Positions 1-64,000 of a stretch of 64,000 nt of DNA are shown piece by piece. The translations under genes and the position numbers were made by a program. This stretch comes from an uncultured Erythrobacter sp. Lineage in GTDB: Bacteria; Pseudomonadota; Alphaproteobacteria; Sphingomonadales; Sphingomonadaceae. How positions within the stretch are numbered: position 1 is the stretch's first letter; the number at the start of each line of letters is the position of its first letter. Location: positions 496,001-560,000 of the forward strand of contig NZ_OY284433.1 in assembly GCF_958304185.1 (NCBI RefSeq), given 5' to 3'. A model generated the notes under the pieces. That model was not told the DNA's origin, made no database searches, and saw only the letters and a program-made list of their open reading frames with translations.

Positions 1-425
1 CGATAGCTGGGGAACACCATGTCATCGCTGGCGAGAGCCATCGCGGGGGCAATCGAGGTCGCCTCCTCGCCAGTGCACTTCATGTAAAAGCTGGTCTTGC
101 CCTGCCGCTGGCCGCGGAACATCCGCTCGTCAAAAGCCCGCACCATCGCCATGTGGACGAGCATGGCGCGCAAAGTTTCGGGTGCGAGGCGCGGGTTCCA
201 GGGGCCGTGGGCCTGATCGTCGTCGCCCAACACCCGGATCAGGCCATAGGCGAGGCCAGAGATCTGCGAGGGATGGACGCCTTCGTCGGGGCGCGGTTGA
301 TCGCCGGGCTGGCCGATGTCGATATGCGAGAAATCCGCGCGATCACCGGGCCGGTATTTCGGCTCCGGCACGTGCAACGCGAGCGCTGGGCGATTGGTGT
401 CCGCTGGTTTCGCTGGTTCGGCCAT
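1..425 (-). CDS. bkdA: 2-oxoisovalerate (branched-chain 2-oxoacid) dehydrogenase E1 alpha subunit, N-terminal part, cut by window edge
   Basis: The first 141 residues are present and the rest lies left of the window. The product would be the thiamine-diphosphate-binding alpha half of the E1 component, which decarboxylates branched-chain 2-oxoacids from Val, Leu and Ile. The N-terminal tail with PEPKYRPGD, followed by MVHMAMVRAFDERMFRGQRQG and then KTSFYMKCTGEEAT, is characteristic of the branched-chain rather than the pyruvate E1 alpha family. The ATG at 425 has a purine-rich GGGGAAAG about 10 nt upstream. It lies 111 bp downstream of thyA on the same strand. The catalytic half cannot be checked here. 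Confidence 0.85.
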   Translation of the reverse strand, partial: MAEPAKPADTNRPALALHVPEPKYRPGDRADFSHIDIGQPGDQPRPDEGVHPSQISGLAYGLIRVLGDDDQAHGPWNPRLAPETLRAMLVHMAMVRAFDERMFRGQRQGKTSFYMKCTGEEATSIAPAMALASDDMVFPSY

Positions 426-536
426 CCTTGCGCTTTCCCCTCGCGTGGCACCGGGCAGTACCGGTGCGATCATTGCTTGAATACGTATTTTTATTTCAAC
501 GTCGTCAAGCGGTCAAGCGCGGCGCAGGCCTCGGCG

Positions 537-1517
537 TCAAACCGCAACAGGCGCGCTGATCGGGGGTAGCGGCGCGTAATCATGCACCACGAAATCATCG
601 ATGGTATATTCGAATATTGTTTCGGGAGTCCGTGTGATCTCCAGCGTCGGGCGGCCCTGCGGCTGGCGGGCAAGCTGTTCCTCGATCAGATGCGCGTGGT
701 TGAGATAGAGGTGCACATCGCCCCCCATCCACACCAGCTCGCCCGGCTGCATTCCCACCTGTTGCGCGATCATCCGCGTGAGCAGCGCGGCCGACCACAG
801 GTTAAACGGCAGGCCCAGCGCGACATCGCAGCTGCGCTGATAGAGCAGGCAGTTGAGCCGCGCCTCAGATCCCTCCCCCGCGACATGGAACTGATAGGTC
901 TTGTGGCACGGGGGGAGCGCCATGCGGTCAAGCTCGGCGACGTTCCAGCCTTCGATGATGTGGCGGCGGCTGCCGGGGCTGGTGCACAAGGATTCGATCA
1001 CGGCGGCGATCTGGTTGATGCCCTCGCCCTTTTCGTAGAGCCCGTCAGCACGATAGCGATAGGTCGGCCAATCGACCCACTGCTTGCCGTAAACCGGCCC
1101 GAGATCACCCCAGCGCGCAGCAAATGCTTCATCGTCGGCGATTCGCGCGACGAATTCATCAAGGCTGATCGCATCGCCCGTTTCGCGGACATAATTGGCG
1201 TGCGGCCACTCGTTCCAGATTTTTACGCCTTGGAGCACCAGCGGGCGAATGTTGGTGCTGCCGGTCAGAAACCACAGCAACTCGCGCGTCGCGGTTTTCC
1301 AATAGACCCGCTTGGTCGTGAGCAGTGGCATCGCGCCCCCGCCCAAATCGAACCTGAGCATAGACCCACACACCGACCGCGTGCCGATCCCCGTGCGGTC
1401 GACCCGCTCGCTCCCGGTTTCCCAGATGGTGCGCATCAGATCGAGATATTGCTGCTCGGGATGCGGCAAGACGGTTTCTTTGAGAGGAATCGCAGCGCTG
1501 ACCATGTGGCGCATCAT
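537..1517 (-). CDS. thyA: thymidylate synthase ThyA
   Basis: ThyA methylates dUMP to dTMP using methylenetetrahydrofolate, in the cytosol. Family signatures are present: the DRTGIGTRS phosphate-binding loop near the N-terminus, RELLWFLTGSTN, WNEW, the catalytic cysteine in LPPCHKTYQF, QRSCDVALGLPFN and the C-terminal HDYAPLPP. The product is about 326 aa, the longer bacterial form (compare 316 aa in Lactobacillus; E. coli is 264). The start is uncertain: ATGs at 1517, 1514 and 1505 and a GTG at 1556 are all in frame with no strong Shine-Dalgarno, and I chose 1517. Conserved ThyA sequence begins about 25 residues further in, so the function is not affected. Confidence 0.93.
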   Translation of the reverse strand: MMRHMVSAAIPLKETVLPHPEQQYLDLMRTIWETGSERVDRTGIGTRSVCGSMLRFDLGGGAMPLLTTKRVYWKTATRELLWFLTGSTNIRPLVLQGVKIWNEWPHANYVRETGDAISLDEFVARIADDEAFAARWGDLGPVYGKQWVDWPTYRYRADGLYEKGEGINQIAAVIESLCTSPGSRRHIIEGWNVAELDRMALPPCHKTYQFHVAGEGSEARLNCLLYQRSCDVALGLPFNLWSAALLTRMIAQQVGMQPGELVWMGGDVHLYLNHAHLIEEQLARQPQGRPTLEITRTPETIFEYTIDDFVVHDYAPLPPISAPVAV

Positions 1518-1617
1518 AAGCCGCAATTGCCCGCTTGCCACCCTCGTCTTCCACACCTATAGGGCGCGCCTTGCCTCGACCCGCGTGGTGCTTTTGCCCA
1601 AGCGGGACCGACACGGT

Positions 1618-1694
1618 CGGGGAGTAGCTCAGCCTGGTAGAGCACTGTCTTCGGGAGGCAGGGGCCGGAGGTTCGAATCCTCTCTCCCCGACCA
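1618..1694 (+). tRNA. tRNA-Pro (anticodon CGG)
   Basis: A full cloverleaf can be drawn. The acceptor stem CGGGGAG pairs with CTCCCCG before A-CCA. The D arm is AGCTCAGCCTGGTAGAGC. The anticodon stem CTGTC/GGCAG carries the loop TTCGGGA with CGG at 1652-1654, and the T arm contains GGTTCGAATCC. The 3' CCA is encoded. It reads the CCG proline codon. It stands alone between thyA (divergent) and the end of the glycosyltransferase operon (convergent). Confidence 0.97.
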
Positions 1695-1831
1695 ATTTCG
1701 CCTAGTTTGGCGTCTAAACCAACGCAAATAGTCCATTTTCCTCCGCATGGGGGAGACTGGCCGATTGGCGTTGTGGCTGTGCGAGGCCCCACTTGGTAGC
1801 GCAATCCTGAACCGGGTGGGCCCACACCAGA

Positions 1832-2689
1832 TTAGAGCGAGCCGCTCTTTGCGGGCCAAAAGCTCACCGCATGGTCGCGTTCGCGTTGCGCTGGCTGGCG
1901 CAGGATGCTGAGCGTGTCGTCCTGCCATGCCACCAGCCCCAGCGCGGCGAACTGTTCGAGCCAGCCTGCCATTGGCCAGAACCCGCGCTTTTCGCGGAAC
2001 CGGCGCGCATTGGCAACGATGTCCTCGAGGTGTTGCAGCGGCGGATCATAGCTCGGGTGATATTGGTGGCAGGCCAGCGCGCCGCCCAGAAAATACAGCG
2101 GCAAGCCGGCATCGCGCGCGGCAAAGCCGAAGTCGGTGTCTTCGGCCCCGTAGCCAGTAAAGCGCTCGTCGAACCCGCCGATCCGCTGGAAGGTGCTACG
2201 GCGGATGGCAAAGGCGAGCGACCAGAACAGGCCGGGATTGTCGACCTGCTCAAGCCCTTGCGCGGGAAACGGACGGACCGGGTGGACCGCACCCTTGGCA
2301 AGCAACGCAGCTTCGTCCCACGTGCCTGACGCATCGCCCGGCCCCAGATACCGCACCTCTGCGCAGACAAGCCGGTCGTGCGCGCCGATTGCGTCCGAAA
2401 GCATACCCAGACAATCGCCCATCGGGATGCAATCAACGTCGAGAAACACCAGCCGTTCGCCCTTGGCGCGGGCGGCGGCGTGGTTGCGTGCTTGCGCCAG
2501 CGGGAGACCATCGGTCTCAAGCCGCTCGAACCGCACCAGCGGATGCTGTCCCTTGAGCCGCACCGGCGTGTCACTCATATCGACCACGATGACCTCGTGC
2601 GGCTGCACCACGCTGCGCGCCACACCTTCGAGCAGGTTGACAAGATGCTCCGTCCGGTTGCGTACGAGGGTGAGGACCGACAGGCTCAT
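1832..2689 (-). CDS. family 2 glycosyltransferase, last gene of the seven-gene operon
   Basis: About 285 aa. The N-terminal GT-A fold shows SVLTLVRNRTEHL (nucleotide-binding strand), PHEVIVVDMSD, and the metal-binding FLDVDCIP in the DxD position. A later GYGAEDTDFGFAARDAG is the acidic ED motif of inverting GT2 / Glyco_transf_7C-type enzymes. It should transfer a sugar from a nucleotide sugar; donor and acceptor are unknown. The ATG at 2689 overlaps the stop of the preceding methyltransferase as ATGA, and GGGAA sits about 10 nt upstream inside that gene, so translational coupling is likely. No membrane segment is seen. Confidence 0.85.
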   Translation of the reverse strand: MSLSVLTLVRNRTEHLVNLLEGVARSVVQPHEVIVVDMSDTPVRLKGQHPLVRFERLETDGLPLAQARNHAAARAKGERLVFLDVDCIPMGDCLGMLSDAIGAHDRLVCAEVRYLGPGDASGTWDEAALLAKGAVHPVRPFPAQGLEQVDNPGLFWSLAFAIRRSTFQRIGGFDERFTGYGAEDTDFGFAARDAGLPLYFLGGALACHQYHPSYDPPLQHLEDIVANARRFREKRGFWPMAGWLEQFAALGLVAWQDDTLSILRQPAQRERDHAVSFWPAKSGSL

Positions 2690-3267
2690 CGCCGTTCCCA
2701 CAGATCGAGGCGGTAGCTTTCATGCCGCTCGGCAAGGCAGGGCGTGATTTGCCCGGATGTCCCCCGTTGAAGCGCGCCCACCGCTTCGTCAGCCGTGCAG
2801 GGGTAATCGGTCTCGCCGGTGTAATGCACCAGCACCACGCGCCCACCCGGTACAAGGTGATCGGCCAGCCATTGCGCCGCGTGGGAAAGGTCACTGGTAT
2901 CCCAGTAATAGGCAACCTCAGACATGACACACAGGTCGAACATCCCGGTGGGCGCTTCGGTGGGGAAGCTCATCTGCGCAAATGCGATACCGGGCTGCGC
3001 GCCCAGCCTTTGCTGTGCGAGAGCAAGAGCCGTTTGGCTGATGTCGATCGCCAGCAACTGATCACAAAGCCGGTGCAGCCGCTGGGTCAGCACACCATGC
3101 GCGCAGCCAATTTCAAGCGCTGATTCGTAGCTGCGATCATCCAGCGCTTTGATAGTCCGCTCGAACTTGCCCCGCTCATATTCGCTTGTGGCGAGATTCC
3201 ACGGGTCCGCATCGGCCGTGAAGATGCCTTCGAAGTAATCGGCCCCCAAGCTGCCCGCGCCGCTCAT
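2686..3267 (-). CDS. NodS-type SAM-dependent methyltransferase
   Basis: About 193 aa, class I Rossmann methyltransferase. The N-terminal DPWNLATSEYERGKFERTI segment (about residues 21-39) is typical of the NodS-like family. Motif I is ALEIGCAHG (50-58), and LLAIDISQTAL is the acidic SAM-ribose strand. In rhizobia NodS N-methylates the de-N-acetylated glucosamine of Nod factors; here only the family relation is seen, so amine methylation of a sugar is inference. The ATG at 3267 overlaps the upstream deacetylase stop as ATGA. Its own stop overlaps the following glycosyltransferase start. Confidence 0.82.
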   Translation of the reverse strand: MSGAGSLGADYFEGIFTADADPWNLATSEYERGKFERTIKALDDRSYESALEIGCAHGVLTQRLHRLCDQLLAIDISQTALALAQQRLGAQPGIAFAQMSFPTEAPTGMFDLCVMSEVAYYWDTSDLSHAAQWLADHLVPGGRVVLVHYTGETDYPCTADEAVGALQRGTSGQITPCLAERHESYRLDLWERR

Positions 3268-3929
3268 CTCGGCCAATCCACTGCGATAAGCTGGTCGGCG
3301 GGGGCCATCCGCCGCATCGAATCCGGCAGGCGGAACCCCTCACCCATGCTTGGTGTCAGCTGGCTGCGATGCGCGCTGAGCGCCCGGCGGCGCACCCCAC
3401 TCGGCATGGTGGGCGTAGCGAACCGCGTGCCGCGGCAGGCCAGATCATGCCAGACCGAATAGGTGAAAATCTGCAAAGCCCGCCGCGATTGGACGCGGGC
3501 GGCGAGTGCAAGCTGGAAAGCCGCCACATGATCGCAATGCCTGTCTCCCGGGTCCGACACTGCGAGCGCGTCAATCCGGCGGTTACGGATCATGGTCCCC
3601 AGCCGCCGTGCCGAACGTCCAAACGCTGTGCTCGCCTCATGGCTTGGGTTGCCGTCGGCCCATCCCAGCCAATCAATCGGGACTGGCCATTCAGTAAGCA
3701 GACCCAGCGCCCGCCGCGCCTCGCGCCGGCGGACAGCGCGCAGATACGGTGTGCCTTGCGGATGCGATCCGCTGCCGTCGGTGAGAAACACCACCCCGCC
3801 CAGCCGATTGCGCGCCGCCGCATGATGGATCAGCGCGCCCGCCCCCAAGGTCTCATCGTCAGGATGCGGCGCGAGCACGAGCCACCGCGCACCGCGCCAT
3901 GGGCTGCGCGCGAGCATGGCCGCCCTCAT
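3264..3929 (-). CDS. PIG-L/LmbE family deacetylase
   Basis: 221 aa. Zn-dependent de-N-acetylases of this family (PIG-L, MshB, BshB) remove acetyl from N-acetylglucosamine-type sugars. The signature PHPDDE is at residues 21-26 with D24 as the likely catalytic base. The second metal motif HCDH lies near residue 132, inside GDRHCDHVAAFQ. No signal peptide is seen, so it is cytosolic. ATGA overlaps join it to the gene on each side. The substrate is probably an N-acetylated sugar made by the operon's glycosyltransferases (inference). Confidence 0.85.
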   Translation of the reverse strand: MRAAMLARSPWRGARWLVLAPHPDDETLGAGALIHHAAARNRLGGVVFLTDGSGSHPQGTPYLRAVRRREARRALGLLTEWPVPIDWLGWADGNPSHEASTAFGRSARRLGTMIRNRRIDALAVSDPGDRHCDHVAAFQLALAARVQSRRALQIFTYSVWHDLACRGTRFATPTMPSGVRRRALSAHRSQLTPSMGEGFRLPDSMRRMAPADQLIAVDWPR

Positions 3930-5029
3930 GGCAAACTGCCGGACGGGGCAAACTCTCGCGAGAGGATGTCCTTGGCCGCCTCGTCGCGGGCGTAATCTGG
4001 GCCTGCCTGCCGCAGATACAGCGATAGATCGCGCGCAATCTTGTCCGCGCGCTGGCCATCGAAGGCGCTGCGGGTACCGAGAATGCGAGCAGCGGTCTCG
4101 ATCGCAAGAAGGCCAGCATCCTCCACAACACCGCGCGCAATGCGGGCGGTGGTGATTGCGTCGTCTGCCTCAGCGGCAGCTTTGCGGGCGGCTTCCTCCA
4201 CCCAGAACCGCGCATTCCGGGCGGCGATGTAGGCCTTGGCAAATCGTTGGCGCAGGATTGCATCTTCGCGGGCCTTGGGATGCATACCGCGCGCAGTCTC
4301 CCTGATGAGCGCCTCAACGCCGCCCAGCTGCACCGCGCAGAACCGCCACGCTCCGGCCGTGAAGCGCGGTTCACGGTCATATTCGCCTGGTTGGCCGAGC
4401 AGCATGGCGTCGGTCACTTCCATGCCTTCGAGGTCATAACTCCCGCTGACGCTGGCCCGCATTCCTCGCACTCGCCAGCCTGACAGATCGGTCCGCTCAG
4501 GATCATTGGCGCGAACAACGACAAGGCGACGCGCTTCGCCCTCGCTACCTGCCGTAACCACCGACCAGTTGATCCCGCCTGCGCCGCTGGCAAAACTTTT
4601 GCCGCCGGTTAAACGCGGGCTATCCGAGCCCACGATACGCACACCTGGGGGAGGCTCGCTCGCCCAGACGCCGAACCACGCGCCGCGCGCCAATTGCTCG
4701 CGCAGCCACAACTTTTGCGAGGCCGACCCGTACCAGCGGAACAGCAAAAGCGCATTCACATGCCCTTCGAACAGGCGCCCGACGCTGAGATCGCCGTGGC
4801 CTACCTCGCCCAGAGCCGTCAGCATCCTAGAATTGCAAGCCTCGTCATCAGCGAACGCCTCGCCGCCCGCCTCAGGCGGCGCAAAGCGGCGGTGCAGGCC
4901 GCTGGCAACCAGCAGGTCCAGACTGTCCGAGGGGAAACGCGAAACGGTGTCATAGCGCTCGCCCAGCCGCGCCAGATCGTCTGACAGGCTCGCTGCCGGA
5001 TTGCCGCGGGGTTTGGGAATGGCGGTCAT
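3926..5029 (-). CDS. acyl-CoA-dehydrogenase-fold flavoprotein, divergent
   Basis: 367 aa. The overall organisation is that of the acyl-CoA dehydrogenase superfamily: an N-terminal helical part with LHRRFAPPEAGG, a middle beta part with LTGGKSFASGAGG, and a C-terminal four-helix part ending RDLSLYLRQAGPDYARDEAA. It is divergent. The usual T-EPGAGSD segment reads ASEPPPGVRIVGSD, and the YEGT-type catalytic glutamate region is not recognisable. It may therefore not be a classical CoA-thioester dehydrogenase. The fold also includes flavin N-oxygenases acting on amino sugars (nitrososynthases). ATGA overlaps occur at both ends. Confidence 0.72.
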   Translation of the reverse strand: MTAIPKPRGNPAASLSDDLARLGERYDTVSRFPSDSLDLLVASGLHRRFAPPEAGGEAFADDEACNSRMLTALGEVGHGDLSVGRLFEGHVNALLLFRWYGSASQKLWLREQLARGAWFGVWASEPPPGVRIVGSDSPRLTGGKSFASGAGGINWSVVTAGSEGEARRLVVVRANDPERTDLSGWRVRGMRASVSGSYDLEGMEVTDAMLLGQPGEYDREPRFTAGAWRFCAVQLGGVEALIRETARGMHPKAREDAILRQRFAKAYIAARNARFWVEEAARKAAAEADDAITTARIARGVVEDAGLLAIETAARILGTRSAFDGQRADKIARDLSLYLRQAGPDYARDEAAKDILSREFAPSGSLP

Positions 5030-6069
5030 GATCGGGCCTCTCGCAGGGCTTGCGGTGCTTGGATGAATTGTTCGAGCCAGCGCGCGACGCGCTCCGCTCC
5101 GTCCCTGACTCGGAGCGCAGGGGGGCGAAGGCTCGGCTGACGCTCAGCCGCTGCGATCAGCAGCCGCCATTCGGCGGCCTCGGGCCAGCTCGCGGGAACA
5201 ATCGCGGCACCAAGTGCGGCGAGCCTTTCGGCCTTGATCTCTTGCTCATCAAAGGCGCGAGGCTCGGGAAAACAGATGAAGGGTCGCTCATGCGCAAGGA
5301 CGGCGCTGACCAGCCCATCCCCCGCCGCGCCAATGACAAGGCCCGCGCTGGCGATCTCCGCATCGGCGCCATCGACCCAGCCGGCGAATTCGAGATTGTC
5401 CGGTATTCGCGCAGGCACAACCGCAGGCCCGATCACGCGCCACTGCCGGTCCGGCACCGCAACAGCGGCGGCAGCCCATCTCGCGCCGTCAGCCGCCTCC
5501 CCGCCCCGCCCTGTGACAACCAGCACGCGGGTTGGATCGACGATGCGCGCCCGCCCCGCGGGAACGATGCCATTGGCGTAAAAGGTTTTATCCCTCACCC
5601 AGTCCGGGGTCGCCGGGTCATCCAGCGGCTCGGCAAAAGGTGCGAGCAGCGCCTGCGCCGATGCAAACGCATCGCGGTGTGGCGGATCGCTGCGTCTGCC
5701 GCTCAGTCGGACATAGACCACCGGGACGGACGCAAGCCGTGCGAGCATTGCGACTTCGACCGAGACATCGACGATCATCAGCGCAGGCTGTGTCACGGCA
5801 ATCCAATTGGCGATCAGCGCAACCCGATCGCGCACACCCTTGTGATGCAGCGGAGCGTAATGGAGCGCGGGCGGCCGTGTGGCCCCATCCCGTCCATCGA
5901 ATTGGCCATGCGGCAGTCGGTCATCGGGCAAGTCAAGGCAGGGTATTCCATTCAATCGGTCGCCCAGCCCTGTGCCGATCAACGTCATCGGCCCGCGATA
6001 GGCAGCCGCAATCGCGGCAGCGCGCTGTCTGTGGCCCTCGCCTTGATGGTGGACGTAGTATCCGATCAT
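5026..6069 (-). CDS. MurG-like (GT28/GT-B) glycosyltransferase-type protein
   Basis: 347 aa. The start YYVHHQGEGHRQRAAAI is the glycine/histidine loop of GT-B glycosyltransferases that resemble MurG and diacylglycerol glucosyltransferases. The second half has RVLVVTGRGGE, then LEFAGWVDGADAEIASAGLVIGAAG, AHERPFICFPEPRAFDEQEIKA and a C-terminal helix, matching the GT28 C-terminal donor-binding domain. No membrane segment is seen. The donor is unknown. It is the third gene of the operon, with ATGA overlaps at both ends. Confidence 0.75.
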   Translation of the reverse strand: MIGYYVHHQGEGHRQRAAAIAAAYRGPMTLIGTGLGDRLNGIPCLDLPDDRLPHGQFDGRDGATRPPALHYAPLHHKGVRDRVALIANWIAVTQPALMIVDVSVEVAMLARLASVPVVYVRLSGRRSDPPHRDAFASAQALLAPFAEPLDDPATPDWVRDKTFYANGIVPAGRARIVDPTRVLVVTGRGGEAADGARWAAAAVAVPDRQWRVIGPAVVPARIPDNLEFAGWVDGADAEIASAGLVIGAAGDGLVSAVLAHERPFICFPEPRAFDEQEIKAERLAALGAAIVPASWPEAAEWRLLIAAAERQPSLRPPALRVRDGAERVARWLEQFIQAPQALREARS

Positions 6070-6998
6070 GCCGACGATGCCCGCAATCGCTTCGGCAGGG
6101 ACATTTCGCAGGGCATGGGCGGCAACTTGGCCTCGGCCAGCATCAGCTTACCGGGACCAAGCGCCCGGCGCATCGCGCGGCGCCACAGCGCGCGAGTTTG
6201 CCAGTGCTGGAAGGCCGGAACCTTGGGGTCAACTCCATCGGTTCCGGCAGCAAGCCAGCGGCGCATTTCCTCCGCCATGCCGCCATCGGCCCTACCCGCA
6301 GGCCGAGCCGAGGTGCGGGTCCAGACGGTTTGGGGATGAATGAGCTCACCGCCCACGGCGAGCGCAGCGGCCACCAGCGCGCGGTCTTCGCCCGATGGGG
6401 TCAAGGGAACGCCCCCCGCAGCACGATACAGCCCGACCGTCAGGGCTATGCTAGCGCCAGTGTGATCGCCGTGGCGGGGAGGCAGGTCCCACGGAACGGG
6501 GTCGACCGCATCCTCGATCTCGCGGACCTTGCTCCAGTAATCGTCGAACCGATCGCGCAGATCGAACAGCAGCGGCCATTTGTGGGCTTCCATCTCGTCA
6601 AGTTCGATCCGACCGCCGATGATCCGCATCGGCCCTGCGTTCGCCAGATTGGCTTCGAGCCAGTCCGCCGGCGGGCGGCAATCCGCATCGGTGCTGACGA
6701 GCAACGCATCGTTATCACCGAGCCATTCTGCGCCAAGTTCCATCGCTGCCCGCCGCGCTGATCCGGCATGAGCAAGCTCCGGCGGAAATTCGCAGGTCAG
6801 TAGGTTCAGCCGTATCCGCCCTTCGGCCTTTGCAACCGCTGCCTGCGCAGCCTCGGCACTCCCGTCGGTCGAGTTGTTGATGCACAATGCGACATTGATC
6901 GGCGACGGCAAGGTCTGCTGCGCCAAGGCCTCAAGCAGCACAGGCAATCGCTTCGCCTCATTGCGGGCCGGGACACAAACGACGACCGGCCGCGTCAT
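6066..6998 (-). CDS. family 2 glycosyltransferase
   Basis: About 310 aa. A GT-A fold begins with VVVCVPARNEAKRLPVLLEAL. NVALCINNSTDGS follows and the DxD motif is STDADCRPPADW. The segment PRHGDHTGASIALTVGLYRAAGGVP and the acidic PSGEDRALVAAAL complete a normal GT2 order. The open frame extends upstream to 7112. However, the ATG at 6998 overlaps the upstream stop as ATGA exactly as at the other five junctions, and the conserved domain begins directly after it, so I chose that start. Confidence 0.82.
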   Translation of the reverse strand: MTRPVVVCVPARNEAKRLPVLLEALAQQTLPSPINVALCINNSTDGSAEAAQAAVAKAEGRIRLNLLTCEFPPELAHAGSARRAAMELGAEWLGDNDALLVSTDADCRPPADWLEANLANAGPMRIIGGRIELDEMEAHKWPLLFDLRDRFDDYWSKVREIEDAVDPVPWDLPPRHGDHTGASIALTVGLYRAAGGVPLTPSGEDRALVAAALAVGGELIHPQTVWTRTSARPAGRADGGMAEEMRRWLAAGTDGVDPKVPAFQHWQTRALWRRAMRRALGPGKLMLAEAKLPPMPCEMSLPKRLRASSA

Positions 6999-8101
6999 GC
7001 GCTGAGGGCCATCGCGGCTCTGCGGCCTGGCTGCTGAGCAAAATCCGCTGGCCCGCGCACAAGGCGGCGATAAAGGCGCTCGTAGGAATCGACCATCCGG
7101 TGTGCATTGCAATGCTCCTCGGCCCGCCGGCGGCAGGCGGCGCGATTAATGGTCAGCGCGGCGCGAATGGCGGCGGCAAGGCTCGCCACATCATCAGGCT
7201 CGGCCAAGTCGCCACAGGTCTCATCCACGATCGCCGGAATCCCACCCCGACGAAACGCAGCGACCGGCGTGCCGCAGGAAAGTGCCTCGGCCACGACGAG
7301 ACCATAGGGCTCCTCCCAGCACGGAGTGCAAAGCGCCACGCTGGCACCACCGATCAGTTTGGCGAGGTCGCGGTGCGCCAAGTGCCCAAGGTAGGTGGCG
7401 TCGTCACTTAGCCGCGGCGCGATCGACTCGGCGAAGTAGGCGAGGTTGGAACGCGGCCCGGCGATCTTGAGCGGAAGGCCAACAGTGCGGGCCGCGTCAA
7501 TGGCAAGGTGTAATCCCTTCTCCGGGACAATCCGCCCATACCACACCAGATAGCGATCAGCGACGGCCTGCGGGCTTAAGGGGAAAAGATCGAGATCGAT
7601 CCCATTGGGGATGACGCTATCGACCCCTGTGACATCCTGCCACAGATCGGCGGTCGCCTGCGAAACAGCGACGAGATGGCTCGAGTTGCGGCCCAGACGC
7701 ACGCCGCTTTCGAGCCAGCAGAACGGCGGTGTGTGCAGCGTTGTGACGGTCGGCGCACGCAGCGTCGCGGCCATGGTCAGCGGCAGATAGTGCAGCGAAT
7801 TGTTGTGAATGATGTCAAAAGACCGGCTCTGAAGATCGGTCATCAGGCGCAGGTAGGCGTGGTGTTCGCGAAAGAAGGCGACATTGCCCGCTTCGGCCAG
7901 ACCGGTTTCCAGCAGCGATGTTTCTTCGCAGATCGCTTCAATTCCCAGTGCAGGATCGGATGCCAGCGACGCAAACAAAGTCACATCATGGCCGCGCTCG
8001 CGCAGCGATTTGGCCAGCAGATGCGTGTGCATTTCGAGGCCACCGGCAAAGGGCTCGGCAATCGCGTATTTGAGATGAGCGATAATCGCGATCTTCAACA
8101 T
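6995..8101 (-). CDS. family 4 glycosyltransferase, first gene of the operon
   Basis: About 368 aa, GT-B retaining family 4. It starts MLKIAIIAHLKYAIAEPFAGGLEMH with the glycine loop before HLLAKSLRERGHDVTLFAS. The C-terminal half has YLVWYGRIVPEKGLHLAI and the EX7E motif in CWEEPYGLVVAEALSCGTPV, which binds the nucleotide-sugar donor. MshA and BshA belong to the same family, but nothing here fixes the acceptor. The ATG at 8101 has GAGG 8 nt upstream and matches the family N-terminus better than the longer frame from 8140. It leads the coupled operon. Confidence 0.85.
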   Translation of the reverse strand: MLKIAIIAHLKYAIAEPFAGGLEMHTHLLAKSLRERGHDVTLFASLASDPALGIEAICEETSLLETGLAEAGNVAFFREHHAYLRLMTDLQSRSFDIIHNNSLHYLPLTMAATLRAPTVTTLHTPPFCWLESGVRLGRNSSHLVAVSQATADLWQDVTGVDSVIPNGIDLDLFPLSPQAVADRYLVWYGRIVPEKGLHLAIDAARTVGLPLKIAGPRSNLAYFAESIAPRLSDDATYLGHLAHRDLAKLIGGASVALCTPCWEEPYGLVVAEALSCGTPVAAFRRGGIPAIVDETCGDLAEPDDVASLAAAIRAALTINRAACRRRAEEHCNAHRMVDSYERLYRRLVRGPADFAQQPGRRAAMALSA

Positions 8102-8179
8102 GGAGCCTCGGGGGGTTGAGCGGCCAGACTTCACCACCATCAGCCATATCGTCCGGCCTGTCCCTAACCCCCTAAGTGA

Positions 8180-8302
8180 TCATGCGTTTGGAACATCAAG
8201 ACCCGCTCCGGTGATGCCCGACGACACGTGCAGGCGACGGCTGGCAAAGGCCTTGGTCGTATCCCGGCGCTCGGTACGGGTGGGGCAAGTTTCAGACGCC
8301 AT
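8180..8302 (-). CDS. possible 40-aa ORF upstream of the glycosyltransferase operon
   Basis: An ATG at 8302 opens a 40-codon frame ending in TGA at 8180, with GGAGA 8 nt upstream. The predicted peptide begins MASETCPTRTERRD and ends GAGLDVPNA. It is rich in Ser, Thr and Arg, with a single Cys and no membrane segment. It lies 78 bp before the first glycosyltransferase gene on the same strand, so it could be the first gene of that operon or a leader peptide. I do not recognise it. Only the ribosome-binding site and position support it. Confidence 0.35.
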   Translation of the reverse strand: MASETCPTRTERRDTTKAFASRRLHVSSGITGAGLDVPNA

Positions 8303-8577
8303 GATCGTTCTCCGGGCTGATGGAGACCGAACAGTCTGCGGTGCAAAGTCGCGGGCAGCGCCCGCTGCTATCGAGCCGACATGACGAACATCACCCGACC
8401 GAAAAGGCGCGTCGATTTGCGCGAGTCGCCAAACTCGTGCCTGCATCCCAATGGTTAATGAGAATCGATCGGCGACCGATGCCCGCTGCAAATCAGCCGT
8501 TGCACAATGCAGGACAGGCGGGCCACGCCGTCCTCATCGGAGCGCATTTTTACCTGGGGAAACGCTGCCCCAGAAAC
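8303..8577. other. non-coding stretch, nothing recognised except one small hairpin
   Basis: No convincing gene is seen on either strand. A GC hairpin, CTGGGG/CCCCAG with an 8-nt loop, lies at 8554-8573 without a T-run on either side, so it is not a standard terminator. Part of the stretch probably carries the promoter for the downstream 40-codon ORF or the operon, but I cannot pick out -35/-10 boxes with confidence. Confidence 0.4.
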
Positions 8578-8605
8578 GAAAAAAGCCCCGGTTTCCCGAG
8601 GCTTT
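8578..8605 (-). terminator. rho-independent terminator after the 12-codon ORF
   Basis: Read on the minus strand, AAAGCC then CGG pair with CCG then GGCTTT around a GAAA tetraloop, with one mismatch, followed at once by a run of T. It lies 24 bp after the stop of the 12-codon ORF, which gives a transcript of roughly 130 nt if it starts near 8710. Confidence 0.8.
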
Positions 8606-8628
8606 CTCCTATATCTGACGGAGCCGTC

Positions 8629-8667
8629 TTAGCGGCTGCCAAACATGTGTGTGATCCAACCCCACAT
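8629..8667 (-). CDS. 12-aa Trp-rich microprotein ORF
   Basis: The frame encodes MWGWITHMFGSR and a TAA stop. The Shine-Dalgarno AGGAG (8676-8680) is 8 nt from the ATG, the ideal spacing. The transcript is closed by a clear terminator. The peptide has two Trp, a Phe, two Met and a C-terminal Arg, and would be small, amphipathic and possibly membrane-active. The gene starts 61 bp after the EAL gene on the same strand, so it could be made from its own promoter or by read-through. It may be a translated peptide, or the ORF may be part of a small regulatory RNA. It is too short for homology-based calling. Confidence 0.5.
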   Translation of the reverse strand: MWGWITHMFGSR

Positions 8668-8675
8668 AAAATACA

Positions 8676-8702
8676 CTCCTATCAGCGCAAAAGCTGTAGG
8701 AG
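8676..8702 (-). promoter_or_regulatory. hairpin sequestering the Shine-Dalgarno of the 12-codon ORF
   Basis: On the minus strand CTCCTA-CAGC pairs with GCTG-TAGGAG around a six-base TTTTGC loop, with one bulged A, giving ten base pairs. The whole AGGAG ribosome-binding site is in the 3' arm. This arrangement suggests translation controlled by melting, as in an RNA thermometer, or by a trans-acting RNA. A loose TTTACA/TAATGT pair further upstream could be the promoter. Confidence 0.55.
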
Positions 8703-8727
8703 GCATTTAACACATTATTAACCTTAA

Positions 8728-11097
8728 TCAACTGTAAATTGCAGTTCGTCGTCCACCCATCATCAGCAGCAGCTCTGGCATCGAAATCGCACGCGAGAAG
8801 AGGTAGCCTTGCGCCTGATCGCATCCCATTGCTGTCAAGGCGGCTGCGACCGAAATATCCTCAACGCCTTCTGCGACGACGATCTTGCCAAGCGAATGAG
8901 CAATCTCGATCGTGGCGCGCACCACAGCGCGGCTTTCCTCGGATGTGGCCATGTGCTGCACGAAACGCTTATCGATCTTGAGCTCGGAGCTCGGCAGCTT
9001 CTCGATGTACTCGAGATTGGATTGCCCGGTGCCGAAATCGTCGATCGATAGGCCGATGCCACGCGCTTTCAATGCCGCGATCTGCGGAGCGATTCGGTCA
9101 TCCTCCAGCTTGGCGGTTTCAGTCAGTTCCAGCGTCAGGTTTTCAGGCGGGAAGTCAAAGCGCCCCAGCAAGGTCATGATATCGAACAACAGGTGCGTGT
9201 CCGACAGGCTTTTGGCCGACATGTTGACCGCCAGCTTGAAGCGCGGATCAAGCGCAATCGCCTGTTTGCCCTCAAGCAGCGCCTTCTCCATCACAACCAG
9301 AGTCAGCTCGTTGATCCGGTCGCCTGCTTCGGCTGCGAGCACCAGATCCTGCGGGTTGACCGGCTCCTCACCCTCGGGCTGCCAGCGAATCAAAGTTTCC
9401 GCACCGACGATCCGGCCTGACGCCAGGTCGATCTTGGGCTGGTAGGCCACACCGATATCGCGGTTGCGCAGGCCCTTTTCCAACACCTTGATCAGTTGAA
9501 GTCGATTATTGCGCGCTTCGAGATAGGCAGCGTCATTGATGATGAAGCGCACCCCACGGTTCGCCGCTTCGTCTGCCGCCTGCATCGCCTTCTTGATGCG
9601 CGAGGCGACCGGCAATTCGTGATTGGTATCGATCCCGAGCGCAGGGGCGCTATTGGATGACTGCCAATCATAGCTGATCGCAGTCTTGAGCATCATCGCA
9701 AGCCCATCGGCATGGCGTTCGAGTTCGCCATTCTCCATGCGCGGTGCGAGCCAGACCAGCAGGTCCCGCTCGAAAGCGACGTCGCCGACTTCGCCCGGCC
9801 CCTTCACATAGGCGATCAGCGTGTTGACGAACTCCCCGATCTCGCGGGCCGTCCATTCTTCCGAAAACTCGGCGAGATTGGCAATCTTGAGCGCGTAGAC
9901 ATCGCGCTCCTCGCTCGGTCGATCCGAGGCGATGGCCGACGTCGTCATGGCATCGACATCGCTGCTGTAATACTTGCGATTGATCCTTTGGAACCCGATG
10001 GCCGCAGCCCCCATGGCCAGCAGTGCGGACATGATGTCGATATTGACGGTGAATTCGTCGAGCACGAATGTCGCGATCAGCAACCCGAACGACGTTATCA
10101 GCAAGGAGTTCGACGCGCGCCGCCGGCTCACCACTTGCACCGCCATGGCGAGCGTAGCCAGGAGCATCGCCGGGTACCACATCAAGTCAAGCGGCACGCC
10201 GCGCTTCAGTGTGTGCGCACCAAGAACATGAAAATAAGAGCCCGGCACTTTCGTGTTCGGGCGGAACGGCAAGAAGTAGTAGTCGCTCGATCCGAAGAAG
10301 GCCTGCCCGATCACCACGTTCTTGCCGCGCAACTCGGCCGCCGGTACGCGGCCATTCAGCACATCAACATAACTGAACGAGGGAACGGTCGAGGCATCGA
10401 ACGCCGTGTCGGGCCGATAGAGTCGCTCCGGGCCCTGGTATTCAGCCAGGACGGCAGAGATTGACCCCTCTTTTTTGCCGCCGAGGTCAATCGAGGTCGG
10501 GAAGATCACCGACAGGCCGAAAAGATTGGCGCGCCCATTCATCGCCGCGAGATTGACGGTTTGGCGGAATTCCGGGAGCGGCGCGATCTCGTCGACCCTC
10601 TGGAAGCCGATATCGCTTGCCGGGACAACCCCCAGCCACACATTGCCTTTATGCCGCGCCAGCATTTCGGCAAACATCGCGTCGGACTTCGGCGTTTCGG
10701 GATCGGCATGCGCGCGGTCGAACACCACCCGGCGCACGCCGGAAGCGATCAGCGTATCGACCACCTTGGTATCTTGCACCCGGTTGGGAAGGTTGCGCTT
10801 GTTGGCGGCAAGTGTCTTGTCGTCGATCGCGATCATCACAACATCGCGGGGCGCGGGGCGGGAACGCAGCTCTGCGCGCGCGGCGCGGTAGACATCTTCG
10901 AGCGGCAGTGGAAGCTCGATTACCGAGGACATCACCCCGAACAGCACCGCTAGAATTGCGACTTTGGTGCGTTTGCGGCGCAGCAAGGCGGCACCCGAAC
11001 GCTGCGCAAGTTCCTGCTTGAATCCAGCGACTTCCTCGCCGGCCAAGCCGAACTTGCGCCGTATCGTGTCGGCCAGAGACTGAAGCTTTCCGAACAT
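8728..11097 (-). CDS. CHASE2 sensor with degenerate GGDEF-like segment and EAL phosphodiesterase domain
   Basis: About 789 aa. One membrane segment lies near residues 45-60, then a periplasmic CHASE2 domain (about 60-300) with VVMIAIDDKTLAANKRNLPNR, then three membrane helices (about 310-380). A region at about 395-530 lies where a GGDEF domain would be but has no GGDEF motif. The EAL domain runs from about 545 to the end. Its motif reads AETLIRW rather than EAL. VNMSAKSL, LELTET, IDDFGTG, LKIDKRFV, VAEGVE and QAQGYLFSRAI keep the metal ligands and catalytic lysine and glutamates. It probably hydrolyses c-di-GMP in response to a periplasmic cue. ATG at 11097 is preferred over the adjacent TTG. 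Confidence 0.85.
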   Translation of the reverse strand: MFGKLQSLADTIRRKFGLAGEEVAGFKQELAQRSGAALLRRKRTKVAILAVLFGVMSSVIELPLPLEDVYRAARAELRSRPAPRDVVMIAIDDKTLAANKRNLPNRVQDTKVVDTLIASGVRRVVFDRAHADPETPKSDAMFAEMLARHKGNVWLGVVPASDIGFQRVDEIAPLPEFRQTVNLAAMNGRANLFGLSVIFPTSIDLGGKKEGSISAVLAEYQGPERLYRPDTAFDASTVPSFSYVDVLNGRVPAAELRGKNVVIGQAFFGSSDYYFLPFRPNTKVPGSYFHVLGAHTLKRGVPLDLMWYPAMLLATLAMAVQVVSRRRASNSLLITSFGLLIATFVLDEFTVNIDIMSALLAMGAAAIGFQRINRKYYSSDVDAMTTSAIASDRPSEERDVYALKIANLAEFSEEWTAREIGEFVNTLIAYVKGPGEVGDVAFERDLLVWLAPRMENGELERHADGLAMMLKTAISYDWQSSNSAPALGIDTNHELPVASRIKKAMQAADEAANRGVRFIINDAAYLEARNNRLQLIKVLEKGLRNRDIGVAYQPKIDLASGRIVGAETLIRWQPEGEEPVNPQDLVLAAEAGDRINELTLVVMEKALLEGKQAIALDPRFKLAVNMSAKSLSDTHLLFDIMTLLGRFDFPPENLTLELTETAKLEDDRIAPQIAALKARGIGLSIDDFGTGQSNLEYIEKLPSSELKIDKRFVQHMATSEESRAVVRATIEIAHSLGKIVVAEGVEDISVAAALTAMGCDQAQGYLFSRAISMPELLLMMGGRRTAIYS

Positions 11098-11207
11098 CAA
11101 ACGCGCATTCCCGAGGGCAAACCCAAGCTTGTCCCTAGGATACGTTGGTTAATTCATCGCAAACGACAGGCGCAGCACTGTCCTGCACACCGACCCAAAC
11201 AGCGCGG

Positions 11208-11678
11208 TCAGATCACCCGATCGGACAGGAAGCCAAGCGCAATCGTCAGGCTGCCGAGCCCAATCGAGAGGTGCCAGCGCAGCCGCAGAAAGTCTGGCGC
11301 GGCATAGCCCAGCGCCCGGTCGATCAGCGGCGAGCCAAAGATGAGCGCCCCCAGATAGAACAGCGCCGGGCCGGGCCATTCCCAGCCAAATGTCCAGGGG
11401 AGGAACAGCGCGAGGGTCAGCAGGCTCGGCATGACGGCGATCATATAGGCGCCGCTGGTCGCCCGGCCGCTGGCGAGCGCTTGGCCCCACCACACCCCGC
11501 CCAGGAAGCTGAAGATCGCCGCCGCATAGGCAAACCCGCCAGCCAGCGCAGAATAGCGCCATTCATGCCCCATCAGGATCAGCGCGATGCAGATGATCTG
11601 GGGCAATAGCCCGGCATAACCCAAGGCGCGGGCCGCTGCGGAAAGCGAAGCGGGAGATTGTGGAGTTGCTGCGGTCAT
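11208..11678 (-). CDS. DUF3429-type integral membrane protein
   Basis: 156 aa with four to five hydrophobic helices. The pattern ALGYAGLLPQIICI, then SFLGGVWWG and MPSLLTLALFLPW, matches the DUF3429 family of small bacterial inner-membrane proteins; the function is unknown. The ATG is at 11678. It is divergent from the SDR gene, whose start lies 77 bp away, so the two may share a regulatory region. It runs toward the EAL gene on the same strand but begins a separate transcript, as the promoter would lie in the divergent gap. Confidence 0.75.
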   Translation of the reverse strand: MTAATPQSPASLSAAARALGYAGLLPQIICIALILMGHEWRYSALAGGFAYAAAIFSFLGGVWWGQALASGRATSGAYMIAVMPSLLTLALFLPWTFGWEWPGPALFYLGALIFGSPLIDRALGYAAPDFLRLRWHLSIGLGSLTIALGFLSDRVI

Positions 11679-11755
11679 GGCGGCTCAAACCCTGCCGCGC
11701 GTTGCGGTTCCCGATCCTCTTGCGAGCCACGCCGGTTTGCGCCACCACTTGGACC

Positions 11756-12529
11756 ATGAACATCTTCGATCTTACTGGCACTGCGGCCATCATCACCGGC
11801 GGCAATGGCGGACTTGGCCTTGCGATGGCGCGCGGGCTGGCGAAGGCCGGCGCCGATATCGCGATCTGGGCCCGCAATCCCAGGAAGAATGCCGCCGCGC
11901 TTGAGGAACTGGGCGAAATGGGCACCGGGCGCGTCATCGCGCTCGCCTGCGAGGTGACCGAGGAAGCTGCGATTGCCCGCGCCATGGCAACGACCCTCGA
12001 CACGCTCGGCCGCGTGGATGTGTGCTTTGCCAATGCCGGAATTCCGGGCGCGGGTCAGGCGATCCCCGAAATTACACCCGAAGGCTGGGACAACACCATG
12101 GGCGTCAACACCCGCGGTGCGGCGCTGGTCTACAAGCACGTCACCCGCCATATGATCGCCCGTGCACAAGACGGTGATGCCGGGGGCAAGCTGATCGTGA
12201 CTTCGTCTGGGCAATCGATCATGGGGGTCAACCGCTCGTCCGATTATGCCGCGTCCAAGGCCGCAGTGAACGGCCTCACCCGCGCCGCCGCGTTCGAACT
12301 CGCGCGCTATCAGATCACCGCCAATGCGCTGCTGTTCGGCTTTTACGAGACCGATATCACCGCCCGCGCCGATCCTCGGTTCGGCGCATGGATGGCCAAG
12401 CGCATTCCGCTCCGCCGTCCGGGCGATCACGAAGGGCTCGAAGGGCTGGCAGTGTTCTTCGCCTCGCCCCATTCCAATTACATCACCGGGCAATGTCTGC
12501 CGGTTGATGGCGGCCTGAGCATTTCCTAG
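11756..12529 (+). CDS. short-chain dehydrogenase/reductase (SDR)
   Basis: About 257 aa, classical SDR. The N-terminal nucleotide-binding motif is TGGNGGLG within IITGGNGGLGLAMARGLA. NAG of FANAGIPG follows, then the catalytic Ser in TSSGQS and SDYAASK with the Tyr-x3-Lys pair. The C-terminal YITGQCLPVDGG is standard. It catalyses NAD(P)H-dependent oxidation or reduction of an unknown alcohol or ketone; family members include gluconate 5-dehydrogenases and FabG-like reductases. Start ATG 11756 gives the family N-terminus MNIFDLTGT. It is followed after 95 bp by the ABC1 kinase gene. Confidence 0.85.
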   Translation: MNIFDLTGTAAIITGGNGGLGLAMARGLAKAGADIAIWARNPRKNAAALEELGEMGTGRVIALACEVTEEAAIARAMATTLDTLGRVDVCFANAGIPGAGQAIPEITPEGWDNTMGVNTRGAALVYKHVTRHMIARAQDGDAGGKLIVTSSGQSIMGVNRSSDYAASKAAVNGLTRAAAFELARYQITANALLFGFYETDITARADPRFGAWMAKRIPLRRPGDHEGLEGLAVFFASPHSNYITGQCLPVDGGLSIS

Positions 12530-12624
12530 TTGAGTATCAGCTGAGCGGCACCATTTCAGGTGGAACGCAGGCGCGCCCAAGCCGTTGCCCGCGAAAGCCT
12601 CTCGCAATTGGAACACCCCTCCCC

Positions 12625-14007
12625 GTGGCCGACGACGACATTCCCGACTTCGATAAGCTCCCCGAAGACAAGCGCCGCCAACGCGCCGTGCCTGCGGGCC
12701 GGATCGCGCGGTTCGGCACGTTCGGACGGCTGGTCGGCGGCGTGGCGAGCGGCATGGTGGCCGAAGGCGCACGCCGGATCGCCAGCGGTGAGGGCATCAA
12801 TGCCCGCGACCTGATCCTCACGCCCGGCAACGTTCAGCGCATGACCGACCGCCTGTCGCACCTGCGCGGCGCAGCGATGAAGATGGGGCAGATGATCAGC
12901 CTCGATGCAGGCGATTTCCTGCCCGAAGAATTGTCAAAGATCCTCGCCACCTTGCGCGATCAGGCCAATTTCATGCCGACGAAGCAGCTCGACGCTGTGC
13001 TGCGCTCCGAGTGGGGGCCGGATTGGCGCAAGCAGTTCCGCTGGTTCAACCCCCGCCCGATCGCCGCTGCCTCCATCGGTCAGGTCCACAAGGCCCTGAC
13101 CCGCGATGGCGAGGAGCTGGCGATCAAGGTGCAATATCCCGGCGTCGCCAAGAGCATCGATTCAGATGTCGATAATGTCATGACCCTTCTTAAGGTCGCT
13201 GGCTTCGCCCCGCCCGAGCTGGAGATGGGCAAGCTTATGGCGGCCGCCAAGCAACAGCTCCACGAGGAAGCCGATTACACCCGCGAAGGCGCGCAGATGG
13301 CGATGTATCGTGAACGGCTGGCGGGCACGCCGGGCTTCGTCGTGCCCCGCCTGCACGAAGGCCTGACGCGCGGCTCGATCCTTGCGATGAGCTTTGAAGA
13401 CGGGGTGAGCATCGAGGAACTCGGCAACGAGCCGCCCGAGCGCCGGGACGAGGTCTTCGCCCGATTGATCCGGCTGGTCGCGCGCGAATTGTTCGATTTC
13501 GGCGTGATGCAGACCGATCCCAATTTCGCCAACTTCCGCTATCGGCGGGAGACGGGTGAAATCATCCTGCTCGACTTCGGGGCCTGCCGCCCGGTCGATC
13601 CGATGGTGTCAAACGGCTATCGCAAGATGCTCGCCGCTGGGCTGCGCGGCAACGCCGAAGACGTGCTCGCCGCCACCATCGAAGCCGGCTTCATGATGCC
13701 GATCGTCGCCGAAAAGCACCCCGAGCGGGTCAACAAGATGATCGAGATCGTGATTGGCGAAATGCGCGAGGACGCCCCATTCGATTTCGGCGACCGGGCC
13801 TTCATCCCGCTGCTGCGCGATGAAGGTTATGCCATTGCTCAGGACAAGGACACATGGGCCTTCCCGCCGATTGAGACCTTGTTCGTCCAACGCAAGGTTT
13901 CTGGCACCGCACTGCTGGGCGCGAGACTGAAGGCCAAGGTCAATATTCGGCGGATCACCGAGGACGTTTTGGCGACCACCGCACCGCTTCCCGCGGCCGC
14001 AGCTTAG
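12625..14007 (+). CDS. ABC1/AarF atypical kinase, COQ8/ADCK3 type
   Basis: 460 aa. The diagnostic UbiB-family elements are present: KxGQ (KMGQMISLD, about residue 87), the alanine-rich loop AAASIGQVH in place of a P-loop, the lysine in AIKVQYPGV, and the catalytic/metal segments QTDPNFANF and LLDFGACR. QTDPN and the later DAPFDFGD and LFVQRKVSG resemble mitochondrial COQ8/ADCK3 more than E. coli UbiB, which has HADMHPGN. In that family the ATPase supports ubiquinone biosynthesis by extracting lipid precursors. The start is GTG at 12625 with no clear Shine-Dalgarno. No other ubi gene is nearby. Confidence 0.88.
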   Translation: MADDDIPDFDKLPEDKRRQRAVPAGRIARFGTFGRLVGGVASGMVAEGARRIASGEGINARDLILTPGNVQRMTDRLSHLRGAAMKMGQMISLDAGDFLPEELSKILATLRDQANFMPTKQLDAVLRSEWGPDWRKQFRWFNPRPIAAASIGQVHKALTRDGEELAIKVQYPGVAKSIDSDVDNVMTLLKVAGFAPPELEMGKLMAAAKQQLHEEADYTREGAQMAMYRERLAGTPGFVVPRLHEGLTRGSILAMSFEDGVSIEELGNEPPERRDEVFARLIRLVARELFDFGVMQTDPNFANFRYRRETGEIILLDFGACRPVDPMVSNGYRKMLAAGLRGNAEDVLAATIEAGFMMPIVAEKHPERVNKMIEIVIGEMREDAPFDFGDRAFIPLLRDEGYAIAQDKDTWAFPPIETLFVQRKVSGTALLGARLKAKVNIRRITEDVLATTAPLPAAAA

Positions 14008-14155
14008 GCCGGGTCACCCTCTGCTCGGCCAAGGAGCCCTCGGACGCTTGATCTGTGCTCGCCCTTCTAACACTGGACGACAGAGATGCATGTTCTGCAT
14101 TAAACCAAGATGATAGGGCGTGGACAGGCCTGACAATATATACTAACGCCGCCTA

Positions 14156-14656
14156 ATGCATGGGGGATTTGAGCACAGGATTGGTGTTTTGTTCGTGTGT
14201 CTCGGCAACATCTGCCGGTCACCGATGGCGGAGGGTGCGTTCCGCGCAGCCGCGCTGGAGCGGCAGTTTCCATTTCATGTCGATTCCGCCGGAACCGCCT
14301 CCTATCACATTGGTAGCCAACCCGATCCCCGTGCCATCGCCGTCGCTAATCTGAATGGTATCGACATCACCGGACAATCGGCACGGCAGGTCGAGCGGGA
14401 TGATTTCTACCGGTTCACCCACATCATCGCGATGGACCGCGCCAATCTCGAAGGTCTGCGCACCCGCGCGCCGCGCGATGGTACGGCCACGCTGGCGATG
14501 CTGATGGACGCCGTCGATGGTCGCCGGGGCGAACCCGTAGCCGATCCCTATTACGGCGATACCGCCGCGTTCGAGGCGGCATGGAGCGTGATCTCGCTGG
14601 GCACCGGCGCCTGGGTCGACCGCCTGATCCGCGAAGGCGTGCAGCAGCGGGCCTAG
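14156..14656 (+). CDS. low-molecular-weight protein-tyrosine phosphatase
   Basis: 166 aa. The P-loop CLGNICRS (C15 nucleophile, R21) sits near the N-terminus as in all LMW-PTPs. The general acid aspartate is in DPYYGD. The LMW-PTP fold dephosphorylates phosphotyrosine, and some members are related to arsenate reductases. Bacterial members often act with tyrosine kinases of exopolysaccharide export, but no such kinase is seen in the window. The ATG at 14156 has only a weak ribosome-binding site. The gene is convergent with recG, their ends overlapping by 4 bp. Confidence 0.9.
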   Translation: MHGGFEHRIGVLFVCLGNICRSPMAEGAFRAAALERQFPFHVDSAGTASYHIGSQPDPRAIAVANLNGIDITGQSARQVERDDFYRFTHIIAMDRANLEGLRTRAPRDGTATLAMLMDAVDGRRGEPVADPYYGDTAAFEAAWSVISLGTGAWVDRLIREGVQQRA

Positions 14657-16728
14657 CCTCCGCGCAGCAACTGTACCCCCCAGTCGCGTTCGAACAGATA
14701 AAGCAGCAACCGCGCCGCTTCCCCGCGCACGCTGGTGAGCCCGCCATCGCGCTCCATCAACAGCCGCGCATCGCCGTGAGCAATCGGCAAGAGGCGCTGC
14801 ATCTGTTCCAGATTGGCGATCCGGAACGCCGCCTCACCCGATTGCCGCGTGCCGAGCAATTCGCCCCCGCCGCGCAGGGCGAGGTCTTCCTCGGCGATCC
14901 GGAAGCCGTCCTGCGTCTCGCGCATCAGCGCAAGGCGCGCGCGGCCCGTCTCGGACAGCGCGCTACCGCGCAGCAGCAGGCAGGTCGATTTTTCCGCCCC
15001 CCGTCCTACCCGACCGCGTAGCTGGTGAAGTTGGGCAAGGCCGAAGCGTTCGGCCTGCTCGATCACCATCAGTGTGGCGGACGGCACGTCGACCCCGACC
15101 TCGATCACCGTGGTAGCCACCAGCAACCGCGCCGCACCGCTGGCAAAGCGCTCCATCGCCGCATCCTTGACCTCGGGGCGGAGCTGGCCGTGGACAAGCA
15201 CCACAGCGTCACCAAACCGCTCCTTCAGCGCCGCATAGCGCGCCTCGGCTGCGGCGATATCGGCCAGATCAGGCACGCCGTCGATCTCGCGCACCATCGG
15301 GCACACCCAATAGGCCTGTTGCCCGCTCGCAAGGTGGCGCTCGACCCCGGCGACCACTTCATCCATCCGCTCTTGCGGCACCACGCGCGTGTCGATCGCC
15401 TGCCGACCGGGGGGCAGTTCGTCGAGCCGGCTCACGTCCATCTCGCCATATTGCGCCAGTGTCAGCGAGCGCGGGATCGGGGTCGCCGTCATCGCGAGCG
15501 TATGCGGCGCACGCCTGCCTTTGGCGGCCAGTGCAAGTCGCTGCGCCACACCAAATCGGTGCTGCTCGTCAATCACCACCAGCCCCAGATCGCGATAGTT
15601 GACCGTGTCCTGAAAGATCGCGTGCGTGCCAACCAGCATCTGGATCGAGCCATCCATCAGCCCCATCAGGATAGACTCGCGCTCCCGCCCCTTAGCGCGG
15701 CCGGTCAGCAGCGCGATCTCCACCCCTGTCGGGCCAAGCATCTTGCGCAATGTTTCGAAGTGTTGCCGCGCAAGAATTTCGGTCGGTGCGAGCAAGGCTG
15801 CCTGCTTTCCCGATTCCACCGCGATCAGCATCGCGTTGAGCGCCACCACGGTCTTACCCGCACCGACATCGCCCTGGAGCAAGCGCAGCATCGGCGCTTC
15901 TTGCGCCATGTCTCCCGCGATCTCGCCAATGGAGCGCGCCTGCGCGCCCGTCAGCGCGAAGGGCAGTTGCAGCTTGGCGCGCAGGCCCCCGTCGCCCGCC
16001 AAAGCCTGTCCCTTGCGCCTCCGCCCCTCGGCCTTGACCAGCAGCAGCGCCAGGCTGTTCGCCAGCAACTCGTCATAGGCAAGCCGGTCGAGCGCTTTGG
16101 CGTCAGTCGTCTCGTGCCCCAAGCGCAGCGCATCGGTCCAGGCGGGCCAACCAGCGCGCTCCAGCTGCCCCGGTTCGATCCACTCGGGCAGCGCCGGAAG
16201 GCGGGTGAGCGACTGGCGGACGAAATCGGCGATGCGCGGCTGGGTCAAACCCTCCGACAGGCGATAGACCGGCTCGCTCAAGCGGCCCATATTGGCAGCG
16301 CTTTCCGCCTCGATATGGTCGGGATGGACGATCTGGAGCATGTCACCATAGCGGTCGAGCCGCCCGGCAACCCAGCGCTTCTCACCCACCGGGACCAGCT
16401 TCTTCGCGCTGTAGGCCGCCTTGCCGAACCACGTCAGCGCGCAGACATTGCCGATCGCATCCTGCGCCAGCACCCGGTACGGCCCGCGGCTTCCAGCCCT
16501 CGGCGCGCGGTGTTCAATGGCGGTGAGCGCAATGATCACCTGCTCGCCCTCGCTGCCGGCATCGAGATCGGCAATCGCTTGGCGGCTGACGAAGCGTTCG
16601 GGCAAGTGATACGCAACATCCTTCACCCGCGTAAGGCCAAGCTTTTCGAGCGGCTTCATCAGCTTCGGCCCGACGCCTTCCAGCGTCGTGACTTCGGCGA
16701 AAAGCGGGTTGAGAGCCTCGGGGCGCAT
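14653..16728 (-). CDS. recG: ATP-dependent DNA helicase RecG
   Basis: About 691 aa, the usual length. RecG remodels stalled forks and branched DNA. The N-terminal wedge/OB region is followed by Walker A GDVGAGKT, motif Ia APTEILARQH, the DEQH box in VIDEQHRFGV, TATPIPRS, and C-terminal helicase motifs ending QLRGRVGRG and LRGGGELLGTRQSG (the TRG region). ATG 16728 begins MRPEALNPLFAEVTTLEGVGPK, the expected start; an open frame continues further upstream but lacks family similarity. It is divergent from sdhE, separated by 72 bp. Confidence 0.96.
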   Translation of the reverse strand: MRPEALNPLFAEVTTLEGVGPKLMKPLEKLGLTRVKDVAYHLPERFVSRQAIADLDAGSEGEQVIIALTAIEHRAPRAGSRGPYRVLAQDAIGNVCALTWFGKAAYSAKKLVPVGEKRWVAGRLDRYGDMLQIVHPDHIEAESAANMGRLSEPVYRLSEGLTQPRIADFVRQSLTRLPALPEWIEPGQLERAGWPAWTDALRLGHETTDAKALDRLAYDELLANSLALLLVKAEGRRRKGQALAGDGGLRAKLQLPFALTGAQARSIGEIAGDMAQEAPMLRLLQGDVGAGKTVVALNAMLIAVESGKQAALLAPTEILARQHFETLRKMLGPTGVEIALLTGRAKGRERESILMGLMDGSIQMLVGTHAIFQDTVNYRDLGLVVIDEQHRFGVAQRLALAAKGRRAPHTLAMTATPIPRSLTLAQYGEMDVSRLDELPPGRQAIDTRVVPQERMDEVVAGVERHLASGQQAYWVCPMVREIDGVPDLADIAAAEARYAALKERFGDAVVLVHGQLRPEVKDAAMERFASGAARLLVATTVIEVGVDVPSATLMVIEQAERFGLAQLHQLRGRVGRGAEKSTCLLLRGSALSETGRARLALMRETQDGFRIAEEDLALRGGGELLGTRQSGEAAFRIANLEQMQRLLPIAHGDARLLMERDGGLTSVRGEAARLLLYLFERDWGVQLLRGG

Positions 16729-16800
16729 GGTGCATTCGCTATCACCCCGATTGCGTCTTTGCGAGTTGTGCCTGCGCAAGCCTGTGGCTAGGTGATCGCC

Positions 16801-17079
16801 ATGACCGAAACGCCCTCCTTCGAACAGCGCCTCGCCCGCGCCAAGTTCCGCGCCTGGCACCGCGGCACGCGTGAGGCTGATTACATGATCGGCGGCTATT
16901 ATGATCGCTACCATCCCACTTGGGGCGAAGCCGAACTGGCCTGGTTCGAAGCCCTGCTTGACGAGGATGACGTCGATGTGATGGCCTGGGCGCTCGGATC
17001 GCAGCCGCCGCCGGAGCATCTGGCGGGCGATTTGCTGGTGGTGATGCAAAAGCTCGATTACGTCGACATCCCGCGCTGA
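16801..17079 (+). CDS. sdhE: succinate dehydrogenase assembly factor SdhE (FAD assembly factor)
   Basis: 92 aa, matching the family length. SdhE (SDH5/YgfY, DUF339) promotes covalent flavinylation of the succinate dehydrogenase flavoprotein. The key RGxxE motif is in RAWHRGTREADYMIG, followed by the typical PTWGEAELAWFEALLDEDD. ATG 16801 has AGGTGA about 7 nt upstream; a GTG nine bases earlier is less likely. It sits between recG and mfd, an arrangement common in alphaproteobacteria, and is cotranscribed with mfd in all likelihood (50 bp gap). Confidence 0.92.
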   Translation: MTETPSFEQRLARAKFRAWHRGTREADYMIGGYYDRYHPTWGEAELAWFEALLDEDDVDVMAWALGSQPPPEHLAGDLLVVMQKLDYVDIPR

Positions 17080-17129
17080 CGGGGCCTGCGCGGGAACCCT
17101 TCGGCCTCGCGCCGCTTGACTGGAAACCT

Positions 17130-20630
<3,501 letters not shown>

Positions 20631-20695
20631 GGGCGAGCTTGATTGACCTTACGGCATCCCGGGCCTAGTTTCCAAGGATGGGACGGAGGGAAGCG

Positions 20696-21262
20696 ATGCC
20701 GGTTTCTGGAGCAAGGCTTACCCTTATCATCGGAGCGCTAGCCCTAGTGGCAACGTCCATGCCCGCGCAGGCGCAACTCAGCACCCTGCTTAACCGCGGC
20801 AAGCGCGGAGCGGATCGCGCCGAAACCTGCGGCGAGGGCAAAAAGGGCGACACGGCGCGCGGCGTGGTTGGTGGCCTTCTCGGCGGCGCGGTTAGAGATA
20901 TGGCGCGCAAAGCTCGCCTCCCATCGTTCGTCCCGGTCCCTGCATTTTCCGACCAGCTGACCGAAAGCATAGCCTGCCGGTTAGACCCCGAAGAGCAGAA
21001 ACAAGCAGCCGAAGCGACGCTTCAAGCCACCCGCGCTGATACGCAGGACGGTGCGGCGCAAGTAGGGGCGACCGCATCATGGAACTCATCCACGCGCGAT
21101 GATGTGAGCGGCACCTCTACCGTCACCCGACGCGAACGCGCCAAGGGCGATCTCGATTGCATTACCGTGACCGATGTCGTGATCGTTCAGGGCGAGGAGA
21201 CCCGTGCGGACAAGCGGATGTGCCGAGCGCCCGGTTCGGCGCGCTACTCGATCATCGCATGA
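20696..21262 (+). CDS. exported hypothetical protein with glycine-zipper segment
   Basis: About 188 aa, not recognised. A signal peptide is clear: short basic start, ALALVATSMPAQA, cleavage after AQA. It is followed by LSTLLNRGKRGADRAETCGEG and a glycine-zipper stretch GVVGGLLGGAVRDMA, which may insert in or contact a membrane. The rest is polar with two further Cys (IACRLD and LDCITV), possibly disulfide-bonded. ATG 20696 is supported by GGAGG 6 nt upstream; the in-frame ATG at 20678 has no site. It ends in an ATGA overlap with the next gene, so the two are probably coupled. Confidence 0.65.
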   Translation: MPVSGARLTLIIGALALVATSMPAQAQLSTLLNRGKRGADRAETCGEGKKGDTARGVVGGLLGGAVRDMARKARLPSFVPVPAFSDQLTESIACRLDPEEQKQAAEATLQATRADTQDGAAQVGATASWNSSTRDDVSGTSTVTRRERAKGDLDCITVTDVVIVQGEETRADKRMCRAPGSARYSIIA

Positions 21263-21969
21263 TGCGCGGCGTCCGCGCATTGGCTGTGTTGGCGGCGTTC
21301 GTGTTCCTGACGGGCGCGACGGCGATGGATCCGGACAATCCTACCTGCCCCGCTCAGCCCGATTTCGGGCCGAAAACGCCGATGACGCTGAAAACGGCGC
21401 AGCGCGGCGGCAAGCGCGTCTTGCTGGCCGAGGGAACAGTTGATCCGACCTTGCCGACCCGGTTGAAGGCGGCAATTGAGGCGGACGACCAGATCGAGGA
21501 AATCTGGCTTCGTTCGCGGGGCGGCGATGTCAGCGCGGGGAATGAAGCGGGGCGGGTCATCCGGTCCTATCGCGGGATGCTGACCCGGGTGCCTTCAGGC
21601 TGGACGTGCTTTTCGGCCTGCAACTTCGTCTTCATGGGCGGCGACCGCCGGGTCATCGACGAAGGCGGGGTGTTTATGGTTCATATGTTCACTCACACGA
21701 ATGACCGCGCGCTGATCGATGAAGTGGTGATCGAAGGGAGCAAGGCGACCACCGAGCTAATCACCAGCATCGAGCAATCCTCCGCAATGCTGGCAAGCGA
21801 GGATAATGATTTTCTCATCCGCATGGGCATCAGCCGCAAGCTTTTGACCGACATCATGTACAAGCAGCAGGCCGTTAAGCGCGACGACAATCCAAGCACG
21901 CGCTATTGCCTCAGCCAAGCTGAAGTGCGCGAATACAATGTCATGCCGGTCGAGAAGCCGGCCCCCTGA
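21259..21969 (+). CDS. exported ClpP/crotonase-fold-like hypothetical protein
   Basis: About 236 aa. A signal peptide (ALAVLAAFVFLTGATA) leads into a domain resembling the periplasmic ClpP-like proteins. IWLRSRGGDVSAGNEAGRVIRSY aligns with the oxyanion strand of ClpP-fold serine peptidases. WTCFSACNFVFMGGDRRVI places a Ser in SAC where the nucleophile would be, and VFMVHMF could supply the histidine. Catalysis is therefore possible but unproven. The start ATG 21259 overlaps the preceding stop as ATGA. A second ATG follows directly at 21262. Target unknown. Confidence 0.65.
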   Translation: MMRGVRALAVLAAFVFLTGATAMDPDNPTCPAQPDFGPKTPMTLKTAQRGGKRVLLAEGTVDPTLPTRLKAAIEADDQIEEIWLRSRGGDVSAGNEAGRVIRSYRGMLTRVPSGWTCFSACNFVFMGGDRRVIDEGGVFMVHMFTHTNDRALIDEVVIEGSKATTELITSIEQSSAMLASEDNDFLIRMGISRKLLTDIMYKQQAVKRDDNPSTRYCLSQAEVREYNVMPVEKPAP

Positions 21970-21987
21970 CGGGCGCGAATTTAATCC

Positions 21988-22818
21988 CTACCCGTGCCCC
22001 ATGCCTCGCGCGGTGCGGGCCAGCGCCAGCACGCTTTCGCTGGGCATCGGTTGGGCGCGCAGGAAGCCCTGCCAGTAATCGCAGCCTTCAGCGGTGATCG
22101 CGGCGCGCTGGATTTCGTCCTCGATCCCCTCGGCATAGACCGCGAGGCCCAGCGCCCGGCCCAACGCCACAATCGCGCGCAGCACAGCCAGCGCAGTGGC
22201 GTCGCCCGGCACGCCTTCGACCATCGCCTTGTCGAGCTTCAGCGCATCCAGCGGCAGTTCGCGCAGGTAACGGAAATTGCAGAACCCCGCGCCGAAATCG
22301 TCGAGTGCGGTGCGGAAGCCCAGCCCCCGCAGCGCCTTCAGCGCGGACGCCGCTTGGGCAAGATTGCGCAGCAGCAGATCCTCGGTGATCTCTAGCATCA
22401 GCCGCTGCGGCGCGATTTCCGAACGGCCAATCAGCGCGGCGAAATCGGCGGCAAAGCGCGGATCGCCCAATTCCTCGGGCGTGATATTGAGCGACAGGGT
22501 CAGATTGTCCGGCCAGGTCGCCGCATCCTCCAGCGCGCGGGCGACCACGTGGCGCGACAGCGGAGCGACCAGTGCGGCCTTCTCGGCCACGGCAAACAGA
22601 TCGCGCGCGCCAATGGCGCCCAGCGTCGGGTGCCGCCAGCGCGCCAACGCCTCAGCCCCCACGACAGCGCCGGTGACGCAGGAGAATTGCGGCTGGAACA
22701 ACACTTCGATCTCGCGCCGGTCGAGCGCGCTCAGCAGATCGGCTTCGAGCACACCAGAGCTCACGCCCGGAAAGCGCCCGCGCACTGCGCCCCGCAAGGA
22801 TGTCCGACCCTGTTCCAT
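21988..22818 (-). CDS. stand-alone EAL-domain c-di-GMP phosphodiesterase
   Basis: About 276 aa, an EAL domain with only some 40 residues before it and no membrane segment, so probably a cytosolic enzyme. All catalytic motifs are intact: AEALARW, LNITPEEL, LEITED, LDDFGAGFCNF, LKLDKAMV, YAEGIED and the Gln in YWQGFL. It hydrolyses c-di-GMP to pGpG. Several ATGs are possible (22845, 22821, 22818); 22818 has AAGGA 5 nt upstream. It is convergent with the exported ClpP-like gene and divergent from NAD kinase. Confidence 0.9.
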   Translation of the reverse strand: MEQGRTSLRGAVRGRFPGVSSGVLEADLLSALDRREIEVLFQPQFSCVTGAVVGAEALARWRHPTLGAIGARDLFAVAEKAALVAPLSRHVVARALEDAATWPDNLTLSLNITPEELGDPRFAADFAALIGRSEIAPQRLMLEITEDLLLRNLAQAASALKALRGLGFRTALDDFGAGFCNFRYLRELPLDALKLDKAMVEGVPGDATALAVLRAIVALGRALGLAVYAEGIEDEIQRAAITAEGCDYWQGFLRAQPMPSESVLALARTARGMGHG

Positions 22819-22962
22819 CATATTCCTTATGCCCCGCTCCCCCATAACCATTGAATGCAAGCCTGCCTCGCATCAATTGCAATCCGCCCGAATCTGGCAC
22901 ATCAGGGACCACGCCGAGCGATGCGCCGGGGATAAGTGGCGAGCGCTGCCTGAGGGGGATGA

Positions 22963-23757
22963 ATGGCGAGCAATGGTACGAGCTTTCAGCGGTTGGCGCT
23001 GCTCGCGTCGGACACGGCACGCGCGCAGGAAGCCCATGATGCGCTACTGAGCCAAGGCGACTGGGTGCCGCTGGACGAGGCCGATGCCGTCGTCGTGCTC
23101 GGCGGTGACGGGTTCATGCTCCAGACTCTGCACGCGATGCTGGATGAAGGCCGCGTTGTCCCGGCCTTCGGGATGAACCTTGGCACAGTCGGGTTTCTGA
23201 TGAACCGTTATGACCGGCGGGCGGCGATTGCCACGCGGGTCAACAAGGCGCGCCACTGGTCGATCTCGCCCTTGCGGGTCGAGGCGGTGACGCAAGACGG
23301 CGAAACGCATGTGATGAGCGCGATCAACGAAATCTCGCTGCTGCGCGAGACTCGCCAGACCGCTAAGATCGAAGTCTCCGTGGGGGATCGGGTGCGCATC
23401 CGTGAGCTCGTGTGTGACGGGGTGCTGGTGGCGACGCCGGCGGGATCGACCGCCTATAACCTTTCGGCCAATGGCCCGATCCTGCCGCTGGACAGCAAGA
23501 TGCTGGCACTGACCCCGATCAGCCCGTTCCGCCCGCGACGCTGGAAGGGGGCTATCCTGCCCGACCGGATGAAGATCGTCCTGCGCGTGCTCGACCCGGC
23601 CAAGCGCCCGGTGGCCGCAGTCGCCGACCAGAAGGAACTGCGCGACATCGCCGAAGTCCGGCTCGAGATTGCGCGGGACAGCGCGCTCACGCTCCTGTTC
23701 GATCCGGGACAGAGCCTTGAGGAACGGATCGTCGCCGAGCAGTTCATCACGGCGTAG
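22963..23757 (+). CDS. nadK: NAD kinase
   Basis: 264 aa. It phosphorylates NAD to NADP with ATP. The GGDG phosphate-binding motif is in VVVLGGDGFMLQTLH, followed by FGMNLGTVGFLMN, the NE motif in AINEISLLRE, and the conserved CDGVLVATPAGSTAYNLSANGPI. The length matches the shorter proteobacterial form. ATG 22963 has AGGGGG about 7 nt upstream. It lies 145 bp from the divergent EAL gene and before tRNA-Asn. Confidence 0.93.
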   Translation: MASNGTSFQRLALLASDTARAQEAHDALLSQGDWVPLDEADAVVVLGGDGFMLQTLHAMLDEGRVVPAFGMNLGTVGFLMNRYDRRAAIATRVNKARHWSISPLRVEAVTQDGETHVMSAINEISLLRETRQTAKIEVSVGDRVRIRELVCDGVLVATPAGSTAYNLSANGPILPLDSKMLALTPISPFRPRRWKGAILPDRMKIVLRVLDPAKRPVAAVADQKELRDIAEVRLEIARDSALTLLFDPGQSLEERIVAEQFITA

Positions 23758-23902
23758 TTTTTCCCAAGGCTAGGCCGCCTTGCGATCACCTTGCGCGCAA
23801 TGGTACGAACGAGCGATGGCCGGTCAAAACCCTCTTGCAATCATCCGCACCGCCCCATATAGGCGCGCTTCCGCTCTTCCTGAGACCGCTTGGAAGAGTT
23901 GC

Positions 23903-23977
23903 TCCCCGATAGCTCAGCGGTAGAGTAGGTGACTGTTAATCACTTGGCCGTAGGTTCGAATCCTACTCGGGGAGCCA
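23903..23977 (+). tRNA. tRNA-Asn (anticodon GTT)
   Basis: The acceptor stem TCCCCGA pairs with TCGGGGA before G-CCA. The D arm is AGCTCAGCGGTAGAGT. The anticodon arm is GTGA CTGTTAA TCAC with GTT as anticodon. The T arm has TAGGTTCGAATCCTA. The 3' CCA is encoded. It reads both Asn codons. Confidence 0.97.
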
Positions 23978-24196
23978 ATTTCTTTTCTCAGAAGGCCAGC
24001 TTTGTTCCCGAAGGTTCCTGCATCATGTGGGCGCCGCGCGGTGGATCGCCGATCTGGCGATGGGGCATCCGCTTCTGATTGACCGGGCCTGCTAGAACGC
24101 CCTGGCCGCCCCCAAGAGGTAGCGCGGATTAGCCCTTCGGTTTTCACATAGATCAGTTTATTGCTGCGCGCCTGTTCTCGCCTTCAGGAGGCGCAT

Positions 24197-24331
24197 ATGC
24201 CAGCAACTGATGAACCGACTCACCACAAGCATGCTCGCACCAAGTCGGCACGCAAGGCCGCAGAAGACAAGCTGGCGCAGGAATCGTTGGAGGCCAAGAT
24301 CACGAAGCCGGACTCAGCGGACGGCAAATAG
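24197..24331 (+). CDS. 44-aa basic hypothetical protein
   Basis: ATG 24197 has a near-perfect AGGAGG 6 nt upstream (24187-24192 region), and the frame ends at TAG 24331. The peptide starts MPATDEPTHHKHARTKSARK, is rich in Lys, Ala, Glu and Asp, and has no membrane segment. It is probably helical or disordered and nucleic-acid-binding is possible but not shown. The 219-bp gap after tRNA-Asn could carry its promoter. I do not recognise the family. The strong ribosome-binding site is the main support. Confidence 0.55.
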   Translation: MPATDEPTHHKHARTKSARKAAEDKLAQESLEAKITKPDSADGK

Positions 24332-24410
24332 GCCTAGTGATTTGGCGATAACGCGGGATGGGTTGTCGCTGCTACCCCCTCTGCTCACCGCAATCCTGCC
24401 TGAGCGCAGC

Positions 24411-25169
24411 CTAAACGCCCACCAGCAACCGCACGCCGACTACCAGCACCAGAAGCGCGGTCAGCCAGCGGATCCACTGCGGCGGCAGCACGCGGGTCGC
24501 CATCAGGCTGCCCACCTGCCCGCCGATCACCACCGCAATCAGCAAGGGCAGCGCTGCGCCGAGCGCCTGCCCGAATAGATCGGGGCCGTTCTTCACCAGC
24601 TGCCCCGCAAGCCCGAATAGCGAATTGACGAGGATGAACAGGCTCGCCGTCGCCGCGATCCCGCGCGCTTCATGCCAGCGTACAAGATGCAGCAAGGGGC
24701 TGAGGAACACCCCGCCCCCGATCCCGACCAGCCCGGCAAAATAGCCCAGCGGCGCGGCGGCGAGCGGCATCCAGCGCGCGAACCGGGTCGGCGCGCCCTC
24801 GGCGTTCTCACGCACCGGCACTAGCATGAAGAGGCTCGTCAGCACAAGACTGGCGCCCAGCAGCGTCAGAAAGGTCGCCTCCTTGATCGGGGTCAGACCG
24901 CCAAGGAAGCTCGCCGGAGCGCCCAGCGCCACGATCACCAGCGCTTTCTTCCACGGGGTCAGCCCCGCGCGGGCGAAGCGGATCGAACCGCCCGTCACCA
25001 CCACGATATTGCAGGCAAGCGAAACCAGCGGCAGCAGGCGGTAATCGAGGCCCGACAGCGCCAGCAGCGCCGAATAGGTCGACCCGCCGCCGAAGCCGAC
25101 GCTGGCATAGAGCAGCGCGGTGACCAGAAAGGCGAAAGCCAGCAGTGCCGGAACCGCCCCGATCATCAT
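24411..25169 (-). CDS. TauE/SafE (TSUP) family membrane transporter
   Basis: 252 aa with about seven to eight hydrophobic helices. The duplicated signature of the sulfite-exporter/anion-permease family is visible: LLYASVGFGGGSTYSALLAL in the first half and FAGLVGIGGGVFLSPLLHL in the second. Members export sulfite, sulfoacetate or other organic anions; the substrate here is unknown. ATG pairs at 25169 and 25166 with AAGG close by. It stands alone, 28 bp downstream of secA on the same strand. Confidence 0.85.
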   Translation of the reverse strand: MMIGAVPALLAFAFLVTALLYASVGFGGGSTYSALLALSGLDYRLLPLVSLACNIVVVTGGSIRFARAGLTPWKKALVIVALGAPASFLGGLTPIKEATFLTLLGASLVLTSLFMLVPVRENAEGAPTRFARWMPLAAAPLGYFAGLVGIGGGVFLSPLLHLVRWHEARGIAATASLFILVNSLFGLAGQLVKNGPDLFGQALGAALPLLIAVVIGGQVGSLMATRVLPPQWIRWLTALLVLVVGVRLLVGV

Positions 25170-25197
25170 CGCCTTCGCCTAAGCCTGCGCGCGCCGG

Positions 25198-27960
<2,763 letters not shown>

Positions 27961-28081
27961 AGGGGCAAACCTTTGATGCGGACGGCAGCCCGGCGTGCGG
28001 GCCCGAAACGGAAAATGGGGAAAGAGCACGCGGCCTTGAGGCCCGGCGCGCAGAAATTAGTACGGGAACGAGGAAACGCGC

Positions 28082-28366
28082 CTATTCGAAGGCGCGTTCG
28101 ATACCCATCAGGACCGGCAGACGCAGCGTTTCCGGCTTGGCCGGAGCGCGGCGCGGCGCTTCAACCGCGCGGGTGGCGCTGATCGTCGCGGGTGCAGGCT
28201 GCACGGCGACGTGTTCGCCGCCAACCGCCTCATCGCCCGCAGCAGCAGCGATGCTGGAACCACAAGCCAGCGCTTCAGCCAAAGACGCCTGCGCCGGGCC
28301 GCCAAGAGCGACAAGGCCTGTAAGCAGGGCCAGAAAGGCAAGAAAACGCCGGGTCATTGTGGACAT
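28082..28366 (-). CDS. small exported hypothetical protein
   Basis: 94 aa from ATG 28366 (or 91 aa from 28357; neither has a clear Shine-Dalgarno). The N-terminus TRRFLAFLALLTGLVALGGPAQA is a good signal peptide with cleavage after AQA. The mature part is about 65 aa, Ala/Pro-rich, with one Cys. It lies between secA (same strand, 121 bp downstream) and the divergent argJ. Function not recognised. Confidence 0.55.
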   Translation of the reverse strand: MSTMTRRFLAFLALLTGLVALGGPAQASLAEALACGSSIAAAAGDEAVGGEHVAVQPAPATISATRAVEAPRRAPAKPETLRLPVLMGIERAFE

Positions 28367-28444
28367 AGATAGGGAATCGCGCGCGTTTCGTCCACCTGAT
28401 TTGCGGATTTACGCCGCCGCGTCCCCCGCCTAGATGCGCTCGCC

Positions 28445-29671
28445 ATGAATATTCAACGCTCGCCCCTCGCTCGCCCCTTCCCTGAACTGCCCCCCATCGC
28501 GGGCGTCACGCTGCGCGTTGCGCGTGCGCGGTACAAGACGTGGGACCGCTGCGACCTGACCTTTGCCGAGCTGGCCGAGGGCACCAGCGTCGCGGGCGTC
28601 TTCACCAAGAGCGCCTGTGCCTCGTCCGAAGTCGAACTCGGACGCGAGGCGGTGAAACAGGGGCGCGCGCGGGCGCTGATCGTGAATGCGGGCAACTCCA
28701 ATGCCTTTACCGGCTGGCGCGGGCGTGAGGCGGTCGAGGCGATCCAGGCGCAAGTGAGCGCAGCCTTGGGCTGCGGCGTGGCCGAGGTGTTCGTCTCCTC
28801 AACCGGGGTGATCGGCGTGCCGCTGCCCAAGGACAAGGCGCGCGCCGGGATCGAAGCTGCTCTGGTGGCGGAGCCCTGCGGCTGGGAGGATGCGACCAAC
28901 GCGATCGGCACCACCGATACCTTCGCCAAGGGCGCTGGCGCTTCGGCAATGGTGGGCGGCACGCGGGTGGAGCTCGCCGGGATCATCAAGGGCAGCGGCA
29001 TGATCGCGCCCGACATGGCGACCATGCTCGGCTATATCTTCACCGATGCCGATGTGGCCCCGGCCTTTCTCCAAGAAGCGCTTGAACGCGCCAATGCGGC
29101 GACATTCAGCTGCATCACAGTCGATGGCGACACCTCAACCAGCGACACGGTGATGGTGTTCGCTACCGCCAAGGCGGGCAATGCGCGGATCGACAGCTGG
29201 GACAGCCCCGGCGCGGATGCCTTTGCTGCGGCGCTGGCCGATGTGTGCCGCCAGCTTGCCCAGCTGGTGGTGCGCGACGGGGAAGGCGCGGCCAAATTCA
29301 TCACCATTCGCGTTAGCGGCGCGGCCAGCGATGACAGCGCGCGGCGCGTGGGCCTCAGCATCGCCAACTCGCCGCTGGTGAAGACCGCGATTGCGGGTGA
29401 GGATGCGAACTGGGGCCGCGTGGTCATGGCAGTTGGCAAGGCGGGCGAACCGGCTGATCGCGACAAGCTCTCAATCGCGTTCGGCGGGGTCGGGGCCGCG
29501 CGCGACGGCTTGCCGGTCGAAGGCTATGACGAAGCCCCGGTGGCCGCTCACCTGAAGGGCGAGGACATCGACATCGCCGTCGATCTCGGCCTCGGGGACG
29601 GGCGCGCAACGGTGTGGACCTGCGATCTCACCCACGGCTATATCGCTATCAACGCGGACTATCGTTCGTGA
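28445..29671 (+). CDS. argJ: ArgJ, glutamate N-acetyltransferase / amino-acid acetyltransferase
   Basis: 408 aa. ArgJ recycles the acetyl group from N-acetylornithine to glutamate in the cyclic arginine pathway. It is an Ntn-like protein that self-cleaves before a Thr: here IAPDMATMLGYIFTDA, with the Thr in ATMLGY. Also typical are AGVFTKSAC, IVNAGNSNA, VSSTGVIG, and the C-terminal YIAINADYRS. Whether it also makes N-acetylglutamate from acetyl-CoA cannot be told from sequence. Its stop overlaps the next gene's GTG start. Confidence 0.96.
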   Translation: MNIQRSPLARPFPELPPIAGVTLRVARARYKTWDRCDLTFAELAEGTSVAGVFTKSACASSEVELGREAVKQGRARALIVNAGNSNAFTGWRGREAVEAIQAQVSAALGCGVAEVFVSSTGVIGVPLPKDKARAGIEAALVAEPCGWEDATNAIGTTDTFAKGAGASAMVGGTRVELAGIIKGSGMIAPDMATMLGYIFTDADVAPAFLQEALERANAATFSCITVDGDTSTSDTVMVFATAKAGNARIDSWDSPGADAFAAALADVCRQLAQLVVRDGEGAAKFITIRVSGAASDDSARRVGLSIANSPLVKTAIAGEDANWGRVVMAVGKAGEPADRDKLSIAFGGVGAARDGLPVEGYDEAPVAAHLKGEDIDIAVDLGLGDGRATVWTCDLTHGYIAINADYRS

Positions 29672-30468
29672 GCCTGTCTGCCCTCGACGCTGAAATCCGC
29701 GATCTGATGCGGTTTGCGGCGCAGCGCTCGATGCTGCCGCGCTTCCGCAACCTTGCCGCGGGCGAAGTCGAAATGAAGGGCGCGGATGATCCGATCACCA
29801 TCGTCGACCGCGAAGTCGAAACCTTTCTTACCGAAGCGCTGACCAAGCTTGCTCCGGGCGTTGCAGTGGTGGGCGAGGAAGCGGTGCACGTGGACAAGAG
29901 CGTGCTCGATCACCTCTCGGGCCAATGCTGGATCATCGATCCGCTCGATGGCACCGCCAACTTCGCGGAAGGCAAGGAACCCTTCGGCATCATTATCGCG
30001 CTGGCCGACGCGGGCCGCGCGGTCGCGGGGTGGATCTATGATCCAAACAAGGATCGCTTCTGCCACACTCGCTCGGGCGAAGGGGCCTTCGTCAATGGTG
30101 AGCGGATTGCGGCGCGCACCACCGGGCAGGAACGCCCCGTCTCCGCCGTCAGCCGCATTTTCCTCACCCCCGAGCAATCGGCGATGGTCGATGCCAAGCT
30201 GGCGCCGCACTACACGCTGGTCGACATCCCCCGCTGCGCCGCCGAACAATACCCCCGCCTCGCGCTGGGCGAGAACGACGTCTCCAGCTTCAAGCGCACG
30301 CTGGCGTGGGATCACGCTGCCGGCATCCTCTGGCTCAACGAAGCGGGCGGCAAGGCCGCGCGGCTTGATGGCAGCGAATACCGGGTGGACGAGGCCGACA
30401 AGCCGGGGCTCGTCGGCGCGTCCAGCCCGGCAATCTGGGACGAATTTGTCGCGCGGGTGCTGGCTTAA
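29668..30468 (+). CDS. inositol-monophosphatase-family phosphatase
   Basis: About 266 aa. The metal-dependent phosphatase signature is complete: DDPITIVDREVE, GEEAV, IDPLDGTANF and WDHAAGILWLNEAGG. Members act on inositol phosphate, fructose bisphosphate, histidinol phosphate or 3'-phosphoadenosine phosphate; in alphaproteobacteria close relatives include histidinol-phosphatase HisN, so a role in amino-acid synthesis next to argJ is plausible but not proven. The GTG at 29668 overlaps the argJ stop as GTGA. The frame upstream of it is not conserved. Confidence 0.85.
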   Translation: MSLSALDAEIRDLMRFAAQRSMLPRFRNLAAGEVEMKGADDPITIVDREVETFLTEALTKLAPGVAVVGEEAVHVDKSVLDHLSGQCWIIDPLDGTANFAEGKEPFGIIIALADAGRAVAGWIYDPNKDRFCHTRSGEGAFVNGERIAARTTGQERPVSAVSRIFLTPEQSAMVDAKLAPHYTLVDIPRCAAEQYPRLALGENDVSSFKRTLAWDHAAGILWLNEAGGKAARLDGSEYRVDEADKPGLVGASSPAIWDEFVARVLA

Positions 30469-30645
30469 AACAGCTTTCCTACTCGCGCGCAGTTTGCCAG
30501 CCATGCGCGCATGACCCGCACCGCCGCCCAGCCCGCCCCTGTCACGTCGTCCGGAATGGGGGCCGGATCAGGGGCAGTTTTTCTGTTTCTGGACAGTGTC
30601 TCATGTGTCTCCAACAGGCCCGCAGATGCAGGCCCGGTTGGCAAA

Positions 30646-30966
30646 TCAGAGCTCGCTTTCGAGCCAGGCCTTGAGCTGTCCCTTGGGCGCCGCGCCAAGC
30701 TTGCGCGCGACCGCCTCACCGTTCTTGAACAGCACCATCAGCGGGATCGACTGCACGCCCATCTGCGCGGCGATATCGGTGTTCTCCATGATGTCGATCT
30801 TGGCGATCTTCACCTTACCGGCGAGCTCGTCGCTGATCTCTTCGAGTGCAGGAGCGATCATCTTGCAGGGGCCGCACCAATCGGCCCAGAAATCCACCAG
30901 CACGGGGGTGTCGCTGTCCAGCACATCGGCCTGAAAGCTTGCATCGGTCACGTTGACGGTCGCCAT
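30646..30966 (-). CDS. trxA: thioredoxin TrxA
   Basis: 106 aa. The redox-active CGPC is at residues 31-34 in [15 protein letters not shown], with the cis-Pro in QSIPLMVLF. Cytosolic disulfide reductant. ATG 30966 has AAAGGAGA 8 nt upstream. It follows addA by 70 bp, the last gene of the tsaE-amgK-murU-addB-addA-trxA run, and may also have its own promoter in that gap. Confidence 0.97.
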
Positions 30967-31036
30967 TTCGAATTCTCCTTTGCCGACGACCATAAGAGCG
31001 CCGGTCATGTGAATGCAATCTAATGCGCAGGGCTGT

Positions 31037-34000
31037 TCACTCAATATCGAGCGGCAACAAGGATTGCTGCGCGGTCTGCAACGCGTTCTTGTGCGCCGCT
31101 AGCATTGCGGGGGGGAGATCAAACAGCACCGGGGCATGGGTGTAAAGCACGCCCGCGCGCACCTCGCGGCCCGGATAGATCACCTCAAGCGCTGCGACAT
31201 AAGCCGCCATCTGGCGCAACGTCGCCACCGGGATTGCGGCGGCACTGACAGGCGGGCGGCGGGTGGTCTTGAAATCAACCACCGTTATGCGGGCCTCCTC
31301 GATAAGCAGCCGGTCAGCCGTGCCAGCCACGACCACGCCCTCAACAGTCGCTGCAAGCGGCACTTCGGCAAGCGCTTGGGCGGAGAAGATGGCGGCGAAC
31401 TGCGGGTGATCAAGCACGGCCAGCGCGGCGGCGAGCATCTCGTCCCGAAGCGCGGCGTCGAGATCGCTCGCCTGCCGCTCAAGCCACCCGCGCGCCGCGG
31501 CCTCGCGGTCATCCGCAGCGACATCGGGCAGGCGTTCGAGCAGCGTGTGGATCAGGCTCCCACGCCGCGCCGAATGACGCGCGGCTTCAGGCGGGAGCGG
31601 CGGTGCGGCCCCGCCATCCTCGCCCGCGCTCGACGGTGCCAACGGACGCGGCGGGCGGGGCTCGGGACCGATCGGCGTGGTGATCCAGCGCGGCAGCGCG
31701 GGCGGCGCGGCAGCATCGGTGGTGGCATCCTCCGGCACCAGTGGCTCAGCCCGCTCACCCCATTCCTTGCGCCAATGCCACACCGGATCGGTGATCTCCT
31801 CACCCTCGAACAGCGGCGCGAGGCGGGCGTACCAGCTGTCGTCGTGGGGCACGCCCTTCTTCGCCTCGTTCTTGTTGAGCGATCCGCCGATGAACAGCGC
31901 CTCCTCCGCGCGGGTCAGCGCCACGTAGAGCAAGCGCCAATGCTCCTGCAAAAGCGCTGCCTTCTTGGCTTCCTCGGCTTCGGCGATCCTGCCCTTCTTC
32001 TCGTCCTTGCCGAGCGGCGGGAGCGGCACTTCGCGCCTGCAATCGCCCATCTGGCCGAGCGGATCATCAACCAGCACCAGATCGCCCGCCTCGCCGGGCG
32101 CGCCGGTGGCATCGGCGAGGATCACGATCGGCGCCTGAAGCCCCTTGGAGCCATGCACCGTCATCACCCGCACCTGCCCGGAGGCGCTGTCGGAATCGCG
32201 CTTCAGATCGCCCGTCCCGGCGTCGAACCATGCGATGAAGCCGGACAGGCTCGGCCAATACTCGGCCTCATAGGCGAAGGCGGCGTTGATCAGCTCGTCG
32301 AGCGGATCATTGGCTTCGGCCCCCAGTCGTTCGACGAGCCGCGCCCGCCCTTGCCACGGGCCAGTCAGCAGCCACGCGATTAGCGCTTGCGGGGTCTGGT
32401 AGTCGGCGCGGCGCAGCAGATCCCTCAGCTTCTCCGCAGTGGCGGCAACTTCAGGCGGTGCGTCCTTGCGCTTCAGGTGATCCCACAGCCGCACCTTCTC
32501 GGGCCGGGGCACGTAGGCGAGGATGTCATCCTGGCTCCACCCCACCAGCGGCGAGGCGAGCAGGTTCGCAAGGCTCAGATCGTCCTGCGGTTGCGTGGCA
32601 AAGCGCAGCGCGGCGAGCACGTCCTTCACCGCCATCGGCGCGCCGAGCCTAAGCCGATCAACCCCCGCCACCGGCACACCGCGCGCATAGAGCTTGGCGA
32701 CGATCTGCGCGGCGAGCTCCTTCCTCTGACGCACCAGAACCATGATGTCGCCCGCCTGCGCATGGCGGCGGGTGCCCTTGGCCAGGACAAAGGGCTCATC
32801 GGTCAGCCAGCGCTGCACCTGATCGGCGATGTTCTGCGCCAGCAGCGTGTCGTGCCGGGGCAGCCAGTCGCGGTTCTCGCTGTCGTCAGCGTCGTCATCC
32901 TGGTCTTCCTGCCCCTCGCCCTGCTTCGGCGCAACCGGCGGCCAAAGCGTGACAAGCCCCGGCCGCTGGGCGCCGACATGGGGCGCCGGTTCCTTGTCCA
33001 GCCCAAACTCGGCAAAGCCCAGGAATCCAATCATGCGGTTGACGAAGCCAAGCACGATATCGGCAGTGCGGAACGAATGGCCGAGGTCGAGATCCTGCCA
33101 ACCCGGCTCCCGCCGATTGACGCGGCCTTGCCGGATGCCCTGCTGCGCCGCCGTGATCCGGCCGTGCACGCGCTGCTTGGCGCGGGCGAAGTTGTCCGGG
33201 CTGGTGCCTTGAAATCCGAAGATCGCCTGCTTGTAATCGCCCACGGTGAAGATCGTGCGCAGTTTGTCCCCGCGCGCGCCTTCGCCGCTGAAGAAGTCGT
33301 CGATCAGCGCTTCGACGATGTCCCATTGGCTGCGGTTGGTGTCCTGCGCTTCGTCGATCAGGATGTGGTCGAAATGGCGGTCGAGCTTGTAACGGATCCA
33401 ATCAGCCGCCTCTGACTGGTCGAGCAGCGCAGCGGCCTTGCGGATCAGGTCGGAGAAATCGAGCAACCCCTCGCGCGCTTTGCGGGCCTCCCACCGGACA
33501 GCGAAGGCGCGGCCGATTTCCAACGCCGAGGTAACGATTTCGGCGCAGGCGAAGAGCGAGCGGCGGTCTTCGTAAAGCGTCAGCGCCTCGGCAATATCCT
33601 CCTGCCACTCGGGCAAATTGGGTTCAATCTTGGCAGCCCCTTCCATCTTGCGCGGGGTCCCGTCGGCCTTGAGGATCGTCTTGCGAAACTGCGCTGCTTC
33701 AGCAACCCGGTGCGCCACATCAAGCGTCAGCCAGTGCCGGATGAAGGCAGCGGCCTCCTGCCCAGTCTTGGTCTTCCAGCCATCGAGAGCAGGCAGCATC
33801 GCGGCAAGCGCGTCATCAGGGAAGATATCGGGATGCAGCGGCTCGCTCGCCCAGACTTCGTCCGCGTCGGCGGGAATGCCAAGTGTCTGCCGCACCCGCC
33901 CGGCCATCGGCGATTGCCAACCGGACGGCCCCTCCCACATGTCCTGCGCCTCGGCGGCGCGCATCAGCCATTTGTGGAGCGCTGCGGGGTCCTTGCGCGT

Positions 34001-34564
34001 CGTGAACAGTTCGATGCCGTCGAGCACCTGCACATCATTGGTACGCTCGGCTTCTTCGAACAGGTCGGTCAGCACTTCGCGGCTCAGCAGTTCGCGACTG
34101 CGATCATCCAACACCCGGGTGCCGGGGGCGAGGTTCGCTTCCTCGGGGAAGTTGCCGATCAGGAACTGCGCGAAGGCGTGGATGGTGTCGATGCGCAGGC
34201 CGCCGCCGGGGCAATCGAGTACGCTCGCAAACAGGCTGCGCGCACGTTCCTGCGTGGCAGGGCCGATATCCGCGCCGAGATAGCCGAGCTCTTTCGCCAA
34301 GGTAACAGTAGGCAGCCGCACCCAGCGCGCCAGCACCGCGTTGATGCGGTTCGCCATCTCGGCAGCGCCCGCCTTGGTAAAAGTCAGGCACAGGATCTGC
34401 GACGGCGCGACATCCTCGCGCAGCAGTAGCCTGAGCACGCGCGCAGACAGCACCTGCGTTTTGCCGGTCCCCGCCGAGGCCGAGAGCCAGACGTTGTCCT
34501 CTGGGTCCGCTGCCAGCAGCTGGTTGTCCATCAGCGGGAAGACGAGACCATTTCCGCCGCTCAT
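31037..34564 (-). CDS. addA: double-strand break repair helicase AddA
   Basis: About 1175 aa, UvrD-like helicase with C-terminal nuclease. AddAB processes DNA ends for RecA loading. Walker A is SASAGTGKT with the Q motif before it; motif [14 protein letters not shown]; motif [17 protein letters not shown]; late motifs [17 protein letters not shown] and [14 protein letters not shown]. The nuclease Asp/Lys are in [13 protein letters not shown] near the C-terminus. ATG 34564 overlaps the addB stop as ATGA. The frame remains open upstream inside addB but that part is antisense to nothing conserved. Confidence 0.95.
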
Positions 34565-37500
34565 GGCTTGGTCTCCGGATCGGTCAGGCGGATCGCCCAC
34601 TCTTCCAACCGCATCAGCTGGTCGTATTCGTTGTAGCCTTTGTAATCGGGGTTCTCGCGCGCAATGAAGGGCTTGCTGCCCTTGATGAACAGCCGGATCG
34701 CCTCGCTCAGCCGGTCGGCGTGGAAGTTGAGATAATCCTCTTGGAGCAGGCCTGTCTTTGCGCTGCCTTCCTTCACCGGGGTTTCCTGATAGCCGAAGCC
34801 GTCTTCTTTCTTCGCTTTGCCGAGCGACCAATATTCGAACCGGGTCGGCGTGCCTGTGACCACCTGCCCGGTCTTGTCGTTCGCGAACCGACCGGCCTCA
34901 GCAATCAACCCGAGCAACCCCAATTGCAGGGCATAGCCCGACGTCACCTGCTTCTTTGCGGGCGGCGCGCCGGTCTTGTAATCGACAATTGCCAGCGTCC
35001 CGTCTGCCAACCAGTCGATCCGGTCCGCGCGGCCCATGACGGTGACACCGTCATACAGCATCTCACCCGAAATTTCGGTTGCGAGAACCGTGCGGCCTGC
35101 TGCGGCACCATCGGCGATCCATTTCTCGAACCGCTCAAGCGCGGCGATCAGGCGTGGTTGCCATAGCGCGCGGAACAGCGGGTGGACGCGCTCCCGCTCA
35201 AAATAGGCGGTGGCAAAGGGGGCAAGCGCAAGGCCCGGATCTCTCGCCTTCGCCCTGTGCCACTTGTCGAGGAGATCATGCACCAACGTGCCGCGCAGTG
35301 CCGGATCGCTGAACGGATCGGCGGCGAGTGGTTGCAACTGGCGCAGATCAAGGATCGCCTGCGCGTAAAACTGGTAGGGATCGCCCAGCAGCCGGTCGAG
35401 CGCTGTCACCTTGATCGTCACGTCACGCAAGGCGGGCGAAGGATCGGGAGCGGGGCGCGGGTATTCCGGCGCGGGGGAACGCAGCCGGTCGAGATGCGGC
35501 AGCAATGCCGGGATCGCGCGTTCACGGTGCTCCTTGTCCAGATCATCGCCGAGCAGTGCCTCGACCCGCAGCAGGAAGCGCGAGGGCAGCGTCGGCCCCT
35601 CGGCATCGCGCAGGCTCCGGCTCAGCACCACCTCAGGCGCGCCCATCGCGCCCGCCAAGTCATGCGCAGCAAGGCCGATACGGAATTCAGCCCCCGGAAC
35701 GCCGAGCGCGCGCAAAATGGCAGGGGCCAGCAGCGCGTCGGCCCCCGGCGGCTGCGGCCATGAGCCTTCGTTGAGCCCCCCGCAGATCACCAGATCGGCC
35801 CGCGCCATGCGCGCTTCGAGCAAGCCATAGATCGCCACACGCGGATGGCCGCCGTAACCGGGGCGCACCGCAACCGCCTCCATCGCATCGCGCAAGATCC
35901 CCGCCAGATCGGCGGTCTCGACGAAAGTGCCTGCCGCCTCAGCCTGAGCGCGCAATTCCTCGATCATGGTGCCGAGCGCGCGTCCATCCTCGCGCTCCCA
36001 CACCAGCGACTGCGCGAAACCCTCGGCGGCGTCAGCGAGCCGGGTCAGCGCATCGGCCAACGCGATTTCGCGCGGCCAGTCGATTAACGGCGCGAGCAAA
36101 CCTTCCGCTTTGGCCCACCACTCGGCGACCTCCGCTTTGGCTGCGGCTTTGCGCAATGGCTCCATTCCGGGCGCAGGCGCTGGCCCACGCAAGCGGCGGT
36201 CGAAAGCGCGCAGCCCTTTGAGCCAATCGCGTCGTACCTCGCCATCGTGGCCTCGCACCAGGGGGTGCCCGAAAGCGGCGACAAGATTGGCCGGATCGGG
36301 GCCGTTCGCGGCCACCTCCGCCAGCAAGCCGAACAATCGCCCCGCCGGGGTCAGCGCCAGTGGGCGACCAGCGGTGTCGTCAGCCGCAATGTTCCAGCGT
36401 TCGCAATGCTGCGCCACTCGCCGCGCCAACCCGCGATTCGCGGTGATCACGGCGATACGCTTTTCCGGCTGTTCCAGTGCCTCGCGCACCAGCAGCGCGA
36501 TGGCCTGCGCTTCTTCCTCGATCGTGGCACTGGCGAGCAAGCGCACGCCGGACAGCCGCCGCCGGTCGGCATTGAGGTCGATCCACGCGCGGCTCGCCTG
36601 AGGCGGCAGGAACAGCGAGGAAATCGCCCGGCTGCGGGCCGGTTCCGCCGCCCCAATCCCGCGCCGGTGCCACGGCTGCACCTCGGCGCGGTTCACACCC
36701 ATTCGGTTCAGCAGCAACTTGAGGTGATATTGCGGATGGCTGAGCGCGTCACCCGATGCGAATACCGGCCCGCCGGGTTCCTCGGACGCGCCAGCAAGGC
36801 CGAGCTCCGACCACGCCGCGTCGTCCATCGCCAGATCGAGATCGGGCAGCACCACCGCGCCTTCCGGCAATTCTGCCACGACCTTCAGCAACCGCGCAAG
36901 CGCAGGCGCGGCGCTCGTCACCCCGGCGGCGACAATCGGATACGGCGGCGGGGTCTCGCGCCAGCGGCGGGCGGCGCGGTCGAACAGCAGATTGCGGCGG
37001 GTCGAAGCGTCAACCTCACCCCGCACCGCCAGTTCCACCTGCCAGCGCGCATTGACCCGCGCAAACAGGCGGATCGCGCGCTTCCAGTGTTCCGCGAGAT
37101 TGCCGAGCTGGTCCATCACCGGATCGGCCCACAACTCCTCGGGGGCCTTTTCCTCGACCAGCAGCCGGTCCATCGTCCGCGCCATCTCGCGCGCGAGGTT
37201 GAGGCGCGCACGGCCCGGCAGCGGCTCCATGCCTTCCTCGGCACGCTCCTCAGCAATCAGACGGTCGAGCGTCAGCCACCGTGCCACCGGATCGCAGGCC
37301 GGAGGAACATCCGCCGCCCCCAACGGATCGAGCGCCGCGCCCAGCTTTTCATCGAGATCGAGATCACCCACCGCAATCATGCGCGGCATAAGCAAACCGC
37401 CCTCACCCGTGTCGCCAGCATGGCGGATGAAGGCTTCGGAGAGGGTGCGCGCGGCGCGGGTCGACGGGACCAGCAGAGTGAGACGCGCCAGCCCGAAACC

Positions 37501-37605
37501 CGGCTCACGGTATCGCGGGACAAGGCCTGCCACCAATGCATCGGCAAAGCCGCGGTGCGCGGCGATGGAGTAGACCAGCGGGCCGATGTGGCGCGGGTCA
37601 GCCAC
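34561..37605 (-). CDS. addB: double-strand break repair protein AddB, alphaproteobacterial type
   Basis: 1014 aa. AddB is the partner of AddA, with an inactivated helicase and its own RecB-like nuclease. The nuclease motif ADRIDWLADGTLAIVDYKTG lies about residue 860-880, and GNEGSWP-like LNEGSWPQPPGADA is the typical late helicase-like segment. A classical Walker A is not seen, as in alphaproteobacterial AddB. The GTG start at 37605 lies 8 bp inside the murU gene end, and ATGA joins it to addA. Confidence 0.93.
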   Translation of the reverse strand: MADPRHIGPLVYSIAAHRGFADALVAGLVPRYREPGFGLARLTLLVPSTRAARTLSEAFIRHAGDTGEGGLLMPRMIAVGDLDLDEKLGAALDPLGAADVPPACDPVARWLTLDRLIAEERAEEGMEPLPGRARLNLAREMARTMDRLLVEEKAPEELWADPVMDQLGNLAEHWKRAIRLFARVNARWQVELAVRGEVDASTRRNLLFDRAARRWRETPPPYPIVAAGVTSAAPALARLLKVVAELPEGAVVLPDLDLAMDDAAWSELGLAGASEEPGGPVFASGDALSHPQYHLKLLLNRMGVNRAEVQPWHRRGIGAAEPARSRAISSLFLPPQASRAWIDLNADRRRLSGVRLLASATIEEEAQAIALLVREALEQPEKRIAVITANRGLARRVAQHCERWNIAADDTAGRPLALTPAGRLFGLLAEVAANGPDPANLVAAFGHPLVRGHDGEVRRDWLKGLRAFDRRLRGPAPAPGMEPLRKAAAKAEVAEWWAKAEGLLAPLIDWPREIALADALTRLADAAEGFAQSLVWEREDGRALGTMIEELRAQAEAAGTFVETADLAGILRDAMEAVAVRPGYGGHPRVAIYGLLEARMARADLVICGGLNEGSWPQPPGADALLAPAILRALGVPGAEFRIGLAAHDLAGAMGAPEVVLSRSLRDAEGPTLPSRFLLRVEALLGDDLDKEHRERAIPALLPHLDRLRSPAPEYPRPAPDPSPALRDVTIKVTALDRLLGDPYQFYAQAILDLRQLQPLAADPFSDPALRGTLVHDLLDKWHRAKARDPGLALAPFATAYFERERVHPLFRALWQPRLIAALERFEKWIADGAAAGRTVLATEISGEMLYDGVTVMGRADRIDWLADGTLAIVDYKTGAPPAKKQVTSGYALQLGLLGLIAEAGRFANDKTGQVVTGTPTRFEYWSLGKAKKEDGFGYQETPVKEGSAKTGLLQEDYLNFHADRLSEAIRLFIKGSKPFIARENPDYKGYNEYDQLMRLEEWAIRLTDPETKP

Positions 37606-38314
37606 CCAGCAGCGCCTCCTCGGTCGGGCGGATCGCTTGCGGCGTGCCGACTTCGAACCACAGCCCGGTGAAGCTGAGACCGTAAAGCCGCCCCTGCTCC
37701 ATCGCCCGGTTCCAGAGGACGTTGGTGGAGAACGGCCCCTCTGGCGCCTCGCGCATCAGCCGGTGGCTGACGAGCTGGATGCCGGTGTAGATGAACGGGG
37801 CAATCCGCCCATCACGGCGGCGCGAGAGGCGGCCGAGCGGGTCCATGTGAAAATCGCCGGTGCCGTTGAAATTGGCCGCGCGAGCGTGCGGCACAACCAG
37901 CAGCAGCGCGTCCATGGCTTCGGGATCCCAGCGGCGCGACAGGTCATGGAATGCGCTCTTGGGGCCATCCAGCCAGATATTGTCAGCGTTAAGCGCGAAG
38001 AACGGGTCAGGCAGTTGGCTGAGCGCCTTCACCATCCCGCCACCGGTCTCGAGCAGCTGCGCGCGTTCGTCCGAGACGATGATCTTGGGGACGGCGCGGG
38101 CGAGCACATGGGCTTCAAGCGCGTCCGCGAGGTAGTGGACGTTCACCACCGCCTTGGCGACACCAGCTTCGGCGAGCCGATCAAGCGCGTGGTCGATCAG
38201 TGCCTTGCCCGCCACCCGCACCAGCGGCTTGGGCTGACTGGCGGTCAGCGGCCGCATCCGTTTGCCGAGGCCAGCGGCGAGGATCATCGCGGTGTCGGAT
38301 GCGAGCTTCGTCAT
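37598..38314 (-). CDS. murU: MurU, N-acetylmuramate-1-phosphate uridylyltransferase
   Basis: 238 aa. The nucleotidyltransferase signature is MILAAGLGKRMRPLTASQPKPLVRVAGKALI (split here as AAGLGKRMRPLT and KPLVRV). ALNADNIWLDG carries the metal Asp. MurU makes UDP-MurNAc from MurNAc-1-phosphate, bypassing de novo MurA/MurB and lowering fosfomycin sensitivity in species that have it. It follows amgK with an ATGA overlap, so the recycling pair is complete. GTG of addB lies in its end. Confidence 0.9.
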   Translation of the reverse strand: MTKLASDTAMILAAGLGKRMRPLTASQPKPLVRVAGKALIDHALDRLAEAGVAKAVVNVHYLADALEAHVLARAVPKIIVSDERAQLLETGGGMVKALSQLPDPFFALNADNIWLDGPKSAFHDLSRRWDPEAMDALLLVVPHARAANFNGTGDFHMDPLGRLSRRRDGRIAPFIYTGIQLVSHRLMREAPEGPFSTNVLWNRAMEQGRLYGLSFTGLWFEVGTPQAIRPTEEALLGG

Positions 38315-39297
38315 GCGGCGAAAGCGCCGTTGGCAGCGCGCAAATCCGCCGGGATATTGGCATCGAACCAGCGCGCCACGGGGGCGAGCGCCGGATGCGC
38401 CAGATCGCGCTCCATCGCCGCCCAGACGCGCGGGATCATGGTGAGGTATTTGGGCTTGCCGTCACGCCGGTCAAGCCGGGTGAAAATACCGACGATCTTG
38501 GCATTCCGCTGCGCGCCAAGCCGAGCGTAGTCGGCTAGGAAATCATCGCCGCTGAGGCCTGCCGCAGCGCAGTAATGCGCCAGCATTGCCGCCTCCAGCG
38601 CCTCAGGGACATCCCGCCGCGCATCCTGCAATAGTGAGACGAGGTCGTAGGCCGGGTGTCCCACCAGCGCGTCCTGAAAGTCGATCAGCCCTTGCGGCGC
38701 TGTCGCCTTGCCGCCCAGCAGCATGATGTTCTCGGCATGATAATCGCGCAGCACCGTTACACCGGGGTTCTGGCGGGCGAGCATTGGTGCGAGGGCTTCT
38801 TCCCAAGCGGCGGCATAGCCCGCTGCATCCACCGCAAGGCCCTGCGCGGGGCAATACCATTCGGTAAGCAACGCCGCTTCGCGCGCATAGACCGCCATGT
38901 CGTATGCCGGAAACGGCCCTGGCGGCACGCGGTGGAGCTCTGCCAGCGCTTCGACGGCGGCTTCGTAAGCGGCGCGCTCGTCCGCAGGGTTTAGATCGAG
39001 CCAGTCGCGCATCCGGTCATTGCCGAAATCCTCGGTCAGCACCCAGCCCTGGGCCGCATCCTCGGCGAGGATTGCAGGCGCGCGCATCCCGTGCGCGTTG
39101 AGCCAATGGGCGACGTGGAGAAACGGCGCGGGGTCTTCGTGCGGCGGCGGCGCGTGCATCAGCATCGCCGATTCGCCATCGCGGGTCAGGCGGAAATAGC
39201 GCCGGAACGAGGCATCGCCGGGCAGCGGGTCGATGTCCGCTCCCTCCCATCCGGCGTGGGCGACGAATTCGGCAAGGCCTTGGGGAAGCGGGTTCAT
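38311..39297 (-). CDS. amgK: AmgK, N-acetylmuramate/N-acetylglucosamine anomeric kinase
   Basis: About 328 aa, APH/aminoglycoside-kinase-like fold. DASFRRYFRL near the N-terminus is the nucleotide loop, VLRDYHAENIMLLGG the catalytic HxDxxxxN-like segment (here DYHAEN), and GLIDFQDALVGHPAYDL the metal site. AmgK phosphorylates C1 of recycled MurNAc for MurU, the next gene (ATGA overlap). ATG 39297 overlaps the tsaE stop as ATGA; the open frame continues upstream without similarity. Confidence 0.9.
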   Translation of the reverse strand: MNPLPQGLAEFVAHAGWEGADIDPLPGDASFRRYFRLTRDGESAMLMHAPPPHEDPAPFLHVAHWLNAHGMRAPAILAEDAAQGWVLTEDFGNDRMRDWLDLNPADERAAYEAAVEALAELHRVPPGPFPAYDMAVYAREAALLTEWYCPAQGLAVDAAGYAAAWEEALAPMLARQNPGVTVLRDYHAENIMLLGGKATAPQGLIDFQDALVGHPAYDLVSLLQDARRDVPEALEAAMLAHYCAAAGLSGDDFLADYARLGAQRNAKIVGIFTRLDRRDGKPKYLTMIPRVWAAMERDLAHPALAPVARWFDANIPADLRAANGAFAA

Positions 39298-39758
39298 GGC
39301 ATCCGCCCTACCCAATCCGCCCCGCCGCGGGCAATCGCAATCCGGCCACCTTCCCCGCTTTCTCCCACCGGTTCCAGCGTGATCGACAGGCATCCCGGTT
39401 CATGGGCGAAGCCGCCCGCGTGATCCGGCCATTCCGCCAACAGCACCGCACCCTCGCGGTAATCATCGAGACCGATTTCAGCGAGTTCGGCAGGGTCATC
39501 CAAGCGGTAGAAATCTGCGTGAACAGCGGCAAGCCGGAGCGGCGGCGAATCGTAAGTCTCGATGATGGTGAAGGTCGGCGACGGCACTTCGCCTTCATGT
39601 CCCAGCGCCGCCAGTATCGCGCGCGCCAGTGTCGTCTTGCCCGCCCCCAGCCCGCCGGTCAGCGCCACCACATCGCCCGCCCTTAGCCTCCCAGCAATCG
39701 CTGCGCCGTAGGAAGCCATAGAGGCCAAGTCGAGGAGGCTAGACCGCGTCTCGGTCAC
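39294..39758 (-). CDS. tsaE: TsaE, tRNA t6A37 biosynthesis ATPase
   Basis: 154 aa. TsaE is the P-loop ATPase needed with TsaB/TsaD for t6A37 modification of tRNA. Walker A is LTGGLGAGKTTLAR, switch I-like SPTFTII, and VHADFYRLDD carries the conserved DxYR motif. The GTG at 39758 overlaps the upstream kinase stop as GTGA, and ATGA joins it to amgK. Confidence 0.94.
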   Translation of the reverse strand: MTETRSSLLDLASMASYGAAIAGRLRAGDVVALTGGLGAGKTTLARAILAALGHEGEVPSPTFTIIETYDSPPLRLAAVHADFYRLDDPAELAEIGLDDYREGAVLLAEWPDHAGGFAHEPGCLSITLEPVGESGEGGRIAIARGGADWVGRMP

Positions 39759-42115
39759 GGCAGGCGGATGGTCGCAGTGGTGCCCGCGCCTTTGCGGCTG
39801 ACGATCTCAAGCGTCCCGTCATGCGCGGCAATCAGCTGCCGGGCGAGCGGGATGCCGAGGCCGGTGCGGCGCTCAGGCACGCTTTCGCCTGCGGGCTTAA
39901 CCCCGCCCTGCGCGCGGGCGAGTTCCTTCGACGTCATGCCCCTGCCGTTATCGGCGATGCTGATCTCCACCCCCCACTCCGTGCCCTCGGGCGCGCGGCG
40001 GATCTCAATCACGATGCGGCCGCCTTCCGGCGTACCGACCACGGCATTGTCGAGCAGGTTGCCGATCGCCCGGCCCATCTGGCGCGGGTCGGCCTCAATC
40101 ACCCGGCCGCGGCGGCCCTTGAGATCGAGGCTCAGCCCGGCGGCGACAATCGCCCCTTCGCGCTCGCGCACGAGCGTGGTGAGGAAATCGAGGAGGTCGA
40201 GGCGTTCCTTGCGGATCGGCAGCAACCCCGCCTCGCTTTGCGACAGGTCGAGAACGTTTTCGACCTGTTCGGTCAGGCGCTCGACCGCGCTCAAGATCGC
40301 ATCAACATATTCGCCCGCAGCTTCGGGATCAGCCGCCGCGCCGCTTTTAAGCAGTTCGGCATAGCCGCCGATGGTGGTGAGCGGCGTACGGAATTCATAG
40401 CTCATGTTGGCGAGGAACTTGGCCTTGACCGCGTCAGCCTCCTCCAGTGCCTCGGCCCGCTCACGCAGTGCCTGTTCGGCCTTTTGCGAAGCGGTGATGT
40501 CGAGCACGGTCAGCAGGCCGTTGCCATCTGGCAGCGGTATCCCGGCAAAGCGCAGCGTGCGGCCATCGGCCAGATCGACCTGCCCGCCCTTCTCTCGCCG
40601 GTCGAGCGTCGCAGCGCGCACGGCAGCCCCGATCAGCCCGGCTTCTTCGGGTTTCACCAGATTGCGCCCGATCGCGCTGAGCAATTCATCCGCGCTTGGA
40701 TGCAAATCGAGCAGTTCGGGCGTGAGGCCCCAAGTCCCGGCAAAGCTGCGGTTCCAGAGCTGCACCGACCCATCTGGCGCGAAGATCGCCAAGGCTTCGA
40801 ATAGGCTGTCGAGCGTCGCAGTACGGGTTCGTAGTAGGGTGTCGCGCACGGCGGAGAGCGCGAGGCTTTCGGTGCGATCCTCGGTGATCAGGATGAGGCC
40901 GCCATCCGGCATCGGCTGGGCGACAACGCGCAAGTGAGTTCCGCCCGGCAGCGGCCAGGCTTCTTCTTGAGTATCCTGCATCCCGAACCAGCCAGTGCGC
41001 TCTCGCCGCCACTCGGGGAAATCACGCACTTCGGGCGTGCGCCCACGCTCACGCGCTTCAGCGAGGAAGCGTTCGAACGGCGTTTGGGCCTCGATGGTTT
41101 CTTCGGTCAGACTGAACAGGCGGCGGAACGGGCGGTTGGCGAAGGTCAGACGTTCCTCGCCGTCAAACAACGCGACGCCGACCGAAAGCTGGTCGAGCAG
41201 CGCGCGCTGGGCATCGCGGAAGGCGCGGAATTCGCGCGCAACCTGCTGCTGTTCCTCGATGTCGATAGCATAGCCCGCCACCCCCTCCAGCCCGAGCGGG
41301 AGGTCGCTGACCCGCAGCGTGCGGCGTGCGCCGTGGATGGTCGCAGCGATGATACGTTCGGACTTGGCCTGACTGGTCAGGGTAGCCCGGGCGATATCGG
41401 CGGGCGAGCGGCCATCCTCGGGCTCGAGCAGTTCGATCTGGCTCTGCACCACTTCGGCCGCCGTGCTTGCGCCAACAGCATCGACATAGGCCTGGTTGAC
41501 GAGTTGGAGCGTAAGGTCAGACCCGCGGAACCACATCGGCATGGGCGCGGCTTCGATTAGGCCGACGAGCGCGGCGAAATCCCCCGTCGCCCGCGCAGCA
41601 GCAGCGCGCAGACGAGCCATTTCGGAATGGCTTTCGGTAAAGTCGAACACCCACACCAGCGCGGCCCCACCGGGCGAGACCTGCGGATCGGCGAGCGTCC
41701 CGTAGAGCGCGAGGCTGCGCTGTGCGCCTGGCAGGTTGATGGCCATCCGGAAAGGCGCAGCGCTTTTCTGAGTGGTCTGGATCCGGGACCACAGCTGGTC
41801 GAGCTGGGCCTGCGCAAGCCCGCCGCCCTTGGGATTGCCCGCTGGAGCGGCAAGTTCGCTGAGATATTTGGGCATCGCGGTCAGGCCCAGCATCCGGGCC
41901 AGCTTCTCAGGCGCCTCGATCCGCCCGTCCACGCGCACCAACAGCGGCAAGGCCGGCGCGACGTCGAGCAGCGTCTGCATCCGCTTCAGGCTGGTGCGCA
42001 TCGCCTTGGCGCGCTTGACGCTCTGGTTCGCGCGCAGCACGACCATCGCCGCACCCACCGCCCAGGCGGCAAGCACGAGTGCGATCAGCACCAATGAAAG
42101 AGGCGAGAGGTCCAT
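39755..42115 (-). CDS. PAS-domain histidine-kinase-like protein with Tyr in place of the phosphoacceptor His
   Basis: 786 aa. One membrane helix at about residues 7-28, then two or more PAS-like domains (around 200-330 and 430-540), a HisKA-like helix and a HATPase_c domain at the end. The ATP-binding boxes look intact: NLLDNAVVGTPEGG (N), IADNGRGM (G1) and RRTGLGIPLARQLIAAHDG (G2). The H-box reads NMSYEFRTPL, with Tyr573 where MSHELRTPL has the phosphoacceptor His; the codon is TAT. It may bind ATP without autophosphorylating on His, or signal through a partner. No response regulator is in the window. It leads the tsaE-amgK-murU operon. Confidence 0.85.
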   Translation of the reverse strand: MDLSPLSLVLIALVLAAWAVGAAMVVLRANQSVKRAKAMRTSLKRMQTLLDVAPALPLLVRVDGRIEAPEKLARMLGLTAMPKYLSELAAPAGNPKGGGLAQAQLDQLWSRIQTTQKSAAPFRMAINLPGAQRSLALYGTLADPQVSPGGAALVWVFDFTESHSEMARLRAAAARATGDFAALVGLIEAAPMPMWFRGSDLTLQLVNQAYVDAVGASTAAEVVQSQIELLEPEDGRSPADIARATLTSQAKSERIIAATIHGARRTLRVSDLPLGLEGVAGYAIDIEEQQQVAREFRAFRDAQRALLDQLSVGVALFDGEERLTFANRPFRRLFSLTEETIEAQTPFERFLAEARERGRTPEVRDFPEWRRERTGWFGMQDTQEEAWPLPGGTHLRVVAQPMPDGGLILITEDRTESLALSAVRDTLLRTRTATLDSLFEALAIFAPDGSVQLWNRSFAGTWGLTPELLDLHPSADELLSAIGRNLVKPEEAGLIGAAVRAATLDRREKGGQVDLADGRTLRFAGIPLPDGNGLLTVLDITASQKAEQALRERAEALEEADAVKAKFLANMSYEFRTPLTTIGGYAELLKSGAAADPEAAGEYVDAILSAVERLTEQVENVLDLSQSEAGLLPIRKERLDLLDFLTTLVREREGAIVAAGLSLDLKGRRGRVIEADPRQMGRAIGNLLDNAVVGTPEGGRIVIEIRRAPEGTEWGVEISIADNGRGMTSKELARAQGGVKPAGESVPERRTGLGIPLARQLIAAHDGTLEIVSRKGAGTTATIRLP

Positions 42116-42167
42116 CGCTCAACCGCTATGCGCGTGCGCGCGGGAGTGCAACGGGGATGAACCCATG

Positions 42168-42203
42168 CGCCCCCGAACCGCTTGGAAAAACGGTGCGGGG
42201 GCG
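42168..42203. other. GC hairpin between ahcY and the PAS kinase gene
   Basis: CGCCCCCG and CGGGGGCG form 8 bp, continued inside by ACCG/CGGT. It lies just after the ahcY stop on the minus strand. No T-run follows in the minus direction, so it may stabilise the ahcY mRNA 3' end or terminate poorly; it is not a textbook terminator. Confidence 0.45.
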
Positions 42204-42218
42204 CCGGTTTCGCATTGC

Positions 42219-43643
42219 TTAGTAGCGGTAGTGGTCAGGCTTGAACGGGCCAGCCTGCGGTACGCCGATGTAGCTGGCCTGCTTGCCCGACAGTTGGGTC
42301 AGCTTCACACCCAGCTTTTCGAGGTGCAGCGCGGCGACCTTTTCATCGAGATGTTTGGGCAGGACGTAGACATCGTTCTGATATTCGTCAGCCTTGGTGA
42401 ACAGCTCGATCTGGGCGAGGGTCTGGTTGGTGAAGCTCGCGCTCATCACGAAGCTCGGGTGGCCGGTGGCGCAGCCGAGGTTCACCAGACGGCCCTTGGC
42501 GAGGATGATGATCGACTTGCCATCCGGGAAGGTGACGATGTCGGTGCCTTCCTTGATTTCCTTCCAGTTGTAGTTGGAAAGCGCGGAAATCTGGATCTCG
42601 CTGTCGAAGTGGCCGATGTTGCACACAATCGCCATCGGCTTCATGTTCATCATGTGATCGGCGGTGATGACGTCTTCGTTGCCGGTGGCGGTGACGAAGA
42701 TGTCGGCGCGCTTCACGGCGTCTTCCATGGTGACAACTTCGAAGCCGTCCATCGCGGCTTGCAGTGCGCAAATCGGATCGATTTCAGTGACCATCACGCG
42801 GGCGCCGCCGTCACGCAGCGAGGCTGCCGAGCCCTTGCCGACATCGCCGTAACCGGCAACGCAGGCGACCTTGCCGGCCAGCATCACGTCGGTGGCGCGG
42901 CGGATCGCGTCGACCAGCGATTCCTTGCAGCCGTAGAGGTTGTCGAACTTCGACTTGGTGACCGAATCATTCACGTTGATCGCCGGGAACGGGAGCTTGC
43001 CCTGCTTGGCGATCTGGTAGAGGCGCATCACGCCAGTGGTGGTCTCTTCCGAAACGCCCTTGATCGCCTTCACGGTCTTGGTGAGGTAGCCCGGACGCGC
43101 CGCAACGAAGGCCTTCAGCGCGCGCTGGAATTCGATTTCCTCGGCGTTGGTCGGCTCGCCCATTTCTTCCCCGGCTTCAAGCCGCGCGCCCCACAGCGCG
43201 AACATGGTGGCATCGCCGCCGTCGTCGAGGATCAGGTTGCAGGTGAGATCGGGGTTCTCGTCGGTCGCCCAATCGAAGATGCGGCCCACGTAATCCCAGT
43301 AATCCGCCAGCGTCTCGCCCTTGATCGCGAAGACCGGGATGCCGGCATCGGCGATGGCAGCGGCGGCATGGTCCTGCGTCGAGAAGATGTTGCAAGTCGC
43401 CCAACGCACTTCGGCGCCGAGAGCCACGAGCGTCTCGATCAGCACCGCCGTCTGGATGGTCATGTGAAGCGAGCCGGTGATGCGAGCGCCCTTGAGCGGC
43501 TGGGCCGCGCCATACTCTTCACGCAGCGCCATCAGGCCGGGCATTTCGGTCTCGGCAATCATGATTTCGTCGCGGCCGAACTGGGCCAGCGCGATGTCCT
43601 TGATCACGTATTCGGTGGTCGGGGCGGCAGCGAGGGTAGCCAT
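42219..43643 (-). CDS. ahcY: adenosylhomocysteinase
   Basis: 474 aa. It hydrolyses S-adenosylhomocysteine to adenosine and homocysteine, clearing the product of SAM methyltransferases. The NAD-binding motif is [27 protein letters not shown] and the C-terminal KPDHYRY complete the family signature. The start ATG 43643 has AGGAG 9 nt upstream. The 5' leader can fold a hairpin (43662-43693), and an AT-rich palindrome lies upstream at 43735-43754. It is divergent from the peroxiredoxin gene. Confidence 0.97.
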
Positions 43644-43661
43644 TGCTTCAATCTCCTAAGC

Positions 43662-43693
43662 GCAGATCGGCACTTTGGTGTGCGAAGGTCTGC
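43662..43693 (-). promoter_or_regulatory. possible structured leader of ahcY
   Basis: GCAGA pairs with TCTGC, enclosing an inner GCAC/GTGC stem with a six-base loop. It ends 4 bp upstream of the AGGAG site. I compared it with the SAH riboswitch consensus from memory and did not find its core, so it is described only as a possible leader structure. Confidence 0.35.
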
Positions 43694-43734
43694 TTATGCG
43701 CCCTGCCCCTAGCGACAAGGGCGGCTTGAGGCAA

Positions 43735-43754
43735 ATATAAACTTATCTTTATAT
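43735..43754. promoter_or_regulatory. AT-rich palindromic operator candidate between ahcY and peroxiredoxin
   Basis: ATATAAA and TTTATAT are an exact inverted repeat separated by six bases, in an AT-rich island within a GC-rich genome. The half-site with its flank (CATATAAAGA on the minus strand) resembles operators of ArsR-family regulators; SahR of that family is known to control SAM-cycle genes such as ahcY. It lies where it could control both divergent genes. The regulator itself is not in the window. Confidence 0.5.
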
Positions 43755-43833
43755 GTCTATTTGTTGCCCGTCTGCCCGCACCCGCTATAGAACAGCCCGA
43801 ACACACCCCCCAAGGCATGAGGATGCACATACA

Positions 43834-44313
43834 ATGACCATTTCCATTGGCGACAAGATCCCCGAAGTCACCCTGATCAAGGCGACCGCCGAAGGCCCCC
43901 AGCCCGTCAAGTCTTCCGACTATTTCGCTGGCAAGCGCGTGGCGCTGTTCTCGGTCCCCGGTGCCTTCACCCCGACCTGCTCGGCCAAGCACCTTCCTGG
44001 CTTTGTCGAAAAGGCGAGCGACCTCAAGGCCAAGGGCGTTGACGAGATCGTCGGCACCGCAGTGAATGACGCCTTCGTGATGGGCGCTTGGAACAAGGCC
44101 GCTGGCAGCGACGACATCACCATGCTGGCGGACGGCAATGCCGAGTTCGTCGAAGCCATCGGCCTGACCATGGACGGTTCGGGCTTCGGCCTTGGCAAGC
44201 GCGGCCAGCGGTTCTCGATGGTGATAAATGATGGCGTAGTCGAACAGCTCAATGTCGAAGAGCCGGGCGACTTCAAGGTCTCGAGCGCCGACCACATGCT
44301 CGGGCAGCTCTAA
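43834..44313 (+). CDS. Prx5-type peroxiredoxin
   Basis: 159 aa. The peroxidatic Cys is in PGAFTPTCSAKHLPGF, and the family hallmark GAFTPTCS with H in KHLPG is that of the Prx5/AhpE-like group that reduces H2O2 and alkyl hydroperoxides with thioredoxin or glutaredoxin. RGQRFSMVINDGVVEQLNVE is typical of its C-terminal half. It is cytosolic. ATG 43834 with GAGGATG upstream is preferred over the upstream frame. A strong terminator follows. Confidence 0.93.
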   Translation: MTISIGDKIPEVTLIKATAEGPQPVKSSDYFAGKRVALFSVPGAFTPTCSAKHLPGFVEKASDLKAKGVDEIVGTAVNDAFVMGAWNKAAGSDDITMLADGNAEFVEAIGLTMDGSGFGLGKRGQRFSMVINDGVVEQLNVEEPGDFKVSSADHMLGQL

Positions 44314-44337
44314 GCCTTCACTCCAAAATCCAGAGCA

Positions 44338-44375
44338 ACGGGGCGCTTTTCCGAGAGGGGGAGCGCCCCGTTTTC
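44338..44375. terminator. bidirectional terminator after peroxiredoxin
   Basis: ACGGGGCGCT pairs with AGCGCCCCGT, followed by TTTT on the plus strand. It separates the peroxiredoxin gene from the convergent cytochrome b gene 4 bp away; A residues on the left flank are few, so it mainly serves the plus strand. Confidence 0.9.
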
Positions 44376-44378
44376 GTA

Positions 44379-45071
44379 TCAGGTCAGCGGCGGCGCGCCG
44401 TACGCCACCCATAGCGCAAAGCCGGCAGCCAGCCCCACCGCGAGCGCCGCGCGTCCCCACGGCGTCGGGCCAATCCCCGCCACGCCCGGCATCGGCGGAC
44501 GGTCACCGCTCACCATCGGGCTCAACAGATCATTGCCCTTCACCGCGTAAAAGGTGATCGCGGCCAAGTGCAGGCCGATCAGCCCGACGATCACCCAGAA
44601 GAAAGTCTCGTGCAATTCGGTGATTGTATCGGCGGTCATCACGCCAACCAGCGGGTTGAGCGGCCCGGTCATCCCGTCATAGGGATCGCCCGCAAACAGC
44701 CCCATGCTGACCTGAAGCAACATCGCCCCGAGCAGTGCCAATGTGCTCCACCCGCCAATGGGCGAATGTCCGATGCGGGTCGCGGCATCTGACAAGGCCC
44801 CGCGCAAATAGGCGACGACCGCACCCGGCCCTTTCACAAAGCTGGAAAAGCGCGCGGTCTCAGGCCCCAGAAACCCCCACAGCAGGCGGAACACCAAAAG
44901 GCCGAGCAGCACCAGTCCGGTGCGACGATGCAGGGCCCACTTGGAGTTTTCCGCCGTCCACCACATCATCGGGATGATCAACAAAAAGCTCCAATGCGTG
45001 ATCCGCAGCAAGGGATCCCACACCTTCACATCATGCAAGGCAGCGGGCGGCGTACCGAGCGGATCGGTCAT
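44379..45071 (-). CDS. cytochrome b561/b-type domain protein
   Basis: 230 aa, integral membrane with four to five helices. DPLLRITHWSFLL places a heme-ligand His on the first helix; HRRTGLVLLGLLVFRLLWGF, TELHETFFWVIVGLIGLHLAAITFY carry further ligand histidines. This family receives electrons from quinol or passes them to periplasmic c-type cytochromes. The adjacent upstream gene is a cytochrome c', so the two probably work together. ATG 45071; gap of 6 bp between the genes suggests one operon. Confidence 0.88.
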   Translation of the reverse strand: MTDPLGTPPAALHDVKVWDPLLRITHWSFLLIIPMMWWTAENSKWALHRRTGLVLLGLLVFRLLWGFLGPETARFSSFVKGPGAVVAYLRGALSDAATRIGHSPIGGWSTLALLGAMLLQVSMGLFAGDPYDGMTGPLNPLVGVMTADTITELHETFFWVIVGLIGLHLAAITFYAVKGNDLLSPMVSGDRPPMPGVAGIGPTPWGRAALAVGLAAGFALWVAYGAPPLT

Positions 45072-45077
45072 CAGGGC

Positions 45078-45590
45078 CTACTTCTTGTCGTCGAGCCGGA
45101 ACTTGTCGTGGCAGCCCTTGCAGGCGCCGCCCATCGCCATCGCCTGCGCTGCGGTGGCGGCCTTGTCGCCCTCACCCGCAACGGCCACCAGCTTGGCGCT
45201 TTCATCGACCAGCTTTTGTGCGGCGGCCTTGAATTCCTCAGGCTTCTCCCAGATCGACGGCAGAGCTTCGGTCTTGAAGCCATCGTCGACGCTGGTGCCA
45301 GCCGGGAAGTGGGTTTCGATCAGCTTCGCGCGCGTGTTGATATCGCTCGCTTTGGCGCCGATCAGCGTGAAATCGGGCGCGTCTTTGTCCAGCTCCCCGC
45401 GAACTGCCTTGAAGGCATCGCCGATACCTTCGAAATTGTCATGCCGCTCCTTGAGCACCGGCGGGACTTCGCCCGCAGCTGCGACATCACCGCTGGGCGC
45501 GGCATCGGAGGCACCTTCACCCGAACAGGCGGCAAGCACGCCCGCCAGCGCGGCGGCAACGATAAAGCGGGTGGCAGGTCTGCGCAGCAT
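45078..45590 (-). CDS. cytochrome c', exported, possibly lipid-anchored
   Basis: About 170 aa. The N-terminus RFIVAAALAGVLAAC is a lipoprotein-type signal with a lipobox LAAC, then a Ser/Gly/Ala linker and a four-helix-bundle domain. The single heme site GACKGCHDKFRLDD is at the very C-terminus, as in cytochrome c'. Such proteins bind NO and other gases. ATG 45590 has GGAG 8 nt upstream; a TTG at 45596 is less likely. Partner is the following cytochrome b gene. Confidence 0.88.
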   Translation of the reverse strand: MLRRPATRFIVAAALAGVLAACSGEGASDAAPSGDVAAAGEVPPVLKERHDNFEGIGDAFKAVRGELDKDAPDFTLIGAKASDINTRAKLIETHFPAGTSVDDGFKTEALPSIWEKPEEFKAAAQKLVDESAKLVAVAGEGDKAATAAQAMAMGGACKGCHDKFRLDDKK

Positions 45591-45668
45591 CAGCAATCTC
45601 CGTCGGTAAGGCTTATCGGCTGGGCCGAACCCGAAGGCTACGACGCTTTGCCCCTGATCGCAAATGCG

Positions 45669-45701
45669 AAAACGGGACGCCTCCGCAGTGGAAGCGCCCC
45701 G
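45669..45701 (-). terminator. terminator after the exported hypothetical gene
   Basis: On the minus strand CGGGGCGCTTCC pairs with GGAGGCGTCCCG (12 bp with two G-U pairs), loop ACTGC, then TTTT. It separates the 149-aa gene from the cytochrome operon. Confidence 0.85.
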
Positions 45702-45725
45702 CTCCGCTACGGCTCGTTACTAAGA

Positions 45726-46175
45726 TCAGACGCCGCGGCGGCGGTTCTGCGCGCTCTCGGCCTCGGCCAGAAGCTCCGCGCGATCCTGATCGATCAATGC
45801 GAGCATGGCGGTGCGAATGTTGTCTCGGCGGGTGCTTACCAGCCGGTCGATCGCCTTGACATGGGTTTCGCACCAGCCGGACCGCGACCCGCTGACCACA
45901 TCATCGCTGGTCAAGGTGCGGCGCGACTGCACCGTCTCGCCAACCTTGGCGACCCGCTCGACATTCAGCGTAGCGGTCCAATTGCAGCGCAGCGTGTTCG
46001 GCCGTCCGGCCGGGCCGGTAGTCCCGACCTGTGTGGTTTCGATCGTGACCGACCCCTTGTAGTCGGCCGCGATCGGGCCATCCTCATGGTCGATCACGAC
46101 CTCATGCTCTAGTGCGAAAGTAGGCGAAGCGAGACAGGCGCTCAGCGCCAGCCCGGCAAAGACGTACTTCTTCAT
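45726..46175 (-). CDS. exported hypothetical protein
   Basis: 149 aa with a clear signal peptide (KKYVFAGLALSACLASPTFA, cleavage after TFA). The mature part has VTIETTQVGTTGPAG and two Cys (TLRCNW and GWCETH), which may form a disulfide, and a basic, helical C-terminus. I do not recognise a family. Single gene with its own AGGAGAG site (6 nt from ATG 46175) and its own terminator. Confidence 0.7.
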   Translation of the reverse strand: MKKYVFAGLALSACLASPTFALEHEVVIDHEDGPIAADYKGSVTIETTQVGTTGPAGRPNTLRCNWTATLNVERVAKVGETVQSRRTLTSDDVVSGSRSGWCETHVKAIDRLVSTRRDNIRTAMLALIDQDRAELLAEAESAQNRRRGV

Positions 46176-46246
46176 GGTACTCTCCTGCTTGATCCCGACC
46201 GTTAGGGCCGTGGATCAGACAAGACTACCATTGCGAACCGCACAAA

Positions 46247-46274
46247 CCAAGGCTTGGCCAAGGCTTAGCCAAGG
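46247..46274 (+). repeat. short tandem repeat, 11-bp unit
   Basis: CCAAGGCTTGG, CCAAGGCTTAG and CCAAGG follow one another. The first copy is itself near-palindromic (CCAAG/CTTGG). It lies upstream of the 149-aa gene's start in the convergent/divergent gap before folE. Confidence 0.7.
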
Positions 46275-46342
46275 AGTGGAATGTGCATTTTGAACACGGA
46301 AAGATAAATAAATTCAAAGACTTAACATTCGCAGAAATGCGA

Positions 46343-46969
46343 TCAATATCCCATCAGGCTCATGACTTCCTTGCGGCTGCTGTCATTGTCGAGGAAGCAG
46401 CCCAAAATCCGGCTGGTGATCATACCCACGCCCGGTGTTTTGACGCCCCGACCGGTCATGCAACCATGCTGTGCTTCGATCACAACGGCCACGCCATGCG
46501 GATCGAGATTGTCCCAGATGCACTGCGCGACCTCAGCGGTCAGGCGCTCCTGAATCTGCAAGCGCTGGGCATAGCCATGCAGCACGCGCGCCAGCTTTGA
46601 GATTCCGACCACCTTCTTCTTCGGCAGATAGGCAATCGCAGCCTTGCCGATGATCGGCGCCATGTGGTGTTCGCAATGCGACTGGAACGGAATGTCCTTG
46701 AGCAGCACGATCTCGTCATAACCGCCCACTTCCTCGAAAATGCGGGACAGATGGATCGCCGGATCTTCCTTGTAGCCCTCACAATATTCGAGCCACGCGC
46801 GGCCGACCCGCTTGGGGGTATCGCGCAGGCCTTCGCGGTTCGGATCGTCGCCCGCCCACTCGATCAGGGTGCGGATCGCGTTCTGCACGTGATCCGGCAC
46901 TTCCGGCTTGCCCATCGGGTTTTCCGGATCGAACTCATCATCGTGATCGTGGGCCGAAACGTAATTCAT
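46343..46969 (-). CDS. folE: GTP cyclohydrolase I
   Basis: About 208 aa. It converts GTP to dihydroneopterin triphosphate, the first step of folate synthesis. The zinc site is FQSHCEHHMAP with C and H ligands, plus the third Cys in GCMTGRGV. VVGISKLARVLHGYAQRLQIQERL is typical. The start is unsettled: ATG 46969 begins MNYVSAHDHDD, and ATG 46993 adds eight residues; neither has a strong Shine-Dalgarno. It is not clustered with other folate genes here. Confidence 0.95.
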   Translation of the reverse strand: MNYVSAHDHDDEFDPENPMGKPEVPDHVQNAIRTLIEWAGDDPNREGLRDTPKRVGRAWLEYCEGYKEDPAIHLSRIFEEVGGYDEIVLLKDIPFQSHCEHHMAPIIGKAAIAYLPKKKVVGISKLARVLHGYAQRLQIQERLTAEVAQCIWDNLDPHGVAVVIEAQHGCMTGRGVKTPGVGMITSRILGCFLDNDSSRKEVMSLMGY

Positions 46970-47168
46970 GGTCTGTCGTCTTTCTTTACTCATTGGCCCA
47001 GTCGGAGCCCCCTCGCCTGTCGATCCCGAGTGACGTCAACCCGTCAACCCCCAAGGCGTTCCATGCAGATACGCCGGTTGCGCGGGAAGGATGCTGTCCC
47101 CATCTTGCTTTATGTAAGGGATTGCCCCGGCAATTCATCCCCCATGGTGCCGAGAAAGGACATCGATC

Positions 47169-47558
47169 TTGCATCAGCCCAGCATCGCCGACTTCGAAGC
47201 CGCCGCTGCTTTAGTTGTCGCTCGCCTGCCGGATGCGTTCCGTCAGCCACTGGCCGATGTGGTGCTGCGGATCGAGGAATTCGCGACCGCCGAGCAATTG
47301 CACGCTGTCGGGATTGCCGATCGCTGGGAGTTGACCGGGCTGTATGAAGGCGTCGCGCTGACCGAACGATCACAGTGGGACAGTGACGGGTTGCCACCAG
47401 TCATCACGCTGTTCCGCCAGCCGCTATTGGCCGAGATGGAGGAAACCGGCGTCAGCTTTTCCGCGCTGATCCGCCATGTCGTGATTCACGAAGCCGGGCA
47501 TCATTTCGGCCTGTCGGACGACGATATGCATGCGCTCGAGGAGAGTGTGGCGGACTAA
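47169..47558 (+). CDS. minimal zincin-type metallopeptidase-family protein (DUF1025-like)
   Basis: 129 aa. A short HExxH-type motif, VIHEAGHHFGLSDDD, gives two zinc-ligand histidines, the catalytic Glu and a possible third ligand, as in the small zincin family of bacteria and archaea with no known substrate. RWELTGLYEGVALTERS is conserved before it. The start is probably TTG 47169 with AAAGGA 9 nt upstream, since no ATG or GTG fits. It ends at a strong terminator. Confidence 0.8.
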   Translation: MHQPSIADFEAAAALVVARLPDAFRQPLADVVLRIEEFATAEQLHAVGIADRWELTGLYEGVALTERSQWDSDGLPPVITLFRQPLLAEMEETGVSFSALIRHVVIHEAGHHFGLSDDDMHALEESVAD

Positions 47559-47574
47559 ATCCGGCCCAGAACCG

Positions 47575-47610
47575 ACAAAGCCCGCTCCTTTTTCAAGGAG
47601 CGGGCTTTGT
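47575..47610. terminator. strong bidirectional hairpin terminator
   Basis: ACAAAGCCCGCTCCTT and AAGGAGCGGGCTTTGT form a perfect 16-bp stem around TTTC. It ends the zincin gene and sits one base from the 3' end of the minus-strand tRNA-Arg, so it may also trim or terminate that transcript. Confidence 0.92.
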
Positions 47611-47687
47611 TGGCGCACCCGGAACGATTCGAACGTCCGACCCTCAGATTCGTAGTCTGATGCTCTATCCAGCTGAGCTACGGGTGC
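47611..47687 (-). tRNA. tRNA-Arg (anticodon ACG)
   Basis: The acceptor GCACCCG pairs with CGGGTGC before G-CCA. The D arm is AGCTCAGCTGGATAGAGC, the anticodon arm TCAGA CTACGAA TCTGA with ACG, and the T arm GGACG TTCGAAT CGTTC. The ACG anticodon is edited to ICG by TadA in most bacteria. CCA is encoded. Confidence 0.97.
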
Positions 47688-47717
47688 GCGCTGAGGGGCG
47701 GCACATAGGGGGGTGCG

Positions 47718-48158
47718 TCAGGCTTGGCAAGAGGCGTTTGGCCCTGAACCGAGATTTTGAAACAGTCGCTGAGCCAGCACAACATCGAGCGGCGGCTTTG
47801 GCAACGCGAGCGCCTCGTCCGGCGTGAACCAGCCCACGGCCCCGCCCTCCAGCGCCTGCGGCTCACCCTGCCAACCGCTCACCGTGTAAAGCAGGATGAC
47901 AATCGGCTGACCGTTGGCAGTAGCCCCGCCTTCGGCAAAACCAGCGGGTGCGCAATCGGAAAGACAACAAGAGATACCAAGCTCTTCTTCTAACTCCCGC
48001 ACCAAAGATTCTGCTGGCATTTCATGGGCTTCAACCTTGCCGCCAGGGAATTCCCACAACCCGGCATGGTGTTTGCCCACAGGCCGCTGATGCATCAGCC
48101 AGCGCCCATCACTTCGGTGCAAAGCGCCTGCGACGACTGTCAGCCAGCTTCCCGTCAT
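47718..48158 (-). CDS. mutT: 8-oxo-dGTP diphosphatase MutT (Nudix)
   Basis: 146 aa. The Nudix box is GGKVEAHEMPAESLVRELEEELGI, matching GX5EX7REUXEEXGU. LWEFPGGK and GWQGEPQALEG are typical of MutT, which clears 8-oxo-dGTP from the nucleotide pool. ATG 48158. It is divergent from the Flp pilin genes. Confidence 0.9.
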   Translation of the reverse strand: MTGSWLTVVAGALHRSDGRWLMHQRPVGKHHAGLWEFPGGKVEAHEMPAESLVRELEEELGISCCLSDCAPAGFAEGGATANGQPIVILLYTVSGWQGEPQALEGGAVGWFTPDEALALPKPPLDVVLAQRLFQNLGSGPNASCQA

Positions 48159-48259
48159 GTCGGTTTTCTTTCCATCAGAACCGCTCGTCTCAACTCTTTC
48201 TTAATCTTCCTCAACGATTTTTAGGGGATCAGTTTGACGACAGCACAGGTGCATGTGTC

Positions 48260-48442
48260 ATGAGGGCAACTTTTTTCAAGCGTTTGCAGCATGACACAGC
48301 CGGTGCAACAGCCGTGGAATATGGCCTTGTTGTCGGACTGATCGCCGTTGCGATGGTTGGTGCGCTTTGGGAGGTTGCCAACACAGCTTCCGATATGTGG
48401 AACGACATTGAAGCCCGCAGCACCGCAGCAATGACGAATTAA
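48260..48442 (+). CDS. Flp/Fap-type IVb pilin 1
   Basis: 60 aa. The prepilin signature is TAGATAVEYGLVVGLIAVAMVG: cleavage after the Gly, Glu at +5, then a hydrophobic helix. Flp pilins are assembled by the Tad machinery into adhesive pili. The polar C-terminus DMWNDIEARSTAAMTN differs from pilin 2. ATG 48260 has no strong Shine-Dalgarno. No cpaA/tad assembly gene is in the window. Confidence 0.88.
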   Translation: MRATFFKRLQHDTAGATAVEYGLVVGLIAVAMVGALWEVANTASDMWNDIEARSTAAMTN

Positions 48443-48449
48443 AGGCAAT

Positions 48450-48476
48450 TAGGATTTTCTAAAGAAATATATCCTA
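48450..48476 (+). other. hairpin between the two Flp pilin genes
   Basis: TAGGAT/ATCCTA with an inner TTTC/GAAA stem, starting 8 bp after the first pilin stop. No T-run follows, so it may be a processing or attenuation site rather than a terminator. Confidence 0.4.
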
Positions 48477-48548
48477 GTTCAACGTTTGTCCGCACCGAGC
48501 CGAACTTAGGACGGGCAGTATTATCGAAGACCAACCAGGAGACCGACC

Positions 48549-48728
48549 ATGAACTTCATCAAGAACCTGATCCGCGACGAACAGGGCGCCACCGCCATCG
48601 AATACGGCCTGATCGCCGCTCTCATCGCCGTCGCCGCGATCACCGCCATGACCTCGCTGGGTTCGACCCTCGAAGAGACCTTCACGGAAGTCGACAGCGA
48701 GATGCAAGAAGGCCTCGACGCCAACTAA
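48549..48728 (+). CDS. Flp/Fap-type IVb pilin 2
   Basis: 59 aa. The signature is DEQGATAIEYGLIAALIAVAAITA, with cleavage after Gly and Glu at +5. The acidic C-terminus (TLEETFTEVDSEMQEGLDAN) is close to that of well-studied Flp pilins. ATG 48549 has AGGAG about 9 nt upstream, stronger than pilin 1, and a strong terminator follows, so this is probably the main pilin. Confidence 0.92.
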   Translation: MNFIKNLIRDEQGATAIEYGLIAALIAVAAITAMTSLGSTLEETFTEVDSEMQEGLDAN

Positions 48729-48751
48729 TCGTCTGCCTTCGGGCAAACAGG

Positions 48752-48785
48752 AAAGCGGCGGGGAGCAATCCCCGCCGCTTTTTCT
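48752..48785 (+). terminator. terminator after Flp pilin 2
   Basis: AAAGCGGCGGGGA pairs with TCCCCGCCGCTTT around GCAA, followed by a T-run on the plus strand. Confidence 0.95.
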
Positions 48786-48841
48786 TTGTGCATTCGCGAT
48801 ATTGCTCATTCTGACAGCGGGACCGCCAGCCTGCTCGTAAA

Positions 48842-50317
48842 TCAGCGCGCCCGCACGACCAGCTTGACCTTCTGACCCGGCGTCAACGTCGCGCTACTGC
48901 TGAGCGCATTAAGCACCCGGAAGCGATCTTCCTGCGCGCTGTCATAGGCCATTCGCCGCGCCAGACTCGCCACCGTATCCCCGCGGGCCACCGTCACCAC
49001 CTGCAATTGCTTCGGCACCACTGAGGTCGCTTCGACCTGAGTGATCCGCCGCATCGACTGGAACATCGGATTGAAGGTCGCTGCGCGGCCCGCAGGCGCG
49101 ATCGCGGTAAAGTGATAGGCCCGGTCGCGCGCGAATTCATAGGCGAACACCACCACATCCACCTGGCTCTGGCCATTATTGACGCGCGCAGTGCCATACA
49201 CTGCGGGCAGACCATTGACCGTCGTGCGCTCAAGCTGAGCCGGTGCAAGGGTGCTGTTCTGACCGCCCAGCGCGGTGAACTGCTGACGCACATAGGTTTC
49301 CAAGTTGCCGCTATAGGCCGCCAGCGTCATCTGCGCCTGCCCGCCCTGCCCCTGGATGCTGACCGCGCGGGTGCCATTGACCATGTAAAAGCCCTGAGGC
49401 GCGGTAAAAGCGAGGCGCATTTCGGGGTGAATGAAGGTGCTGCCCTCGATCATCCCCTGCGCTGGATCGTCCCCGTAGAGCATTCCATCGATTCGCGTGA
49501 GGAAGGTGTCGCGATTCGTTACACCGCCAGCACCCGCGGCACTGGCCTTGGAAAGCGCACTTTGAACCCGGCTGGCGGGATCGGGATGGGTCGAGGCCCA
49601 TTCCGGAACGCTCGCATTGCGCCCCGCGAGACGCGCATCAAGCCCGTTTTGCGCAGCAAGGCTGGCCAAAACGGTGCCCATCGCACGCTGATCATAGCCC
49701 GCGCGGCCCAAATACTGGATGCCCAGATCATCCGCTTCCAGCTCCTGCTGGCGCGAGAATTTGAGCGTCAGCATCTGCGAGCCTTCCATGAAGGTGCGCG
49801 ATAGCGTGTTGCCCAGCCCCGAATCGCCCAGCAATATCCCCGAAAGGATCGCCAGCCCGCCGCCGAGCAGCGTATTTTTCTGCGATTCAGCCTGGCGCCG
49901 CTGTGAATGGCGCGCGGCGACGTGGCCGACTTCATGCCCCAGCACGCCGGCGAGTTCCGCCTCGTTGTTCATCAGGGTGACGAGCTGGCGGGTGGTGTAG
50001 ATATAGCCACCCGGCACCGCGAAAGCATTGTGCACGGGCGAGTTCAGCAGACTGACGGTGAAGGCCTCACGCGCATTGCCGAGACCTGATTGCACCGCGA
50101 TATTCTTGCCCACCTGTTCGACATATTGGGCATGGGTGCCGGTCATCGCGCCGCCGAATTCTGCCAGCAATTGCGGGTGATATTGCGCGCCCTGCTGCGC
50201 TTCAGTCTGCGTAATCGGGGCCGAGGCCGAGGGAATGGCTCCGCCTGCGCCCATGCATCCGGTCAACGCCAGTGGCGCCGCGCCGAGCGCCAGTATCTTG
50301 CGTGAAATGCGTGCCAT
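48842..50317 (-). CDS. M48-family metalloprotease, exported lipoprotein with C-terminal LysM-like segment
   Basis: 491 aa. The lipobox LTGC (about residues 18-21) follows a short signal. The zinc protease core has GVLGHEVGHVAARHS and the later EADDLG third ligand, as in the BepA/LoiP/M48 group that degrades misfolded outer-membrane proteins. HPDPASRV follows. The C-terminal VVTVARGDTVASLARRM...LTPGQKVKLVV looks like one LysM repeat, suggesting peptidoglycan contact. ATG 50317 has GGAGGAG 8 nt upstream. Confidence 0.9.
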   Translation of the reverse strand: MARISRKILALGAAPLALTGCMGAGGAIPSASAPITQTEAQQGAQYHPQLLAEFGGAMTGTHAQYVEQVGKNIAVQSGLGNAREAFTVSLLNSPVHNAFAVPGGYIYTTRQLVTLMNNEAELAGVLGHEVGHVAARHSQRRQAESQKNTLLGGGLAILSGILLGDSGLGNTLSRTFMEGSQMLTLKFSRQQELEADDLGIQYLGRAGYDQRAMGTVLASLAAQNGLDARLAGRNASVPEWASTHPDPASRVQSALSKASAAGAGGVTNRDTFLTRIDGMLYGDDPAQGMIEGSTFIHPEMRLAFTAPQGFYMVNGTRAVSIQGQGGQAQMTLAAYSGNLETYVRQQFTALGGQNSTLAPAQLERTTVNGLPAVYGTARVNNGQSQVDVVVFAYEFARDRAYHFTAIAPAGRAATFNPMFQSMRRITQVEATSVVPKQLQVVTVARGDTVASLARRMAYDSAQEDRFRVLNALSSSATLTPGQKVKLVVRAR

Positions 50318-50425
50318 GAGTGGCTCCTCCCGCTGTTATGTCCTGCTGCCAGCCTATCGGCAAAGCAGCGCAACGGAAAGCCTTGGCAAACGAAACCTTA
50401 ACTTGGGATGGCGCCTTTGCTGGGC

Positions 50426-51370
50426 TTAACCCCCGATGCCGAGGAAGCGCTCCTCGCGCTGGGCGACCAGTTCTGTGCGGCTGAGGCCCGACAGCTGTTC
50501 GATCTCCTCGCTCAGCGCAGCGCCGAGCATCCGCGCTGCGGCCTGCGGATCACGCTGTGCGCCGCCGACTGGCTCCTTGACGATGCGGTCGATCACCTTG
50601 TCGCGCTTGAGATGCTGGGCGGTAATCTTCATCGCCTGTGCGGCATCGGCAGCCTTTTCGGACGTGCGCCACAGGATCGAAGCGCAGCCTTCCGGCGAAA
50701 TCACCGAATAGACCGCGTGCTCCATCATCAGCACCCGGTTGGCAGAGGCCAGCGCCACCGCGCCGCCCGATCCGCCTTCGCCGACGATTGACGCGATCAT
50801 CGGCACTTCGAGCGCCAGGCACGCCTCGGTCGAGCGAGCGATGGCTTCAGCCTGGCCGCGTTCTTCCGCCTCGATCCCCGGAAACGCGCCCGAAGTGTCC
50901 ACCAGCGTTACAACCGGAAGACCGAATCGGCTCGCCATTTCCATCAGGCGGATCGCCTTGCGATAGCCTTCGGGTTTGCCCATGCCGAAATTGTGCGCGA
51001 TGCGCGTGGTGGTGTCGTGGCCCTTTTCGTGCCCGATCAGCATCACCCGGCGGCCATCCAACCGCGCAAAGCCACCCATGATCGCCAGGTCATCGCCATA
51101 CAGACGGTCCCCGCCAAGCGGCACAAACTCGCTGAACGCATGGGCGACATAGTCGCGGAAATGCGGGCGTTGCGGATGGCGGGCAACTTGCGTCTTCTGC
51201 CACGGTGTAAGCGAGGCATAGGTGCTGGCGAGCAGTTCGGCGCTCTTGGCCTCAAGCCGGCCGATCTCACTGGCGACATCGACATCATGCAGCGCATTGA
51301 CGCTGCGCAGCTGTGCGATGCGCTCTTCAAGGGCGGCGACCGGCTTCTCGAAATCGAGGTAGGAAATCAT
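50426..51370 (-). CDS. accA: acetyl-CoA carboxylase carboxyltransferase subunit alpha
   Basis: 314 aa. AccA with AccD transfers CO2 from carboxybiotin to acetyl-CoA, starting fatty acid synthesis. DFEKPVAALEERIAQLR, MLIGHEKGHDT, GMGKPEGYRKA, VTLVDTSGAFPGIEAEERGQAEAIA and SIVGEGGSGGAVALA are the family landmarks. It follows xerD by 9 bp on the same strand. AccB, AccC and AccD are elsewhere. Confidence 0.97.
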   Translation of the reverse strand: MISYLDFEKPVAALEERIAQLRSVNALHDVDVASEIGRLEAKSAELLASTYASLTPWQKTQVARHPQRPHFRDYVAHAFSEFVPLGGDRLYGDDLAIMGGFARLDGRRVMLIGHEKGHDTTTRIAHNFGMGKPEGYRKAIRLMEMASRFGLPVVTLVDTSGAFPGIEAEERGQAEAIARSTEACLALEVPMIASIVGEGGSGGAVALASANRVLMMEHAVYSVISPEGCASILWRTSEKAADAAQAMKITAQHLKRDKVIDRIVKEPVGGAQRDPQAAARMLGAALSEEIEQLSGLSRTELVAQREERFLGIGG

Positions 51371-51379
51371 CGCGCGGGG

Positions 51380-52270
51380 CTAGTCGGATGTTGAGCGGGT
51401 TGCAAGCGGGTGGCGGGAATTGACGAGCGCAACCAGCCGCGCAGCATCGACATGGGTGTAGATCTGGGTGGTGGAAATGTCCGCATGGCCGAGCAGTGTT
51501 TGCAGCACGCGCAGGTCCGCGCCGCCTTCCAGCAGGTGGGTGGCGAAGGCATGGCGCAGGACGTGGGGGCTGATGGTGGCAGGGTCGAGCCCGGCGCGTG
51601 CCGCCAGTGCCTTGAGCAGCTGGAACAAGCGCACCCGGCTCAGCGGTTTGCCCCCGCCCGAAGGAAACAGGTAGCGAGACGGGGGCACCATCTGCGGACG
51701 CAACGCCACCCAGCGCGCCAGAGCCTCCAGCGCCCGCCCACCGACGGGGACCAGCCGCGTCGTCCCGCCCTTCCCCGTCACTGTCAGGAATGGTGCATCG
51801 CGCGGCACGGCGTGAATTGGCAGCGTCACCAGCTCGCTTGCTCGCAGGCCTGAACCGTAGAGCAATTCGATCAGCGCCAGCAGCCGCACGGCCTTGGGAT
51901 CATCGCCCGATGCCTCCTCCTCGGCGCGGGCGAACAGCGCGGTGATCTGGTCATGGCCGAGCACCTTGGGGAGCGGACGACGCGCGCGGGGGCGCGGTAG
52001 CGCGCCTGAGGGATCGTCGCTGCGCCAGCCTTCGTCGATGGCAAATCCGAAGAACTGGCGAAGGGCCGAAGCTTTGCGCGCGACGCTTGAAGGCGCAAGG
52101 CTTGCCCATTCGCTCGCCAAGCTGGCCACCGCATCGCGCGATGCCACGGCCAGATCGCCGATGGCGTCTTCGGCTTGATTTAAGTCGCGGCGATAGGCGG
52201 CCAGCGTGTTGGCCGCAGCCCCGCGTTCGGCAGCGAGCATCGCGAGGAAAGCCTCGGTGCCGGCGGACAT
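51380..52270 (-). CDS. xerD: tyrosine recombinase XerD/XerC family
   Basis: 296 aa. The catalytic set is present: Arg in SGLRASEL, Lys in GKGGTTR, HVLRHAF (His-x2-Arg), LLGHADISTTQIYTHV (His and the nucleophile Tyr). Xer recombinases resolve chromosome dimers at dif. The length and the core-genome site (next to accA) argue for XerD rather than a mobile-element integrase; XerC would be a second copy elsewhere. The start overlaps the preceding gene's TAA by one base (TAATG). Confidence 0.88.
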   Translation of the reverse strand: MSAGTEAFLAMLAAERGAAANTLAAYRRDLNQAEDAIGDLAVASRDAVASLASEWASLAPSSVARKASALRQFFGFAIDEGWRSDDPSGALPRPRARRPLPKVLGHDQITALFARAEEEASGDDPKAVRLLALIELLYGSGLRASELVTLPIHAVPRDAPFLTVTGKGGTTRLVPVGGRALEALARWVALRPQMVPPSRYLFPSGGGKPLSRVRLFQLLKALAARAGLDPATISPHVLRHAFATHLLEGGADLRVLQTLLGHADISTTQIYTHVDAARLVALVNSRHPLATRSTSD

Positions 52271-54171
52271 TATCCGCGGGCCACAGCCTCGGCGGCGATC
52301 ATCCGGGCTTCGGCCTGCATCCCCACACGGGTCAGCGCGGCGGTGATGTGATAGAGGTGCAGCGGCGTCATCTGCTGCCAGCTTGTCCCCTGCATCCCGA
52401 GCCCGGCAAGGAACACCACCAGCGCCGGATTGCCGACCTCGGCCGCGCGGGCGATGGCGCGGCTCCAGCGGGTTTCACGCGCCAGATCGAAATCGAGGTC
52501 GCCAGCGAGCGCATTGGCATCGCCTTCGCTGAGCCGTCCAATTCCGGCGAGCCCCGCCACGAGGAAGGCTGACTTGCGCGCGCCTTCGCTGTCGTCACCG
52601 CTGGTAAAGCTCTCAACCGCGCCTTGGCCAACTTCGTCCCCGCGCGGATTGGCGAGCGCGATGAGCGCCCAGCCGAGCGAGCCTTCCTCGACCACATTGG
52701 CCCAGCGCACCGCATTGCCATCAAGCCCGGCGGCCAGCATCGCCGCGATCAGCTCGCCCGCAGCATCGGCATGGGCAGCATCGGCGGGAATGCGCGCGGC
52801 GGCATAAGCGGTCAGAACCCGCGCGCCGTACCCGTCCCCGCCACCAAGCGCGGCGCCTGCGGCCCATAGCCGCTCCATCGCGGCAATGCGGGCGCCGGGG
52901 TCTGCGGCAAGATAGGCCTCGCGCAACGTGGCCGCGTGGGTCTGCGGATCGCCGCTGGCGGCCGGATCGCCGTAAACTTCGGAATAGAGATCGACCATCG
53001 CATCGGCCGACATGATCCCCTCGCGCGCGGCGCGCCCGGCAAAGGCGGCACGCTGAGTCGCCGGCAGCATCGGCAGCAGCGCCCCGGCACGGGCGTAATA
53101 GGCGCCGCCCTTCGCATTCATCGCGCCATTGAGCAGGCCATCGGGCAGGGGCTCACCAAGCGCGGTCGCAAGGCCGAAGCGCCAGGGGTTGAGATCGTCC
53201 ACCCCGTTCCATTCGATCTGGACGCCGCGCTGCCCGCGTCCAGCTGCACCCGCAAACCGGCGCGCCAACAGGACGTCGATCCGCGGCGCAACGCCCCGGA
53301 ACAGCGCGCGGTCCAGCTGCGACGCGGCGAGCGCGCTTTCCCCGGCATATGCGTTGCAGATTGCCTGCCACATCTGCCACTCGCCATCCTCACGCGCGGA
53401 GCCTTGCAACCGCACCGCGGGACACGCGCCGGTGATGTCGCCGCTTCCGAGATAGGCGTTGAGCGCTTCCTGCGTCAGGCCGGGCGACCAGTCGGCGCTA
53501 TCGACATCCTGCACCACCGCGCGGGCGAGTGCATATTCGCCCATTCCGTTGAGCACGCCGACGCGCAGCGCTGCAAACTCAATCGGGTCCATGCCGAGCG
53601 GCGCAGCCAAACGGCTCGCGAGTGCGCGGCGCATGAGGATGTGTCCCCAGCGCGACACCATCGGCCCACGGGTGCCTGCCAGAACAGCGCGCACCAGCTT
53701 GTCCGGCTGATTCGCGAGCGCGGACGGCGGCAACCCGCCCTCGTCAGTCGCCAGCACGCCGATCCGCGTCAGAGCCCGCCGCGCACCAGCGGGAATATCG
53801 GACTTGGGCTTTAACCCGAGCAGCTGGTCCAGCTCCTCAGTCGACATGTTCTCCAGCGCTTCAAGGCTTGGCAGGCGGGAAAGGTCGCCGCGCGTGATGC
53901 TCGGCATCGGCGGCAGGGTCGACGGATCGACGGGCACGCCGGGCACCGGCGCTGTACCGGGCTGGGAGACAGACGGAGGCGCATTGCCGGTCTGTGGCGC
54001 CGGAGCGGGGCTGGGACGCGGAGACGGCGCGGGTGCGGGATCGTCAAACCCCGGCGGAAGCAGCGATTCGGGCTTGCCCTGAGCCCCAGCGAACCCGGCG
54101 AGGCCCGCCCCGCCCAGCACGCCTGCCAGCGCAATTGCCAGCACGCTTGCACCATAACGCTTGCCGCTCAT
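52270..54171 (-). CDS. large exported hypothetical protein, helical-repeat-like
   Basis: 633 aa. The signal peptide (SVLAIALAGVLGGAGLAGFAGA) is followed by a low-complexity Pro/Ala/Ser linker (about 40-95) and then an Ala-rich, mostly helical region to the end, with no catalytic motif I can name. It could be a TPR-like or superhelical periplasmic protein. It is coupled at its start to the 66-aa membrane gene (ATGA) and at its end to xerD (TAATG). I do not recognise a named family. Confidence 0.7.
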   Translation of the reverse strand: MSGKRYGASVLAIALAGVLGGAGLAGFAGAQGKPESLLPPGFDDPAPAPSPRPSPAPAPQTGNAPPSVSQPGTAPVPGVPVDPSTLPPMPSITRGDLSRLPSLEALENMSTEELDQLLGLKPKSDIPAGARRALTRIGVLATDEGGLPPSALANQPDKLVRAVLAGTRGPMVSRWGHILMRRALASRLAAPLGMDPIEFAALRVGVLNGMGEYALARAVVQDVDSADWSPGLTQEALNAYLGSGDITGACPAVRLQGSAREDGEWQMWQAICNAYAGESALAASQLDRALFRGVAPRIDVLLARRFAGAAGRGQRGVQIEWNGVDDLNPWRFGLATALGEPLPDGLLNGAMNAKGGAYYARAGALLPMLPATQRAAFAGRAAREGIMSADAMVDLYSEVYGDPAASGDPQTHAATLREAYLAADPGARIAAMERLWAAGAALGGGDGYGARVLTAYAAARIPADAAHADAAGELIAAMLAAGLDGNAVRWANVVEEGSLGWALIALANPRGDEVGQGAVESFTSGDDSEGARKSAFLVAGLAGIGRLSEGDANALAGDLDFDLARETRWSRAIARAAEVGNPALVVFLAGLGMQGTSWQQMTPLHLYHITAALTRVGMQAEARMIAAEAVARG

Positions 54172-54368
54172 TGAGCCGGCTCCGGCAGAGCCACATCATC
54201 GGCGATGGGGTGTAGCGGTTCCTCGCCCCCATCGAACCACGCGAGCACCATTAAAGCGGCCACCACAAGGCCCGCAATCACCATCCAGCGCCGCCCCACC
54301 GGAACACTCGGAGCGGGTGCCTCCTGAAGGCCAGTCGGTGAGAGACGCGAGGGGCGAGAGTTTCGCAT
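54168..54368 (-). CDS. 66-aa single-pass membrane protein
   Basis: The product has a Pro/Ser N-terminus, one strong helix (WMVIAGLVVAALMVLAWF, about residues 28-45) and an acidic C-terminus DGGEEPLHPIADDVALPEPAQ that would lie outside. Its stop overlaps the start of the exported 633-aa gene as ATGA, so the two are coupled and probably act together. ATG 54368. It is divergent from aroK by 38 bp. Confidence 0.65.
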   Translation of the reverse strand: MRNSRPSRLSPTGLQEAPAPSVPVGRRWMVIAGLVVAALMVLAWFDGGEEPLHPIADDVALPEPAQ

Positions 54369-54406
54369 ATTGCGCGTGCCCTAGCCCATCTATAGGCCCT
54401 GCGGCA

Positions 54407-54976
54407 ATGTCCGCCGCGCCGCCTCTCAACGATCCTGCCCCGCTTGCCGCGATTGCTGCGCGCATCACGCGGCCTGTGGTGCTGGTCGGGCTGATGGGCG
54501 TGGGCAAATCAACCGTGGGACGCAAGCTGGCAGGCCTGTTGCAGCGCGATTTCGTCGACGCCGACGAAGCGATCGTCGAAGCTGCCCAACGCTCGATCCC
54601 CGAAATTTTCGAAACCTTTGGCGAGGCCTATTTCCGCGATGGCGAACGACGCGTGATCGCTCGACTGATGGACGAATCCCACGGCGTCATCGCCACCGGC
54701 GGCGGAGCTTTCGTCGATCCCGCCACTCGGGCGCTGGTGCTGGAGCGCGGGATCGCGGTGTGGATCGATTGCGACATCGACACGCTGGTCGAACGCACCG
54801 CGCGGCGCGGCAACCGGCCGCTGCTGAAAAATGGCGATCCGCGCGACATTCTCACCCGGCTGGCGCAGGAGCGCGCACCTTTCTATGGGCAGGCCCATAT
54901 CCGCGTCATCAGCGAAACCGGCCCTCACGCCGACACCGCACGCGCGATCATCGAGGCGATTGATCAATGGCTGTAA
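54407..54976 (+). CDS. aroK: shikimate kinase
   Basis: About 189 aa. The P-loop GLMGVGKST is near residue 27, DADE (VDADEAIVE) binds shikimate, and ATGGGAF plus RNRPLLKNGDP complete the lid and adenine sites. ATG 54407 begins the family; an upstream open frame overlaps the divergent gene and is not used. It overlaps aroB by 10 bp. Confidence 0.95.
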   Translation: MSAAPPLNDPAPLAAIAARITRPVVLVGLMGVGKSTVGRKLAGLLQRDFVDADEAIVEAAQRSIPEIFETFGEAYFRDGERRVIARLMDESHGVIATGGGAFVDPATRALVLERGIAVWIDCDIDTLVERTARRGNRPLLKNGDPRDILTRLAQERAPFYGQAHIRVISETGPHADTARAIIEAIDQWL

Positions 54977-56085
54977 TTCCCGTCGCTCTGGCCGGGCGCG
55001 AATATGATGTGGTGATTGAGGAAGGCCTGCTCGGGCGTCTTGCCGAGGCGGCCGCGCCGTTTCTGAAGGCTTATGCCGGTGGACGCCGCGTGCCGTTCGT
55101 CGCCGATACCAACACGCAGCGGCTTTATGGCGCGGGGTTCGACGCCGATCTCGCTGCAAGTGGGCTGAAGGCCGAATGGTTCGTAGTGGAACCGGGCGAG
55201 GACGCCAAAACCTGGGGCGTGCTTGAGAAGCTGTGCGACTGGCTGCTGGCAATGGGGGTCACCCGCAAGGATCACGTTTTCGCGCTAGGCGGCGGAGTGG
55301 TAGGCGATCTCGTTGGCTTCGCCTGCGCGATCACCAAGCGTGGCTGCGGCTTTGTGCAATTGCCGACGACCCTGCTGGCGCAGGTCGATTCGTCGGTCGG
55401 GGGAAAGACTGCGATCAACACCGCCGCGGGCAAGAACCTGATCGGTGCCTTCCACCAGCCAAGCCTTGTGCTGATCGACCCCCTGGTGCTCGCCACTCTG
55501 CCCGACCGCGAAATGCGCGCCGGGTATGCCGAGGTGCTGAAGTACGGCTTGCTCGGCGATGCGGCATTTTTTGCTTGGCTGGAGGCCAATGGCACCAAAG
55601 TGTTGGCGCGCGATCCAGTGGCGCTCGAGCACGCGATTGCCACCAGCATCGCCATGAAAGCGCGGATCGTTGCCGAAGATGAACGCGAGACGGAGGATCG
55701 CCGCGCGCTGCTCAATCTCGGCCACACCTTCGGCCATGCGCTTGAGGCGGAGACCGGGTTTTCTCAAAGGCTGCTGCACGGAGAGGCGGTGGCATTGGGC
55801 ATGGTGCTGGCTGCGCGATATTCGGCGCGGCGGGGCGAGATTTCGGCGGATGATGCTGATCGCGCGGCGCGCGCCATCGCGGCGTCCGGTATGCCTGGCA
55901 GCCTGTCCGCGCTTGGTCTCACCTGCGACGGCGCGGCGCTGGTGGATCATATGCGCCACGACAAGAAGGCGGAGGCGGCCACCCTGCCCTTCCTCCTGCT
56001 GCGCGCGCTAGGCGAGGCCTATGTGGCGCGCGATGTCGATCTGGCTGATATCGCAGCGTTTCTGGACGGCGAACTGGCCGCATGA
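54967..56085 (+). CDS. aroB: 3-dehydroquinate synthase
   Basis: 372 aa. AroB makes 3-dehydroquinate from DAHP with NAD and a metal. GGGVVGDLVGFACAITKRG and PTTLLAQVDSSVGGKTAIN are diagnostic, and the metal ligands lie in EVLKYGLL, NLGHTFGHALE and LHGEAVALGM. It follows aroK with a 10-bp overlap and ends in an ATGA overlap with the acetyltransferase gene. Confidence 0.97.
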   Translation: MAVIPVALAGREYDVVIEEGLLGRLAEAAAPFLKAYAGGRRVPFVADTNTQRLYGAGFDADLAASGLKAEWFVVEPGEDAKTWGVLEKLCDWLLAMGVTRKDHVFALGGGVVGDLVGFACAITKRGCGFVQLPTTLLAQVDSSVGGKTAINTAAGKNLIGAFHQPSLVLIDPLVLATLPDREMRAGYAEVLKYGLLGDAAFFAWLEANGTKVLARDPVALEHAIATSIAMKARIVAEDERETEDRRALLNLGHTFGHALEAETGFSQRLLHGEAVALGMVLAARYSARRGEISADDADRAARAIAASGMPGSLSALGLTCDGAALVDHMRHDKKAEAATLPFLLLRALGEAYVARDVDLADIAAFLDGELAA

Positions 56086-56540
56086 TCATCGCGCTCGCCG
56101 ATCTTGGCGATGCGGATGTGCAGGCGCTAATCGCTTTTCACCAGCAGGCGATGCAAGCAGGCTCACCCCCTGGGCTCAGCTTTGCGCTCGACCCGTCGGG
56201 GTTGGCCGATCCGGCTGTGACGGTGTGGACTGTGCAGGTAAATGATCGGGTGGCAGCGATCGGCGCGCTCAAGCTTTTGGGCGGCGGCCAGGCCGAGCTC
56301 AAATCAATGCGTACCCACCCGGATTTCCTGCGCCGCGGGATCGCCGCCCGGCTGCTGGAGGCGATCATCGACCACGCCCGCAGTCGAGCAATCACCCGGC
56401 TCAGCCTTGAAACCGGCAGCGGCCCGGCGTTTGATCCGGCGCTGGCGCTTTATCGCAAGCGAGGGTTTGTGAATGGCGCGGCGTTTGGCGACTATGTGCT
56501 CACCGACTTCAACCAGTGCCTGCATCTGACGCTGACCTGA
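56082..56540 (+). CDS. GNAT-family N-acetyltransferase
   Basis: 152 aa. Motif A of the acetyl-CoA site is HPDFLRRGIAARLLEAIIDHA, with RRGIAA as the phosphate loop; AELKSMRTHPDF leads into it and ALALYRKRGFV is the family's C-terminal element. The substrate is unknown. The ATG at 56082 overlaps aroB as ATGA, so it is expressed with shikimate genes, though a metabolic link is unproven. Confidence 0.88.
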   Translation: MIIALADLGDADVQALIAFHQQAMQAGSPPGLSFALDPSGLADPAVTVWTVQVNDRVAAIGALKLLGGGQAELKSMRTHPDFLRRGIAARLLEAIIDHARSRAITRLSLETGSGPAFDPALALYRKRGFVNGAAFGDYVLTDFNQCLHLTLT

Positions 56541-56555
56541 TCGGTCTAACTTAGC

Positions 56556-56966
56556 CTAGGGCACAGCGACAAGCTGCAAGCTCACAACCTGCCGCACCGA
56601 CCTTGCGCCGCGCGTATCGCCTTCAATGGCCAGTCGGAACGGTCCGTCCTCCGCGTCCAGCATCACGCCGTTGCACCGATCCGCCAGCACCACCTCTGCC
56701 TTGCCTAGCAACGGATCAAGTTCGCCGAGGGTGAAGGCAACCCGGTAACCGTCCCGCGCCTCGACCACCACGGCCATCAGCAGCGCAGGGCCGCGCAGGG
56801 CACTGCCAGAGGGTGCGCCAAGCCTTGCCATCACATCGGCAAGCAGCGGCCCAGTGCAGGTCTGCGTCTCGCCGTGATGTGTCAGCGTCACGTCATGAGT
56901 GGGCAGGCCCGCGATCATCGCAGGCTCCACCGGCACCGCCATATTCAAGGCCAGGGCTTCGAGCAT
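56556..56966 (-). CDS. oxidoreductase molybdopterin-binding-domain-like protein
   Basis: 136 aa. The order LPTHDVTLTHHGETQTCTGPLL, GYRVAFTLGELDPLLG, DAEDGPFRLAIEGDTRGARSVRQVVSL resembles the SUOX-type Moco-binding domain, as in small stand-alone proteins of this family. The Cys that ligates molybdenum in sulfite oxidases is not at a recognisable position (one Cys in TQTCTG, one in DRCNG), so cofactor binding is open. ATG 56966. It lies 8 bp downstream of pccA on the same strand. Confidence 0.65.
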   Translation of the reverse strand: MLEALALNMAVPVEPAMIAGLPTHDVTLTHHGETQTCTGPLLADVMARLGAPSGSALRGPALLMAVVVEARDGYRVAFTLGELDPLLGKAEVVLADRCNGVMLDAEDGPFRLAIEGDTRGARSVRQVVSLQLVAVP

Positions 56967-56974
56967 TGGGCGCG

Positions 56975-59035
56975 TTACTCCAGTTCGAGGATCACCGCGT
57001 CCACCGCAAGGCTCTCGCCCTCGGCCGCATTGATCTTGGCGATCACACCTTCCTTCTCGGCGCGCAAGATGTTCTCCATCTTCATCGCTTCGACCGTGGC
57101 GAGCGGCTGGCCCGGCTGCACCGTCTCACCCTCGGCCACGTGGAGCTTCACGAGCATTCCCGGCATGGGGCAGATCAGCAGGCGCGACAGATCAGGCGGG
57201 ACCTTTTCGAGCATCAGCGATTCGTGCCGTGCCAGCCTGAGCGGCAAGACCAGCGCGGTGTGCGCAGCACCGCGGGTGGTCACCTTCCAGTGATTGCCGA
57301 GACGCTCAACGATCAGACCATAGCTGCAACCGAGTCCATCAGTCGCGGTCGCCTGCACCATGCCGGGCATCCAGTCACAGGTGCCTTCGACCCGCACGCC
57401 GTCGACCATAGCGTGACCATCGCCAAGGATGACTTCAAAGCGCTGATCGCCCAGCTTCACCAGCCATTCGCTCGCCACGCGCTGGACGCCAGGGCGTCCA
57501 TCATCACCGTCCAGCTGGCCGGAGATGCGCCGCGCGCGGCTTTGCAGGGTGAATTCATTGCCCGCGCAGACTGCGGCGAGCAGGCGGTTCAGCTCGACAC
57601 TGGTGGCTGCGCCGTGGAACCCATCGGGATATTCCTCGGCAATGAAGCCGGTGGTCAGCTCGCCCGAGCGGAAGCGCGGGTGCTGCATGATCGCGGAGAG
57701 GAAATCGACATTGTGGCCGAGGCCCTTGATGCGGAAATTGTCGAGCGCTTCGATCTGGAGGTCGGCCGCCTCGTCGCGGGTCGGTGCCCAGGTGATCAGC
57801 TTGGCGATCATCGGATCGTAGAAGCGCGAAACCTCGCCGCCTTCGTAAACGCCGTCGTCGACGCGCACCGAGCCAGTGCCACGCGCCACCCCGCGCCGTG
57901 CCTTGCCTGCGACCGTCTCATCCTCAGTCCAGCCAGCCAGCGGCGGTGAATACTGCACCAACCGCCCGGTGGAGGGCAGGAAGCCGCGATAGGGGTCTTC
58001 GGCATAGACGCGGTTTTCGATGGCCCAGCCGTCGATCCCGATATCGTCCTGCGTCATGGCGAGCTTCTCGCCCGCTGCCACGCGGATCATCTGTTCGACC
58101 AGATCGATACCGGTGATCGCTTCGGTGACGGGGTGTTCGACCTGAAGCCGGGTGTTCATTTCGAGGAAGTAGAAGCTCTCTCCCGTCGGGTCTGCGCCGG
58201 AGACGATAAGCTCGACAGTACCCGCCGAATAGTAGCCCACTGCCCGCGCAAGAGCGACGCATTGCTCGCCCATTGCCTTGCGCATCTTGGGCGTGACGAA
58301 GGGTGACGGCGCTTCCTCGACCACCTTTTGATGACGGCGCTGGATCGAACATTCGCGCTCGTTGAGGTAAAGGATATTGCCGTGCTGATCGCCGAGGATC
58401 TGGATTTCGATGTGGCGCGGATTGAGGATGAATTTCTCGATGAAGACGCGGTCATCACCGAAGGAGTTGAGGCCTTCGCGCTTCACACTTTCAAAGCCTT
58501 CGCGCACGTCGGCCTCGTTGTAGGCAAGGCGCATCCCCTTGCCCCCGCCGCCGGCGCTGGCTTTCATCATCACCGGATAGCCGATCTCGTTGGAGATGCT
58601 TACCGCGTGCTCGGTATCGTCGATCTCGCCGACAAAGCCGGGGACGACATTGACGCCCGCCTGCATGGCGAGTTTCTTGGATTCAATCTTGTCCCCCATC
58701 GCGGCAATCGCACCGACCGGCGGGCCGATGAAGGCGATGTTTTCCTTGGCAAGTGCCTCCGCAAAGGAGGTGCGTTCCGACAGGAAGCCGTAGCCGGGGT
58801 GGACAGCCTCTGCGCCGGTTTGCTTGCAGGCAGCGATGATCTTGTCAGCGATTAGGTAGGATTCGGCCGCAGGCGACGGCCCGATGTGCACCGCTTCGTC
58901 AGCCATCGCCACGAAGGGCGCGCGGGCATCGGCATCGGAATAGACCGCGACGGTCTTGATCCCCATTTTCCGGGCGGTGGTCATAACCCGGCAGGCGATT
59001 TCGCCGCGGTTGGCAATCAGGATTTTCGAGAACAA
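56975..59035 (-). CDS. pccA: propionyl-CoA carboxylase alpha subunit (biotin carboxylase and biotin carrier)
   Basis: About 686 aa. The biotin carboxylase part has KILIANRGEIACRV, the ATP loop KASAGGGGKGMR, and EMNTRLQVEHPVTE. A linker domain follows, and the C-terminal biotin carrier has the biotinylated Lys in VEAMKMENIL. Propionyl- or methylcrotonyl-CoA carboxylases share this architecture; the methylmalonyl-CoA mutase nearby supports propionyl-CoA. The start is TTG 59035 (family start MFSKILIANRGEI), with GAGAGG 9 nt upstream; another TTG at 59044 is too close to the site. Confidence 0.93.
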   Translation of the reverse strand: MFSKILIANRGEIACRVMTTARKMGIKTVAVYSDADARAPFVAMADEAVHIGPSPAAESYLIADKIIAACKQTGAEAVHPGYGFLSERTSFAEALAKENIAFIGPPVGAIAAMGDKIESKKLAMQAGVNVVPGFVGEIDDTEHAVSISNEIGYPVMMKASAGGGGKGMRLAYNEADVREGFESVKREGLNSFGDDRVFIEKFILNPRHIEIQILGDQHGNILYLNERECSIQRRHQKVVEEAPSPFVTPKMRKAMGEQCVALARAVGYYSAGTVELIVSGADPTGESFYFLEMNTRLQVEHPVTEAITGIDLVEQMIRVAAGEKLAMTQDDIGIDGWAIENRVYAEDPYRGFLPSTGRLVQYSPPLAGWTEDETVAGKARRGVARGTGSVRVDDGVYEGGEVSRFYDPMIAKLITWAPTRDEAADLQIEALDNFRIKGLGHNVDFLSAIMQHPRFRSGELTTGFIAEEYPDGFHGAATSVELNRLLAAVCAGNEFTLQSRARRISGQLDGDDGRPGVQRVASEWLVKLGDQRFEVILGDGHAMVDGVRVEGTCDWMPGMVQATATDGLGCSYGLIVERLGNHWKVTTRGAAHTALVLPLRLARHESLMLEKVPPDLSRLLICPMPGMLVKLHVAEGETVQPGQPLATVEAMKMENILRAEKEGVIAKINAAEGESLAVDAVILELE

Positions 59036-59138
59036 GGCGGACAACCTCTCGTGCAGATGCTTAATCTTCTGCTCGGGCTATGCCGAGGGTTTGCGGATGC
59101 TGCAAGCTAGCGGATTTGGGGCGTCCCAGTTCGTGCTT

Positions 59139-59164
59139 CGTCACCCCCCTGCGCGGGGATGACG
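59139..59164. repeat. palindromic intergenic element 1
   Basis: CGTCA-x-CCCC and GGGG-x-TGACG arms flank CTGCGC, the kind of short GC palindrome scattered between genes in sphingomonads. It lies just past the DUF3445 stop. Confidence 0.7.
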
Positions 59165-59174
59165 GTGACAGGCG

Positions 59175-59966
59175 CTATGCCGCCACGCGCTCCGCGTAGC
59201 CGATCAGGCTCCCCGCATAGGCAGGCGCGCCGCGCCGGTCGCCCTCGCCGCTGACGAGGGTCTGCACGGCTTTGCCCAACATGGCGATGTTGGCGGGTGA
59301 GAGCTTGCCGAGCGGTTCAACGTAAATCCCGATGCCAAACAGGATCGCGCCCGTTTGCGGCAGGCGGCGCAAGGTCTGCCGTTCGGAGCGAACGAACAGG
59401 GTTTCGCCTGCGTTCTCGGTCGTGACATGAGCGAAGGCCTGTTGCGGCGGTCGGTCGGGGAGCCATCGGCGCGCGCCCGTTGCCGCGATGAACCAGTTGC
59501 AGCGGGCGTAGATCGGGCCGGGCCGGAGCGTCTCCATGAAGCGGTCAACCCCGGTCGCGAGTTGCTCCTCATAGCCCGCGATGGGCGCATGGAGCGCGCG
59601 CAACGGCAAGCCGATTTTTTCGGCGGGGTGCCAATCGGAGGGCCATGCCACCGCCGCGCCGATCAGGCGGTAGACTTCCTCGCCTTCGCGCTTGGTGAGC
59701 AGGCAGAGGTCTTCGTGAGCGGCCAGCGCCGCTTCGGGGAGCGCGCCATCCACGCCCAGCATCGCAGCCAATTCGCGGCCCGGCGCATCAACTTCGGGCG
59801 TCAGTTGCACGCCCTGTGGCCACTCGGCAAACCCAGCGGCCCGCGCTGCCAGATCAGGCGCGGGTTGAAGCCACTCATGCTCCTCCAGCTTCACCAGCCC
59901 CATGCGCAATTGCCCACCCCCGCGCGCTTTGGGTAGCAGGGAGTCGACGGAGAAGCCTAAACTCAT
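59175..59966 (-). CDS. DUF3445-family protein (heme-dependent oxidative N-demethylase-like)
   Basis: 263 aa. LVKLEEHEWLQPAPDLAARAAGFAE near the start and RSERQTLRRLPQTGAILFGIGIYVEPL toward the end fit the DUF3445 family, of which characterised members are heme enzymes that demethylate small amines. Histidines in EEHEWL and in WHPAEKI are candidate ligands but I cannot say which. No signal peptide. ATG 59966. It is followed by palindrome 1 and precedes pccA on the same strand. Confidence 0.8.
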   Translation of the reverse strand: MSLGFSVDSLLPKARGGGQLRMGLVKLEEHEWLQPAPDLAARAAGFAEWPQGVQLTPEVDAPGRELAAMLGVDGALPEAALAAHEDLCLLTKREGEEVYRLIGAAVAWPSDWHPAEKIGLPLRALHAPIAGYEEQLATGVDRFMETLRPGPIYARCNWFIAATGARRWLPDRPPQQAFAHVTTENAGETLFVRSERQTLRRLPQTGAILFGIGIYVEPLGKLSPANIAMLGKAVQTLVSGEGDRRGAPAYAGSLIGYAERVAA

Positions 59967-59973
59967 CCTATAT

Positions 59974-60061
59974 CCCCGCCCCGGGCTTGACCCGGGGTCT
60001 CGCTGCCTTCCCTAGGACCACGCGCGAGAAAGCGGGGCCCCGGGTCAGGCCCGGGGCGGGG
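59974..60061. repeat. palindromic intergenic element 2, 24-bp inverted repeat
   Basis: Arms at 59974-59997 and 60038-60061 are 24 bp with one mismatch, separated by 40 bp. Each arm also contains an internal CCCGGG-CTTGA-CCCGGG-type palindrome. It lies between two minus-strand genes and would fold into a very stable cruciform or mRNA stem-loop. Confidence 0.9.
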
Positions 60062-60075
60062 GGATAGGGCAAATA

Positions 60076-60909
60076 TCACCTCTCCCCTCCCCGTCGCTCG
60101 CACCTCAGCACCATCCCGAATTCCTCCAGCCAATCCGCCTTGGTCGGCAGCAGATATTGCAGCGCTTCTGGCAGCAAGCCGTGCAAGCTGGTGGCATGAC
60201 GCAACTGCTTGCGGCGGTCGGAGAAGCAATAAGGCTGCTCGGTCGGGAGCACTCCCAGCAGCCGCATCATCCCGCTCTCGGTCGCGCCGCCTTCATCCGC
60301 GAGACTGAGGTAGAGCGGCGGGCGCTTTGCGTCGCCCAAGGCGCGGCGGCTCAGAGCCTCGCTATCCCATTGCAGGCTCGGCGAGATCGCGGCGTAGCCG
60401 GTGAACAGCGCAGGGCTCTCAGCCCAAGTCTCGACCACGAAATGCCCCGCCGCGCTCTCGCCGACCAGAAACGCAGTGCCATCGTGGCGATAGCGCGCCT
60501 CAATCATCGGCTTGACGGTGTCGGCCAGCCATTGGCGGAACGCGGCGCTCTCGCCAGCGCTTGGCCACCGCTTGCGCTCGTCTGGGTCGGCAGAGGGCGG
60601 GAGCAGCTCGCGCTGGCGGTCCTTGGTCTCGATCCCGACGATGATCGCGTCTTGACTGCGTCCCCACAGCGCACCCCAGCGCATCAGACCCGCGCCCATC
60701 ATCAGGTCCTGCTTCATCGCCCCGTCGAGCAGGTAGATCACCGGCCAGCGTTTGTCAGGTTCAGCCGCGTAGTCGGGCGGGAGGATGATGTTGACCTGCC
60801 GCTCGGCCCCCACTGCCTCCAGCACCACCGTCTCGCCGATGGTGAGCGGCTGCGGTTCCGATGCGGGGGAGGCGGCGAGCGCGGCGGCAACGAGGAATGC
60901 GAAGGTCAT
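60076..60909 (-). CDS. exported alpha/beta hydrolase (esterase D/Fes-like)
   Basis: 277 aa. A signal peptide (FLVAAALAASPASEP) leads an alpha/beta hydrolase: RQVNIILPPDYAAEP, WPVIYLLDGA, the nucleophile elbow VGESAAGHFVVETW (Ser in GESAAG) and ISPSLQWDSEAL. DxxG near the end and a His in LHGLLPE could finish the triad. This family includes siderophore esterases and S-formylglutathione hydrolases; which reaction is unknown. ATG 60909. Confidence 0.82.
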   Translation of the reverse strand: MTFAFLVAAALAASPASEPQPLTIGETVVLEAVGAERQVNIILPPDYAAEPDKRWPVIYLLDGAMKQDLMMGAGLMRWGALWGRSQDAIIVGIETKDRQRELLPPSADPDERKRWPSAGESAAFRQWLADTVKPMIEARYRHDGTAFLVGESAAGHFVVETWAESPALFTGYAAISPSLQWDSEALSRRALGDAKRPPLYLSLADEGGATESGMMRLLGVLPTEQPYCFSDRRKQLRHATSLHGLLPEALQYLLPTKADWLEEFGMVLRCERRGGER

Positions 60910-60918
60910 TATCTACTC

Positions 60919-61002
60919 CCGTCACCCCAGCGGAAGCTGGGGCCTAGAGCTGCGAAGTGCAGCGCGTGACGCCCTAGGTCCCAGCTTCCGCTGGGGTGAC
61001 GG
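60919..61002. repeat. palindromic intergenic element 3, 29-bp inverted repeat
   Basis: Arms at 60919-60947 and 60974-61002 are 29 bp with one mismatch, 26 bp apart; the spacer holds a smaller GCTGC/GCAGC palindrome. The GTCACCCCAGC core is the type seen repeatedly in sphingomonad intergenic regions. Confidence 0.9.
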
Positions 61003-61013
61003 AAAAAGCACGA

Positions 61014-62021
61014 TCACTCCGCCGCGACCGCCGCTTTACACGCGCGCGCCGGTTCCTCGCCTTGCAGCGGGGTGAGGCCCAGTTTCGCAAACAGCGCGTC
61101 GTCCTTGTCATCTCCCGCATTGGGCGCGGTCAGCAGCTTGTCGCCGGTGAAGATCGAATTCGCGCCCGCGAGGAAGCACAGGGCCTGCGTCGCCTCGGAC
61201 ATCGATTCGCGCCCCGCCGAAAGCCGCACCATCGAGCGCGGCATGGTGACGCGGGCGACGGCGACGGTGCGGACGAACTCGATATCGTCGATCTTCGCTA
61301 GCGGCGTGTCGGCCAGCATGTTGCCCAGCACTGTCCCCTTCACCGGCACCAGCGCGTTGACCGGCACGCTTTCGGGGTGCTGCGGCAGGGTGGCGAGGGT
61401 GTGGACGAAGCCCACCCGGTCCTCCCGCGTCTCCCCCATGCCGACGATCCCGCCAGAGCACACATTGATCCCGGCCTTGCGCACGTGATCGAGCGTGTCC
61501 AATCGGCACTGGAAATCGCGGGTGGAGATAACACGCTCGTAATACTCCGGCGAGCTGTCGATATTGTGGTTGTAATAGTCGAGCCCCGCCTCGGCCAGCT
61601 GTGCTGCCTGATGCGGTTCGAGCATCCCCAGCGTCATGCAGGTTTCCAGCCCCATGTCGCGCACGCCCTTCACGATTTCGACAATCGCAGGCATGTCGCG
61701 GTCCTTGGGATTGCGCCACGCTGCACCCATGCAGAACCGCTGCGAGCCTGCATCCTTCGCCTGGGCCGCGCGCTGGAGCACGGCTTGCACGTCCATCAGC
61801 TTGGTCGCCTCAACGCCGGAATCCGCGCTGACCGACTGCGAGCAATAGCCGCAATCCTCCGGACACCCGCCGGTCTTGATGCTGAGCAAGGTGCACAGCT
61901 GGACTTGCGTGGGCGGATGGAATTCACGGTGGACGCTGGCGGCCTGGAACAGCAGTTCGGTGAAAGGCAGGTCGAAGAGGCCTGCGATTTCGATGCGGGT
62001 CCAGTCGGTGCGGGGGGTCAT
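61014..62021 (-). CDS. bioB: biotin synthase
   Basis: 335 aa. Radical SAM enzyme inserting sulfur into dethiobiotin. The CX3CX2C cluster is in [13 protein letters not shown], ahead of [28 protein letters not shown] and GIVGMGE. The product biotin is the prosthetic group of PccA and AccB. ATG 62021 overlaps the DMT transporter gene as ATGA; no bioFDA is in the window. Confidence 0.97.
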
Positions 62022-62479
62022 AAGGGCTTCCTAGCGAGATAAAGCCCGAAGGCCATGATCGCGATGCCGAGCAGCCGCCGCGGTGTCAAACTGCTTTGGA
62101 TCGCCCCCAGCCACCCGAAGTGGTCAATCGCAGCGGCCGCAACGATCTGCCCCAGCAACACGAAAAAAATCGCATTACCCAGCCCGATGCGGGGGGCAGC
62201 GAATGTCACCGACACGCCGTAGAACAGGATGAAGACCGCCCCGAACCAAACGTAAGGAACGTCGAAATGCAAGGCTGCCCTTTGGGGCAACCCGGTCGCA
62301 GCGAGCAAGGCCACGGCGATGATCAACCCCACTGCAAAGGCAGCAGCGGTTGCCGCAATGGGGCCTCCCAGTTGCTTGCTCAGTCCGGAATTAAAAGCAG
62401 CAAAGACCGGTATGCCAATCCCGGCAGCGAACATCATCGCGGCGATGGGCAAGAAAGCACTGGATTGCGGTGCGCTCAC
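62018..62479 (-). CDS. DMT-superfamily small transporter (DUF606/YdcZ-like)
   Basis: 153 aa, four to five hydrophobic helices. [34 protein letters not shown] and [25 protein letters not shown] fit the DUF606/YdcZ family of drug/metabolite transporters, which act as dimers. The substrate is unknown. ATGA overlaps on both sides tie it to bioB and methylmalonyl-CoA mutase, so a role in the same metabolism, for example moving a biotin or acyl metabolite, is possible but inferred. Confidence 0.8.
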
Positions 62480-64000
62480 TCCGCCGCCTCGTCCAGCCCT
62501 TCGCCGAGCGGCGGCATATTATGGCCGAGCAGCACGAGAATATCCGCTGCGCACTCCACCACATTGGAGCCGGGGCCGTAAATCCCCTGCACCCCCGCCT
62601 CGCGCAGATAGTCATAGTCCTGCGGCGGGATCACGCCGCCTGCGGTGACCTTGATGTCGCCGCGACCGGCTTCGCGCAGGAGCCGGATCAGTTCGGGGAT
62701 TAGGGTCTTGTGGCCCGCCGCAAGGGATGACGCGCCGACCACGTCGACATCGTGTTCCAGCGCCATTGCGACGGATTCCTCGGGCGTCTGGAACAGCGGG
62801 CCGGAGACGACCTCAAAACCCATGTCACCGAACGCGCTGGCGATCACGTTCGCGCCGCGGTCGTGCCCGTCTTGACCCATCTTGGCGATCATGATGCGGG
62901 GCTTGCGGCCCAACCGGCGGCCCACCGCCTCGACGCCGTCGGTGACCTGCGCCCAGCGGCGGTCGAATTCATAGGCGCTGGCATAGACCCCGCTGACCGG
63001 CGCGGGCGTGGCATCGTGGCGGCCGAAGACCTCTTCCATCGCCGAGGAAATCTCGCCCAGCGTCGCGTCATGGCGCGCGGCGGCAACCGCCAGCGCCAGC
63101 ACGTTTTCGCCATCCGCGCAGCCCGCCGTCAGCGCCGCAAGCGCTGCACGGCACGCCGCCTCATCGCGCCCTTCGCGCACCTTGGCGAGGCGAGCGATCT
63201 GGCCGATGCGGACCATCTGGTTATCGACCTCGAGGGTCTCAAGCGCGTCCTCGGTCTCCTTGCGGTACTTGTTGACGCCGACGATCACCGTCTCGCCCAT
63301 GTCGACCTTGGTCTGCTTTTCCGCGGCCGCACGTTCGATCGCGGCCTTGGGCGCGCCGGTGGCGACATAGGCGGTCATTCCGCCTGCAGAGTCCACCTCG
63401 GCCATCATCGCCTCGGCCTCAGCCACCAGCGTAGCCGTCAGCGCCTCGATATAGTGCGAGCCGCCGAGCGGATCGACGACGTTGCAGATGCCGCTTTCCT
63501 CTTGAAGCACCAGCTGCGTGTTCCGCGCAATTCGCGCGCTGAAATCGGTGGGCAGCGCGATGGCTTCGTCCAGCGCATTGGTGTGGAGCGACTGGGTGCC
63601 GCCCAGCACCGCCGCCATCGCTTCAACCGTGGTGCGGATGACGTTGTTGTAGGGGTCCTGCTCCTGCAAGCTTACGCCCGAGGTCTGGCAGTGGGTGCGC
63701 AACATCTTGGAGCGTTCGTCCTTCGCGCCCAGATCGTCCATCACCTTGTACCACAGCGTGCGCGCGGCGCGCAGTTTGGCGATCTCCATGAAGAAGTTCA
63801 TGCCGATGCCGAAGAAGAAGCTGAGGCGGCCCGCGAAGGCGTCGATGTCGAGCCCGGCCGCCATCGCGCGGCTCGCATATTCCTTGCCGTCGGCGATGGT
63901 GAAGGCGAGCTCCTGCACCGCGGTCGCCCCGGCTTCGTGCATGTGATAGCCCGAGATCGAAATCGAGTTGAATTTCGGCATGTTGGCCGAGGTATATGCG
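62476..64000 (-). CDS. scpA: methylmalonyl-CoA mutase, C-terminal part, cut by window edge
   Basis: At least 508 residues; the N-terminus lies to the right of the window. The catalytic barrel shows FNSISISGYHMHEAGATAVQELAFT and GGTQSLHTNALDEA, and the B12-binding domain has KMGQDGHDRGANVIA with the His that ligates cobalamin. It isomerises methylmalonyl-CoA and succinyl-CoA, completing propionyl-CoA use after PccA. The stop overlaps the DMT gene start as ATGA. Confidence 0.95.
   Translation of the reverse strand, partial: AYTSANMPKFNSISISGYHMHEAGATAVQELAFTIADGKEYASRAMAAGLDIDAFAGRLSFFFGIGMNFFMEIAKLRAARTLWYKVMDDLGAKDERSKMLRTHCQTSGVSLQEQDPYNNVIRTTVEAMAAVLGGTQSLHTNALDEAIALPTDFSARIARNTQLVLQEESGICNVVDPLGGSHYIEALTATLVAEAEAMMAEVDSAGGMTAYVATGAPKAAIERAAAEKQTKVDMGETVIVGVNKYRKETEDALETLEVDNQMVRIGQIARLAKVREGRDEAACRAALAALTAGCADGENVLALAVAAARHDATLGEISSAMEEVFGRHDATPAPVSGVYASAYEFDRRWAQVTDGVEAVGRRLGRKPRIMIAKMGQDGHDRGANVIASAFGDMGFEVVSGPLFQTPEESVAMALEHDVDVVGASSLAAGHKTLIPELIRLLREAGRGDIKVTAGGVIPPQDYDYLREAGVQGIYGPGSNVVECAADILVLLGHNMPPLGEGLDEAAE

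Follow-up and report, generated by a model that had tools for sequence, protein, structure and literature searches.

Two described systems help to place the locus considered here. In rhizobial Nod-factor synthesis, the action of a GT2 glycosyltransferase (NodC) is combined with deacetylation (NodB) and N-methylation (NodS), whereas in mycothiol and bacillithiol synthesis (MshA/MshB, BshA/BshB) a soluble glycosyltransferase and a PIG-L deacetylase yield a small protective glycoside. The operon that we describe in an uncultured Erythrobacter sp. shares the GT2, deacetylation and N-methylation logic with the former, its methyltransferase being related to NodS, and the pairing of a soluble glycosyltransferase with a PIG-L enzyme with the latter. 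Nevertheless, its deacetylase is of the PIG-L and not of the NodB type, it carries an additional flavoprotein, and NodA and NodC had no match among its seven proteins, so that it does not classify as a Nod-factor locus.

In the open-licence literature, we found no described pathway with this gene set. The same four annotations as in its core are printed for Acinetobacter baumannii, where a glycosyltransferase, a SAM methyltransferase, LmbE and an acyl-CoA-dehydrogenase-related protein carry the adjacent tags ACICU_02432-02435 (PMC5660220). These genes share one letter in the table of that study, which we take to denote one operon; the table gives no function for them and shows no further glycosyltransferase beside the set, as opposed to the Erythrobacter operon, and their order is that of the Sulfitobacter copy of the core. 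The neighbourhood also appears in PMC6240043. The likeness of the Acinetobacter set to the core is one of annotation, and orthology is suggested on that basis.

The operon and its conserved core

Seven minus-strand open reading frames, running from position 8101 to position 1832 of the window (the whole stretch of 64,000 nucleotides that was analysed), were all found where the original prediction had placed them, and each of the six junctions that it listed reads as an ATGA overlap of 4 bases. The first gene encodes a GT4 glycosyltransferase (6995..8101, with an alternative start at 8140; PF13439, 81.3 bits; PF00534, 71.9 bits). It is followed by a GT2 glycosyltransferase of the GT-A fold, here GT2a (6066..6998; PF00535, 33.8 bits), a MurG-like glycosyltransferase (5026..6069), a flavoprotein of the acyl-CoA-dehydrogenase (ACAD) fold, probably a flavin monooxygenase (3926..5029), a PIG-L de-N-acetylase (3264..3929; PF02585, 73.1 bits against a cut-off of 28.2), a NodS-like SAM methyltransferase (2686..3267; PF05401, 69.1 bits against 24) and, last, a further GT2 glycosyltransferase, GT2b (1832..2689; PF00535, 43.0 bits; PF02709, 30.7 bits). 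Pfam agrees with the GT4, GT2, PIG-L and NodS names given earlier. The MurG-like name depends on a weak match to the GT28 C-terminal domain (PF04101, 22.5 bits against 22), and the acyl-CoA-dehydrogenase name falls just short of threshold by profile (PF00441, 21.6 bits against 22.4) and agrees by fold.

The overlaps suggest that the genes may be translationally coupled; the fixed stoichiometry once read into them is not borne out, because ATGA overlaps alone do not demonstrate stoichiometry. The seven genes stand in this order in four homologous operons on plasmids, where 21 of the 23 junctions scored from annotated coordinates overlap, which argues that the arrangement goes beyond chance. One junction of locus L033 was left unscored, its MurG-like gene being annotated as two pieces, and the last junction of this locus overlaps when the annotated start is used. 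Gene order had been expected to extend beyond a single strain, and indeed all seven genes, including homologues of GT4, MurG-like protein and GT2b, occur together in eight loci (the window and seven others). They do not, however, form one equal set. As judged by sequence comparison, the operon is an enlarged form of a far more widespread core consisting of GT2a, the flavoprotein, the PIG-L enzyme and the NodS-like methyltransferase, and the other three genes are extensions that belong mainly to one clade's version.

The members of this core travel together. In a set of 296 genomes from the order, 24 encode the flavoprotein subfamily and the identical 24 the PIG-L subfamily, which makes the cassette a well-defined target. 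GT2a was present in 12 of 186 genomes, every one of them flavoprotein-positive, and the NodS-like protein passed E 1e-25 in 20 of the 24 positive genomes. In four other genomes the NodS-like matches lay within very long proteins, and this co-occurrence is less clean than the flavoprotein/PIG-L pairing. Matches at 75-106 bits in the flavoprotein search were counted as ordinary acyl-CoA dehydrogenases. Across the loci compared, the core genes stay co-localised despite changes in order and strand, and in locus L018 the methyltransferase is fused to the flavoprotein. PIG-L was not within 6 kb in 42 of 80 contig loci; in Methylobacteriaceae where it is missing beside the flavoprotein gene, both PIG-L and GT2a are encoded elsewhere in 12 of 12 genomes, all chosen for a non-adjacent PIG-L. 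The core proteins have also evolved in parallel (r 0.72-0.89), none of 300 permutations reaching as high a value for each of the six pairs. Many unrelated genera carry the core, its flanks varying, and it is found on plasmids, in Cyanobacteria and in Deinococcus, where locus L183 is complete. In the stretches examined, D. radiodurans, where parts of the core are present, showed no GT2a, and D. proteolyticus showed no GT2a and no NodS. Of the neighbours outside the core, none was shared by more than 9 of the 86 loci compared. Some small neighbour clusters resemble spurious antisense ORFs.

The core enzymes

A structure model confirms the predicted acyl-CoA-dehydrogenase fold of the flavoprotein. 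Its assignment to the acyl-CoA dehydrogenases themselves fails both on the sub-threshold profile score and on the absence of the catalytic glutamate: of 32 ordinary relatives, 25 carry Glu in the corresponding column, which is occupied by Pro in 31 of 32 members of the family and by Ala in the protein of the window. The top profile and fold matches are the flavin monooxygenases DszC, TdsC and MsuC, at about 20% identity, and sugar nitrososynthases and KijD3 are among the profile matches (3mxl, 3m9v), with 3m9v at rank 48 by fold. By fold, dehydrogenases rank close behind the monooxygenases and their TM-scores are equal, and the first match itself carries the title of a putative acyl-CoA dehydrogenase; the flavoprotein is nearest to known monooxygenases by a narrow margin, which places it in the fold of the group D flavin monooxygenases (described in PMC6165268). 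It differs from these enzymes in its own invariant and family-specific motifs, R-x-x-E-G-H and LRQ..D. An alignment read by eye also puts Arg at two His positions of DszC, which we take to be catalytic. Pfam detected no flavin reductase gene in the window operon. Taken together, profile and model indicate that the flavoprotein is probably a flavin monooxygenase.

The deacetylase belongs to the PIG-L/LmbE family (PF02585) both by score and by its intact metal motifs, HPDDE and DxHxDH, whose positions are at least 96% conserved in 68 aligned rows; conservation was also checked in 13 rows. The methyltransferase matches 4isc (77.7 bits) and NodS itself (3ofj, 56.1 bits), shares the DPW, ER and EV-YY positions with the solved NodS, and reaches 76.5 bits in the NodS equivalog model NF041650, where the cut-off is 300. 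It is, on these scores, a relative of NodS and not a member. As for GT2a, T103-D104-A105-D106 and E204-D205 are invariant in 27 rows, and Foldseek matches to its AlphaFold model (pLDDT 87.1) include PcManGT, chondroitin polymerase, TarS and TarP. Because it resembles so many unrelated glycosyltransferases, UDP-GlcNAc is only a putative donor. Reading a product class from the fold was attempted and dropped, the matches being too mixed. Hydropathy gave no likely membrane helix in any of the four core proteins, and the peak value of 1.74 in the MurG-like protein makes membrane association of this extension possible.

Mobility and stress-type neighbours

At its 3′ end the operon adjoins a tRNA-Pro (CGG) gene on the plus strand (1618..1694), which marks a variable spot within the genus: six relatives keep the order ThyA, tRNA-Pro, EAL with different cargo, and the operon fills this spot in the window. 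We found no convincing flanking repeats at the tRNA-Pro site. The nearest copies of the operon lie on plasmids typed as conjugative. Carriage by phages was rejected, since viral contigs contained no relative, although 21 matches to the pattern turned up there, and the two matches from a phage collection, 28.5% identical across 40% of the query, were not counted as members of the family. Anti-phage defence was likewise set aside; PADLOC returned one weak partial match, of mad2 to the methyltransferase only, and no system.

General stress (EcfG) promoters have the consensus GGAAC-N16/17-CGTT. A box of this type was present in 14 of 161 upstream regions of the family and in 39 of 8050 control stretches. 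Catalase genes lie beside the core in 7 of 20 loci of the order, catalase being present in 10 of 60 genomes of the order, and NHEJ genes adjoin the core in some loci. For part of the family, stress-type neighbours and promoters are thus statistically enriched. This does not extend to the window operon: neither it nor the other seven-gene loci have the promoter box upstream, which leaves it outside the EcfG regulon by this measure, queries with catalase, Ku and LigD found no relative within the window, and the sole catalase match of the source genome is about 1.46 Mb away. In A. baumannii, the expression of ACICU_02432-02435 falls together with that of catalase and trehalose genes (PMC5660220). 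The available text of a desiccation transcriptome of another Acinetobacter does not mention the cassette and has acyl-CoA dehydrogenases and catalases down or unremarkable (PMC13130816), and gives no support for a stress role.

Candidate products of the pathway

What could such an operon make? Its four glycosyltransferases would suit a surface-glycan locus, in which they build an oligosaccharide (LPS, capsule or exopolysaccharide) for the PIG-L enzyme, methyltransferase and flavoprotein to decorate. In agreement with this, the flavoprotein gene of the Paracoccus copy is preceded by three glycosyltransferase genes and its methyltransferase gene is followed by one more, and a Pseudomonas LPS core cluster includes a PIG-L gene (PMC8005017). 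Six of 109 loci (L035, L039, L040, L081, L082, L110) have an MFS transporter close to the core, so that the product could be exported. However, Pfam found no flippase, polymerase, ligase or ABC exporter among the operon's seven proteins, the core has a single glycosyltransferase and soluble-looking proteins, and its flanks show catalase or NHEJ genes in some loci and no widely recurrent partner; we consider a surface glycan unlikely. The same transporters, a patchy and mobile distribution and the nitrososynthase and KijD3 matches would accommodate an exported bioactive glycoside, its amine N-methylated and N-oxygenated as in nitro- or nitroso-sugar antibiotics. Such a specialised metabolite seems a long shot for a core that is found with variable flanks in many unrelated genera and that, in some members of the family, lies next to stress-type genes, and the seven proteins gave no polyketide, peptide or NDP-deoxysugar matches.

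If the flavoprotein were a true acyl-CoA or acyl-ACP dehydrogenase, as its fold and many close matches might indicate, the sugar could be the deacetylated and methylated headgroup of a glycolipid; the replaced glutamate, the monooxygenases at the top of the profile and fold searches and the operon's lack of any match to an acyltransferase or carrier protein leave this a slim chance. A thiol pathway is scarcely credible and was rejected: GT4 and PIG-L do show a weak relationship to BshA/MshA and BshB1, but their equivalog scores are far short of the cut-offs (BshA 42.8 of 273.7, MshA 37.6 of 462.5, BshB1 43.2 of 182.5), no cysteine ligase or acetyltransferase match exists in the operon, and GT4 lies outside the core, whose own glycosyltransferase is a GT2.

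Our preferred reading, to which we assign a probability of roughly 45%, is that the operon, with horizontal acquisition as the best explanation of its presence, is an enlarged four-enzyme cassette for a cytosolic modified amino-sugar conjugate that serves in stress protection. GT2a would add an N-acetylated amino sugar to an acceptor, PIG-L would take off its acetyl group, the NodS-like enzyme would methylate the amine so freed and the flavoprotein, as a reduced-flavin monooxygenase, would oxygenate the product, perhaps at the same nitrogen; in the seven-gene version, GT4, the MurG-like protein and GT2b may attach further sugars. The originally predicted scheme of adding a sugar, deacetylating, N-methylating and oxidising fits the families found, and from these we infer the chemistry, including the sugar, the acceptor and the order of the steps. 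Since the core is mobile among distant bacteria and sits beside stress-protection genes in several, the modified sugar compound may aid stress survival. A bolder version, which we regard as improbable, is a new class of plasmid-spread cytosolic protectant, an N-methylated and N-oxygenated amino-sugar glycoside (hydroxylamine or nitrone) acting as a radical trap in desiccation, radiation or oxidative stress.

Tolerance of drying, radiation and oxidants is usually put down to trehalose, catalase and DNA repair. If our reading is true, a mobile four-gene pathway beside stress genes in several lineages would be an overlooked part of this tolerance toolkit, and oxygenation of a sugar nitrogen by the flavoprotein would be a chemistry new to stress physiology.

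The operon and its conserved core

The original prediction claimed seven ORFs joined by six ATGA overlaps, and all were present as stated when ORFs and sequence were checked. Its family names were supported by Pfam for GT4, both GT2 proteins, PIG-L and the NodS-type methyltransferase, while the MurG-like assignment was only marginal and the flavoprotein fell just below the acyl-CoA dehydrogenase cut-off. A 40-residue ATG-start ORF lies immediately upstream of the GT4 gene (window 8180-8302, minus strand), and at roughly 8580-8680 there is a short ORF (MWGWITHMFGSR) plus a GC-rich hairpin with a T run. Elsewhere in the genome, a second PIG-L gene scores above the Pfam cut-off (G000:C1:1829998-1830375).

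The flavoprotein query gave some match at E 1e-3 in 47 of 296 Sphingomonadales genomes. Twenty-four of them, the window's included, are clear members (E 1.1e-30 or better), and the other 23 match at E 5.4e-8 or worse. Nearly all member loci carry PIG-L, a NodS-like gene and GT2a (the first GT2 gene) beside the flavoprotein; these four genes constitute the core. A PIG-L profile at E 1e-25 recovered exactly the same 24 of the 296 genomes. The GT2a profile was positive in 12 of 186 genomes, every one flavoprotein-positive and apparently all the flavoprotein-positives of that subset. The methyltransferase profile (E 1e-25) matched 24 genomes, 20 of them flavoprotein-positive; four flavoprotein-positive genomes stayed under the threshold (G148, G199, G282, G294), and four genomes outside the flavoprotein-positive set matched within proteins of about 1000 residues (G146, G209, G248, G281). 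The methyltransferase-flavoprotein link is strong, not exclusive.

In all six pairings of the four core proteins, pairwise distances are correlated (r 0.72-0.89), and none of 300 permutations per pairing reached the observed value; shared ancestry of the hosts contributes to these correlations. Gene order and strand differ among loci: PIG-L or GT2a is sometimes divergent, NodS and PIG-L can precede the flavoprotein, and in one Sphingomonadales genome (G213; loci L018 / L174) the NodS-like protein and the flavoprotein are naturally fused. The flavoproteins of D. radiodurans and D. proteolyticus (L182:7543-9882 and L034:10642-12885) begin with a long N-terminal extension that looks by eye like a glycoside hydrolase; against Pfam nothing exceeded the cut-off and the only matches were sub-threshold ones to GH53 and GH42. 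L054 and L104 have relatives of this extension close to their core genes. Also near the core are an MFS transporter, possibly an exporter or importer of the product, in 6 of 109 loci (L035, L039, L040, L081, L082, L110) and a Gfo/Idh/MocA-type oxidoreductase in 5 of 109 (L034, L035, L052, L069, L174).

A patchy and mobile distribution

Scanning named genome contigs returned 438 relatives. The best 80 of these were fetched: most are from Hyphomicrobiales, others from Acetobacteraceae and related groups, and there are a few more besides and a single Rhodanobacter. A tblastn search found the whole four-gene core inside 6 kb at 32 of these 80 contig loci, at 18 of 20 wide Sphingomonadales loci and at 7 of 9 from plasmids. 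PIG-L was absent within 6 kb of the flavoprotein in 42 of the 80, some on short contigs and many from Methylobacterium; all 12 Methylobacteriaceae genomes chosen among those without a nearby PIG-L encode elsewhere both GT2a and a PIG-L scoring at least 309 bits. Plasmid matches include Novosphingobium, Sphingobium, Sulfitobacter, Paracoccus, Bradyrhizobium, Komagataeibacter, Roseivivax, Deinococcus and Nostoc, and the complete core was found in Komagataeibacter, Paracoccus, Roseivivax and Deinococcus sp. NW-56. The fetched stretch of D. radiodurans has the flavoprotein, PIG-L and NodS-like genes, GT2a not being found there; in that of D. proteolyticus only the flavoprotein and PIG-L were found, and neither GT2a nor the NodS-like gene. 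With members in 6 of 385 Alphaproteobacteria genomes (scores of at least 242 bits, the next match reaching 106 bits), the distribution is patchy in this class. In the phylum-wide survey, 14 of 398 genomes pass E 1e-40. A distant flavoprotein relative in Gloeothece (L186:7240-9862) adjoins an FMN reductase and a methyltransferase; it sits on a long branch and may belong to a different family.

The full seven-gene set, arranged as in the window, occurs in eight loci: the window, three Sphingomonadales genomes and four Novosphingobium/Sphingobium plasmid loci. In one of the eight (L033) the MurG-like gene is annotated as two pieces, and a Hyphomicrobiales contig (L042) carries the extended set rearranged. 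The flavoproteins of the seven-gene loci group together in a quick 83-row tree (SH-aLRT 99), where the window's own falls closest to plasmid-borne ones from Sphingobium xenophagum and Novosphingobium resinovorum, each plasmid being typed as conjugative. Of 22 further genomes sampled from the window's genus, one (G207) has the family, in a more distant form.

ThyA, tRNA-Pro(CGG) and an EAL-protein gene follow the same order in six same-genus relatives, where the gap from tRNA to EAL gene varies from 0.27 to 13.0 kb (7.0 kb in the window); in these relatives none of the operon's seven proteins has a match there. The operon therefore sits in a variable spot. Cargo between the tRNA and the EAL-domain gene (window 1618-1694 and 8728-11100) differs within the genus: a serine recombinase with RepB-type genes in one locus (L225), TonB receptors in another (L227) and almost nothing in a third (L229). 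A search for flanking repeats at the tRNA site gave nothing convincing, and base composition does not stand out strikingly.

Identity of the flavoprotein

What is the flavoprotein likely to do? A profile of 11 family members placed DszC, MsuC and TdsC first among PDB entries, then acyl-CoA dehydrogenases, with sugar nitrososynthases lower. The 16 best Foldseek matches of its predicted model (mean pLDDT 86.5) were 5gj7, 5z8t, TdsC, DszC and MsuC, with the caveat that 5gj7 carries the title of a putative acyl-CoA dehydrogenase and that true dehydrogenases come close behind with equal TM-scores. In the alignment, the Glu of the EG[TS] motif is kept in 25 of 32 ordinary relatives from other loci; in the family this column, which adjoins an invariant LRQ, holds Pro in 31 of 32 members, and the window has Ala there. 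R85, E88, G89, H90, Q341 and D345 are invariant or nearly so across 110 rows. Group D enzymes and N-hydroxylations by them are treated in sections of PMC6165268 and PMC10696468. From protein families we infer a chemistry in which the cassette would make a modified amino-sugar conjugate, the flavoprotein being a probable flavin monooxygenase.

Stress-related context

Among the Sphingomonadales loci, which average 15.4 kb, 7 of 20 include a catalase-like gene; the figures are 6 of 80 for the contig loci and 4 of 9 for the plasmid loci, where two of the four were the source of the catalase queries. Chance expectation is roughly 0.1% per 15-kb locus, because only 10 of 60 Sphingomonadales genomes have catalase. 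Ku or LigD is found in 2 of 80 contig, 1 of 20 Sphingomonadales and 2 of 9 plasmid loci, the last two having supplied the Ku/LigD queries. The Roseivivax copy adjoins a manganese catalase and a universal stress protein. In the window itself, no relatives of catalase, Ku or LigD were found.

A strict GGAAC-N16/17-CGTT box, the EcfG consensus, occurs within 300 bases for 14 of 161 first-gene regions; among random control stretches from the same loci, coding DNA included, 39 of 8050 have one. Seven of the 14 regions are from Ancylobacter or close kin and the rest from seven other alphaproteobacterial lineages; the box was not found upstream of the window operon or the other seven-gene loci.

A table in PMC5660220 lists a 31- to 62-fold drop of A. 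baumannii ACICU_02432-02435 in colistin-dependent mutants; catalase ACICU_01426 and genes for trehalose synthesis appear in that table too. A. baumannii blsA is flanked by genes with these same four functions, according to an extract of PMC6240043. Passages of PMC13130816, on the desiccation transcriptome of another Acinetobacter, lent no support to a stress link.

The seven-gene finding is real, conserved and more specific than the original prediction, made from sequence only, could see: its core is a mobile four-gene pathway, with a stress-linked context in part of its range.
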